In this document: piece by piece, positions 1 through 47,392 of the stretch
Numbering within the stretch: position 1 is the first letter of the stretch
Layout of the letters: the number at the start of each line of letters is the position of its first letter
Source of the DNA: Trichocoleus sp.
GTDB taxonomy: Bacteria > Cyanobacteriota > Cyanobacteriia > Elainellales > Elainellaceae
DNA length: 47,392 nucleotides
Reading direction: 5' to 3'
Assembly (NCBI GenBank): GCA_036702865.1
Contig: DATNQD010000025.1
Location: 1 to 47,392, forward strand
Notes under the pieces: generated by a model
The model's input: only the letters and a program-made list of their open reading frames with translations
The model's database searches: none
Told to the model about the DNA's origin: nothing
Translations under genes and position numbers: made by a program

Positions 1-80
1 GGACCAGTTCAAAATGTAAGTGACGCTGGGTGTCCAAGTCCATAACAGTGCCCATAATACCCGACGAACTTCTGGCATAC

Positions 81-1322
81 TCAGAGTGAGTTCAAGCTGC
101 GTTTGCACTGGAAATCGCTGATTGGAGGAGGTATTGAGATGCTCAAATCCCCCTTTTTTGCCCCTTGCTGATCACTTTGAGCACGAGCAACGGTTAAGAA
201 CGCATGAGCCACCAGAGTCAGGGTAATGTGACGATACCAACCCTGCCAAGAGCGCACTTCATAGTGGTCTAAGCCAACTTCTCCTTTGGCAGTTTCAAAG
301 CCTGTTTCAATGGTCCATCGAGTACCCGCTACGCTTACTATCTCTTCCAGGGTCGTTGAGGCAGGCGCAAAGACCACATAATAGGCGCACTCAATCGGGT
401 CGCTCAAACTTCGTCTGACCAATAACCACCGTTGCCACTCAGGCGCAGTTGGGCAATTAAACCGAACCCGTGCCCATTCGTAAATCCTAGGACCTTTTGT
501 GCCATCCCCACAACTGAGTCTGACCCAATCATTAGTGGTTAAGTTTGCTGCCACCTCATCTGCACGATATTGCTGGTAGCTAATCCATAGAGGCTCTTTG
601 ACGGAAACAGCCAGCACATACGCTTCACCCTGTTCCTCTAGCCACAATCGCAAGCGTCGGTCACTGCCATACACTTCATCCCCGCTCACCCAAGCATGAG
701 GCACTCGAGCCTTAAATAAGCGCTCCAACATTTGACGAGCCAATTGAGGCTTCGTTGCAAATTGAACGCTCTCGGGTACTCCAACCTGCTGACATCGCTT
801 GGGCTGGTCAGTCCAACTCTTGGGGAGGTACAGGTCTCGATCTAGGAACGTGTAGCCGCTTGGAGTGGCATAACTGAGAAACACCCCAATCTGACAATTC
901 TCAATTCGTCCAGCGGTTCCACTATACTGCCGTTGGACACCCACCGATTGGTTGCCCTTCTTTAGAAATCCAGTTTCATCAATGACGACTACCGCTGCGC
1001 TATGTCCCAGGTGTTCGACAACATAATTCCTCAACTCATCCCGTACCAAGCTGGCATCCCACACCGAGCGACCCAATAGATGCTGAATTGCATAGGGATT
1101 AGCATCTCCAACTTGCTCGGCAATCTGCCAACCATTTTTGCGTTCCACTGAACTGAGCAAGCCTTGCAAATAATCCTGGGCATGCTGTTTGGTTTCGATG
1201 CGTTTGAAGTAAGGAGCCAACCGTTGGTTTAAATGTTCAAACTCATCTGCCCATCGCTCGACATCGTCAGTTGAAATTGGAGTCGCAGTTGTTGCCAGAA
1301 TAGATTGATATGAAAGCGTCAC
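81..1322 (-). CDS. IS701-family DDE transposase (frame-0 product)
   Basis: This is a cut-and-paste transposase of the IS701 type (DDE endonuclease). The frame-0 product is 413 residues. Visible landmarks are VVVIDETGF near residue 113 (first catalytic Asp), WVSGDEVYGSD near 211 (second Asp) and the region RWTIETGFETAKGEVGLDHYEVR near 337-359 carrying the catalytic Glu. The last ~22 residues of frame 0 look non-native. The expected IS701 tail (MPEVRRVLWALLW, then ILNWS) is instead encoded in the -1 frame, which is open from the frameshift site to base 1. A slippery heptamer A AAA AAG sits where the frames must join. The gene is therefore either decoded by programmed -1 frameshifting or broken by a one-base change in a homopolymer run. 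The CDS is complete at its 5' end, and the -1 extension leaves the window. Confidence 0.85.
   Translation of the reverse strand: MTLSYQSILATTATPISTDDVERWADEFEHLNQRLAPYFKRIETKQHAQDYLQGLLSSVERKNGWQIAEQVGDANPYAIQHLLGRSVWDASLVRDELRNYVVEHLGHSAAVVVIDETGFLKKGNQSVGVQRQYSGTAGRIENCQIGVFLSYATPSGYTFLDRDLYLPKSWTDQPKRCQQVGVPESVQFATKPQLARQMLERLFKARVPHAWVSGDEVYGSDRRLRLWLEEQGEAYVLAVSVKEPLWISYQQYRADEVAANLTTNDWVRLSCGDGTKGPRIYEWARVRFNCPTAPEWQRWLLVRRSLSDPIECAYYVVFAPASTTLEEIVSVAGTRWTIETGFETAKGEVGLDHYEVRSWQGWYRHITLTLVAHAFLTVARAQSDQQGAKKGDLSISIPPPISDFQCKRSLNSL
124..159 (-). other. Candidate -1 ribosomal frameshift site with downstream hairpin
   Basis: Read on the minus strand, codons GCA AAA AAG contain the heptamer A AAA AAG (complement of 153-159). 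Directly after it is a hairpin: TTGAG-CAT-CTCAA (complement of 134-146), extended by GGGGG pairing with CCTCC across a two-base internal loop. Slipping back one base gives GGG GGA TTT GAG and an open frame of about 50 codons to the window edge. A run of six A and five G could also simply be an indel hot spot. Confidence 0.55.
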
Positions 1323-1381
1323 AAAAAATACTTGTATCTCCTGTTGTATCTCTATTCTAGCCGATCTACAACTGTAGTACT

Positions 1382-1744
1382 AATACGATCGGGCCCTGGC
1401 GCATGTGTAAGGCATTTGTTCCCTTATTGCGTCAGAGCCAACAGGGTCGCATTGTCAATGTTTCGAGTGGAGCTGGATCGATCGCCAGTATGGGTGACAG
1501 TACTCCTGCCTACAGCGTCTCAAAAGCGGCACTAAATGCCTTCACTCGTTGTTTGGCGGCTGAGCTTAAGAGCGCAGGGATTCTGGTCAATGCCATCTGT
1601 CCTGGCTGGGTCGCAACGGATATGGGTGGATCAGGCGGACGACCTGTAGAGGATGGGGCTGCAAGCGTGGTTTGGGCTGTTATGTTGCCCAATGATGGAT
1701 CCACAGGCGGCTTCTTTCGAGATGGTAAACCTGTGCCCTGGTGA
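1382..1744 (+). pseudogene. 5'-truncated short-chain dehydrogenase (carbonyl reductase-like)
   Basis: This is the C-terminal part of an SDR-fold NAD(P)-dependent oxidoreductase. Visible are the strand and Ser motif RIVNVSSGAGS, the catalytic Tyr-x3-Lys in AYSVSKAA, the PGWVATDMGG segment after the active site, and a tail GGFFRDGKPVPW typical of carbonyl reductase-like SDRs. The Rossmann glycine motif and roughly the first half of the enzyme are missing. The reading frame is open upstream to about 1382, exactly where the insertion element ends, so the IS probably truncated it. An ATG at 1403 lies inside the conserved core and is not a plausible native start. Confidence 0.8.
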
Positions 1745-1751
1745 GGCAAGC

Positions 1752-1939
1752 GGAGCTTACACCCTGCCATTCAACTTGAGCGGACATCCAGCGATCGTGA
1801 TCCGATTGGACAAACGAATAATGGATTACCGATTGGAATGCAGATCGTAGGCAAGTGGTGGAAAGAAATGGAGATGATCGTGATAGCTAAACAAATTGAC
1901 ACGATCATGAATGGCTTTCAATCCCCATCAGATTATTGA
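1752..1939 (+). pseudogene. Amidase C-terminal remnant with a one-base frameshift
   Basis: Reading from 1752 gives GAYTLPFNLSGHPAIVI. With one base restored near 1803, the next frame continues PIGQTNNGLPIGMQIVG, KWWKEMEMIVIAKQIDTIM and a stop at 1937-1939. This matches the C-terminal segment of amidase-signature enzymes (hydrophobic LPFN.SGHPA, then PIG...GLPIG.QIVG). The Ser-Ser-Lys catalytic core is absent. The fragment starts eight bases after the SDR fragment ends and on the same strand, so the two may be remains of one former locus brought together by deletion. It is not functional as it stands. Confidence 0.7.
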
Positions 1940-2033
1940 ATTACCAATTATTTCCCACAGTTCTGACAGGGATACCACCATTAAATCTAAATCATTTGAA
2001 TCTCTTGTTCCATCAACTGTGAACGGCAAGTTC

Positions 2034-2588
2034 TCACTGCGCCCATACAGCTTCTACACGTTGCCGAAACGGAGTCATGACTTCGGGTGGCGTATTTTGA
2101 ACATATTCCATTACGCTATCCTGCTCAGGTTTAGATAACTGTTCAAAGTACTGCATCGCCGTTTCAACAGAAAACTCAACCCCCAATTCTTCTGCAAAAT
2201 TAGGAGGGATCGCTGTCCAAATTGCCGCAGGAATTTGTTGCTCGTAGCACCATTGCCGCACAATACGATCGACATCAATCTGTTCAGGATGATCTTGAAT
2301 AGAACTGAGATTTTGCTGTAAATCAATGTAGCCCGTTTCTTCTGGGCTTGCATTTTCTCGCTCCTGAAGGTCTTTAATCGCATCAGTAAGGTTTGAGCGC
2401 GAACTCCAGACAAACTTTGTTGGACAGTCGACCCCATTCACCGGATCAAGCACTAATGTTAGCGGACGGGCAGTTTTAACCCGGGTGAATTCTAGCGGAA
2501 GGACAGGACCGCCCTGCTCCCAAAACCCTTCATAGGGGAGATCTTGAGGTTTCCAAATCAATGAACTCCAACCCAAAATTGCGATCAT
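2034..2588 (-). CDS. Hypothetical protein, gamma-glutamylcyclotransferase-like N-terminus
   Basis: This 184-residue soluble protein has no signal peptide or membrane segment. It begins with IAILGWSSLIW, followed by LPLEFTRV and LTLVLDPVNG. That arrangement resembles bacterial proteins with the gamma-glutamylcyclotransferase fold, whose start carries a GxGSL-type loop. The catalytic glutamate of true cyclotransferases cannot be assigned by eye, so no reaction is claimed. The start ATG at 2588 has only a weak ribosome-binding site. It stands alone on the minus strand, between the pseudogene zone and the aldo/keto reductase. Confidence 0.7.
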   Translation of the reverse strand: MIAILGWSSLIWKPQDLPYEGFWEQGGPVLPLEFTRVKTARPLTLVLDPVNGVDCPTKFVWSSRSNLTDAIKDLQERENASPEETGYIDLQQNLSSIQDHPEQIDVDRIVRQWCYEQQIPAAIWTAIPPNFAEELGVEFSVETAMQYFEQLSKPEQDSVMEYVQNTPPEVMTPFRQRVEAVWAQ

Positions 2589-2821
2589 GCTCTAACGATA
2601 TGGATGAATCAAACAGCTTCCCCATCTTAACGAATCGTAATAATTAATCCCTGAACTAGAATTCGCTGCCGCTCAAGCCTGGAAACAAGCTCAGCTTGCT
2701 CAGCTTTTCTGGCGATCGATCAGGAAGGGAAGGGTGAGCTTGCAGGTAAACAAATGACAGATATTGATTTTTGTCATTCATTCTATTATAGTGCTTCTAT
2801 TACATCCGTGGAGAAGCCGTT

Positions 2822-3820
2822 ATGTTATCGCGTCAACTGGGAACGAACGGGTCAACGGTATCAGCAATCGGACTTGGCTGTATGGGGATGTCTGATTTCT
2901 ACGGTCCCACCGATCGCACCGAAAGCATTGCCACAATTCATGCAGCCCTCGATGCAGGCATAACTCTGCTGGATACAGGCGACTTTTATGGCATGGGGCA
3001 TAACGAACTGCTGCTGCACGAAGCCCTCGCCGGACGGAAACGAGAAGATGTCTTCATTGCGGTTAAATTTGGGGGATTGAGAGCACCCGATCGCAGCTTT
3101 CTTGGCTTTGATGCTCGTCCTGCGGCGGTGAAAAACTTCCTTGCCTATACTCTGCAACGCTTAGGAACCGATTACATCGATCTTTATCAACCCGCCCGTC
3201 TTGATCCAACAGTACCGATTGAGGAGACGATTGGCGCAATCAGCGAAATGGTGCAAGCGGGATATGTTCGTCAGATTGGGCTATCGGAAATGGGTGCAGA
3301 AACGATTCGACGTGCCCACGCGGTGCATCCGATCAGTTGGCTACAAATTGAATATTCCCTTTTAAGTCGGAGTATTGAGGCAGAGATTTTGCCAACGGTG
3401 CGTGAACTGGAGATTGCAATCACAGCGTATGGAGTACTATCACGCGGGCTGTTGAGTGGTCACTGGTCAAAGGAACGATCGGAGCAGGCACAGGATTTTC
3501 GAGGACATTTGCCGCGTTTTTCGGGTGAGAATCTCGATCGCAATCTGTCGCTTGTCGAGGCATTACGCAGCATTGCTCAGGAGTACAATGCAACCGTGGC
3601 TCAAGTGGCAATCGCCTGGGTGCTCTCACAAGGTAACGATATTATTCCACTGGTTGGCGCAAGACGGCGCGATCGTTTGAGTGAAGCATTGGGTGCATTG
3701 GATCTACATTTAAGCGAGAATGATTTAGCTCAGATTGAGGCAGCCATCCCTCCAGATGCAGTCGCGGGCGATCGTTATGATGCCGTACAGATGGGAATGC
3801 TTGACAGTGAAAAGAGGTAG
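2822..3820 (+). CDS. Aldo/keto reductase
   Basis: This 332-residue cytosolic NADPH-dependent reductase has a (beta/alpha)8 barrel. The N-terminal AKR signature runs [13 protein letters not shown], then [18 protein letters not shown]. The catalytic Asp51, Tyr56 and Lys82 (AVKFGG) are visible. The fourth tetrad position, usually His, falls in [10 protein letters not shown], where Ala125 stands. This wording recurs in a subgroup of bacterial AKRs, so it may be a subfamily trait. Later motifs [13 protein letters not shown] and [11 protein letters not shown] are typical. The start ATG follows GGAGAAG at a good distance. The TetR gene begins eight bases after the stop, so the two probably form one transcript, with the regulator likely controlling the reductase. 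Confidence 0.9.
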
Positions 3821-3828
3821 GACAGACA

Positions 3829-4419
3829 TTGAGTGATTCAGTTTTAACGCCAGAGCGGATTTTGGATGCCGCAGAAGAGGTGTTGCGGCGATATGGTCCG
3901 GCAAAGGCAACCGTTGTGGATGTAGCTCGTTTCCTCAATGTGAGCCACGGCACAATATACCGTCACTTTCCAAATAAAGTCGCTTTGCGCGATGCGGTGG
4001 CAGAACGCTGGCTTCATCGAGTGTCTGAGCCATTGGCGGCAATCGCGAATGAACCTGGATCCGCTGTGGAACAATTGCACCGCTGGTTTGTGCAACTGAT
4101 GACGCTGAAACGTCAAAAAGTGCTTGATGATCCGGAGATGTTTGCCACCTATTCAGCGATCGCTGAGGAAGCGCGAGACGTCGTTCAGGCTCATGTAAAT
4201 GAACTCTTGGGGCAACTCACTCAAATTATTGAAAGCGGCATTTCTAGCCAAGCATTTAAGGTGGTTGATTCGCATCAGGCAGCGAGGGCTGTTTTCTATG
4301 CTACCGTTCGATTTCACCATCCTGTTCATGCCAAAGAATGGAGCGATCCAGGCATCGATCGTGACTTTGCCGAAATCTGGTCATTATTGCTGACTGGGCT
4401 AATTTCAGGACAGGGGTAA
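3829..4419 (+). CDS. TetR/AcrR-family transcriptional regulator
   Basis: This 196-residue one-component repressor-type protein probably starts at TTG 3829, eight bases after the AKR stop, with GAGGTAGGAC upstream as ribosome-binding site. Residues ~8-55 form the TetR helix-turn-helix: ILDAAEEVLRRYGPAKATVV, then VARFLNVSHGTIYRHFPNK. The C-terminal helical domain carries the ligand pocket and dimer interface, and nothing in the sequence identifies the ligand. Its position directly after the AKR suggests joint regulation in response to an aldehyde or ketone-like compound (inference). No ATG lies close enough to the conserved domain to serve as an alternative start. Confidence 0.88.
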   Translation: MSDSVLTPERILDAAEEVLRRYGPAKATVVDVARFLNVSHGTIYRHFPNKVALRDAVAERWLHRVSEPLAAIANEPGSAVEQLHRWFVQLMTLKRQKVLDDPEMFATYSAIAEEARDVVQAHVNELLGQLTQIIESGISSQAFKVVDSHQAARAVFYATVRFHHPVHAKEWSDPGIDRDFAEIWSLLLTGLISGQG

Positions 4420-4444
4420 GGGCGAACCATTTGCAGCAAAACGG

Positions 4445-4480
4445 TTGCACTGATCATTGCACTGATTATTGCCCTGATTA
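4445..4480 (+). repeat. Three tandem 12-bp repeats in a convergent intergenic region
   Basis: The units are TTGCACTGATCA, TTGCACTGATTA and TTGCCCTGATTA, back to back. The 89-base gap between the convergent TetR and kinase genes is bounded exactly by the inverted repeat GGGCGAA (4420-4426) and TTCGCCC (4502-4508). In one frame the repeat reads as ALI-IALI-IALI followed by basic residues, but no start codon precedes it. Confidence 0.8.
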
Positions 4481-4508
4481 GAATACATTGGCGCAAACAG
4501 CTTCGCCC

Positions 4509-7091
4509 CTATGTGAGGCTTTCATTGCCAGAGACAATTGTCCACGGCAGCAATAGAGTAAAGGTCGTTAATCCAGCCTTACTTTCAACGACAATAGAAC
4601 CGCTCAAAGACTCAACCAGCTTCTTAATAATTGTTAGCCCCATTCCTGTTCCACCGGTTTTCCAGGGATCGTGATTTGGCACTCGATAGAACTTATCAAA
4701 AATCTTCGTCAACTCTTCAGGAGGTATTTCTGAATCAGAGTTGCTGACGCTTAGCTCCAGTCCCTCATCGATCGCGCGAGTGTTCACTGTAATCTGTGCT
4801 CCTTCAGGTGCAAACTTACAAGCATTATTGAGTAATTCTGTGAGAATACGGCTCAATCGAGAGATGTCCGTTGTGAATGGTGGCAAATCAGGCGCTATAT
4901 TAATGTTTAAGATCTGGTTTTGGTTCTGGCTTGTGACTTCAAATGGTTCAATAATGTGAAGTATCCAATCCTGTAAGGCAATGGTACTGAGTCTCAGCGG
5001 TTCAGTATTTACATCAACTTCTTGCAGTGTGAGCAAATCATTAATTAAATCAATTTCTCGACGGCATTCGTTCTTCAAGATCTGGAAATACCGACTTGCT
5101 TGTTCAGATTGAGGATTCAGCACACCCTCACGCTGCATGATAATGTCTAGCATTTGAAGTGACAAATGTATGTTTGCAACAGGTGTACGAAGTTCGTGAG
5201 AAACTGTACTCAAGAAGTCATCTTTCAATTGATTTAGTTTCGCCAGTTCTGTCACTTGTAGTTGAGCTTTTTGGTAAAGCCTAGCTTGACGAATCGCGAT
5301 CGCACATTGATTAGCGACCTGTTCCACTAAACGAATCTCTAGTTCATCGAAAGTGTAATCCTGCTGCTTGAATAACCACAGATCCCCAATCACACCATCA
5401 TTATCAGAAATCGGGCAAGCCAGAATTACGAGTGCTCCTCGTTGCCCAGGAGGACGTTGACAAAATTGGAAGTACTGTCCTTGCAGCAACTGGTTGTATT
5501 CTTCCTCAAAATTTGTCATGCAGATCGTTGTTCCTTGAGCAGGAGACACACCTGTTACACACTCATAAGTAATCGTTGATGTCATCTCCTTCAAATCATA
5601 TAAAGCTGCATCACAACCATCTACCGTCAATGCCTGTGAAAGTTCCTCTACAGCCGCTTGTAAGATCTGATTTTGATCAAGGCTATCCCGCACCCGATCC
5701 GTAATCCGTTTTAGGGTTGCTTCAAAGGTAAGCGATCGTTGTAGCTGTGCGGTTCTTTGTCTCACTTGTCCTTCAAGGTCTGCATTCAGCGATCGCACTT
5801 GTTCATATAATTCAGACTGCTGAATTGCGATGGCTAACTGCGCTGCAAGTTGTTGTAATAAGCTCACATCTAATCGTTGCCATTGTCTGGGAGCCTGGCA
5901 CTCATGAGCAACTAATAACCCCCAGAGTTGATCTCCTTGCAAAATTGGAACAACCAGATTTGCCCTGGCTTGAAACTGCTCTAGCAATTCAATATGACAC
6001 TGAGCAAGTCCTTCATTGTAGATGTCATTTGTAACCTGAATGCGTCCTTGGCGGTATAGTTCAACAAAGCCCTGGGCAAAACAAGGATCTAAAAGTCGCC
6101 TACCTAATAGTGAAGTCCATTGTGGATTAACAGACTCGACGGCAACAATCCCGCTCCAATCTGGTTCAAAACGGTAGACGAGAACGCGATCGGTTTGCAG
6201 AAATTGTTGAACTTGGATGACTGTGGTGTAGAGAATGTCTCTTAAGTTAAGAGACTGACGAATTCGCTGAGTAATTAAGCCAATTAGTTGCTCACGCTCA
6301 GCCTGTTTGCGCAGCGCCTCTTCAGCCCGTTTCCGTTCAGTGATGTCTTGGAAGATAGCAACCACTCCAGTAATATTGCCGTCTTTGTCTCGAATTGGGG
6401 CAGCACTATCACTAATTGGCATTTCTTCGCCGTCCTTGGTGCGAAGTATCCACTGATCCGCCAGTCGAACAACAACGCCTTGCTCGATCGCTTTAATAAT
6501 TGGATTTTCCTCAGTTTCAGCAGCCGAGGTATTTACAAGCGGTAGCACCTCACTCACACTCTTGCCCAGTGCATCCTTTTTTTCCCATCCTGTCAGCGTT
6601 TCAGCATAGGGATTCATGAATGTGATTGTTCCTTTGTCATCTGTGACCACAACCGAGTCACCCATGCTTTTAAGCACTTTGGAAAACCACTCTCGCTCAG
6701 TGTGCAAATTCTTCTCAATCTTGAACTTATAAAGTGCTAATTCGATCGTTGCATTCAGTTCCTTTTCTTGAAATGGCTTAATGATGTAGCCAAAAGGTTC
6801 AGTTGCTTTAGCTCGCCCAATAATATTGTCGTTTGCATGAGCCGTGAGATAGACAACTGGAATATTAAATTGCAGCCGGATTTGTTCAGCCGCTTCAATT
6901 CCATCCATTCCACCTTGTAGTCGGATATCCATTAACACAAGGTCTGGCTTTGTTTCAGCCACTTTTTGCAGTGCCTCCGCACCAGATGCTGCAACCCCAA
7001 CGACACGATAGCCAAACCGTTTCAGTGCATTTCTGATATTCCAGACAATAATTCCTTCATCTTCAACTACCAATATTTTTGCTTTTGTCAT
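4509..7091 (-). CDS. Receiver-PAS-cyanobacteriochrome GAF-GAF-HisKA histidine kinase
   Basis: This 860-residue soluble sensor kinase is numbered from the ATG at 7091, which follows a GAGGT motif; a TTG at 7109 is possible but less likely. Domains in order are: receiver (~4-125; phosphoacceptor Asp55 in LVLMDIRL, conserved Lys in IIKPF), PAS (~135-255), GAF (~280-430), a second GAF (~455-605), HisKA (His632 in STVSHELRTP) and HATPase (N-box ELLNNACKF, G-box TGGTGMGLTI). The first GAF has the two-cysteine pattern of DXCF cyanobacteriochromes: Asp335-Pro-Cys337-Phe and Cys365-His366 before the ANLVVPIL strand. It should bind a bilin and sense light, probably in the blue to green range (inference). 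It lies 14 bases after the multi-PAS kinase, whose HisKA_2 domain may phosphorylate its receiver. Confidence 0.88.
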   Translation of the reverse strand: MTKAKILVVEDEGIIVWNIRNALKRFGYRVVGVAASGAEALQKVAETKPDLVLMDIRLQGGMDGIEAAEQIRLQFNIPVVYLTAHANDNIIGRAKATEPFGYIIKPFQEKELNATIELALYKFKIEKNLHTEREWFSKVLKSMGDSVVVTDDKGTITFMNPYAETLTGWEKKDALGKSVSEVLPLVNTSAAETEENPIIKAIEQGVVVRLADQWILRTKDGEEMPISDSAAPIRDKDGNITGVVAIFQDITERKRAEEALRKQAEREQLIGLITQRIRQSLNLRDILYTTVIQVQQFLQTDRVLVYRFEPDWSGIVAVESVNPQWTSLLGRRLLDPCFAQGFVELYRQGRIQVTNDIYNEGLAQCHIELLEQFQARANLVVPILQGDQLWGLLVAHECQAPRQWQRLDVSLLQQLAAQLAIAIQQSELYEQVRSLNADLEGQVRQRTAQLQRSLTFEATLKRITDRVRDSLDQNQILQAAVEELSQALTVDGCDAALYDLKEMTSTITYECVTGVSPAQGTTICMTNFEEEYNQLLQGQYFQFCQRPPGQRGALVILACPISDNDGVIGDLWLFKQQDYTFDELEIRLVEQVANQCAIAIRQARLYQKAQLQVTELAKLNQLKDDFLSTVSHELRTPVANIHLSLQMLDIIMQREGVLNPQSEQASRYFQILKNECRREIDLINDLLTLQEVDVNTEPLRLSTIALQDWILHIIEPFEVTSQNQNQILNINIAPDLPPFTTDISRLSRILTELLNNACKFAPEGAQITVNTRAIDEGLELSVSNSDSEIPPEELTKIFDKFYRVPNHDPWKTGGTGMGLTIIKKLVESLSGSIVVESKAGLTTFTLLLPWTIVSGNESLT

Positions 7092-7105
7092 ATTTGTGAT
7101 GCACC

Positions 7106-10100
7106 TCAAACTAATTCGGAAAAAACAATTTCAAATGAAGTACCTTGATTTCTGCCAATTCTCATCGTTCCCCTAATTTGATGAACGAGAGTATCAACTA
7201 ATCGCAAACCTAAAGTTTTTGTGTTCTCCAAATCTAGGTTCTCTGGTAGACCAATACCGTTGTCTTTTACCGCTAAAATAAATTTGTCTTGATGCTTAGA
7301 GAGAGAAACATAAAGCCCACCTTTTCCTCGATTTGGAAAGGCATACTTCAAGGCATTAGAAATCAACTCATTGATGATAAGTCCACAAGGAATTGCCGTG
7401 TTGATACTGAGGGAAACGTCTTGTGTCCCTAGCTCAAGCGAAATTTGATTGAAGTCAACGTCATAGGAGTAAAACAGGTTGATAGCAAGGTTTTGAATAT
7501 ATTCAGAAAACTCAATTTTAATCATATCTTGTGACTGATATAGCCTCTCGTGGATCAACGCCATCGACTGAACACGATGCTGGCTATCTCTTAAAATATC
7601 TAAAACCTGTTCATCTTCCACAACCTCTGATTGGATACTCAGCAGGCTAGAAATAATTTGCAGATTGTTCTTAACCCGGTGGTGTATCTCCTGAAGCAAA
7701 ACTTCTTTCTCCTTCAAGGAGGCTTTAATTTGTTGTTCTGCTCGCTTTTGTTTAGTAATATCTGTATGAACACCAATTAAGCCAACGAGCTTTCCTTCTT
7801 CATCCTTAATGGCATCAGCCCGAAGGAAAATGAGTAGAGGAGTTCCGTCTTGTTTCATCATGGTGACCTCCCCACTCCATGAATTGCCATTCTGGATGGT
7901 TCTAAAAACATCTTGAGCCACAGTAGGGTTTGAATATAGGATGGGTGGTCCTCCTGCTGCATTCAGCGCTTCAACTGTGAACCCAAACAGGTCGAGAAAT
8001 GCTTTGTTGTGATAGCTGGAAACGCCTGAAACATCTGCCATGCCAATTGCATCACTAACACTCTCGATCGCCTTGACAATTCGGCTTAGCTTTTCTTCAA
8101 CTTTTCTCCGTTCAGTAATATCTTTTCCGGTTGAAACAAAATGAGTAATATTTCCCTCTTTACTCCGGATTGGCGTAATTGTTTTTTCCTCATAAAAAAA
8201 CTCTCCGTTCTTCTTGCGATTCACAAATACAGCCCTGAAAACTTGCCCAGATAGAATCGTTAACCAAAGTTCTTCATAAAAATCTGAGTCATGCTGGTCT
8301 GACTTAAAAAGTCTCGGAGTTTTTCCAAGTGCTTCTGCTTTTGTGTAGCCTGTTAGTTGTTCACAGGTGGGGTTAATATATTCAATGACCCCTTCCTTGT
8401 TAGTAATGACAACGCTATCTGCACTTTGCTCAACCGCACTCGATAGTTTTCTTAGTTCTGCTTCTGCTAATTTGTGCTCTGTAATATTGCGCTGCACTGT
8501 TGCCAAACACATCGGCTCCCCTGTTTTAGGATGGTTGACCACAAAGCAACTTCGATGAACATCAATATATTGGTTTGACTTAAAATGTCGCAGTTGAGCT
8601 TCGCCTTCACTTCGCCCGATCGTCATCACTTGAGGCAAGGTTTTTTGAGTAAACTCTATCCACCCTTCTTCTGAAAAATAAGCAGACATCTCTTGAGAAG
8701 TTGCTTCTTGCAAACTGTCTAAGCCAATTAATTTTAGTCCTGCCTCGTTAATAAATAAAATTTTTCCTCGTAAAGAAGAGACAGCAATAAAATCTTGACT
8801 GTGATTGATCAACGAAACCAGCTTTTGCCTTTCCTCTTCTTCCTGCTTACGTTCTGTAATGTCACTGAAAGAAGTTACCGCTCCTGCAATTTGTCCGGCT
8901 GAGTCATAGAAGGGTGCAGCATTGACAGAAAGAATAATTCTTGTGTGATCAGAGCGTTTAACTACATGTTCAAATAGATGTACAAGTTGGCCTGTCTGCA
9001 TAACCTGAGCAACAGGCAATTCTGTTTCTAGAAGTGGCTTTCCTTCGATCGTTGTAATTTCCCAGATTGGGTCGCTGAAGCTGCAATCTAAAACGCAGTG
9101 ATGCGTCCAACCCAGGATTTGGTGAGCCGCAGCATTGGCAAACGTAATCTTGCCACTAGAGTTAATTAGGGCAATGCCATTAGGAGTCGTTTCCAGGATG
9201 CGGGCAAGTTGTTCCTTGTTTTCTTGAAGTGCGACTTCTGCACGTTTACGCTCCTCAATTTCTTGTTGAAGTTGTTGGTTAATCTGTTTCAGTTCATACG
9301 TTCGCTCTTCAACCTTAATTTCTAATTCATCATGTGCCCCTTTCAATGCCTCCTCTGCCTGTTTACGGGCAGTAATATCTTGCATAAAGCAGTAGTGCCC
9401 ATTGACGCGACAGCAGCGATCGTATTTGGCAACCATTGCAATGTGCTTGTAGAAGATAGAACCGTCTTTTCGTTTGCCTCTCGCTTCAACCTCACCTTTG
9501 CCCTGTTCTAACATTTGCTGATAAGCAGCGATTACAATCGGCAGATCCTCAGGATGCACTGTTTTTTCCCAAGGCATTCCAATCATTTCTTCAGGTTGAT
9601 ATCCAACCGTAGTAGCGTAAACTCGATTTAAAGAAACATATCGACCGTGGGTATCAATTCGTGAAATTCCTTCACCTGCATGATCCAAGGCAGTATTAAT
9701 TGATAAAAGTTCTTCTTCCGCCCACTTTTGCTGTGTGATGTTATGAGTAAAACAATTTACATCTGCGCAGTGTAGTGCGATCGCCTCATCTTTAAAGGAA
9801 TCTGTCAGTTCTTGCTTCTTTGAAAGAGTTTTAGCTTCTAGCTTCTTATACTCTGTAATGTCCTCACAGACCAGCAGGACATGGGATCTACCATTTGAGT
9901 CATGAACAATACGAGCAGTTGCCTTCATCCAGAGAGCACGACTGTCCTTCCGAGTTTGGCATAGTGTCCACTGCCTAAAAGTAGATTTAAAGTCCGCTTC
10001 CTTTAGAGAAGGCTGATGGAGATCTTGAATCCACGAAGTAAACTCTGTTTGTAACTTTTCTGGATCTGCTAGATGGAATACTAGACAAATATGCTTGGAT

Positions 10101-10243
10101 ATTAATTCTTCAGGAGCATACCCCAAGTATTCTGCCCCAAATTCATTTACAGAAGTGATTACACCTGCTTCATCTAAGGTAAAGCAGACCGAGGGAAGGT
10201 TGTTATACAAGAAGTGATAATTTAGTTTTTCTTCCGAAATCAT
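7106..10243 (-). CDS. Six-PAS HisKA_2 histidine kinase
   Basis: This 1045-residue soluble sensor kinase has no transmembrane segment. Six PAS domains lie at about 8-130, 180-295, 342-465, 472-590, 598-712 and 718-833, most ending in a DIT[EA].K linker. A coiled coil at ~300-340 joins PAS2 to PAS3. The kinase core is of the HisKA_2 type: LLQEIHHRVKNNLQIISSLL at ~849-868, then the N-box LIINELISNALKYAF and DNGIGLPENL. Such kinases are linked to the HWE/light-regulated kinase group and often act with stand-alone or N-terminal receivers. Residues ~150-178 end in NITQQKWAEEEL without a preceding PAS body, which may be the stub of a lost PAS. It is co-transcribed with the downstream receiver-kinase. 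Confidence 0.9.
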   Translation of the reverse strand: MISEEKLNYHFLYNNLPSVCFTLDEAGVITSVNEFGAEYLGYAPEELISKHICLVFHLADPEKLQTEFTSWIQDLHQPSLKEADFKSTFRQWTLCQTRKDSRALWMKATARIVHDSNGRSHVLLVCEDITEYKKLEAKTLSKKQELTDSFKDEAIALHCADVNCFTHNITQQKWAEEELLSINTALDHAGEGISRIDTHGRYVSLNRVYATTVGYQPEEMIGMPWEKTVHPEDLPIVIAAYQQMLEQGKGEVEARGKRKDGSIFYKHIAMVAKYDRCCRVNGHYCFMQDITARKQAEEALKGAHDELEIKVEERTYELKQINQQLQQEIEERKRAEVALQENKEQLARILETTPNGIALINSSGKITFANAAAHQILGWTHHCVLDCSFSDPIWEITTIEGKPLLETELPVAQVMQTGQLVHLFEHVVKRSDHTRIILSVNAAPFYDSAGQIAGAVTSFSDITERKQEEEERQKLVSLINHSQDFIAVSSLRGKILFINEAGLKLIGLDSLQEATSQEMSAYFSEEGWIEFTQKTLPQVMTIGRSEGEAQLRHFKSNQYIDVHRSCFVVNHPKTGEPMCLATVQRNITEHKLAEAELRKLSSAVEQSADSVVITNKEGVIEYINPTCEQLTGYTKAEALGKTPRLFKSDQHDSDFYEELWLTILSGQVFRAVFVNRKKNGEFFYEEKTITPIRSKEGNITHFVSTGKDITERRKVEEKLSRIVKAIESVSDAIGMADVSGVSSYHNKAFLDLFGFTVEALNAAGGPPILYSNPTVAQDVFRTIQNGNSWSGEVTMMKQDGTPLLIFLRADAIKDEEGKLVGLIGVHTDITKQKRAEQQIKASLKEKEVLLQEIHHRVKNNLQIISSLLSIQSEVVEDEQVLDILRDSQHRVQSMALIHERLYQSQDMIKIEFSEYIQNLAINLFYSYDVDFNQISLELGTQDVSLSINTAIPCGLIINELISNALKYAFPNRGKGGLYVSLSKHQDKFILAVKDNGIGLPENLDLENTKTLGLRLVDTLVHQIRGTMRIGRNQGTSFEIVFSELV

Positions 10244-10494
10244 GATTTCAGTAATGCCCCCTGGTTTCTAAGTAGTTCTTGGGTTCTATCGCGTTATCCC
10301 TATCGTTTCTTCCAACCGATCCCCTGGTGTGCACTTCTTCTAAATAGGATTCCCATTTGTATAAAAAATTACATATATATACTGGTACTGAAATATTTCT
10401 ACACAGTTCTTCGGAAGTTGAACTGCTAAATCGAATCCCTGAACACATCTCTTAATAGAGCGATCGGGTAACTCACCTTACCTTTGGTCGTCCT

Positions 10495-13400
10495 TTAACG
10501 GCAATTATGATTTTTCAACACTACTGTTACTGTGTGAACTAACAGGTCAGGTTCAATGGGTTTAGCAAGATGGTGTTGAAATCCTGCTTGCAGTGCTTTT
10601 TGCTGGTTGACCTCTCCGGCATAGGCAGTCAGAGCGATCGCCGGAATTACTTTCCCTTGCCCCGCTAAAGTGGCGCGGATTTGTTGCATCAGGGTGTAGC
10701 CGTCCATTTCTGGCATACCGATGTCACTAATCAAAATATCTGGCACGGATTCAGTGAACTGTTGCAATGCCTCAGCTCCAGACGCTGCCACTCTCACCGT
10801 TGCGCCCTGTCCTTCCAGAATGACCTGAACCAAATCTCGCATATCCGCTTCATCATCCACGATGAGAATGCTGATGTTGTTCAAATTACTTGTTTCTTGA
10901 ATGGGTAATGCCTCTAAGTGGGGCGTTAATACCGATACCATTAGCGGCAACTGGACTGTGAAGGTTGCGCCCATTCCATGACCTGGACTTTCTGCTTCTA
11001 CTGTTCCGCCATGCAATTCCACGAGATGACGGACGATCGCCAGTCCCAATCCTAATCCGCCAAACTGACGAGTCGTGCTGCTATCTGCTTGACGAAAATA
11101 TTCAAAGACATAAGGCAGAAAATCAGGGCTAATTCCCTGTCCTGTATCGCTGACTTGAATTTGAGCGTAACCATGAGTTTGCTCTAATCGAACTTCTACT
11201 CGTCCCCCTGAAGGCGTGAACTTGATCGCATTGGATAGCAGATTCCATACAATTTGCTGGAGACGATTGGCATCACCGTTGACCAGTGCGCTTTTAGAAT
11301 CTAATCCGGTCTGAATCTGAATGCCTTTTGCTTCGGCTGACAACCGCACCGTTTCGAGTGCTGCTTCAATGGTGGTCACCAGGTTGACAGGACAGGCAGC
11401 TAATTTCACTTTTCCTTGCAGAATTCGGGAGACATCGAGCAAGTCTTCAATCAGTTGAGCCTGAAGTTTGGCATTACGCTCAATGGTATCTAAAGCGCGA
11501 TCGGTCGCTGCTGCATCAAACTGGCGAGTGCGTAGCAGTTTTGTCCAGCCCAAAATTGGGTTGAGGGGCGTTCTTAACTCATGGGAGAGAACAGCGAGAA
11601 ACTCGTCTTTAATTCGGTTAGCAGCTTCTGCCTGTTCCCGTGCGGTCTGCTCTCGTCTCAATAGTTGCTCTCGCTCTACCTCTGCCTGCTTGCGATCGCT
11701 CAGATCCAGAACAAAGGCAACTGTCTCTTCTCGGTCTGCCAGCATGAGACTAAAGCCCACGAGAACTGGCACTCGGCTACCATCTTTGCGAATATATTCT
11801 TTTTCATAAGGCGAGCAAGCCCCTCGCTGCTGTGCTTCGTCAATTGCTTTCTCGTCTAGCGGCAAATATTCGGGTGGAGTAATATCGATCCACCTCAGAT
11901 TCCCAGCTTGCAAATCCTCGCGGCTGTATCCCACGATCCTCAGCAGTTCGTCATTGGCTTCCTGAATCCCACCCTCAAGGTCTCCAAACAGAATCCCAAT
12001 AATGTTGGCAATCACAAAGCTGTGCAGCCGTTCTTCACTCAGGCGCAAAGCAGCTTCAGTTCGTTTACGCGCAGTAATATCAGCAACAACAGACAGGCAG
12101 CTAATTCCGGCTTGTGCTTCATCTACCGGAGCCGTCCACAATTCCACATCAAACAGCACATTTCCCTTTTTTTGACGCTGTGTTTCAACTCCAGCTAACC
12201 CTTGTCCATGAAGGGTAGTTGCCAAATTATTTAAGAACTCATCTCGCCTATCATCGGGAATGGCTGGGAGAAATTGTCCCAAAACTTCCTGCTGACTCCA
12301 GCCCAAAATACGCTCAGCAGCCGGATTCCAAATTTGCACGGTGCCATCCGAGCGCAAGCCCATAATTGCCAGAGGACAGGCTTGAATGATTGCTTGTAGG
12401 GTTTGGTTGCTTTCGGCTAATGCTGCTTCTACTTGCTTGCGATCGGTGATATCCAGCAACGTCCCAAAAAAATCAACTGTCCGACGAAACTCTCCCTCGC
12501 CCTCAAACTGGGCTTGCCCCTTCGCCAACACCCATCGTTCGCTGCCGTCATCCCACACAATCCGGTACTCAATCTCGTAGGTTCCAGTTGATTGTGGGTC
12601 GATCGCAGCAGTCACAGCATTTACCACGCGCGCCTGATCATCTGGGTGCATTCGATCGATCACTCTGGGCAAGGGAACCATGACAGCATCCTCTGGCTCT
12701 CCCCAAATGTCACGCATTCGCTGATCCATCTCGACCAAGTTTGTCTCTAAGTGAAGCCGCCACCCGCCTAGCCGACCCACCTGAATTGCCAACCGTGCCC
12801 ACTCCTCACTTTCTCGCAAGGCTTGTTCTGCCTGTTTGCGCTCTGTAATATCTAGCGCAATTCCGATCATGCGGATGGGCTGTTCGTGGTTATCGTAAAA
12901 GGTTTGTCCGATCGCCGTTAGCCATCGTTCTCCCTGAATTGGATGGAGGATGCGAAATTCAACGCTGAGATCAATTTGATGCTGGAGTGCCTCACGCGCT
13001 GCTCTATTGAAACGATCGCGGTCTTGCTCAACCACCAAATTCAGCCAGTTTTCATAGGAAGATTGGGTGATGGCTGAACCCAGCCCATAAAGACGGTAGT
13101 ATTCTTCTGACCAGGTAACCTGATTCGTCGTGATATCCCAATCCCATACACCAGCATTAGCAGCCTGTTGGGCAACTCTCAATCGCTCTTCGCTTTGTTG
13201 GAGTGTCTGTTCGGCTTGCTTGCGCTGGGTGATATCACTCACTAATGCCACAAAGCCTTCAACCCTGCCCTCTGGCGCAAAGCGGGGAACATAAGTGGCA
13301 CTGACAATGCGTGTATCAATATCTTTGTAAGGGATTTCGCTTTCAAAGGTCACCTGATGTCCGTCTAGCACCCGTTCAACATAAGGACGAATGGCTTCAT

Positions 13401-15051
13401 AGCCTGCTTCACCGATCACCTCCCAGAGATGCTTGCCCTCAACCTGACTGGCAGGTCGTCCAAACCAAGCCTCATACATTTGGTTGGTAAAGCGGTAGCG
13501 TTGTTCAACATCAATAAACGAAATCAAAACAGGTACAGCATTGGTAATCAAACGCAGTTCGGCTTCTCGCTGCTGTAAGGCTGCTGCGGCTTGAACCCGT
13601 TCGCTCACGTCGATCGCCACTCCTGCCAAAGCCTGCTGCCCAACTGCATTGCGGAAAGGAAACTTAAAAGACATATAGCTGTGCTCCCCATCCTCTTGGT
13701 GAATGGTTTCCAGCACTTGCATCGGCTGACCGCTGGTCAATACAGCAATATCGTTCTGATGAAACTGCTCCGCAATCGCAGGCGGCATTAACTCAAAATC
13801 CGTTTTGCCAAGCAAATCCGCTTGCGATCGCTGATATACTCGCTCGACCCAGGGATTGGCATAGAGGTATCGTCCAGCCTCATCCTTAATGAACGCCGCA
13901 ATTGGGCTATGGTTCATGAAGCTCTGGAACAGTTCGTGACTTTCTTGTAGAGATGCTTCTGCACGCTTCCGCTCCATAAACTGACCGATCTGACTGCCGA
14001 TCGCCGCCATCATATTCAGTAAATCTTCATCTGGCTCCTGGATGCGATCGCAAAAGCACTCAATCACGCCTAGCACATGATTACCTAACAAAATGGGGAA
14101 ACCAAAAACAGTCTGTAATCCTGCCTGGACTGCCTCTGTTGCCCTCGGAAAATTGCTGTCTCTATCGAGGTTTGAGATCCATAGCGGCTGACCATTTTTC
14201 CAGACTCGACCCGGTAGCCCCACACCAGGAGCGAAGGTTGTTTGCAAATTGACCTCCATTAACCCTTGAGCAGAGGTAGCTGGGGCTTGCCACCCATCAA
14301 CATAGTGCAGGCAACGGCTCTGGTGATTGACCCTCCAGATCACGCCGAATTGCCATCCCAAATTCTCACAGAAAGCTTGCAGAATTGCTGGAAATGCATC
14401 TGAGAGACAGGTTGCCTCAGCCAGAACTCGCGTAATTGCATATTGAATATTGCAGTAATGTTCTGCCTGTTTGCGCTTTGTGATGTCTTGGGCTGTGCCG
14501 AGGATTTGACACACCCTTCCGTCTGCGGTGCGGCTGAAGACCGTATCACGGCTGCTAAACCAGTGCCATTCTCCGTTGGCATGGCGTATCCGGTACTCTC
14601 GTTCCAAGAAAGTGCCATCCGTTGCCGTTGCTAACTGCTCCAAATAGGCAGGCATTTGCGCTAAATCATCAGGATGCATCCATTGGCTCATGGAATTCGC
14701 GTCCATCATCGGCACCGTCTCTGGCGTATATCCTAAAGTATCAAGCGATCGAGCGTTGATGTAGATATTTCGCTGTTCAATGACGTCAAACAAATAAAGC
14801 AAGCCAGGGCTCATCTCAGTGAGCTTTTCTAAGAAGTGTTGCCTGTCTTGAAGGGCATTTTGCTCTGAAACAACCGCTTGCGACGACTGCTCAACTTGCG
14901 ATCGGGCAATCTGCTCCTGGATGAGCTGTTGGTGGATAGCTCGCTCTCGCTGCTTGTGCTGCTCTTCGCGTTGCTCCAACTCCTGAACCTGCTGGCGTAG
15001 CTGTGCCAACTCATCCAGTAATTGTTCCTTTGTCTTTTCTATATCTATCAT
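10495..15051 (-). CDS. Giant PAS/GAF hybrid histidine kinase with C-terminal receiver
   Basis: This 1518-residue cytosolic hybrid kinase starts with a Gln/Glu-rich coiled coil (~1-75). Then follow PAS (~75-195), GAF (~205-362), six further PAS domains (~370-490, 495-612, 620-740, 748-873, 880-997, 1005-1122), HisKA (His1157 in AVLSHELRTPLNPILGW), HATPase (WNLLSNAIKF; GGLGLGLAIV) and a receiver (Asp1443 in LISDIGMPEMDG). The GAF lacks bilin-binding cysteines, so its ligand is unknown. The kinase-receiver half closely resembles that of the next gene upstream, marking the two as paralogues. The 50-base gap to that gene suggests one transcript. No DNA-binding output or Hpt protein is nearby, so the phosphotransfer target is unknown. 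Confidence 0.9.
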   Translation of the reverse strand: MIDIEKTKEQLLDELAQLRQQVQELEQREEQHKQRERAIHQQLIQEQIARSQVEQSSQAVVSEQNALQDRQHFLEKLTEMSPGLLYLFDVIEQRNIYINARSLDTLGYTPETVPMMDANSMSQWMHPDDLAQMPAYLEQLATATDGTFLEREYRIRHANGEWHWFSSRDTVFSRTADGRVCQILGTAQDITKRKQAEHYCNIQYAITRVLAEATCLSDAFPAILQAFCENLGWQFGVIWRVNHQSRCLHYVDGWQAPATSAQGLMEVNLQTTFAPGVGLPGRVWKNGQPLWISNLDRDSNFPRATEAVQAGLQTVFGFPILLGNHVLGVIECFCDRIQEPDEDLLNMMAAIGSQIGQFMERKRAEASLQESHELFQSFMNHSPIAAFIKDEAGRYLYANPWVERVYQRSQADLLGKTDFELMPPAIAEQFHQNDIAVLTSGQPMQVLETIHQEDGEHSYMSFKFPFRNAVGQQALAGVAIDVSERVQAAAALQQREAELRLITNAVPVLISFIDVEQRYRFTNQMYEAWFGRPASQVEGKHLWEVIGEAGYEAIRPYVERVLDGHQVTFESEIPYKDIDTRIVSATYVPRFAPEGRVEGFVALVSDITQRKQAEQTLQQSEERLRVAQQAANAGVWDWDITTNQVTWSEEYYRLYGLGSAITQSSYENWLNLVVEQDRDRFNRAAREALQHQIDLSVEFRILHPIQGERWLTAIGQTFYDNHEQPIRMIGIALDITERKQAEQALRESEEWARLAIQVGRLGGWRLHLETNLVEMDQRMRDIWGEPEDAVMVPLPRVIDRMHPDDQARVVNAVTAAIDPQSTGTYEIEYRIVWDDGSERWVLAKGQAQFEGEGEFRRTVDFFGTLLDITDRKQVEAALAESNQTLQAIIQACPLAIMGLRSDGTVQIWNPAAERILGWSQQEVLGQFLPAIPDDRRDEFLNNLATTLHGQGLAGVETQRQKKGNVLFDVELWTAPVDEAQAGISCLSVVADITARKRTEAALRLSEERLHSFVIANIIGILFGDLEGGIQEANDELLRIVGYSREDLQAGNLRWIDITPPEYLPLDEKAIDEAQQRGACSPYEKEYIRKDGSRVPVLVGFSLMLADREETVAFVLDLSDRKQAEVEREQLLRREQTAREQAEAANRIKDEFLAVLSHELRTPLNPILGWTKLLRTRQFDAAATDRALDTIERNAKLQAQLIEDLLDVSRILQGKVKLAACPVNLVTTIEAALETVRLSAEAKGIQIQTGLDSKSALVNGDANRLQQIVWNLLSNAIKFTPSGGRVEVRLEQTHGYAQIQVSDTGQGISPDFLPYVFEYFRQADSSTTRQFGGLGLGLAIVRHLVELHGGTVEAESPGHGMGATFTVQLPLMVSVLTPHLEALPIQETSNLNNISILIVDDEADMRDLVQVILEGQGATVRVAASGAEALQQFTESVPDILISDIGMPEMDGYTLMQQIRATLAGQGKVIPAIALTAYAGEVNQQKALQAGFQHHLAKPIEPDLLVHTVTVVLKNHNCR

Positions 15052-15101
15052 GTAGCGTAGTCGGGGAAAGCAGGGAGATTGATCGTAGCAACATTGTTCA
15101 A

Positions 15102-18100
15102 CTAGGATTTTGTGAAGCTAGTTAAGTTCAAAATTGCCTGTAACAGCACGTCTGGTTCAACGGGCTTAGGAATATGCTGTTGAAATCCTGCGACGATGGC
15201 TCGTTGTTGATCGACCTCGCTTGCATAGGCGGTTAGGGCAATCGCTGGAATTTGCCGATCGCCCTGTTCAGCCTCTAATGTGCGTATCTGTCGCAGCAAG
15301 TCATAACCATCTATCTGCGGCATCCCAATGTCTAGAAGCAGAATGTCTGGTTTCGTTTGAGCCAGCACTCGCAATGCCTCAGGAGCAGAAGCGGCAGCAA
15401 CAACAGAAGCCCCTGCTTGCTCCAAGATGAAGGTGGCTAATTCTAAATTGTCGATTTCGTCATCTACAGCAAGAATTTGAATCCCCTGCAAAGTCAAGGT
15501 ATTGTTTGCCAATGTTGCCTCCTGCACTAGAGCTGTTGAGGTTGATAAGAGAGGAAATTTGACCGTGAATGTTGCACCTTGCCCTTCTCCAGCGCTTTCT
15601 ACCTGGATTGTGCCTCCGTGCAGTTCAACGATGTGATGGGCGATCGCCAGTCCCAGCCCCAATCCTCCGAACGTTCTGGTAATGCTGCTGTCTGCTTGCC
15701 GGAAAGTGTCAAAGACAAAGGGGAGAAATTCCGCACTGATTCCTTTACCCGTATCTTTGACTTGAATCTGAGCTTGTGCCCCAACGGTCGTCAGTTGAAT
15801 TTCAATCTGACCCTGCTCAGGCGTAAATTTTACGGCATTAGACAGTAAGTTCCAAATCACTTGCTGCAACCGGGCCGCATCCCCAAGAACATGACCAACG
15901 TTTGCCGCAATCTGAGTTTGAATTTGAATTGTTTTAGCATCAGCAGCTAACCGAACCGTGCTAATGGCTGCATCAATGACTGAGGCGAGGCTGACTGGAC
16001 AGGGATTTAAACTGAGCTTGCCTTGCAAAATGCGAGAAACATCTAGCAAATCCTCAATCAGTTGCACCTGTAATTTGGCATTGCGCTCGATCGTTTCCAG
16101 CGCGATCTTGGTTCTGTTGGCATCCAGATTACCCCTCTGCAATAATCTTGACCATCCCAAAATCGGATTCATCGGCGTTCGTAATTCATGGGAAAGCATT
16201 GCCAAAAATTCATCTTTTGTGCGATTTGCAGCTTCCGCTTGAGATCTGGCTCGTTGTTCTGCTTCATAGAGCTGGGCACGCACGATCGCCTGGGCACATT
16301 GTTGCGCGAGCGCCAGCATAAAGGCTCGATCGTCTGGCTCAAGCTGAGGTAACTGAGCAAAGGTGACAGACACACCGCCCACGGCCTGTCCCTCAAGCAT
16401 CAACGGCAGAGAAATCCAGGCAGGATATTTGGCTTGAGCGTAGTTTTTTGCCAGATGGGGATAGCGATTGATGCGATCTTCCAGGGTTTCCTCCCAGATC
16501 GGCTGTCCTGCTCGAATTGCATCCGTTAAAGGTGTCGCAGTACTGAGCGGGAAGCGCTGCCACTCTGGCGCAAGGTCTACTCCATCTCCCAGGGAGTGAA
16601 TAATCTCCAGTTCATCTTTTTGTGGAGTAACAAGTGCCACCAGAACTGAGGCAGCATTCACAACTGCGCTGGTTTGTTGCGCGATGACTTCTGCAACCTG
16701 AATGGGAGTCAGCGACTCTGAAAGGGCAGCCGTCACTGCCTGAAGCCGCGCAGTTCGATCGGCAGTTCGTTCGGCTTGCTGGCGTGCCTGTTCTGCTTGT
16801 TGATACAGTCGGGCATTGGCGATCGCCATCGCTGCTCGATCTGCCAGATCTTGAAACAGATTTAAGTCATCTTGGGTGTGCGGTTCGGCAGGCGCATGAC
16901 GGGTGAAGCTTAACAGACCGATTGTTTGCCCCTGTACCTTCAAAGGCACCAATAACGTGCTGCGAATCTGAAAGCGCTCCAGGTAAAGCCGATATTCTGG
17001 TTTGATAGCAGTACTCAGCTCCTCCTGCGAAGTTACAGGCATCAGCAAGGGTTCCCCCGTTTGCATCACCCGTCCCCCAATCCCTTCATTGACGCGACGA
17101 GGATATCGCTCTAGCAAGTCTTCAACAAAAGCTCGAACCTCTGGATCAGGGTGATAGAACGAGGCATGTTCCAGCGATTGCCGCTCCTCAGCAGCCAAAT
17201 TGAGGACACAAACATCATTGGTCAGTTCACTAGCGAGCTGAGTCACCATATCCAGAATGGTCTGCAAGTCTAAGCTTGCCGCGACAAAGGTTTGGGATGC
17301 TTGAGCCAAAAAACGTTGGGTCTGCTCCATCCGCTTCCAATCGTCAATGTCGGTGCAGGTGCCAAACCACTTCACGATCGCGCCGTTGTCATCCAGCAGG
17401 GGAAAGGCTCGCGTCAAATGCCATCGGTAGACCCCATCGGCTCGTTTCAGTCGTTGTTCAGCCTGTAAGATCTCCTTGTTGGTTACTGCTTTAACCCAAG
17501 CTTTGCCAAAGTGATCGTGATCATCAGGATGGCGGAAGCAGCCTTTTGCGTTTTGGCTTTCTTCCAGCGTCAAACCCGTATATTCAAACCATCGCTGGTT
17601 GTAGTATTCTGTGAATCCATTCGCTTGAGCCACCCAAACGATTTGCGGAATCGACTCTGCCAAACATCGGAAGCGTTGCTCACTGGCTTCTGCGTTTGCT
17701 CTGGCAATTTGCCCAGCCTGATAGAGCTGTGATCTGTGGATCGCTTGAGCACATTGACGGGCTAATGCGAGGATAAAAGATTGTTCTGCTTCATTAAACT
17801 GGCGGACATTTGCGAACCCTAACCCCAAAGACCCTAAAACTTGCTGTTCAACAATCAATGGAATTGCCACTAATGCACCCGTCGCCAGGTTGTCTTGTAA
17901 AGCGGCTAATTGGGGATAAGTTGGAATTGCGGCAGCTAATGATGGCAGAAAAATGGGGCTTTGAGTGCGGACAGCAGCAGCCAGAGGCACTGAGGCTGTG
18001 ATCGGAAAGCGCTGCCACAATTGCAAAACTTCGGGTGGAAACCCGATCGATCGAATCGCTTCCAGTTCTGTCGCAGCAGAATTCAGGAGCGTTACCATGC

Positions 18101-20141
18101 CCCGGCAAGCCCCCAGTGCAGACACTGCCTGTCCAACAATCACATCAGCCACTTCACCAGGGGTCAAAGCTTCCGCCAGAGCCGCCGTAATGGTTTGCAG
18201 GCGAACAGTCCGATCGGTTGATCGAGCCGCTGCCCGTTCAGCTTGCTTTCGATCGCTAATATCAACCGAGACACCAACCATTCGGGTTGCTTGCCCCATC
18301 TGATCAAAGTAAACTCGTCCCTGGCTGTTGAGCCATCGAACGGTTTGATCAGGACTGACGATCCGATATTCCTGACAGTAAGCTTCTGCTCCAGCGATCG
18401 CCCGTTCCAGGGCTTGTCTGAGGCGTTGTTGATCCTGTGGGTGAACCGTTGCAAAAAAGTCTTCTGCCGTCCCCACTTGAATGCCCCAAATCTCAAGAGC
18501 GTTCGGTGAGCAAACCACCTGATTGGTCTGAAAATCCACATCCCAGGCGACTATCCGGGCGGATGAAAGGGCAAGCTGGAGCCGCTCCTCCATTTGTTGC
18601 AACCCTAACTCTGCCCGTTTGCGATTCGTAATGTCATGCGAAATACCCAACACTTGACGGGGTGCCCCAGTTTGAGTGCGGGAAAAGACGAGATCTCGGC
18701 TCCATAGCCAGCGCCACTCTCCATCAGCATGACGTATCCGATATTCCCGCTCAATCACTTCCCCCTCTTGAGCACGATCGAAACGTTCTAAGTGGGCAGG
18801 TAATGTTGCCAAATCCTCCGGATGCATGAGCTTGGAGAATAGCCGGCTACCCATTGCCTCAATTTCGTCAGAGGAATATCCTAAAATTTCGCCAATCTGA
18901 CGATTGATATAGACAACGTGCTGTTCTACCAGATCATAAATGTAGAGAATTCCAGGCGTCGCATCTGCAACCTGTTCAATAAAGCGCTGACTTTCCTTGA
19001 GTTGCTCCTCGATCTGCTTCCTTGTGCGAATGTCTTGAAAGACGACAACGCTGGTTGGCGGACGATCGTGCATGGCAGGCAGCACATCTGCATCAACAAG
19101 TAGCGGAAAAACACCAGCTGGAGTATGCCAATTGATCTCAGCTCCCGCAATTTTCTCTCCCCTTGCTGCTCGCACTGCCGGAATCTGCTCGGGTGGGAGC
19201 CGTTGTCCTGCTGCATCTGTGCAGTAATAGTTTGCGTCATAACTTGCCCCCACATCTTTGGCAAGATCAACTCCGGCGATCGCATTTGCGGCTTGGTTGG
19301 AAAATGTCACCCGGAATTGCGCTGGATCAACCAGAATCAGCGGAGTGGGCAGCAGATTGAGCACTGCTTCTAGCCATTGCCGTTCACTGGTCTGGGTATC
19401 TGCCTTTTGCTGGAGTTGCTGTTCGAGTCGCTTGCGATCGTCAATCTCGGTACAGGTGCCAAACCAGCGAGTGATTTGACCTGTCTTGTCTCGATGAGGC
19501 AGTGCTTGCGCGAGATACCACCGATAGGAGCCATCTGCCATCTTCAAGCGATATTCAAGCTGATAACCAGTTCCAGCGGTGACTGCTTCTGTCCAGGCAT
19601 CAAGGGTGCGTTGCAAATCGTCTGGATGAACGAGTGGCTGCCACCCCTCAGCCAAAAGCTGTTCCAGGGTAATCCCAAAGGCATCCAGGCTTTGCTGGTT
19701 GAAATACTCCACTTCACCCTTCGGCTGACAAGTCCAAACCATGTGAGGAATGGCATCTGCCATCTGGCGAAATCGCTGTTCTTGCGATCGCAATGCTTCA
19801 ACTTTTTGCTGAAGTTCAGCAATCTGGTCTTGTAGCTGTCGATTGTGCTGCTGCAACCCGACTTCTGTAAGCAATGCTTCTAGAGAGTGGGCATTGGGCA
19901 TTACCGCTGCCTGGGTCAGGCTACTCGCTTTTTCGTTGCTTAAGTCAATTCTGTTCTCTGCACAGCAACGGCATTGGGAATGTCGGGCATACCGCTCAAC
20001 CAGCTCAGAACGGGAAACGCCCAGTTTTTTTGCCTGCTGCTCAAGCAACTGCCAGGCAGTATTCGTCAGAGACAACTTAACCGCTTGTTTGGATTCTCCA
20101 TGCCAAGCCTGAGTAAATTTGCCCGTTCTGTCACGCTTCAT
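15102..20141 (-). CDS. Giant hybrid histidine kinase with N-terminal ribbon-helix-helix-like domain
   Basis: At 1679 residues this is the largest protein here. Residues ~17-55 look like a ribbon-helix-helix DNA-binding unit: a short strand AVKLSLTNTAW, helix QLLEQQAKKLG, turn VS, helix RSELVERYARH, then a Cys-rich CRCC. A coiled coil (~95-125) leads to PAS (~125-240), PAS (~255-375), PAS (~385-510), PAS (~515-635), GAF (~645-808), PAS (~820-940), GAF (~945-1115), GAF (~1130-1295), HisKA (His1318), HATPase (WNLLSNAVKF; GGLGLGLAI) and receiver (Asp1604 in ILLLDIGMPQIDG). If the N-terminus binds DNA, this kinase could act directly at promoters, which is unusual for hybrid kinases. It is probably the first gene of an operon with the paralogous kinase downstream. 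Confidence 0.9.
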   Translation of the reverse strand: MKRDRTGKFTQAWHGESKQAVKLSLTNTAWQLLEQQAKKLGVSRSELVERYARHSQCRCCAENRIDLSNEKASSLTQAAVMPNAHSLEALLTEVGLQQHNRQLQDQIAELQQKVEALRSQEQRFRQMADAIPHMVWTCQPKGEVEYFNQQSLDAFGITLEQLLAEGWQPLVHPDDLQRTLDAWTEAVTAGTGYQLEYRLKMADGSYRWYLAQALPHRDKTGQITRWFGTCTEIDDRKRLEQQLQQKADTQTSERQWLEAVLNLLPTPLILVDPAQFRVTFSNQAANAIAGVDLAKDVGASYDANYYCTDAAGQRLPPEQIPAVRAARGEKIAGAEINWHTPAGVFPLLVDADVLPAMHDRPPTSVVVFQDIRTRKQIEEQLKESQRFIEQVADATPGILYIYDLVEQHVVYINRQIGEILGYSSDEIEAMGSRLFSKLMHPEDLATLPAHLERFDRAQEGEVIEREYRIRHADGEWRWLWSRDLVFSRTQTGAPRQVLGISHDITNRKRAELGLQQMEERLQLALSSARIVAWDVDFQTNQVVCSPNALEIWGIQVGTAEDFFATVHPQDQQRLRQALERAIAGAEAYCQEYRIVSPDQTVRWLNSQGRVYFDQMGQATRMVGVSVDISDRKQAERAAARSTDRTVRLQTITAALAEALTPGEVADVIVGQAVSALGACRGMVTLLNSAATELEAIRSIGFPPEVLQLWQRFPITASVPLAAAVRTQSPIFLPSLAAAIPTYPQLAALQDNLATGALVAIPLIVEQQVLGSLGLGFANVRQFNEAEQSFILALARQCAQAIHRSQLYQAGQIARANAEASEQRFRCLAESIPQIVWVAQANGFTEYYNQRWFEYTGLTLEESQNAKGCFRHPDDHDHFGKAWVKAVTNKEILQAEQRLKRADGVYRWHLTRAFPLLDDNGAIVKWFGTCTDIDDWKRMEQTQRFLAQASQTFVAASLDLQTILDMVTQLASELTNDVCVLNLAAEERQSLEHASFYHPDPEVRAFVEDLLERYPRRVNEGIGGRVMQTGEPLLMPVTSQEELSTAIKPEYRLYLERFQIRSTLLVPLKVQGQTIGLLSFTRHAPAEPHTQDDLNLFQDLADRAAMAIANARLYQQAEQARQQAERTADRTARLQAVTAALSESLTPIQVAEVIAQQTSAVVNAASVLVALVTPQKDELEIIHSLGDGVDLAPEWQRFPLSTATPLTDAIRAGQPIWEETLEDRINRYPHLAKNYAQAKYPAWISLPLMLEGQAVGGVSVTFAQLPQLEPDDRAFMLALAQQCAQAIVRAQLYEAEQRARSQAEAANRTKDEFLAMLSHELRTPMNPILGWSRLLQRGNLDANRTKIALETIERNAKLQVQLIEDLLDVSRILQGKLSLNPCPVSLASVIDAAISTVRLAADAKTIQIQTQIAANVGHVLGDAARLQQVIWNLLSNAVKFTPEQGQIEIQLTTVGAQAQIQVKDTGKGISAEFLPFVFDTFRQADSSITRTFGGLGLGLAIAHHIVELHGGTIQVESAGEGQGATFTVKFPLLSTSTALVQEATLANNTLTLQGIQILAVDDEIDNLELATFILEQAGASVVAAASAPEALRVLAQTKPDILLLDIGMPQIDGYDLLRQIRTLEAEQGDRQIPAIALTAYASEVDQQRAIVAGFQQHIPKPVEPDVLLQAILNLTSFTKS

Positions 20142-20333
20142 TGAAATACTACCCGTATGCCCATATGGCTGTCTTCATTAAATCTGGCTTAAGTAGTGTG
20201 ATCAATCTATCTCAAGATATATGCTGACTCAACAAATCATTCAATTGGCTTGAGAGCAGCTTATGCGACAGCAACATTGGATAATCCCCAGTCGTTCACA
20301 GAGCCGCACCGATCGCGCTAGGCAAGACCCAAC

Positions 20334-21215
20334 TCAGGGAATGGATAGATGTGATTTCAGTTTTGACAGAATATCCCAGGATTTAGTCCAGAGAATTGAT
20401 CCGCCTGCTTCTGGATCAACAAAATGTGAAGCGTTGGGTAGGCGCAAAGCCAAAGTTGCACCAAAATCAGGTGAATGAACTGTGCTGGTATCCAAACTGC
20501 CATACCAAAGATCGACAGGAATAGTAATGTCCTCCAGTTTAATAGACCACGGACTCAGCGCATTAACGAGGTCTCGTGCATATCCCTGGGAACCCTGAGA
20601 GAAACCTGCCTGCAAAGCTCGCTGATAGGCTGTGCTAAACGGATCACTCTCATACAACAATCGATCGCGCTCTGCACTCATGCCAATAATTAACTGCCAC
20701 AATCCATCGGGTGTCGCGATCTGCGAAAAGCGCTGCTCAAAGGCTGCGGCATCTTGTTGAACAGCAGCAATCATGCCTGCTACATCGGGATGCAAGCGTG
20801 ACTTGAGACTTGGATAAGTCAGTTCATCTTGCCCGGACACAATCGCGATCGCCTCCACCAAGTTTTGTGCTGCTAAAGCAAAGGCGAACGGTGCCCCTTG
20901 AGAGAAACCCACAGCGAGAACAGGATGCAGATCTTGGGCTTGAATTAATGCCTGTGAGTCCTCGACCCAGGAAGCCGGTGTCTTGCTTGGGTGCGGATCA
21001 GACGAGCCTAAACCCGGTCGATCGATCGCAATCAGTTTCAAGCCGAGAGCAGGGAGATCGCTTGCACCAAAACCAAGCCAACTGCTCATTCCGGCTCCGG
21101 TGCAAAACAAAACTGGAATACCGTCAACAGGTCCCCATTCAGACCAGGCAAGCTGACGACCATCAGACAATTGCATTGTTGCCTGTCTTTCGGGTGGGGT
21201 CACAGATTCTTTCAT
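20334..21215 (-). CDS. Alpha/beta hydrolase
   Basis: This 293-residue cytosolic alpha/beta-hydrolase-fold enzyme has no signal peptide. The oxyanion-loop region reads PVLFCTGAGMSSW. The strand and loop IAIDRPGLGSSDP are typical, and the nucleophile elbow is AVGFSQG with Ser105. His264 in PNASHFVDPEAGG is the likely catalytic His, and the acid is probably Asp242 or a neighbour. The substrate cannot be told from sequence. It lies 42 bases downstream of the MFS exporter on the same strand, so the two may be co-transcribed, as seen for small-molecule efflux or detoxification pairs (inference). Confidence 0.88.
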   Translation of the reverse strand: MKESVTPPERQATMQLSDGRQLAWSEWGPVDGIPVLFCTGAGMSSWLGFGASDLPALGLKLIAIDRPGLGSSDPHPSKTPASWVEDSQALIQAQDLHPVLAVGFSQGAPFAFALAAQNLVEAIAIVSGQDELTYPSLKSRLHPDVAGMIAAVQQDAAAFEQRFSQIATPDGLWQLIIGMSAERDRLLYESDPFSTAYQRALQAGFSQGSQGYARDLVNALSPWSIKLEDITIPVDLWYGSLDTSTVHSPDFGATLALRLPNASHFVDPEAGGSILWTKSWDILSKLKSHLSIP

Positions 21216-21257
21216 TGCTCTCGCTGCTCAGCTCCAAAACTCGATATCAAACTTAGC

Positions 21258-22541
21258 TTAAGACTGTAAGTTAGGAGGAGCCAGTTCTGGATGAGACTTC
21301 CACACCATTCGCCGCAGCCTGGGCAACTGACGCGCATAAAAAATGGCGACCACAACACAAATAACTCCGCTAATCGCAACCGTAGCGGGCGCACCAATGA
21401 AACTGATCAGGGTGCCCTGAAACAAATTACCAAACGAGATCATTCCCAAAAATGACATGATGTAAATGCTCATCACCCGTCCTCGCATCTCGTCCTGAAC
21501 CAGCGTTTGAATGATGGTATTACTGGAAGCTGATTGCAAAAGCGAGCCAAAGCCAATAACCGCCAGCAGTAAGGTAGAGAGCCAGATCGATCGAGACGCA
21601 GCAAAGGCAATCATGCCTAAGCCATAAATGATCGGGGCGATCGCAACCAACTGTCCCAACCCTCGCACCCCTCGACGCAGACTCAGTTGAACCGCAGCAA
21701 TCAGCGAACCTACACCCGATGCAGCCATTAACAAACCCAATGTATTGGCATTACCATGCAGAATTTCATTCGAAAAGATGGGAAGAACGACAGCAAAATT
21801 TATGCCGAGGAAGCTCACTAATCCAACCATGATTAGAATAGAGCGCACAGGAGCAAATCCAAATGCGTAGACAAATCCCTCTTTCAAATGCTGCATAATG
21901 GTGGCAAAGGTCAAGGATGACTGAGAAGCGGTTGATGGTTTGGGTTTGAGTCGCATGGCAATGAGCGCCAGTAAAACCGCAACATAGCTGATTCCATCGA
22001 TCAGAAAACAGTAGCCTGCATCCACACTCGCAAGCAGAACTCCGCCGATCGCAGGTCCAATTAGCCTCGCCCCATTAAACATAGAGGAGTTAAGCGCGAT
22101 CGCATTAATCAAACTTTCTTTACGCTCCACAATTTCCGGCACAAAAGCTTGACGAGTTGGGGAATCGATCGCATTCACAATGCCTTGAAACAGACTCAAC
22201 GCAATGATATGGGCAATATGAATTGTGCCCGTCAAAGTGAGAATTGCCAGGAGAAAAGACTGAAGCATAGATAGCGCCTGAGTCACAAGCAGCGTTTGCC
22301 GATGGTTCCAGCGATCGCTCAATACCCCGCCAAAGGGAACCAACACCAGGTTAGGCACCTGGCTAGCAAAACCCACAATTCCCAGTAGCACAGGCGATTG
22401 GGTCAGGTGGTAGACGAGCCAAATCATCGCCACCATCGTAATCCAATTACCGACCAGGGAAAGCCCCTGCCCCAGAAAGAACAGTCGATAATTTCTTGAT
22501 TGAAAAGCTGGAAATGAGAGGGTTTGATTGATGAATTTCAA
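21258..22541 (-). CDS. MFS transporter, EntS-like (MFS_3)
   Basis: This 427-residue inner-membrane transporter has about 12 predicted hydrophobic helices. The N-terminus FRSRNYRLFFLGQGLSLVGNW-like pattern (residues ~14-34 here) and the A-type loop GGVLSDRWNHRQTLL are characteristic of the EntS/MFS_3 exporter group, as is the IDSPTRQAFVPEIV loop near residue 126. Members export siderophores, macrolides or other small molecules by proton antiport. The substrate here is unknown. The start ATG at 22541 is in the usual position for the family. The alpha/beta hydrolase follows directly. Confidence 0.9.
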   Translation of the reverse strand: MKFINQTLSFPAFQSRNYRLFFLGQGLSLVGNWITMVAMIWLVYHLTQSPVLLGIVGFASQVPNLVLVPFGGVLSDRWNHRQTLLVTQALSMLQSFLLAILTLTGTIHIAHIIALSLFQGIVNAIDSPTRQAFVPEIVERKESLINAIALNSSMFNGARLIGPAIGGVLLASVDAGYCFLIDGISYVAVLLALIAMRLKPKPSTASQSSLTFATIMQHLKEGFVYAFGFAPVRSILIMVGLVSFLGINFAVVLPIFSNEILHGNANTLGLLMAASGVGSLIAAVQLSLRRGVRGLGQLVAIAPIIYGLGMIAFAASRSIWLSTLLLAVIGFGSLLQSASSNTIIQTLVQDEMRGRVMSIYIMSFLGMISFGNLFQGTLISFIGAPATVAISGVICVVVAIFYARQLPRLRRMVWKSHPELAPPNLQS

Positions 22542-22743
22542 TGGACAATATACCTTTTCAGATCAGAATAGTGATGACAAGATAGTTGCAGCTTGACTCT
22601 GTAATTAGAACAACGCGATCGCGCATCAATTGAATCGTATTTGAAGTTTGTTGAGATTGGATTGCAACCATTATTTTCTCCTTTCACCCAAGTTCGAAGT
22701 ACATAAATTCCGACATTCAGGAGGTCGTAGCACAGTTGCCGAT

Positions 22744-23898
22744 TTACTCCACTGCTGAGTGAATGTTGGGTGCTGTTGGTTGGTTATCACCCGTTTCAGC
22801 CGGTTGGCTTGATTGCGCTCGATCGCCACCCACTTGTTTTACAGTCGACGTAACTTTCGGTTCTGTTGCAGGACGTTCGTTGTTTCGTTCTGCAGCGCGA
22901 TCGCTCAAATAAGTCAACAAGGAGGGCGACCAGGCAGAATGGCTGTCCTTTCCAAATGCACGCGCTTCTCCAATTCCACCAGGGTTGGGTAAGAGTCGAT
23001 TGGCTAAACCGAATAGATTTGTGCTCAGTTCAGGAAACAGGGCATAGAATTTGGCAGAAAGCCAGGTTGGAAATGGCACAATCACTTCCGCAGCACCCCG
23101 ACGAAGTCCAGCGATCGTGACACGGGCAACTTTTTCGGCACTCGCAGAGATCAACGGCAGCGAATCACTGATGCTGAACCAGGCAAATTCTTTGCGGTTT
23201 TGTCCTTTCATCACACCATGATCGAGAACGCCAGTGCGAATAAAACCAGGGCAAACCGTCGTAACGGCAATTCCATCTTTTGCCAATTCGGTTCGCATCC
23301 CTTCTGATAGCCCAACGAGAGCAAACTTGCTGGCACAATACGCAACCATATGCGGTGATGCCAGTTTTCCCCCAATTGAGGAGATATTGACAATGCGTCC
23401 AGCCTTGCGTACCTGCATCTCTGGTAAGACGGCATAAGTAGCATAAAGCGGTGCCCAGAAATGCAGCTTCATCAGGTCATCGTAGTCCTGCATAGTCAGG
23501 TTTTCCAATGGCCCAACAATATCTGTTCCGGCATTGTTAATGAGAATATCGATCGCTCCAAAGTATTCCCTAACTTGCTGGATCATTTGCTCTACTTGGG
23601 CTTGATCCGTCACATCACAAGTGATTGCAAAAACGTTTCCACCTCGTTGTTCCAGGTCAGTTTTTGCCCGTTCCAGTTCGGCTTCATCCCGCGCACAGAT
23701 CGCCACCCGTGCCCCAGCATCAATTAACTGGCGTGCCATCACCAACCCTAATCCGCGTGAACCGCCTGTCATCAGAATAGTTTTACCTGGCAGGTCGTAA
23801 ACCCATTCGCGCCACCAGCGATCGAGCATCAGGAAACCGGGTAGCAGTGCGAATGCAAAGGCAATCAGTCTAAATAAGCTGTCGAAGTGAATATGCAT
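22744..23898 (-). CDS. Short-chain dehydrogenase with N-terminal membrane anchor
   Basis: This 384-residue SDR has a hydrophobic N-terminal segment (residues ~8-24, FRLIAFAFALLPGFLML), suggesting membrane attachment with a cytosolic catalytic domain. The cofactor motif TGGSRGLG is at 44-51 and NNAG at 121-124. Ser174 lies in NISSIGG, and Tyr187-x3-Lys191 in AYCASK. A C-terminal extension of about 60 residues is polar and probably disordered. Classical SDRs are ~250 residues, so both ends are extended. The substrate is unknown. The gene starts 20 bases from an RND-pump scrap on the same strand. Confidence 0.9.
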   Translation of the reverse strand: MHIHFDSLFRLIAFAFALLPGFLMLDRWWREWVYDLPGKTILMTGGSRGLGLVMARQLIDAGARVAICARDEAELERAKTDLEQRGGNVFAITCDVTDQAQVEQMIQQVREYFGAIDILINNAGTDIVGPLENLTMQDYDDLMKLHFWAPLYATYAVLPEMQVRKAGRIVNISSIGGKLASPHMVAYCASKFALVGLSEGMRTELAKDGIAVTTVCPGFIRTGVLDHGVMKGQNRKEFAWFSISDSLPLISASAEKVARVTIAGLRRGAAEVIVPFPTWLSAKFYALFPELSTNLFGLANRLLPNPGGIGEARAFGKDSHSAWSPSLLTYLSDRAAERNNERPATEPKVTSTVKQVGGDRAQSSQPAETGDNQPTAPNIHSAVE

Positions 23899-23917
23899 CA
23901 GTCGAAAACTCCTTGGG

Positions 23918-23989
23918 CATCAGCAGAATCGAGTTTTTGGTCACTAATCCCATCAGCAACACAATTCCAATCAGCGCAAACAGACCAAG
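23918..23989 (-). pseudogene. Fragment of an RND efflux pump
   Basis: A 24-residue stretch reads LGLFALIGIVLL then MGLVTKNSILLM. This is the highly conserved transmembrane segment near the C-terminus of AcrB-type RND transporters (usually ...LIGIVLLMGLVTKNAILLVDF). Nothing else of the ~1040-residue pump is recognisable on either side, so only a scrap remains. It lies in a short open frame (23870-24118) whose other residues look unrelated. Confidence 0.6.
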
Positions 23990-24595
23990 TCCCTTGTAAC
24001 CCCTTCCGACTAGAAAGCCAGGCCCTCGGACGGTTGGCTTGCGAAACTTCCATTGACTCCCCCCTGCTGCCAAAATCAGTACTAAAATTTTGCACTTTGA
24101 CTTGAATCCGACCGCCATTGCTCGATCGCATTTATCAGTTTTTTCAACTTCACTTTAAAGAACCTTGATGGCTAAGTTCTCTTTCATCGGGAGGAACAAT
24201 TGTTACGAATCGGTCAGCTTATAGGTTAAGTGTTTATCTCAAATTAATAGAGCCGACTCTTTACTCTAAGTAGAGCTTAAATCAACGCTCAAAACTTTAG
24301 TGGTACGGCAAATTAATAATGGAATAAAATGTTGCCAGGAAGACAACTAAAAATTTACAAAAACTCTACCTTAAGTAGTCTTGAGAGTATAATTTCAAAT
24401 CAGTAATTAAACATTTAAGCGTTGTCTCACGGTTCATCAATTGATTCAGAAAGGCATTACAGATCAATCAAAACACTATTTTTAGTTATTGTTACACTCG
24501 TCTCTGAAAGTAGTCTGAAGCTCTTGACAAAGCACAAATCTTGGCTGAGTTCATATCGCTGCCTGTGCTAGACAATCAACTCATTTTTCAATAGA
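23990..24595. other. Intergenic region without a recognised gene
   Basis: This AT-rich sequence lies between the RND scrap and the stop of the receiver-kinase. Short open frames near 24000-24130 have no recognisable content. The promoter of the membrane-anchored SDR should lie here, but no clear -35/-10 pair stands out. Confidence 0.5.
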
Positions 24596-25699
24596 TTACT
24601 GATGAAATTCGACAGTAAACGTTGTTCCTAAACCTTCTTTGCTTTCTATACTAATCGTGCCACCGTGAGCATCAACACATTGTTTAACAATGGAAAGCCC
24701 TAAGCCTGTACCCGGTATTTGCTTAGTATTTGAACTTCGATAAAAGGGACTAAATAGCTGTGTTTGCTCTGCGATCGGAATGCCAATTCCTTGATCTTGA
24801 ATTTGGAATATCACTGAATCGAGCTGACAAAAAACATTCAATTTCACATCCGTTTGTTCTAATGAGTATTTAACTGCGTTAGAAAGAAGATTAGCCAAAA
24901 TATAGTGGAGCAGCTTGCTATCAAAGCAGTAGATTGTTTGAGAAGAATCAATCGATCGTTTAATCGTTAAGATAATTGAATGATTCGCTCTAACTGCCAT
25001 ATGCAACTCTTCAATCAGATTACGACAGAAATCATCCAGATCGATCGGAACGGGATGACATTGCAAGTTTCCGGCTTCAGACTCACCGATAATTAAAACA
25101 TCCTCTAGCAGATCTCGCATCTGGTGAACACTATCTTTAGCGCGTTGAATATAAAGTTCTTCCTTTGCAGGTGAAATTGTCCGATCTCCTCGACTAATAA
25201 TATCGAGCGCAAGCTGAATTACTGCTAACGGATTGCGAAACTCATGAGAGACAATAGAAACAAATCGAGACTTAATCTCATGTAATTCCTTTTCTCGCTC
25301 TGCTGCCTGGTGAATCGCGACTTCCGCTTGATAACGACTGAGCGCAATTTCGATCGCCGTACTCAGATCATGGTTCTCAAAGGGTTTAACGATGTATCCA
25401 AAAGGATGGGTTAACTTTGCCTGTTCTAAGGTAGCTGAATCAGCATGGGCTGTGAGGTAAACAACGGGTAAGTTAAATCGTTCTTGAATTTCAGCAGCAG
25501 TTTCAATGCCATCTCGGTCTCCATAGAGTTGAATATCCATGAGTACGAGATCAAGCGGAAATTGCTCAGCCGCTTGTAGGGCAGTTTCGGCAGAATCAGC
25601 GATCGCGGCAACATTGTAGCCGAGGCGAAGCAGCCGTTGCTGAATATCCATTGCAATCAATGGTTCATCTTCCACCACTAAAATGTTAGTTTTTTCCAT
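24596..25699 (-). CDS. Receiver-HisKA histidine kinase
   Basis: This 367-residue soluble protein has an N-terminal receiver (residues ~4-122; Asp55 in LVLMDIQLYG, Lys in YIVKPFENH), a short coiled linker (~122-142), HisKA (His152 in SIVSHEFRNPLAV) and HATPase (N-box LANLLSNAVKYS; G-box GTGLGLSIVKQ). There is no sensory domain besides the receiver, so its input is probably a phosphoryl group from another kinase. The receiver closely resembles that of the gene at 4509-7091 (same DGIE.A..I...FN.PVVYLTAHA pattern). It lies 14 bases after the ethylene-binding-domain kinase, the likely phosphate donor. No DNA-binding output lies nearby. Confidence 0.9.
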   Translation of the reverse strand: MEKTNILVVEDEPLIAMDIQQRLLRLGYNVAAIADSAETALQAAEQFPLDLVLMDIQLYGDRDGIETAAEIQERFNLPVVYLTAHADSATLEQAKLTHPFGYIVKPFENHDLSTAIEIALSRYQAEVAIHQAAEREKELHEIKSRFVSIVSHEFRNPLAVIQLALDIISRGDRTISPAKEELYIQRAKDSVHQMRDLLEDVLIIGESEAGNLQCHPVPIDLDDFCRNLIEELHMAVRANHSIILTIKRSIDSSQTIYCFDSKLLHYILANLLSNAVKYSLEQTDVKLNVFCQLDSVIFQIQDQGIGIPIAEQTQLFSPFYRSSNTKQIPGTGLGLSIVKQCVDAHGGTISIESKEGLGTTFTVEFHQ

Positions 25700-25713
25700 C
25701 TTGTTGATTGCTG

Positions 25714-28700
25714 TTAAAGTTTGGAGTCAAAAGTAATACTAAATGCAGTGCCATTTGTCCGATCTAGCTCAATTGTGCCCCGTAATTTTCGAGCTAATGC
25801 ACAAACGAGCTGGAGACCTAAAGAAGGAGACTGTTGGAAATTGAGGTTCTCAGGAATGCCAATGCCGCTATCTGCGACTGTCAACCTGTATTGCTGCGTA
25901 TCACTTGAAGAAAAAAGAATTTTAATTTCACCAGAACGATCGTTTGGGAAAGCATATTTTAGAGCATTCGAGACAAGTTCATTGATGATCAGTCCACAGG
26001 GAATCGCCGCATCAACTGCTAACTCAACCGGAGCAATTTCCATACGAAGGTGAGGCATGGAGCTTGAAGACCAATAGGATTGGAACATCCCATCCACCAA
26101 CGCCTGGACATACTCAACGAAGTTAATCTTAGCGAGGTTATCAGACTGATAAAGCTTCTCGTGAATGAGCGCCATTGTCTTGACCCGTTGCTGGCTCTCA
26201 ATAAATGGTTTCAAAACCTCAGGATTCTCAATCGTGTTTGCTTGCAGGTTGAGCAAGCTAGAAACCATTTGCAAATTGTTTTTCACCCGGTGATGTACTT
26301 CTTTGAGCAAAACTTCCTTTTCCTGTAAGGAAGCCCGGAGTTGGGTTTCGATCTGCTGGCGCTCCCTCAATTCAGTTTGCACTCGCTGGTAAAGGCTCGA
26401 TTGTTGGATAGCGATCGCTAACTGGTTACTGAGCTGTTGCAGGAATCCTGCCTCGTCTGGTTGCCAGAGGCGACGGTAGGCGCAGGCATGGACAATTAAC
26501 AGCCCCCAAACCTTGGTTGAGCCATCGTCTAAAGTGAGAATAATTGGAGCACTGATTTTAGACTTTACGCCAATCTGGTGTAAGAGCTGACCTAAGCAAG
26601 CTCCCCACTCATCGAGGGCAACATCTGAAACAATCCGGGGCTGCCCAACACAGTAATGCTTGATGCTGTCAGGAACAAGACAGGCATCTGTCCATGCCTT
26701 TACCCCTAAGCTGGGAAACTGCGGCAAAACGGATTCTTTGATGATTTCTCCCTGGTCATTGGGTAGCAACTGGAAAATGAGTGCCCGATCTGCCTGAAAC
26801 ATTGTCCGAACTTCGGTAACTGCTGTTTCTAAAATTGCATCTAAGTCAAGCGATTGGCGCACTCGCTGGGTGATAATCCGCAGCAGTCGTTCCCGTTGAG
26901 CCTTTTGTTGCAGTACAAGTTCTGCCCCTTTGCGATCGCTGATGTCAATCTGTATTCCAGTCATCGTTTTGGGGTTACCCTGCTTATCACAGCTCAGTTT
27001 ACCCTGAGAATATATCCAGCGAGTTAAACCATTAGGTAGCTGAACTCGGTATTCCCAAATCCAATCTATTTTTTCTGCTAATACCCGGTTCAATGCAGCC
27101 GTCGTTCGTTCTCGATCATCTGGGTGAACCGATGAGAGCCAACGATCGAAGTTGATTTCACAGCTTCCTGGCTCATATCCCATTAGCCTGAAGTTTTGGT
27201 CAGACCAGAAACTTTGGTTGGTTTGAATATCCCAGTCCCACATACCCGCTTTTGCACCTTCTAAAGCAAGGGACAGACGATGCTCACTTTGCCGCAAATC
27301 TGCTTCTGCTTGCTTGCGTTCCGTAATATTCTTTACCATGACCAACCTATGGATTGGTTTGCCATTCGGGTCATGAATGATGCTGGTTGACAAACTGACC
27401 CAGAAGATTTCCCCCGTTTTTTTGATATATCGTTTTTCAAGCTGGTAGTCTGGAACGATCCCGGCAGCCAACTGGTCTCTCAGACGCATACTCACAGCGA
27501 GGTCATCTGAATGTGTATAATCTGCAAATGATAATTCTGTTAGTTCTTGGGCACTATAACCGAGCATCTGGCAAAACTTACCATTCACTTTAAATAAGCG
27601 ATCGCTCGCTAACACACCAATCCCAATCCCCAAAGGAGCATCTTCAAACAACTTGCGGAAAAACTCTTCGCTTTGTTGCAGTGCTTTCTGGATTTCTTTC
27701 ACGGTGGTAATGTCGCGGGCTGTTGCCAGAACGGACGTAATAGAGCCATTCAGTGCAACTTCTGGAACGATTTTGCTCTGGTAGTGCCGAAGACCGTCAA
27801 CTGACGGAAAACTAAATTCCATTTCATTCGGCTGTCCTGTGGCAAAGACTGCTTGCAAAGAGGCAGACCATTGAGCAACTAAATCAGACGACATTCCCAA
27901 TTCTTCGTTGGTTTTACCAATAAAAACATCAGCAGATAATCCGGTTAACTGCTGCACACTTGGACTGACATAGAGATGGCGCAAATTGCGATCGAACCGA
28001 GCCACAATATCGGGTGTGTTTTCGACTAGCGCTCTGAAGGACTGCTCTCGCTCCCGCAGGAGTGTCTCTGAGCGTTCTAATTCCCTGGTGCGCTCTTGAA
28101 CTTTCAGATCAAGCTCCTGATTCAACTGTTGTAAAGCAACTTCGGCTTGTTTGCGTTCTGCTTCTAGCTGCTTTCTCCTACTGATATCTTTAGTAACAAC
28201 AAACTTAGCGACTCTATCTTTCCAAGTAATGATGTGAGAGCTAACTTCGACATCAAACACTTCACCGTTTTTCTTGCAGTGTCGCCACTCTGCCTTGTAG
28301 AAATTAGATGAATTTTGAGCCAGGTCATTTCTTAAAGCTAGAATATCTTCCCGCGGATGAATATCAAAAAGCGTCATTGTTAAAAATTCGGCTCTTGAAT
28401 ACCCATAGAGGAAAACTGCTGCATCATTAACAACCAGGAAGGCAAGGGTTTCCGCATCAAAAATCCACATTGGGCTGGGATTATTTTCAAACAGCAATCG
28501 ATATTGAGCTTCCGACTGGGCAAGGACAAGTTGTGTCTGTTTGCGTTCGTCCTCGGCACGGATGCGATCGCTAATGTCTACTGAAACATCCACAAACCCA
28601 GTTGCATTTCCTTGTTGATCTCGAATTGCCGTTGTTGTTGATAAGACAGTGAGAATCTCACCATTTTTGCGCCGTAATGGATACTCTCCTTGCTTTTGAA

Positions 28701-29469
28701 AGTTTTTTTGTAGATCTGCAAACGATTCGATAAGAAGCTGTTTCTGGTTGAAAGGAGCGAGCACTTCAGCCATACTCCTGCCAATCACCTCATCTGCTTG
28801 CCACTGAAAAAGAGCTTCTGCAAAGTGATTCCAAAACGTGATATGTCCCTCTAAATCTGTGCAGATCACAGCATTACGAACTTGATTGAGCAAAGTAGCC
28901 TGAAACTGAATCTGTTGTTCAGCTTGCTTACGTTCTACAACTTCTTGTTGAAGCTGTTGATTCGATCGAGTTAACTCAGCAGTGCGTTCTGCAACCAGCG
29001 TTTCCAACTGTTCTTTATACTGCCTCAACTCCGCCTCTGCCTGCTGACGCTCTGTAATCTGCTGGAGCAAGTCCTGATTGATCGCTTCTAGTTGAGCAGG
29101 ACTAGCGAGCGCGAGCGCCTGGGGCACTAATGGCACAAGTTCCATTGCTGTAAACAACGAAACAAGGGCTGTGATTGCTTTAACTAGACCAGATACCCAA
29201 TACATCGGGTGCCACAGTGTCCAGACTTCTAATAGATGAGTCGTACCACAGCTCAGAATAAAGAAGCTAAACAACAGAAAGATTCCTGGAAAGGGTACAT
29301 CCCGTCGCTTACCGACAAAATAAACCAGAATGATTGGAATTAAGTAGTAAGACAGGGCTGTGATTAAATCAGATAGAGTGTGAAGCCAAACTAACCCTGG
29401 TTGCCAAAGATAGCAATGTCCGTGAGGAATATAGTGTTCTGAGAAGAAATGAGTTAAAAAACTAGTCAT
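25714..29469 (-). CDS. Ethylene-receptor-type sensor: EBD-multi-PAS-GAF-HisKA_2 kinase
   Basis: This 1251-residue membrane sensor has an N-terminal ethylene-binding domain of three helices (~26-51, 60-80, 88-112). Relative to plant ETR1 the key residues are present at identical spacing: Asp34, Tyr41, Ile71, Cys74 and His78 (FFILSCGTTHL), with Cys74/His78 as copper ligands. After a coiled coil (~125-190) come PAS domains at ~190-305, 318-435, 475-590, 600-718 and 728-845. A GAF follows (~865-1025), with Cys930 in TDACL and Cys958 in WGACLG at the two cyanobacteriochrome positions. The kinase is HisKA_2 (HHRVKNNLQ at 1059-1067; N-box LIINELVSNALKYAF; DSGIGIPENL). It should sense ethylene at the membrane and possibly light. 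It heads an operon with the receiver-kinase. Confidence 0.9.
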   Translation of the reverse strand: MTSFLTHFFSEHYIPHGHCYLWQPGLVWLHTLSDLITALSYYLIPIILVYFVGKRRDVPFPGIFLLFSFFILSCGTTHLLEVWTLWHPMYWVSGLVKAITALVSLFTAMELVPLVPQALALASPAQLEAINQDLLQQITERQQAEAELRQYKEQLETLVAERTAELTRSNQQLQQEVVERKQAEQQIQFQATLLNQVRNAVICTDLEGHITFWNHFAEALFQWQADEVIGRSMAEVLAPFNQKQLLIESFADLQKNFQKQGEYPLRRKNGEILTVLSTTTAIRDQQGNATGFVDVSVDISDRIRAEDERKQTQLVLAQSEAQYRLLFENNPSPMWIFDAETLAFLVVNDAAVFLYGYSRAEFLTMTLFDIHPREDILALRNDLAQNSSNFYKAEWRHCKKNGEVFDVEVSSHIITWKDRVAKFVVTKDISRRKQLEAERKQAEVALQQLNQELDLKVQERTRELERSETLLREREQSFRALVENTPDIVARFDRNLRHLYVSPSVQQLTGLSADVFIGKTNEELGMSSDLVAQWSASLQAVFATGQPNEMEFSFPSVDGLRHYQSKIVPEVALNGSITSVLATARDITTVKEIQKALQQSEEFFRKLFEDAPLGIGIGVLASDRLFKVNGKFCQMLGYSAQELTELSFADYTHSDDLAVSMRLRDQLAAGIVPDYQLEKRYIKKTGEIFWVSLSTSIIHDPNGKPIHRLVMVKNITERKQAEADLRQSEHRLSLALEGAKAGMWDWDIQTNQSFWSDQNFRLMGYEPGSCEINFDRWLSSVHPDDRERTTAALNRVLAEKIDWIWEYRVQLPNGLTRWIYSQGKLSCDKQGNPKTMTGIQIDISDRKGAELVLQQKAQRERLLRIITQRVRQSLDLDAILETAVTEVRTMFQADRALIFQLLPNDQGEIIKESVLPQFPSLGVKAWTDACLVPDSIKHYCVGQPRIVSDVALDEWGACLGQLLHQIGVKSKISAPIILTLDDGSTKVWGLLIVHACAYRRLWQPDEAGFLQQLSNQLAIAIQQSSLYQRVQTELRERQQIETQLRASLQEKEVLLKEVHHRVKNNLQMVSSLLNLQANTIENPEVLKPFIESQQRVKTMALIHEKLYQSDNLAKINFVEYVQALVDGMFQSYWSSSSMPHLRMEIAPVELAVDAAIPCGLIINELVSNALKYAFPNDRSGEIKILFSSSDTQQYRLTVADSGIGIPENLNFQQSPSLGLQLVCALARKLRGTIELDRTNGTAFSITFDSKL

Positions 29470-29859
29470 GATAACAATTGAAGAGCCTGTTTATATTTGT
29501 TAATAAATTGGACTAAAAATTTTTGATTGACGAACATTTGGCTGACAAACAAGCAGAGCAGGAAGGCTAAGCCTTGAGTTGAGGAGCTTTTCGATCTACT
29601 GTAATAATTACCATACTCAACAAATAAATCATGCAAATCCCCTGTTTACATGATCTGCAAACGCGCTTGGGGTGATTTATCCTCTAGACAGATCAGTGAC
29701 CTTTACAAACCTTAAGCTCGATCGTAATGGGCTGAGTTTGTCGTGAATGACATTAATTTAACAAAGTGAAAAGTCTACATCCGTAGCCGATCGATTTTAT
29801 CCAAAGCTAGCAACCCTAACTCAGGTGTTAGTTACATGCTGCTCATCCAGGTAAAACGC
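29470..29859. other. Intergenic region, likely promoter of the sensor operon
   Basis: About 390 bases lie between the sensor start and the end of the MFS gene. No convincing coding frame was seen on either strand. A 13-base palindrome AAGGCTAAGCCTT lies near 29565, and CTAAC...GTTAG can pair near 29820 but has no T-run. The promoter of the minus-strand sensor operon should lie here; no unambiguous -35/-10 was assigned. Confidence 0.45.
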
Positions 29860-31467
29860 TCAGTTCGATTGCATCTCGTCCTGTTTACAGCCGATTGACG
29901 GGAGAACAGCGGGTACTGTCGCCAGCTCTGAAGCGGGCAATTCAACATGGTTTGAATGAGTCGATTTCTGTTTAATCTGGGCGTACCATCGTTCCAAGAT
30001 GTCCCTGAGCGATCGCCGCTGCGGTTCTTGCAGCCAAATCAACGGCAGCAGTGCCACGAGCCGCAAAACGCTGGACAGCGCAAATAATCCTGTAATCGTT
30101 CCCGTGTTGCTAGATTGGGCTAACCAGCCGCCTGTCAGTGCTCCCATCGCCCCAGTCACCCCACCGATCGCTGCCGTCATTGCAAAATATTTCGTCTGAT
30201 GTTGAACAGGAGCGATCGCCAGTTGCAAATTGTTGAGGCACAGGTCGATCGCCGCACCCGTCCCACCGCCCAGGAGGTGCAGCAGCGGGAACCACAGCCA
30301 AATTGAGAGTGGAGTTGTATCAGTACCTAACCAGAGGAGTGGGGTAACGGCAACCAGCACGCCATCCAGCAACAGAATGGGGCGATTCCCGATCTGGTCT
30401 GCCAATTTGCCCCAGAAGAGGAGCATCAGTAGATTCGCGCCTGCCCCTAATGCGTTGTAGAGCGTGACCCAGCTTAAATCGAGAGCCAGGTTATCGAGCA
30501 AATATAGATTGAAGAATGGATTGCTGAGGTTAATTCCAAATGCCCATAGACCAAAATAGAGCAAGAACAGCAGGAAACGAAAGTTGCTGAAAATGTCGCG
30601 GTGAGCTGTTTCCGGTAGGATTTTAGCAGTGACGATCGACTGGCACGCTGGCTCGGTTTCCTGAGAGATGGAACAACTGGGAAGCACTGAATTTTCTGAT
30701 TGAAGTTTCAACACTTCAGATGAATTTGCCTGCGGATTCACATCAGTCATGCCCGACTGAAAGCCCAAACTGATCAGCCCTGCAACAACTGCCGCAACCA
30801 GTAGCACGCCAAATCCCTGAATACTGCCTCCCATCCAGCGCGAAACCGTGACTCCGAATAATGGTAGGGCAATCAGACCAGTGAGGCTAAAGGCGCTATT
30901 GCGAAAGCCAAAATATCGTCCTCGAAGCTGTCGGGGAACTAAGGTCGCTAACCAGGACAACCAGGAAGCACCGCCGATCGCCCCCAATGCATTCGTTGCC
31001 AACATTACAGTCAGGGTTGCAACAATCATTTGCTGCGGGTGAGCAGGATGCCAGCTAAAGACAATAATTGCGATCGCTAACGGCAACCAGAGCAAGCGAG
31101 AAATGCCATAAATCCAGAGGCTATAAAGCCGACGACTGGTGGTGCAATCTGCCCAGTAAGCGCCTAAGGGTTGTAGTAAATTTGCCACCATCGGCATGGA
31201 AGCCAGCATCCCAATCTGTAAGGGAGTTGCCTCTAGCTCCACAAGAAAATTACTGAGTAACACGCCTCCAGTAATTGTGGAAAAAAGCGTCGCAAAAACT
31301 CCATCTAGCGTTGAAGCGCGGAGACTCGATCGAATTTCATCTTTGGAAATTTTTGTGAGTTGACTTTTGGGAACTGGAGATTCCAACGGTAGGATCGGGT
31401 CTGAAATCTCCTCGCTGGAAAAAACGATCGTTTCTTCTAAATTCGTTTTTTCTAAATAATGTGTCAC
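29860..31467 (-). CDS. MFS transporter with long N-terminal extension
   Basis: This 535-residue membrane protein begins at GTG 31467. Residues 1-50 are polar and precede the first helix. Two six-helix bundles follow, separated by a ~50-residue Ser/Glu-rich cytosolic loop (~245-295). The motif PRQLRGRYFGFRNS after helix 5 is typical of a group of bacterial MFS proteins with uncharacterised substrates. WGKLADQIGNRPILL after helix 8 is the repeat of the usual MFS loop. It has no same-strand neighbour close by and stands alone. The GTG is accepted because no ATG lies upstream of the first helix; AAGGA sits about 12 bases before it. Confidence 0.87.
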   Translation of the reverse strand: MTHYLEKTNLEETIVFSSEEISDPILPLESPVPKSQLTKISKDEIRSSLRASTLDGVFATLFSTITGGVLLSNFLVELEATPLQIGMLASMPMVANLLQPLGAYWADCTTSRRLYSLWIYGISRLLWLPLAIAIIVFSWHPAHPQQMIVATLTVMLATNALGAIGGASWLSWLATLVPRQLRGRYFGFRNSAFSLTGLIALPLFGVTVSRWMGGSIQGFGVLLVAAVVAGLISLGFQSGMTDVNPQANSSEVLKLQSENSVLPSCSISQETEPACQSIVTAKILPETAHRDIFSNFRFLLFLLYFGLWAFGINLSNPFFNLYLLDNLALDLSWVTLYNALGAGANLLMLLFWGKLADQIGNRPILLLDGVLVAVTPLLWLGTDTTPLSIWLWFPLLHLLGGGTGAAIDLCLNNLQLAIAPVQHQTKYFAMTAAIGGVTGAMGALTGGWLAQSSNTGTITGLFALSSVLRLVALLPLIWLQEPQRRSLRDILERWYAQIKQKSTHSNHVELPASELATVPAVLPSIGCKQDEMQSN

Positions 31468-31886
31468 CCAGCTTTGTCCTTAGAATCAGTTATTTTATCG
31501 TGCAGTTCTTAGAATTCCCAGACTGCCTAATTCAGAAACAGATGAATTTTCTTCTGAGTATGCCTTACTTTTCGCTCCAGTTCCAACACAGCAAAAATCC
31601 GTTTTTTAGCGCCTCATGCACCGAAATATTACCTGTTTAGACTGGGATCGAGCAGCCATTTCACTGATATCAGAGGAAATTAGGCACACCGTATCAATTT
31701 TGTGACAAAAACAAAAAACATCTTTTCCTCACGGATTCCTCGACCTTGAGCGCTAAGTTGAAATTGAACGAAATAACGCTTCTTAAACAACTGTTTTTCA
31801 CCCCAGATCATGACATCCACTGCACAGTTTATTGGGTTCACTATGCTTGGAGGAAAGAATAACGCTGTGACAATCAGGAGGACATC
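31468..31886. other. Intergenic region without a recognised gene
   Basis: About 420 bases precede the small membrane ORF. A minus-strand open frame at 31680-31952 runs opposite that small ORF, has unlikely composition and was not accepted. The sequence just before 31887 carries a strong plus-strand Shine-Dalgarno, so a plus-strand promoter probably lies here. Confidence 0.4.
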
Positions 31887-32045
31887 ATGCTTAAAACTAT
31901 TTTTATCGGCATTGGTATTGTCCTGGCATTGGTGCTCTTGAGTGTCATTCACTACAACAACATTCGCTACAACAACGGCAGAAAGGCACTCGCAAGCATC
32001 GCAGCCTGGGTTCGATCGCGCACATTCAATTGGCTCAAAATATGA
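31887..32045 (+). CDS. Small single-pass membrane protein (52 residues)
   Basis: The short frame starts at an ATG with a near-perfect Shine-Dalgarno AGGAGGA (31876-31882) at ideal spacing. Residues ~3-21 (KTIFIGIGIVLALVLLSVI) form one hydrophobic helix, followed by HYNNIRYNNGRK and a basic tail. No family is recognised. Its last 79 bases run antisense to the end of the NarL-type regulator, so the tail may be secondary and the gene may once have been longer. The strong ribosome-binding site and helix support translation; the overlap argues for caution. Confidence 0.45.
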   Translation: MLKTIFIGIGIVLALVLLSVIHYNNIRYNNGRKALASIAAWVRSRTFNWLKI

Positions 32046-32629
32046 GTAATGTGGTTTTTAACCGTTCGTTCCGAAATATAAAGTGATTCTGCAATCTCGC
32101 GATTACTGGCTCCTGCAACAATCAAACTGAGGACTTCGCGTTCGCGAGCAGTCAATCCTGCAAGTTCTGGCGGCAGATAAGTTGGTTGTGCCGGAATCGT
32201 TGGAGAAGCTGCTGCCATCGCTTTTTCAATTAAGCCTGGTCCCATTTGCGTATAACCTTTATAAATGGCTCGAATTGCAGCGGCTAAGTCGTCAGAGTGA
32301 GTATCTTTGAGCAAATAGCCTCGCGCTCCGACTCGCATTGCTTGCGAAACATATTCATCATCATCAAAGGTCGTCAGCACTAATACTCTGGTCTGGCTAA
32401 ATTGCTGGCAAATCTGGCGCGTTGCTGCCACACCATCCATCACAGGCATCCGCACATCCATTAATACGATATCGGGTTGCAGCGTTTTAACCTGAACGAT
32501 CGCCTGCTGCCCATTCTCTGCTTCACCCACTACTTCCAGGTCAGGCTTGGCTTCGAGGAGGCTTCTTAGACCCTGACGAATAATTGTTTGATCATCAACG
32601 AGCAAGAGCCGAATTTTGGTCTCAGTCAT
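31967..32629 (-). CDS. NarL/FixJ-family response regulator
   Basis: This 220-residue DNA-binding response regulator has a receiver at ~6-122 (acidic pair VDDQ, Asp58 in IVLMDVRMPVMDG, Thr in VLTTFDDDE, Lys in YLLKD). The LuxR-type helix-turn-helix is at ~152-212 (LTAREREVLSLIVAGASNRE, SERTVKNHITHILSQL). It activates or represses promoters after phosphorylation. No histidine kinase of the HisKA_3 type, the usual partner of NarL regulators, is in the window, so it is an orphan here. The start ATG at 32629 is standard. Its 3' end overlaps a convergent small ORF by 79 bases. Confidence 0.92.
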   Translation of the reverse strand: MTETKIRLLLVDDQTIIRQGLRSLLEAKPDLEVVGEAENGQQAIVQVKTLQPDIVLMDVRMPVMDGVAATRQICQQFSQTRVLVLTTFDDDEYVSQAMRVGARGYLLKDTHSDDLAAAIRAIYKGYTQMGPGLIEKAMAAASPTIPAQPTYLPPELAGLTAREREVLSLIVAGASNREIAESLYISERTVKNHITHILSQLNVRDRTQAAMLASAFLPLL

Positions 32630-32936
32630 CGCGCTTACTCAGCAACAAAATTAATGTGTTCATTTCAGCAGTCTTATCTCAACTCCCTATTCTGGCTTGT
32701 CTATTTTTAGTGTATTTCAACGAAATCGCTCTTTTGCAGCCTGACATTGACGTTCGATCCCTGCCTCCGTCGATCAAGCAATCTAAACGCTGTCCTTTAA
32801 GTGAAGCTGCACGTCGCTTTCTGAAAACTATGTATAGAAATGTCAAGATCGGGGCTTTTGATTAATAAATATTGCAGCCGATTGATCCCGTTGCTAGAGT
32901 GTGCTGGTTGATGACTAACGGTTTAGTCTTCTCGTT
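32630..32936. other. Intergenic region without a recognised gene
   Basis: The region lies between the divergent regulator and the leader of the SDR gene. A plus-strand frame ending at 32865 contains KRCPLSEAARRFL, which faintly recalls the C-terminal end of LysR-type regulators, but nothing upstream supports it. The promoter of the minus-strand regulator should lie here. Confidence 0.4.
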
Positions 32937-32950
32937 GGAGGAATGTGTCC

Positions 32951-32983
32951 ATGATCGACCTCACTTCTCACACCACTGCCTGA
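32951..32983 (+). CDS. Possible 10-codon leader ORF upstream of an SDR gene
   Basis: ATG at 32951 is preceded by GGAGG (32937-32941) with nine-base spacing and is followed by nine more codons (MIDLTSHTTA) and TGA. It lies 137 bases upstream of the SDR start, on the same strand. A hairpin follows between them. A tiny translated leader followed by a hairpin could mean translational control, but there is no codon bias (for example repeated amino-acid codons) to suggest attenuation. Confidence 0.3.
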   Translation: MIDLTSHTTA

Positions 32984-33009
32984 GTCCATTGTTGCGCCTG
33001 AGATGCCAC

Positions 33010-33042
33010 CCAACGTTTTGTCCTTTCGACCGACGACGTTGG
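33010..33042 (+). promoter_or_regulatory. Inverted repeat in the leader of the SDR gene
   Basis: CCAACGT (33010-33016) and ACGTTGG (33036-33042) are perfect complements around a 19-base loop. This could be a repressor operator or an RNA hairpin between the short leader ORF and the SDR start. There is no T-run, so it is not an intrinsic terminator. Confidence 0.35.
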
Positions 33043-33120
33043 AGCACCCCACACAGCCCCTTGCTCTCAGGTTGGCATTGACGGACGGCACTGTAAAACC
33101 TCATCATTGGAGGCTTGAAC

Positions 33121-33945
33121 ATGAAGATACAAGGAAAAACCGTACTCATTACCGGAGCTTCGCGTGGCATTGGACAAGCGATCGCCCTGGAATTTGCTCG
33201 ACAAGGAGCGAAGCGGCTCATCTTAGTTGCACGAAATCGCTCACGACTGGTAGAAGTTGCCAAAACCATTGAGGCACATGGAGTAGAGGCAGTTCCTTTA
33301 GCTTTAGATTTGTCTCAACCCATCACCGTCAATATTGCCGTCGCTCAAACCTGGCGGGATTATGGTCCAGTTGATGTTCTGATTAACTGCGCTGGTGTTG
33401 CCCATCAGTCCCCTTTTCTGCAAGCCCAAATTCCGCAGATGCAGGAAGAGATTGCAACCAACCTGATGGGAATGTATGTCATGACTCGCCTAATTGCACG
33501 GCGAATGGCAGCACAGCGGCAGGGCACGATCGTCAACGTTTCTAGCCTGATGGGAAAGGTTGCAGCACCCACCATGGCAACCTACTCTGCCACCAAATTT
33601 GCCATCTTAGGATTTACCCAGGCACTCAGAGGCGAGCTTGCTGCTCACAATATTCGAGTCGTTGCCTTGCTCCCCTCCCTGACCGACACCGACATGGTGC
33701 AGAACCTCCGCTGGTTTCGCTGGGTCGTCCCTACGACGGCTCAAAAAGTCGCTCAAACGCTAACAACGGGGCTACAAAGAGAAACCCCAGAAATTTTAGT
33801 GGGATGGCAAAGTCATCTGGTGGCTTGGGCGAATCGAATTGCGCCTTGGCTGGTGGAAAAGCTCTCTTTCCTGGCAGCCCCTTTGTCGCCCGATCGTCAG
33901 AGATGGTTGGCGGATCACCATTTCCTCGCAAAGGCGGAGCGCTAA
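33121..33945 (+). CDS. Short-chain dehydrogenase/reductase
   Basis: This 274-residue SDR starts at ATG 33121, chosen because GGAGG lies seven bases upstream; a TTG two codons earlier is less likely. The cofactor motif TGASRGIG is at 11-18. The NNAG motif is INCAG here, with Cys in place of the second Asn. The active-site Ser lies in VNVSSLMGK, and Tyr155-x3-Lys159 in TYSATKFA. Arg at 39 after the second strand (VARNRSR) suggests NADP(H) preference. The C-terminus contains a hydrophobic segment (LVAWANRIAPWLVEKLSFLA) that may contact the membrane. Substrate unknown; many such enzymes reduce lipids or ketones. No operon partner follows. Confidence 0.9.
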   Translation: MKIQGKTVLITGASRGIGQAIALEFARQGAKRLILVARNRSRLVEVAKTIEAHGVEAVPLALDLSQPITVNIAVAQTWRDYGPVDVLINCAGVAHQSPFLQAQIPQMQEEIATNLMGMYVMTRLIARRMAAQRQGTIVNVSSLMGKVAAPTMATYSATKFAILGFTQALRGELAAHNIRVVALLPSLTDTDMVQNLRWFRWVVPTTAQKVAQTLTTGLQRETPEILVGWQSHLVAWANRIAPWLVEKLSFLAAPLSPDRQRWLADHHFLAKAER

Positions 33946-34304
33946 AACTACCCTGACGGTTTGTCTCGGCTACCAACAGGAGCACCTGAATTCTGCCGTA
34001 TTGCCTGAATCGCTGAAGCGGTCTTGTCAAGTTAACAGTTTGACTGAACTGCCTGAGAATAAGCTCATTTGAAATCACAAAGCATCAATGTTCCCGGCTC
34101 TGTGAATCAGATTGTGCACTTGGTCAGACCCGATCAACGTTAACTTGACCGACCTCAATCGGCGATTTTTTGGCAGCTAGAGCCAGGACAACCCAATCGA
34201 GTCCTGCTGGAGAATTGGCTCTATGACACCAGGCGATCGTGCCATTAGTTAAGCAAACCTGATGAGAGTTAGAGTAAGACCAGATAACATAAAAATTTAA
34301 TTTG
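33946..34304. other. Intergenic region upstream of psb34
   Basis: About 360 bases have no convincing gene. CCGA...TCGG followed by CGATTTTTT near 34148-34170 might be a weak terminator for the SDR gene, but the stem is only four base pairs. The psb34 promoter follows directly. Confidence 0.4.
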
Positions 34305-34333
34305 TTGACTTATTGTAAATATATTGTTACATT
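34305..34333 (+). promoter_or_regulatory. Likely sigma-70-type promoter of psb34
   Basis: TTGACT (34305-34310) and TACATT (34328-34333) are separated by 17 bases in an AT-rich stretch. The -10 element lies 43 bases before the ATG. Each hexamer differs from consensus at one or two positions. Confidence 0.55.
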
Positions 34334-34376
34334 CATTTACATAAGGTTACAAAACAACACACAGAGAGAGGCAGCT

Positions 34377-34544
34377 ATGTACACCATTAACGAAGAAGGC
34401 ATCCTTAACAACTACGCTACCGAACCCCCTGTCTACTTCGCGCAATCTCCTTCTCCAGAACAACAGCAGCGGTATGCTCTCCAAGGTGCGATCGCCATCC
34501 TCCTCGTGGCTTTCACGCTCCTAACCGCCTTTGCTGTCAGCTAA
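34377..34544 (+). CDS. psb34: Photosystem II assembly-associated protein Psb34 (ssl1498 family)
   Basis: This 55-residue single-pass thylakoid protein was recognised from its N-terminal pattern MYTINEEGILNNYATEPPVY, the middle PSPEQQQRYALQGAIA and a C-terminal helix ILLVAFTLLTAFAVS. These match the cyanobacterial ssl1498 family, described as light-harvesting-like and found as Psb34 in photosystem II assembly intermediates. The ATG at 34377 is preferred over the upstream in-frame TTG: it has AGAGAGAGG before it and gives the family's normal length. It has its own promoter and terminator, so it is monocistronic. Confidence 0.85.
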   Translation: MYTINEEGILNNYATEPPVYFAQSPSPEQQQRYALQGAIAILLVAFTLLTAFAVS

Positions 34545-34588
34545 CAGCTTTCAATCTCATCGAATACGGATCTTCTCCTAATTACAAG

Positions 34589-34614
34589 CCTCAGTTTCGG
34601 CACTGAGGTTTTTT
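34589..34614 (+). terminator. Intrinsic terminator of psb34
   Basis: A perfect 7-bp stem CCTCAGT/ACTGAGG with a six-base loop is followed by six T. It lies 45 bases after the psb34 stop. Confidence 0.85.
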
Positions 34615-34633
34615 GTTGTCAGTTTATTCTGGT

Positions 34634-35515
34634 TTATTCTGGCTTTTGCGATTGCAATTGGTTCAGTTCATGCAGCATTCTGGGGGGACCTAAATCCGCC
34701 AGGTCATAGCCTTGGGGATAACTCCGCTGTGGTTCATCGCTATAAAAAACTGGCTGTTGCCGAGGAGGCATGTATCGTAGCAGTTTCCCCCGCGATCGCA
34801 GTAGCCTTTCTAAAAACTGACGCTGCCACAGTAGAGGAGCCGGAAAGCCAAAGGCTTTAATCATTCGATCGTCCAACATTGCATAAACAAAAGGCTTAAG
34901 CATGGGTCGCAGCAGGGATGGAAACCAGCTAAGAAACAGATTCAGTGTTGCTTCTCCAACTCGCTGATTCGCCTGGCTGTAACAAAAATATTGCTGTTCG
35001 TAGTTGCGGTTGTACTGCTCAAAGGCTTCGTAGGTTAAGGGAATTTCTTGAATACCCATTTGCTGTCCCACTGAATACCAAAAGTAAAATAGCCCTTGCT
35101 GTTCCACAACGCTCAATTGTCGCCAGCCGAAGCGATCGATCCAGCGAATTGGTTCATAAATGAAGGTTGAGAGAACATAAAGATAATCGGCATTGCTGAT
35201 CGAAAAATGAGCATGAATTAAATTCATCCGCTCAAGCGCTGCCTGCCCTCTAGGAGTATCATGACCCCATTTAAGAATATTGGAAATAATTAGCCCTGTA
35301 TCGTCGTAGCGTTTTTGAGGACGATGCTGAAACTCCCCTGTGCGTTCCAGCAGTGCAGCAATACTGGGTATACAGAACGTGCGGAATAGAGCAAGTTCCA
35401 ACGCTTTTGTCATATCCCAGGGAAATTCATAGCCTGCGATCTGCCTGCAAATCTCACAGTTATCCTGCACCGGATCAAGTTGTTGAATCGCGTGAAAACG
35501 TTCAAACCGTCGCAT
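34634..35515 (-). CDS. MpaB-like oxygenase (DUF2236 family)
   Basis: This 293-residue protein belongs to the family of MpaB and latex-clearing-protein oxygenases, which bind heme and cleave prenyl chains or polyisoprene. Landmarks are ALFRTFCIPSIAALL near residue 40, YDDTGLIISNILKWG, and the segment ERMNLIHAHFSISNADYLYV, whose His residues are the expected heme ligands. FIYEPIRWIDRFGWR follows. The start ATG at 35515 follows AGAGGT; a TTG six codons earlier is less likely. The substrate in this organism is unknown, and prenyl or carotenoid-like chains are only a guess from the family. It converges on psb34, sharing the short terminator-bearing gap. Confidence 0.82.
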   Translation of the reverse strand: MRRFERFHAIQQLDPVQDNCEICRQIAGYEFPWDMTKALELALFRTFCIPSIAALLERTGEFQHRPQKRYDDTGLIISNILKWGHDTPRGQAALERMNLIHAHFSISNADYLYVLSTFIYEPIRWIDRFGWRQLSVVEQQGLFYFWYSVGQQMGIQEIPLTYEAFEQYNRNYEQQYFCYSQANQRVGEATLNLFLSWFPSLLRPMLKPFVYAMLDDRMIKAFGFPAPLLWQRQFLERLLRSRGKLLRYMPPRQQPVFYSDEPQRSYPQGYDLADLGPPRMLHELNQLQSQKPE

Positions 35516-35811
35516 CGGGAAATTACCTCTCAAAAGCGGTTCAATGAGAAGATCCTAATGCGAACGTTACAGAATAGGAAATGAATTGTTAAGTGTGACA
35601 TTTCGAAAAGCTCTCAATCTCCGAACTTTGGAAACCCTGAACAGATTGAAAGCCAATGATTCTAGGCGGAAAAAAGAGGGTGTAACAGAAGCAGTTTGAG
35701 CCGACTTCGTGCTTAACAGCAAATCTAGCCTATTGCCTATCGAGTTCATCGCTCAATACTAATCCTTTCACTCACCTTTGACTTCGATGTAAGTTTTTTC
35801 TGCTTGCCACT

Positions 35812-36015
35812 ATGAGCAAAAGCATGAACGAAGACATCATTAATTTACTCTCCTCCGAACCCGCCAACCTGGAGGAACGTCAATATCCTGTTAAACAGGT
35901 GCCATATTATCGTTTGCTCGTCTATGCGTTAGCCCACGGTATGAAATTGAAGGCATCCCTTCTGATCGAGAGGCAGACAATCATTGTTTACCGAAGCGAA
36001 AGAGCAAGAACGTGA
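35812..36015 (+). CDS. Small hypothetical protein (67 residues)
   Basis: This short soluble polypeptide begins MSKSMNEDIINLLSSEPANL. Its C-terminal half reads VPYYRLLVYALAHGMKLKAS, LLIERQTIIVYRSE. The composition is protein-like, with a plausible amphipathic helix and two strands, and a second in-frame ATG at 35824. No family is recognised. The ribosome-binding site is weak. It converges on the last gene of the peptide-export operon with 11 bases between them. The body runs antisense to no known gene, which favours it being real. Confidence 0.5.
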   Translation: MSKSMNEDIINLLSSEPANLEERQYPVKQVPYYRLLVYALAHGMKLKASLLIERQTIIVYRSERART

Positions 36016-36026
36016 AATGCAAAAAA

Positions 36027-39000
36027 TTATGCCATTTGTCGAGCAATGAGGCGGGCGAATAGCCCTTCTGTGGTTGCTAATTCGTCAAATGTTCCCTGCT
36101 GAATGACTCTACCCGATTCCATGACATAAATTCGATCGGCATGACGAATTGTGCTTAACCGATGGGCAATCACAATCCTTGTGACGTTGAGGCGATCGAG
36201 GCTTTCACTGACAATTGCCTGAGTCCGGTTATCTAAGGCACTGGTTGCTTCATCCAGCAGTAAGATATGGGGGTTCAGTGCTAACGCGCGCGCAATCACC
36301 AATCGCTGTCGCTGTCCGCCGGAAATGTTGCTGCCGCCTTCACTCACAAGCGTATACATTTGCATCGGAAACGATCGAATATCATCCGCAAATCCTGCTC
36401 TTTCTGCCGCTTCCCAGGCATCCGCTAAGGTAATCAAAGAACCGCTGGCAATATTCTCAAAAATGCTTCCGGCAGTGATACGACCGTTTTGCAAAACCAC
36501 GCCTAGCTGCCGTCGCACGGCTGAAACATCCAATCCGGCGAGATCTTGACCATCATAGTAAATTGTCCCCGAGGCAGGCGTTTCAAAGCCAAGTAAGAGC
36601 CGCATGACAGTAGATTTGCCTGACCCTGACGGCCCCACTAATGCAATAAATTCTCCCGGCTTTGCCTGAATGCTGACATCTTCTAGCGTCAGCGCACCAT
36701 CTTCTCGATAGCGAAAGGTGACATGATCGACTCGCAGTTCGCCTGACAGTTTGCCCGGATCAGCTTTGTCTTGATCAACTTCGGGTGCTTCATTCAAAAT
36801 AGGCTTCGCCCGTTGCCAAAGCGGCACAATATCCAGCACTTCAATTAGCGTATTGCTGAGGCTTGTTGCACCGCTGATAAAGATGCCAAATGCCGTACTA
36901 AAAGCCAGAAACGTACCCACTGAAAAACCAGTGCCACTTATAAATTGCTGCGGCGTAATGAGCGTGCTGGTCAGCCAGAATAGGGCGATCGTCGTCAGGG
37001 TTGGCATGACGGTATTAAACACGCTAACGCTATCTTCTAATTGCTGCGTACTGAGCAAGAGTTTAAGCTGTTGTCTGTACTTTCTACCCCAGTGAGCAAA
37101 AGCCCGTTCTTCGACAGCAGCAATCCGCAGTTTGGGCACTCCGTTGATCAGTTGAACCATTGTGCCAAACAGATCGCCTTCTAGCTCCATCAGCGGTCGC
37201 TGTTTTTGAACCAGGACTACCCCTGATAGCATGGTGAAAACAAGAATGACGATCGCCACCACCAAAGCTAAAACCGCAAGCAGTGGACTGTAGTAAAACA
37301 TCAGCCCCAGATTGAGCAGCGAGAAAAATCCGGAGAAGAGGCTTTGAATCACCGTACCGCTGAGTTTACGGCGAATGGCGCTAATGGCAGAAACTCTAGA
37401 GTTTAAGTCACCAATTGAATAGTCTTGGAAGAAAGAGGTTCTGAGCTTGAGCAACCGATCCCAAACGGCTGCCTGGAGCGATGCATCTGATAGCGTTTCA
37501 ATTCGCATTGAGGCGATCGCCTGAGCAAGCTGAAAACAGGCTGCACCAAAGGCAGTTGCCAGCAACGCCAGTCCAATTTGAGTCAGCAATCCGGTATTGG
37601 CGTAGGGAATAGCTTGATCAATCAAAATTGCTGTAGCTTGCGGTACTAGCATCCCCAATAGCGTGACCGCTACCCCCGTGAAGACGATCGCCAGAAGATC
37701 TCGCTTTTGCCCCTGAAGCGCAAACTTGAGCAAATCCCAGGCTTTCAGATTGCCACTGGGTAAAGGACGATAGAACACAAAAGCAACCGGATCGAGCGTA
37801 CTCGCAACTTCAGCATCCACTAAGGTTCTGCCGGAAGCAAATTGACCCTGACCAGAAAGACCGGCTTCTCCCACTAAACCTGCCTGAATTGGATTAAACA
37901 GTTGGTAGTGACAGCTTGAAATGGGCAATAGGGCAACGGGCTGGCGATCCTGCCGAGTATATGCCAGAAGTGGGCCTCCATCCTTCTGCCACCATTGATC
38001 CCGCAGCAAAACTCGCCGCATTCGCAGTTGAGACGCACGAGCGATCGCCTCTAGGGGTTCCCGCACTCGCTTCAGGTCTTCTGATTTCATTGGGGGTCGA
38101 ATGGGGACATTCAGCGCCCGCCCCACCGCGCCTGCGGCAATCAAGAGCGGCGTATCTGCAAATTCATCGTCTGCTTGCTGAGGTTGCAGAATTGCTGCCA
38201 GATGCCGAATCGTTTCCTGCGTCACCTGCTGATTGAGCTGCTGTCTTTCCTGAAATCGGCGGAACCCTGCCTCTGCTTCTGCGGCTTTGATCCACTCTAT
38301 CCAGCGCAATATATAGCGATGTAGCTCTGCCAGCCCTAGCCACAAAATGTCGGGATGCTCAACTTCTGCCGTCGGACGCGAAAAAAACTCCAGATGCTCA
38401 TCTGCTTCCAGGTACATGCCATTGCCGATCGGGAAGCAGGGAGAATCTGCATCTAACACAAATTCAGCATAAGCCATCCACAACGCCTGACCCTGCTGCA
38501 CCCGGATCCAAAGCACCTGGTTCGCACCCGATTCGCATATTTGCCCCTGCATCGGCGCGACATAGTGAGTTTGCGGCACGAAGGAAGCAGTCTTGGGCTG
38601 GGGGAACCCACTCAGGCGACCGAGCTGATGAATCCAGTTGTCGAGCAGGGCAAGGATGGCAGGGGGAAGGGATGGGGAAGGGATGACTGCCTGAATAGCA
38701 AAGGTTTCCGGCAAAGGGCGATCGGGTTCACTCGCGAGCTGGTCGATCGGCAGCGGTAAAAGCTCACTGGGTTCCAGCGGAATTGCCACCATGCCCAGCT
38801 GGTCAGCCACCGCTAAAGGAGCAGTTCCAAACAGCGCTTCGCCCGGATAAATCGTGAAGAGATAGTGACGTTCTCCGGCAAGCACACCATTGCTGATGCG
38901 AACAGCAAACACTGCCAAAGCACCAGATTCCACTCGCCAAATCAGTTGGGGATCATTGAGCCAAAGCGGTGTATTCCCTTTGAGTTGCTTAACGTTTGCT

Positions 39001-39044
39001 AAGCTGCTCGTTGAATGGCTGGTTAGGTGAGTGGCGTTCATCAT
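36027..39044 (-). CDS. NHLP-system ABC transporter permease/ATPase
   Basis: This ~1005-residue protein is the second ABC subunit typical of NHLP (nitrile-hydratase-leader-peptide) export systems. The first ~440 residues form an extended N-terminal region. The membrane part (~440-735) has an ABC-transporter exporter fold. The ATPase has Walker A GPSGSGKST near 804, signature ISGGQRQRL, Walker B ILLLDEATSALD and switch His in VIAHRLSTIR. There is no C39 peptidase, so cutting is left to its partner upstream. The start is uncertain: ATG 39044 is used here, while a TTG at 39095 would add 17 residues encoded by repeat DNA. It is last in the export operon. Confidence 0.9.
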   Translation of the reverse strand: MMNATHLTSHSTSSLANVKQLKGNTPLWLNDPQLIWRVESGALAVFAVRISNGVLAGERHYLFTIYPGEALFGTAPLAVADQLGMVAIPLEPSELLPLPIDQLASEPDRPLPETFAIQAVIPSPSLPPAILALLDNWIHQLGRLSGFPQPKTASFVPQTHYVAPMQGQICESGANQVLWIRVQQGQALWMAYAEFVLDADSPCFPIGNGMYLEADEHLEFFSRPTAEVEHPDILWLGLAELHRYILRWIEWIKAAEAEAGFRRFQERQQLNQQVTQETIRHLAAILQPQQADDEFADTPLLIAAGAVGRALNVPIRPPMKSEDLKRVREPLEAIARASQLRMRRVLLRDQWWQKDGGPLLAYTRQDRQPVALLPISSCHYQLFNPIQAGLVGEAGLSGQGQFASGRTLVDAEVASTLDPVAFVFYRPLPSGNLKAWDLLKFALQGQKRDLLAIVFTGVAVTLLGMLVPQATAILIDQAIPYANTGLLTQIGLALLATAFGAACFQLAQAIASMRIETLSDASLQAAVWDRLLKLRTSFFQDYSIGDLNSRVSAISAIRRKLSGTVIQSLFSGFFSLLNLGLMFYYSPLLAVLALVVAIVILVFTMLSGVVLVQKQRPLMELEGDLFGTMVQLINGVPKLRIAAVEERAFAHWGRKYRQQLKLLLSTQQLEDSVSVFNTVMPTLTTIALFWLTSTLITPQQFISGTGFSVGTFLAFSTAFGIFISGATSLSNTLIEVLDIVPLWQRAKPILNEAPEVDQDKADPGKLSGELRVDHVTFRYREDGALTLEDVSIQAKPGEFIALVGPSGSGKSTVMRLLLGFETPASGTIYYDGQDLAGLDVSAVRRQLGVVLQNGRITAGSIFENIASGSLITLADAWEAAERAGFADDIRSFPMQMYTLVSEGGSNISGGQRQRLVIARALALNPHILLLDEATSALDNRTQAIVSESLDRLNVTRIVIAHRLSTIRHADRIYVMESGRVIQQGTFDELATTEGLFARLIARQMA

Positions 39045-39089
39045 TTTGCTTGAGGCTGCTGAGGTTGACGGTATGAAGCAACTTGTATA

Positions 39090-39128
39090 AAACAACTTTA
39101 TGAAACAACTTTATGAAACAACTTTATG
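39090..39128. repeat. Three perfect tandem 13-bp repeats between two ABC genes
   Basis: AAACAACTTTATG occurs three times in a row (39090-39102, 39103-39115, 39116-39128), with a decayed fourth copy just before. The last copy contains the stop codon of the peptidase-ABC gene. This looks like replication slippage at an operon junction. Confidence 0.9.
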
Positions 39129-41439
39129 AGGCAGTTAAAGCCTCCCCTTCACTCCGAATCAGGCGAGCATAGTATCCATCCTGCTGCCACAGTTCATCAT
39201 GGGTGCCTCGCTGCACCACTTTGCCGCGTTCCAGCACAATAATTTCATCTGCATCTCGAATCGTACTGAGCCGATGCGCTACAACCAGACAAGTACAGCC
39301 GCGCTGCCGCAATTTTTGGTCGATCGCTTTCTCAGATTCGGTATCCAAAGCACTGGTCGCTTCATCCATGATTAAGATTGAGGGATGGTTGACTAAGGCT
39401 CTGGCAATTTCGAGTCGCTGCCGCTGCCCACCACTCAGGTTGACGGCTCCTTCTAGTAACGGCGCATCATAGCCACCTGGAATGGACAAGATCACATCTT
39501 CGATCGAAGCATCTTCGCAGGCTCGTCTTAAGTCTTGTTCCAGCACCGTTGTATCCCAAAGCGATAGGTTTTCTCGCACCGATCCACCAAACAACAAAAT
39601 GTCCTGTTCCACCATTGCGATCGAATTGGCTAAGACTAGGCGTGGAATCTGCGATCGGGGCATCCCATCAAACAAAATCTCTCCAGACCAGGGTTCAAAC
39701 AGCCCCGCAATCACTTTTACCAGGGTAGACTTGCCCGAGCCACTGCCGCCGACAAAGGCAACCCGTTGCCCCGGTTTAATGGAAAGATTAAATCGATCGA
39801 TCAGCGGCTCACCTAAGTGACTGTAGCCAAAGGAAACATCTTTGAGTTCGACATATCCCTGTAACCGATAAGTGGCAGTCAACGGACGAGCTATCCGCAT
39901 GGCACTGGATGAATCTCCGTTACCTTGCGTTTGGATAGTTTCATCTCTGGCGGATTCATTTTGTTTTTCAGAGGTTAATTTCTGGCGATCGTTTATTTCT
40001 TCTAACTGAGGATCAACTGAATTATGCAAAACATCATCTAATCGCTGTAAATTCCCTTGCAGGTTTTGTAAGGTACTGCCAAAGCGCACCAGTTGATTCA
40101 CAGGTTGCTGAAAGCTCTGCATCAAGAGTTGAAAAGCAACAAGCATCCCGATCGTCAAATCACCACTTAAGACTCGCAATCCACCAATTACCAGCAACGA
40201 CATTGCCGCCAGGGCAGAAAGGAGAGACGGCAAAATGCCGATCGTGCGGTTAATTAAGCCTAATTCTTGTTGAGCATTGATCGCTTTGGTGTAATAGCCT
40301 ACCCAACGGGCAAAGAAGTCAGACTCGATGCCAGAAGCTTTCAACGTTTCCATATTCTGCAATCCGGCGATCGCCACCCCAGAAACTTTGCCATATTCTT
40401 GAACTAACCTCAGGTTGGCATCTACCCGCTGCCGCGATACCCATTGCAATACCAGCACGTTCACTGCTGCAAAGCAAATCACAATCAATGTGAGCACCAC
40501 GTCATAGTAAAACATAGCGATCGCATAAAAGACCACTAAAACCACGCTAATGACTGTCGTTGCCAATCGGCCTGATAACACATTTGCCACTTCATCATTT
40601 AAGGCAATCCGGCTACTAATTTCCCCGGCAAACCGTTGAGCGTAAAAACTGACAGGCAGCCGTAGCACATGCCACACAAAACGGCTCGACATGACGACGG
40701 ACAATTTAATTTTAAGACCGCGTAAATAGCGTAGCTGCAATAGCGTTAACAACCCCTGCAATCCAGTGATCAGCAGCATTCCAAACAAAATATAGGGCAA
40801 CCAATCGAGATTGCCCCTGACCAAAACACTGTCAACAAAAACCTGGCTGAACGCAGGCAACGCCAGATTTGGCAAAACGAGCAAGAATCCTGCCAGAACT
40901 GAGTAAAATAATGCGCCTCTTGAACTGCGCAGGCGATCGCTCAAAGCCCGGATAATGCTTGGTTTTTCCCCGCCTGGTTTAAAGTCTGCCCCCGGTTCTA
41001 GCACCAAAACAACCCCAGTATATCCCTCATCAAAATCCTGGTAGGAAACGGTTCTTGGTCCCGCTGCCGGATCATTTAAGTAAACCCGATGTTTGCCAAA
41101 CCCTTCAACCACTAGAAAATGATTGAAATGCCAAAACACAATATAAGGAGGACGCAACTGTGGCAGATTTTCCAGGCTCTTTTTAAACCCTTTTGCCATC
41201 ATGCCATGTTGTCTTGCTACCTTCAAAATATTGGCTGCCGTCACTCCATCGCGTGAAACACCGCAAGCTTCTCGCAGTTCTGCTAATGGGACAATCTTGC
41301 CGTAATAGCCTAATACACTTCCCAGAGCAGCAGCGCCACATTCCACTGCTTCCATTTGCAGTACTGTTGGGGTTTTCGCTCGAACCGGCTGACCCTTCTT
41401 TAAGGTGTTGTGAAAAGAGGCTAATGGTTGAATCAACAT
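39124..41439 (-). CDS. NHLP-system peptidase/ABC transporter (C39 domain)
   Basis: This 771-residue inner-membrane transporter removes double-glycine leaders and exports the peptide. The C39 peptidase domain (~20-150) has catalytic Cys34 in EAVECGAAALG, His107 in HFNHFLVVEGF and Asp123 in YLNDPAAGPR. The membrane domain (~165-455) has an exporter fold. A polar linker (~480-530) leads to the ATPase: Walker A GGSGSGKST at 564-572, signature NLSGGQRQRL, Walker B ILIMDEATSALD. All catalytic residues are present, so it should be active. The stop lies in tandem repeats just before the next ABC gene. The likely substrate is the divergent Gly-Gly peptide at 43845. Confidence 0.93.
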   Translation of the reverse strand: MLIQPLASFHNTLKKGQPVRAKTPTVLQMEAVECGAAALGSVLGYYGKIVPLAELREACGVSRDGVTAANILKVARQHGMMAKGFKKSLENLPQLRPPYIVFWHFNHFLVVEGFGKHRVYLNDPAAGPRTVSYQDFDEGYTGVVLVLEPGADFKPGGEKPSIIRALSDRLRSSRGALFYSVLAGFLLVLPNLALPAFSQVFVDSVLVRGNLDWLPYILFGMLLITGLQGLLTLLQLRYLRGLKIKLSVVMSSRFVWHVLRLPVSFYAQRFAGEISSRIALNDEVANVLSGRLATTVISVVLVVFYAIAMFYYDVVLTLIVICFAAVNVLVLQWVSRQRVDANLRLVQEYGKVSGVAIAGLQNMETLKASGIESDFFARWVGYYTKAINAQQELGLINRTIGILPSLLSALAAMSLLVIGGLRVLSGDLTIGMLVAFQLLMQSFQQPVNQLVRFGSTLQNLQGNLQRLDDVLHNSVDPQLEEINDRQKLTSEKQNESARDETIQTQGNGDSSSAMRIARPLTATYRLQGYVELKDVSFGYSHLGEPLIDRFNLSIKPGQRVAFVGGSGSGKSTLVKVIAGLFEPWSGEILFDGMPRSQIPRLVLANSIAMVEQDILLFGGSVRENLSLWDTTVLEQDLRRACEDASIEDVILSIPGGYDAPLLEGAVNLSGGQRQRLEIARALVNHPSILIMDEATSALDTESEKAIDQKLRQRGCTCLVVAHRLSTIRDADEIIVLERGKVVQRGTHDELWQQDGYYARLIRSEGEALTAS

Positions 41440-41522
41440 GACTTGAGCAACCTCAATAAATACAGCTTATGCCAGATCTGATCACGGATGACCCGCTAAT
41501 TTGCAAGTTACAAATTCGTAAT

Positions 41523-42125
41523 TTACAAAAATGGCAGGACGAAACGGATTGGAGCTTTTTCTTCAAGGGTAATGCGAACGGTGGTAGGGGTTCCTGGGGC
41601 AATATTCAAGTCTGCCCCCGATTTGGAAGACCATCGATAACGGCTGGGATTGGTTGGATCATGCTCTAATTCAATGACGACTTCTACAGGTTCGTTTGCG
41701 AGCGATGCTGCATTTGAGAGCATTGTCTGACGAGCAGTATCCAGCGTTGTAATCGAAGGAGAGGCGATCGATTTTACCCGCCCCAAAATCCCTCCTGATT
41801 GTTCGGAACCTGCAGCATCTGGAATCATCATGATTGACATTCCTGGTTGAATTCGATCGCCCTCTCGCCGATCAAAAAAGGCTATCCCAATCAACTGATC
41901 GGATGAATTCGTCGGACGAACTAACAACCCATCACTGGTTGCGGTCACGGGAATGCGTCCAAAAATGCTCCAGATCAAAGACAGGATCATTAAAACGCTT
42001 AATGCGGTGAGCGGCAGCCAACTTCGGGGTCCAACCACCTGCATCAGCTGATCCAATTGCTCTGGAGAGGACAACCGCTCTAGGGACTCTTTCCGGAAAA
42101 TACTTGTTTTAGAATCATCAGCCAT
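41523..42125 (-). CDS. Short HlyD-like secretion adaptor of the NHLP system
   Basis: This 200-residue protein has one membrane helix (residues ~36-55, LPLTALSVLMILSLIWSIFG), then a barrel-like region starting TATSDGLLVRP. This fits the membrane-fusion (HlyD-type) protein of NHLP clusters. It is short: there is no coiled-coil hairpin, and the chain goes straight from the first barrel half (GIAFFDRREGDRIQPGMSI) to the second (VVIELEHDPTNPSRYRW). It may therefore not reach an outer-membrane TolC-like channel by itself. It lies between the two-CNB protein and the peptidase-ABC gene on the same strand. Confidence 0.78.
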   Translation of the reverse strand: MADDSKTSIFRKESLERLSSPEQLDQLMQVVGPRSWLPLTALSVLMILSLIWSIFGRIPVTATSDGLLVRPTNSSDQLIGIAFFDRREGDRIQPGMSIMMIPDAAGSEQSGGILGRVKSIASPSITTLDTARQTMLSNAASLANEPVEVVIELEHDPTNPSRYRWSSKSGADLNIAPGTPTTVRITLEEKAPIRFVLPFL

Positions 42126-42146
42126 AGAATCACCAGCAATACCAAT

Positions 42147-42178
42147 AAAATGTAATTAACCAAAAATGTAATTAACCA
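42147..42178. repeat. Perfect 16-bp tandem duplication
   Basis: AAAATGTAATTAACCA occurs twice in direct tandem, in the 100-base gap between the HlyD-like gene and the CNB gene. It may alter spacing of the ribosome-binding region or reflect slippage. Confidence 0.9.
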
Positions 42179-42225
42179 AGTAACTTTTGAGTCACTTTGC
42201 GTGATTGATTAACGTTTTCAATAAG

Positions 42226-43281
42226 CTATATGAGGCTGTAACCAATCCCTAGGCGTTTAAGCATCCAATTGAATCGGTGTGCGCCTTGAGACATTTGTTG
42301 AAGTGCATCAAGATCGAGTTCATCACCATATTCCTTTCCTTCATCCATGCCTTCCTGCTGATCGTATGCCTGCCGATCGCACCCTAAGCGCTCCATCACA
42401 ATGTATAAAAGCTCAGAAACTTGCATAGCAATGACTCGATAAAATCGAGAGGCAAATCCGAGATCCTGATGAAGTTTAATGACTAAGTGCGATCGGGGCA
42501 CCGCAAATACTAACGATTCATGAATCGCTCTAACAGTTATTGGTTGACGGGAATCTAAAAAGGCAAAAATTCCTGGCATCTCGCCTTTTGAGATATTAGC
42601 AAACACTCTTTGGGTGCGGGTTTTTTTCTCTAGCCCTAAAAAGCAGAGAGATAACGGATCGTAGTTGCCTTCTGGAGCAGAGACAGATAGCAATCCATCT
42701 AGGATAATGTAGAGCGCATCAACAGGTCTGCCTGCATGCAGCAAAATTTCGTCAGGAGCGAACTTCTTGACTTGACCCGCAGAAACCAACCAGTCAATAT
42801 CGCTATCCTGCATCTCGCCAAAGATAAAAACTGCTTCTTTCCCAGGCTGATCTGCACTAAACCGAAGCCGCTCTGGCATTTCCAGCATTTGTCGAATTCG
42901 TTCAGAAAGGATCAGGGCGATCGCCCGATGCAGATGGGCTGAAAAGTAAATATCTTGTTGTAATTTTTCGGCAAGCTGCTGTCGAGGAATTGCCAAAACT
43001 GTAGAGTTTTGTGTCGCTTTGACGGCGGCGATCGCTGGATGATTTTCTAATAGGGTTGGCAAACCAACCATGTCACCCCGCCGAATCTGAGTGATTTCTT
43101 GAGCTTCCCCTTCATCCTGCTGAATCACACTGAGTAACCCATTTAATAATAGATACACAAAATTAGGTCGATCGCCAGGACGAATGATCAAGGTTCCTGC
43201 TGCAATTTGTTGCTGTTGACCTGCAGTAACGAGCCAGTCAATATCAGCATTCGTTAATTCTTGAAGTAAGATTTCTGCCAT
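42226..43281 (-). CDS. Protein with two cyclic-nucleotide-binding-like domains
   Basis: This 351-residue soluble protein has two CNB-fold domains (~8-120 and ~155-290), followed by an acidic stretch (~310-325) and a tail LQQMSQGAHRFNWMLKRLG. The phosphate-binding cassettes are divergent: GDMVGLPTLLENHPAIA and GEMPGIFAFLDSRQPIT lack the usual Arg-Ala/Ser pair, so cyclic-nucleotide binding is doubtful. There is no helix-turn-helix, so it is not a CRP-type regulator. It is the first gene of the export operon, and proteins of this kind often accompany NHLP transporters. A role in transporter regulation or assembly is inferred. Confidence 0.85.
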   Translation of the reverse strand: MAEILLQELTNADIDWLVTAGQQQQIAAGTLIIRPGDRPNFVYLLLNGLLSVIQQDEGEAQEITQIRRGDMVGLPTLLENHPAIAAVKATQNSTVLAIPRQQLAEKLQQDIYFSAHLHRAIALILSERIRQMLEMPERLRFSADQPGKEAVFIFGEMQDSDIDWLVSAGQVKKFAPDEILLHAGRPVDALYIILDGLLSVSAPEGNYDPLSLCFLGLEKKTRTQRVFANISKGEMPGIFAFLDSRQPITVRAIHESLVFAVPRSHLVIKLHQDLGFASRFYRVIAMQVSELLYIVMERLGCDRQAYDQQEGMDEGKEYGDELDLDALQQMSQGAHRFNWMLKRLGIGYSLI

Positions 43282-43427
43282 TCAAGTTACCGTTTATCGT
43301 TGTAAGGTTCTTCCGTTCAGTCCTTAAATTCTGTATCTTAGAGCGAAAAATAACACAGATTCAGAGAATCAGGGTGAAGCTGATTGGATAAAAGCTTTTT
43401 GAGCGGCTACGTATGGCTTACGAAAGA

Positions 43428-43691
43428 TTATACGTCGTCTATTGCGTAATCCTGTTCTTCAACTATCTTATTTAAACTAATTCTTAACTTGTCTATCTTG
43501 CCTTTCAATTCTGGCTGAAAACCGATAGAGAGCTGAATTACTTCCCCTTTACAGCCTACGCCAAGTCGGTGAATTTCAGTAGGCACAAGCATATGCTTTG
43601 CATTAGCAATCTAAATTCTTAGGTCTTTCTCAGCTTTTTCTAACTTTCTTTTAATGTATCTATCTTCACAACGAGTTTCTATCTTGTTATG
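43428..43691 (-). pseudogene. Unidentified minus-strand gene remnant with in-frame TAG
   Basis: The downstream part (start ATG 43592, stop 43428-43430) encodes 54 protein-like residues, including LGVGCKGEVIQLSIGFQPEL then KGKIDKLRISLNKIVEEQDY. In the same frame upstream, across one TAG at 43611-43613, 26 further codons read like a charged helix (RYIKRKLEKAEKDLRI). This looks like one coding segment broken by a nonsense mutation. Alternatively the 54-residue ORF alone is a small gene. No family is recognised. It points in the same direction as the export operon, 146 bases upstream of it. Confidence 0.35.
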
Positions 43692-43749
43692 TTATTGTTG
43701 TAAGCAAGTAACGAAGTCCGAGCTAGATATCTACAAGTCATCTTTTTGA

Positions 43750-43774
43750 AGAGCCAAATATCAAGGTTGGCTCT
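43750..43774 (+). promoter_or_regulatory. 8-bp hairpin upstream of the Gly-Gly peptide gene
   Basis: AGAGCCAA (43750-43757) pairs perfectly with TTGGCTCT (43767-43774) around a nine-base loop. It lies 70 bases before the peptide ATG and has no T-run, so it is an operator or 5'-leader hairpin rather than a terminator. Confidence 0.5.
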
Positions 43775-43844
43775 ATTCAGACGGCTTGGAATAAGGTGCT
43801 CTGGTAATCGATTCAATCTGTTAGAAATTTTAGGAGAAGTCACA

Positions 43845-44063
43845 ATGAGTGAACAGCCCTCAGTCAAAGACGAAGCCCAGCTTTCTGATGAGGAACTTAA
43901 TGGCGTATCTGGTGGTATTAATGAGCGCTTTAAGGAAGCTCATGATGCACAACTCAACAAATCTTCTGAGGATGGAGAGCTTTCTGATAAGCAGCTAGAA
44001 ACTGTTGAAGGGGGAGTCTCTTCTCGCTTCGAGGAAGCCCATCAAGAACAACTAGATAAGTAG
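43845..44063 (+). CDS. Tandem double-glycine peptide precursor, likely NHLP-system cargo
   Basis: The 72-residue peptide starts at ATG 43845 behind AGGAGA (seven-base spacing); an upstream extension of the frame lacks support. It holds two copies of a 33-residue period: LSDEELNGVSGG (13-24) followed by INERFKEAHDAQLNK (25-39), and LSDKQLETVEGG (46-57) followed by VSSRFEEAHQEQLDK (58-72). Fifteen of 27 aligned residues are identical. Each repeat begins with the LSxxELxxVxGG pattern recognised by C39 peptidases and ends in an RF-EAH-QL-K segment. There is no Cys and few Ser/Thr in the cores, and no modification enzyme lies nearby, so the product may be unmodified. It is transcribed away from the export operon whose C39 transporter should process it. 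Confidence 0.82.
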   Translation: MSEQPSVKDEAQLSDEELNGVSGGINERFKEAHDAQLNKSSEDGELSDKQLETVEGGVSSRFEEAHQEQLDK

Positions 44064-44097
44064 TCTAGTGCTCTGGTCCAAAAGACCTGTATTCTAT

Positions 44098-44132
44098 GTC
44101 TCCTACATTTACTAAGTGGGAGGCATTTCTTG
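44098..44132 (+). terminator. Likely terminator of the Gly-Gly peptide gene
   Basis: A nine-pair stem GTCTCCTAC/GTGGGAGGC (two G-U pairs) with a nine-base loop is followed by the T-rich ATTTCTTGCT. It lies 35 bases after the stop. Confidence 0.5.
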
Positions 44133-44373
44133 CTTGGCACAAACCTGATTTAGCAGTGCCTAAACTCCTCTAACGACACTTCAATCAGTGTCTAATTTGT
44201 TCTGTCCTAAAGTCTGATATTTAAGTAAGCAGATGGGCGCAATAAACTAATCGGATCCGGCTGGTTATTGATCATTCGTTGTTCACAAATGATAAAGAAA
44301 AAACGATCGAGAATAAATGACGATGACAGCCTCATCCAACCTCTTTTTCCATCAACCTACTGAGCCAACCAAG

Positions 44374-45177
44374 CTACTTCGTGAACCAGGTCATACCTTC
44401 GTGAGCGATCGCTGCCGGAACAGTATGAGGACCATCAAATTCCTGATAAAGCACGTCATATCCGGCGCGCTTTAGTTGTGGCACAATACGACGACTGCAC
44501 CGATCAATTGGTAAGACCCTGTCTTTCTGACCATGAGAAATGAAAATACGGGGTTCACCGACCTGAGCTGCGGGTGCCATAAATCCAGGTGAGAAAGCAA
44601 GAATATGTCCAAACAAATCACCATTGGTAATGCCAACCGAAAGAGCATACGATGCTCCATCTGAAAAGCCACCGATCGCGACCTGATTGGGATCGATCGC
44701 ATACTGAGTAAAAGTCTGTGCTAATGCCTGATCAACAAAGGCAATATCAGGACCATAGCGACCAACAATCACATCCCAGGTTCTGTCGCGAGAGTCTACA
44801 GCTAACACAATTGTCTTGAAATCATCCGCCAGTTGCCGGACAATTCTTAGCCCACCCTCAGCGTCACCACCAGCACCATGCAGCATCACCAATAGCGGCA
44901 CAGGTTGATTTGCTCGATAAGATGTAGGGACATAGAGCAACCCATCGCGTTGACCAGCTAGATTGAGGGGATGAAGCCCAGGAGATCCGGATTCGCTCGG
45001 TTGCAGTGGACGAGCTTGTAGTCGTCCTGTTGCGGCTGAACTTGCTTGCTGCATTGCCATGATTGGTGAGTTCTGCTTGACACAACGAATAACTGGAGAG
45101 GCTGCGATCGGGAAGACAAATCCTACTCCAAGATGGAGAAAGTACCGCCTGGTCCAAGAGCCTTTCTGGAGGTGCAT
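44374..45177 (-). CDS. Probable Tat-exported alpha/beta-hydrolase esterase
   Basis: This 267-residue esterase is of the phospholipase/carboxylesterase or PHB-depolymerase-like type. The N-terminus reads SWTRRYFLHLGVGFVFPIAA: a twin-arginine pair followed by a hydrophobic stretch, fitting a Tat signal and periplasmic location. Catalytic elements are the oxyanion region VMLHGAGGDAEGG, the nucleophile elbow GGFSDGAS (Ser172), Asp219 in HGQKDRVLPID and His251 in DGPHTVPA. All three triad members are in family order. The substrate is unknown. The start ATG at 45177 follows GGAG. It converges on the peptide gene and has no operon partner. Confidence 0.87.
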   Translation of the reverse strand: MHLQKGSWTRRYFLHLGVGFVFPIAASPVIRCVKQNSPIMAMQQASSAATGRLQARPLQPSESGSPGLHPLNLAGQRDGLLYVPTSYRANQPVPLLVMLHGAGGDAEGGLRIVRQLADDFKTIVLAVDSRDRTWDVIVGRYGPDIAFVDQALAQTFTQYAIDPNQVAIGGFSDGASYALSVGITNGDLFGHILAFSPGFMAPAAQVGEPRIFISHGQKDRVLPIDRCSRRIVPQLKRAGYDVLYQEFDGPHTVPAAIAHEGMTWFTK

Positions 45178-45515
45178 ATAAATCGTTTAGACTGTCGTAC
45201 AAATATCTTAAAAGCTATACTCAAGCTAAAATATCAAACTGCGAAATTCATTGTTCTTTAGAAGGATTCAAAGGTGCACAATATTGCTCTTTGAGAGTAT
45301 TTCAATACTTCTTTAGTCTGTTTGAAATAAAATTACTCTGTTTGTTACTAAAAGTTTCAAATTTGAGATTTGTATAATCTAGCAATCTTAATATTTGGAA
45401 AATATTTGGCAGAATTATTGAGTACAAAAAGTAAGCTGTAAACTCACTAACGGCTCTGCTAAAAGCTTCTAGCTTCCAATAGATCTGAGTTGCTGCTAAC
45501 TGCTAAAGAGCGAGG
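45178..45515. other. AT-rich intergenic region without a recognised gene
   Basis: About 340 very AT-rich bases lie between the esterase start and the erythromycin-esterase stop. No coding frame was accepted. The esterase promoter should lie here, but several AT-rich hexamers compete and none is convincing. Confidence 0.45.
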
Positions 45516-46880
45516 TTATAGACCAGAGGGAAAGGTTTCTGGAACTTCTACGCTCTCATGTTCATTTGGACGATCGAGCGGTTCTACTGCGCTGGTCTGA
45601 TCAATATGAATTACAGCATCAAATTGAGCTGGAAGTTGAGCCTGAAAGTAATGGCTTCTCCGCTCAGTTCGGGGTAGATAAATTACGCCGATCGCCCGTT
45701 CTAGTCGCGGTTCTTGTAGCCCTGTCGTGGCTGAATTTTTTTGGCGTAGATCGAGCCAGAATTGGGGTAAGCCAACCTGATGAAAGATTGCTTCATAACT
45801 GTCGGGTAAAGCCGGACGAACCTGCTGCAATTTCGGTGGATCGCCCCAGTGCGAAGCAGCCGCTACTGTCCCGCTATAGGTGGTGAAACCAATCAAAACG
45901 GCATCTTGCCCGTAGCGTTCTCGCACCAGTTGCCCCACGTTCCACTCACCTGTTTTTTTCATGTCGGTTGCCCGTGCATCTCCCAGATGAGAATTATGTG
46001 CCCAAACCACAATCTTAGGCTGTTTTCCTTGTCGTTCAAGGTGAGCAACGAGATGATCTAATGTTTCTGCCATATGGCGATCGCGCAAGTTCCAAGAAAT
46101 ATCTTGCTTTTGAAACATTGAGCGGTAATAGGCTTCTGCATTTTTAACTAAACGAGCATTCTGTTCCGCGTAAAAAAATTCATCCTCTGCTACGTTGCCG
46201 TCGCGTTGAGCATACTCTCCCATCCGTTGCTGCAATTCCACGAGTTGCTTAACGGCTTCATCTTCACAGGAGTTGGTTATTCCAAAGGTGGCAGCATACC
46301 CGTAGCTTTGCGAATCTTCGCCAGCATGGTCAAAGCAGGAGTAGCGGTGGCGTGCTTGTTTTGCTGCCTCAGGATCGACCTGTTCTAAATAGTTCAACAC
46401 CGCTTCCATCGAGGCGTACAGGCTGTAGAGATCCATCCCGTAGAACCCAACTCTTGCCCCATAGTCAGGTAGAGCGTCATTATGCTGGCGTAACCAGGCC
46501 ACAAAGTTTAACACGTCTGTATTTCGCCACATCCATAGCGGAAAGTCCTGGAAATCCTCCAATGCTTTCGCTGCTGTTGAATCTTTGCTGATCCCTCGGA
46601 CAAAGCGATCGACGCGATCGGCATCGGGAAAATCTGCTTCTACTGCCACCGCAATAAAGCCTTTCTCCTGAATCAACCGTTTTGTAATTTCTGCTCGCTG
46701 CTGATAAAACTCATGGGTTCCGTGAGAAGCTTCTCCAATCAACACGAACCGAGCATCACCAACGAGATCCAGCAACGCATCAGCGTCCCCAACGCGAGTT
46801 AAAGGATGAGCCACTTGTCGAATAGCATCCACTAAGCTGGCAGTTGCCGTCTGCTTCAGATCATCGGGTGGCACTACCAT
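45516..46880 (-). CDS. Erythromycin esterase family protein
   Basis: This 454-residue cytosolic protein belongs to the erythromycin-esterase/succinoglycan-biosynthesis family. The N-terminal motif FVLIGEASHGTHEFYQQRAEI carries the conserved Glu50 and His53. IAVAVEADFPDA and MWRNTDVLNFVAWLR follow, then the central VVWAHNSHLGDARATDM with its conserved His. The family hydrolyses macrolide lactones in a few members. Most chromosomal homologues, like this one, have no proven substrate, so resistance is not implied. The ATG at 46880 follows GGAGAG at good distance. It stands alone on the minus strand. Confidence 0.9.
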   Translation of the reverse strand: MVVPPDDLKQTATASLVDAIRQVAHPLTRVGDADALLDLVGDARFVLIGEASHGTHEFYQQRAEITKRLIQEKGFIAVAVEADFPDADRVDRFVRGISKDSTAAKALEDFQDFPLWMWRNTDVLNFVAWLRQHNDALPDYGARVGFYGMDLYSLYASMEAVLNYLEQVDPEAAKQARHRYSCFDHAGEDSQSYGYAATFGITNSCEDEAVKQLVELQQRMGEYAQRDGNVAEDEFFYAEQNARLVKNAEAYYRSMFQKQDISWNLRDRHMAETLDHLVAHLERQGKQPKIVVWAHNSHLGDARATDMKKTGEWNVGQLVRERYGQDAVLIGFTTYSGTVAAASHWGDPPKLQQVRPALPDSYEAIFHQVGLPQFWLDLRQKNSATTGLQEPRLERAIGVIYLPRTERRSHYFQAQLPAQFDAVIHIDQTSAVEPLDRPNEHESVEVPETFPSGL

Positions 46881-47392
46881 GTTTTATTTCTCTCCAGCAG
46901 AGGTTAGCAGAGTTGCCGCCTTCATGATGGCGATAACTTGTTGACTCATGAGCTTGAGTTGCATATTGACTCATTCGCAAACGCGATAAAAGCGATCGTT
47001 CTGTCAGAATAAGAATCTTGGGTTGATCAAACCTCTGCCTCAAGACGGTCTAGTTACATCCTGAAGACAACTTAAAACAGAGTTTTTGTAAAATTCAAAT
47101 GTTTCTCAAATCACCCTTTGTTCTTAATTCTGCAACAACTGTGTCATAAGCCTGTGACAGAACAAATAACACCCGCTCACTTCAATTTCGCTACCAAATC
47201 CTACATCTAAATAATTACTGTATTGATTCTAATAACGCACTCTTTTATATCAACAACTGGTTGCGGATTTCGTGTAGAAGCTGATCTGGAATCTTGAGCA
47301 ACAAGGTCAGATTGAGCCATCGATAAGACAAAACGTTCTGTTTTGATGTTTTTCTGGCTGGTTTTCTCCATCTTTTGGTTTCTAAAGCATGA
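46881..47392. other. Terminal intergenic region without a recognised gene
   Basis: Just over 500 bases lie to the window edge. A 54-codon minus-strand frame (47207-47371) has no ribosome-binding site and no recognisable content. The promoter of the erythromycin-esterase-family gene should lie just right of 46880. Confidence 0.45.

Follow-up and report, generated by a model that had tools for sequence, protein, structure and literature searches.

A two-leader double-glycine precursor of Trichocoleus sp. and the same-genome repeat arrays that match its cores

Introduction

Why would a cyanobacterium encode, in a single chain of 72 residues, two double-glycine leaders that are each followed by a core of 15 residues, and with what would the released pieces act? 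The gene that raises this question lies in Trichocoleus sp. (assembly GCA_036702865.1, contig DATNQD010000025.1), within a stretch of 47,392 nucleotides that was analysed as a whole and is referred to here as the window. Photosystem reaction-centre genes in the genome mark the organism as a phototroph. Precursors of this general kind are numerous, with 290 having been counted in 58 genomes by Wang et al. in 2011 (PMC3140520). In the sections below, we describe the precursor and its exporter, their conservation, and a group of proteins with signal-peptide-like starts that carry the same repeat in the same genome.

The two-leader precursor and its predicted products

The chain reads MSEQPSVKDEAQLSDEELNGVSGG-INERFKEAHDAQLNK-SSEDG-ELSDKQLETVEGG-VSSRFEEAHQEQLDK (translation of the forward-strand open reading frame 43845-44063) and places Gly-Gly pairs at residues 23-24 and 56-57 (Table 1). 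A sequence-only reading of the window had described an open reading frame of 72 residues with two leader-core repeats at a period of 33, and this description holds: residues 12-39 and 45-72 share 15 of 28 positions at an offset of 33, whereas 20,000 shuffles gave at most 12 identities, which rules out a chance origin of the repeat. Its statement that the cores lack Cys is likewise borne out by the translation, and there is no Cys elsewhere in the precursor. By its leader motif and the nearby C39 exporter the protein is of the C39-type double-glycine class, cleavage itself being predicted, and TIGR01847 matches the whole precursor in two stretches (25.6 bits against a cut-off of 15.7). The ATG start was chosen here, as was the matching ATG of each orthologue. 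Starting instead from an in-frame TTG (43746) would lengthen the precursor to 105 aa, and several orthologues have longer open starts, so that the alignment is no proof of where the precursor begins.

Table 1. Features of the precursor locus in the window (positions on the 47,392-nucleotide stretch).
Feature	Position	Strand	Basis
Second ABC exporter subunit without peptidase, TIGR03797	36027..39095	-	992.6 bits against 709.4
C39 peptidase/ABC exporter, TIGR03796	39124..41439	-	1123.8 bits against 853.3; Peptidase_C39 positions 2-131 of 133
Short HlyD-like adaptor, 200 aa, TIGR03794	41523..42125	-	155.8 bits, just under the cut-off of 156.2 (by 0.4)
Protein with two cyclic-nucleotide-binding domains, TIGR03896 (bacteriocin-type transport-associated)	42226..43281	-	256.6 bits against a cut-off of 161.05; PF00027 in two stretches; divergent from the precursor
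AGGAGA, ribosome-binding-like	43832..43837	+	7 bases upstream of the precursor ATG; read from the sequence
Precursor, 72 aa, two leader-core units	43845..44063	+	ATG start, stop 44061-44063; translation; seven full-length orthologues
Leader 1, residues 1-24, VSGG end	43845..43916	+	L13, S14, L18, V21, G23 and G24 invariant in 8 of 8
Core 1, INERFKEAHDAQLNK, residues 25-39	43917..43961	+	same 15-mer repeat as in the Sec-type proteins
Spacer and leader 2, residues 40-57, VEGG end	43962..44015	+	E45, L46, S47, L51, V54, G56 and G57 invariant in 8 of 8
Core 2, VSSRFEEAHQEQLDK, residues 58-72	44016..44060	+	translation; orthologue alignment; comparison with Sec-type repeats

The predicted products of cleavage at both Gly-Gly sites are residues 25-57 and 58-72, that is, a 33-mer that consists of core 1, the spacer and leader 2, the latter forming its end, and a 15-mer, so that two 15-mers would need a further cut. 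Of the earlier proposal that a C39 peptidase frees two related peptides, the two leader-core units therefore stand, but Gly-Gly cuts alone would leave the two products unequal. A single-sequence AlphaFold model of moderate confidence (mean pLDDT 71, pTM 0.37) predicts helices at residues 15-42 and 48-71.

The precursor had been set apart from NHLP and Nif11 cargo, and profile scores agree: TIGR03793 (NHLP) gives 18.5 bits against 50.9 and TIGR03798 (Nif11) 15.1 against 32.3, and what the window protein shares with those precursors is confined to the end of the leader motif. Canonical cargo of either kind was rejected on these scores; the precursor also has no long leader and no modification enzyme in the scanned neighbours. 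Closer to hand is the CTB family of bacteriocins (NF038167, cut-off 32), which likewise consists of short precursors with a double-glycine leader: the window protein scores 30.2, below the cut-off, and the orthologues of genomes G010 and G033 score 36.9 and 32.1, above it. Unlike that family, the window precursor has two leaders per chain, and its cores are found again in Sec-type arrays; it stands close to NCBI's "CTB family" as a new form.

The exporter cluster and its neighbours

The exporter cluster is of an already known kind, and to this extent the earlier view of the locus as an undescribed system falls. Group V of Wang et al. 2011 combines a short C39 ABC protein, an ABC protein without peptidase, an HlyD protein and a protein with two CAP_ED domains (PMC3140520), and the window holds all four, with TIGR03796, TIGR03797 and TIGR03896 above their cut-offs and TIGR03794 just below. 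The main text of that paper contains neither "tandem" nor "repeat", and its supplementary precursor tables may list such precursors (PMC3140520). The HlyD-like protein matches TIGR03794 at profile positions 1-57 and 291-419, leaving 58-290 unmatched, and related loci have similarly short open reading frames, of about 180-250 residues, in the same place. With the middle of the adaptor gone, which we take to comprise the lipoyl and hairpin domains, peptide release may be periplasmic and not straight through the outer membrane.

Six flanking proteins were scanned, namely an Abhydrolase_2/esterase, an erythromycin esterase, an MPAB-type oxygenase, an SDR protein, a LuxR-type response regulator and an MFS protein; no peptide-modifying family was found among them, as had been noted earlier for the neighbourhood. 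A modified RiPP was rejected as a candidate on the absence of such an enzyme from these six neighbours and on the absence of Cys, although an enzyme might be encoded elsewhere in the genome. A defence system was also considered and set aside, PADLOC giving no match for five proteins.

Elsewhere in the same genome, another double-glycine peptide, LSTEELTGVSGG..., is encoded at L003:1480-1668 (C28), directly before an OmpR-type response regulator as judged by eye; similar peptides occur at loci L031 and L032 and may represent a second cargo or a signal peptide.

Conservation of the locus in family f1

A search of 98 genomes with the precursor gave a match at E <= 0.1 in 11, and the full two-leader form was found in eight genomes, the window genome included, all of which belong to one family (f1). 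Twenty positions are invariant across these eight precursors, including those of leader 2 listed in Table 1 and the core residues R28, F29, K39, R61 and F62; the L, S, L, V, G and G positions are invariant in both leaders, and the E position of leader 1 is either E or Q. The precursors of G033 and G006 have a third core-like unit. The precursor co-occurs with the exporter cluster in seven further genomes, the C39 gene being out of view in one, so that a lack of co-occurrence with NHLP transporters, which would have refuted the sequence-only reading, was not observed: the cyclic-nucleotide-binding protein and short HlyD genes are present at 7/7 of these loci, the C39 ABC gene at 6/7 and the second ABC subunit, at least in part, at 6/7, with one contig stopping after the HlyD gene. 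At sequence level, the family thus shows a C39-type precursor of two units that is encoded divergently from a group V NHLP exporter cluster. TIGR03896 is distributed more broadly than the precursor, with matches in 34 of 36 f1 genomes at 1e-20, of which 24 are above the cut-off. In G002 the precursor locus has decayed to a remnant of 38 residues with partial matches to the cyclic-nucleotide-binding and HlyD genes.

Two further features of these loci were noted. The two-domain cyclic-nucleotide-binding gene is split into two open reading frames in G032 and G026 (L022:6173-7254 and L025:910-1991) and is whole in G016, of the same genus. Beyond the precursor, a gene for a protein with an AAA_35 ATPase domain was seen in six of the eight f1 loci (L020:7814-9172, L021:10107-11444, L022:4116-5447, three copies in L023, L024:9258-9533, which is a fragment, and L026:8153-9505; Pfam-confirmed in three and assigned by similarity in the others); it is absent from the window, and the contig of L025 ends.

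Sec-type arrays that carry the core repeat

The same genome also encodes proteins that combine a signal-peptide-like N-terminus, judged by eye, with tandem copies of the 15-residue core of the precursor, one of them reading ...ALA-LNERFEQSHRNVLDK-SSERFEKERQDTLDK-RGDRFEEAHRSTLNK-ENERYEKSRRNQLDK. The arrays, referred to here as Sec-type arrays, consist of many near-identical tandem units, as many as 44 matching stretches being counted in a single genome, and the relationship is found from both sides: the double-glycine profile A1 matches Sec-type proteins of G001 at 1.1e-9, 1.3e-8 and 1.1e-7, and the Sec-type query matches the double-glycine precursors of G033 (1.4e-8) and of the window genome (7.9e-4). 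The placement of the repeat is also alike, the precursor core following directly upon Gly-Gly and the first array repeat directly upon an Ala at the end of the signal-like segment in 23 of 34 Sec-type rows, a count that leaves out two rows for which the script stopped inside the array. The 15-residue repeat of the precursor is thus shared with own-genome proteins whose starts resemble signal peptides.

With the Sec-type query, a match at E <= 0.01 was obtained in 18 of 36 f1 genomes. Arrays of the RF type, as we call the window cores, are present in 7/8 genomes with the precursor vs 11/28 of the other f1 genomes (Fisher one-sided p = 0.020; p = 0.036 when the window genome, which is the source of the query, is left out); the eleven array-bearing genomes without an RF precursor include G002 with its decayed locus. 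A comparison of 22 Sec-type loci revealed no conserved neighbour beyond response-regulator-like proteins (6/22) and dehydrogenases (3/22). Both main array genes of the window genome (L034 and L035) have close by a large membrane protein resembling, by eye, a GT-C glycosyltransferase, and this neighbour did not recur in the 22-locus comparison.

Matching of cores and arrays within genomes

The cores and the putatively Sec-exported repeats match within genomes better than chance. In the seven f1 genomes that have both, the observed likeness of cores to arrays was reached by 2 of 5,040 assignments when scored by the best match and by 1 of 5,040 when scored by the mean, counts that include the observed assignment. 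The result persists without G026, a member of a same-genus pair (1/720 by best and by mean), without the window genome (2/720 by best, 1/720 by mean) and without both (1/120 by mean). A replication in eight genomes of a second family, f13, gave 210 of 40,320 assignments by best match and 54 of 40,320 by mean; these tests comprise seven and eight genomes with incomplete array sets. Composition alone was rejected as the cause, because none of 60 column-permuted controls that keep composition reached the real z of 4.21 (control mean 0.38, maximum 3.42).

The match is one of degree. Among 17 genomes, own-genome arrays ranked 6, 3, 3, 1, 2, 1 and 1 by mean score; for 12 of 16 cores with own arrays some foreign repeat scores equal, nearly equal or better, and G016 fits G026 better than its own arrays. 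At the DNA level the best own-genome pairs of core and array repeat are identical at only 24-36 of 45 positions (about 53-80%), which excludes recent gene copying as the cause of the likeness. Nor would parallel descent of two paralogous lines be expected to yield such an excess of matching, a point that we offer as an argument and not as a test.

Such matching could also arise if the double-glycine precursor and protease-cut arrays both yielded the same extracellular peptide, a signal for kin or density sensing whose matching receptor drives divergence between genomes. The short, unmodified, hydrophilic cores, the many near-identical units per array and the combination of matching within genomes with divergence between them would all suit a peptide signal. 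We nevertheless regard this explanation as unlikely: no conserved receptor gene lies beside the double-glycine genes, the response-regulator-like proteins beside the 6/22 Sec loci belong to a common family and are only putatively linked to the arrays, no processing site between array repeats is evident by eye, and two export routes for a single signal are hard to justify.

Other lineages and other core types

Matched pairs of this kind extend beyond f1. Precursors of family f13 (RENLDKD type) read GG-VDFDQLRRENLDKD..., and the same words occur in the Sec-type arrays of these genomes. Among the f13 loci that were fetched, nine carry the complete set of four cluster genes and a further two run into contig ends; no cluster gene is present on the short contigs of L163, L168 and L178 (3.9, 5.3 and 6.6 kb), and L172 has the HlyD gene only. 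L168 and L178, both of G364, thus encode precursors of a mirrored type, that is, one that recurs in arrays, with no exporter in view. A related protein was noted within the fetched stretch at seven of eleven f13 loci (L165, L166, L170, L171, L174, L175 and L176), the one that was scanned containing a DM13 domain.

Three more mirrored core types were found: RPPSGDSNPSD (G008 and G028), RSAEEFKDGLGNK (G038) and RLEHLDNQTK (G251, G164, G188, G182, G349 and G355). In total, 27 of the 31 genomes tested with one of the five core types have matching arrays (RF 7/8, RENLDKD 11/14, RPPSG 2/2, GLGNK 1/1 and LDNQTK 6/6), and none were found in G032, G194, G358 and G211. The five types form four groups, since BLASTP within a set of five sequences pairs the RF with the RENLDKD arrays (E about 1e-5), which also cluster together, and finds no match for the other three; an initial view of five wholly unrelated types was given up on this ground. 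In a search with queries of all five types, each genome with a mirrored-type precursor that matched any mirrored type matched its own. RF-type matches without an RF precursor occurred in G004 and G030, and G009 has RF and RPPSG arrays, yet precursors of other types. The same search missed the RF array of G023, which the Sec-type query had found, so that its negatives are soft.

Mirroring is the property of a subset, as no Sec counterpart was found for 13 other cases of double-glycine precursors, which comprise those of the EDGGFR/DGGF type (G027, G009 and G006), those of G316, G312 and G279, and those with long cores (G004, G023, G030, G294, G303, G274 and G224). These cases rule out that mirroring is universal to double-glycine cargo; in G004, G030, G274 and G224 they were tested through the core of a relative only, in G312 and G279 the cores, of 17 and 15 residues, are near the detection limit, and a set of G009 (L179) stands outside the count. 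Tandem leader-core precursors, for their part, are not confined to the RF type, being found in G328, G217 and G382 of f13 and among the EDGGFR type, with two units in G027, four units in G009 (two genes) and, in G006, two units that end in VSAG instead of GG. The number of export leaders per chain accordingly ranges from two in the window precursor to four in G009. The four-unit chains of G009 are encoded at L213 (C443) and L216 (C72), the second having two different core words, and no Sec-type counterpart was found for either.

Repeats of four unrelated groups occurring in both forms, and arrays that are dispersed and can be many, would also be seen if abundant, recombining arrays had donated repeat DNA to a double-glycine gene served by a promiscuous exporter, in which case the likeness would reflect origin only and no joint function; the decaying locus of G002 fits such capture as well. 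We judge this to be distinctly improbable: the leader motif and residues R28, F29, K39, R61 and F62 are invariant in all eight precursors, whose frame is open in each of the eight genomes, and with matched pairs only about 53-80% identical in DNA the match has lasted since any capture.

A bacteriocin, which together with a signal had been the guess of the sequence-only reading, is a less likely role for the RF peptides. Typical class II bacteriocins are cationic and membrane-active. The RF cores, in contrast, are hydrophilic and range from near-neutral to acidic: the 18 double-glycine cores have a net charge of -3 to +1, average -0.46 in Eisenberg hydrophobicity and contain no Cys. Such properties argue against a membrane-active bacteriocin. 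The explanation that would accommodate the arrays as well is that the double-glycine peptide is antagonistic and that the producer is shielded by its Sec arrays, which would serve as decoys or competitors, genomes with arrays only being immune non-producers. It would agree with the naming of the class by NCBIfam and by Wang et al. (PMC3140520), with the frequency of matching arrays among genomes of mirrored type and with the eleven f1 genomes that have arrays and no RF precursor. It is nonetheless very unlikely in our estimation, as up to 44 matching stretches per genome are odd for immunity and EbfG, a cyanobacterial double-glycine set that has been tested, serves biofilms (PMC4997328).

A proposed dual-route mechanism

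We propose a set of secreted repeat peptides with two routes of export, in which this gene supplies the double-glycine member and acts together with the Sec arrays, a reading to which we assign somewhat less than an even chance. During export, the C39 domain would cut after residues 24 and 57 and release an unmodified 33-mer (core 1 and leader 2) and an unmodified 15-mer (core 2), both probably mostly helical. These one-repeat pieces would meet the Sec-exported multi-repeat proteins in the periplasm or outside the cell, where they would associate with the arrays or bind the same partner as these do; they could, for instance, be minor subunits that nucleate, cap or limit a polymer of the envelope or matrix. 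The separate export routes would hold the partners apart until export, and tandem leaders would provide more short units per chain. Most probably, then, what the exporter releases would be short units, unmodified and near-neutral, that work together with the Sec arrays in the envelope or matrix.

Two described systems offer partial parallels. In Synechococcus elongatus, the small double-glycine proteins EbfG1-4 are needed for biofilm and require the C39 Cys of PteB for efficient export (PMC4997328), EbfG1-3 form amyloid and EbfG4 is found at the surface (PMC9981879). Shared with the window are small double-glycine proteins paired with a C39 transporter, their role in S. elongatus being in the surface and matrix of biofilms. 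The parallel is one of leader class, transporter and role, and the consulted sections of these papers describe neither a two-leader precursor nor a Sec-type mirror (PMC4997328, PMC9981879). In the Fap functional amyloid system (FapD, FapE and FapC), a model that its authors call speculative has the C39 peptidase FapD acting most likely on FapE, the C-terminus of which resembles the fibre repeats (PMC5557850); the parallel lies in a C39 peptidase whose putative substrate is a minor protein with a sequence like that of the fibre repeats. FapD is, however, a separate periplasmic C39 protein, and the Fap repeats are Asn/Gln-rich and amyloid (PMC5557850), whereas the window repeats are charged and predicted to be helical. 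Hydrophilic and helical in appearance, they seem unlike known amyloid repeats.

Significance

The exporter and the leader class are already known; novelty seems to lie in the precursor with two leaders and, most of all, in the Sec arrays that match it. Neither the motif nor two-leader precursors nor mirrored arrays were found described in the mainly open-access literature. The pairing of precursors with arrays, with differing motifs across cyanobacteria, hints at an undescribed system of the cell surface or matrix. A more tentative generalization, though a possible one, is a two-route scheme in which one repeat word is exported both as Sec arrays and as C39-released group V pieces, is kept matched within each genome and differs altogether from one lineage to another (five words that fall into at least four unrelated groups), so that the pairs might constitute a self-recognising polymer with its regulator, or a code of self and non-self at the surface. 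Many cyanobacterial "bacteriocin" precursors are of unknown purpose, and the present finding links one such group with defined partner proteins encoded in the same genome, which suggests that "bacteriocin" is perhaps a misleading name for such loci.
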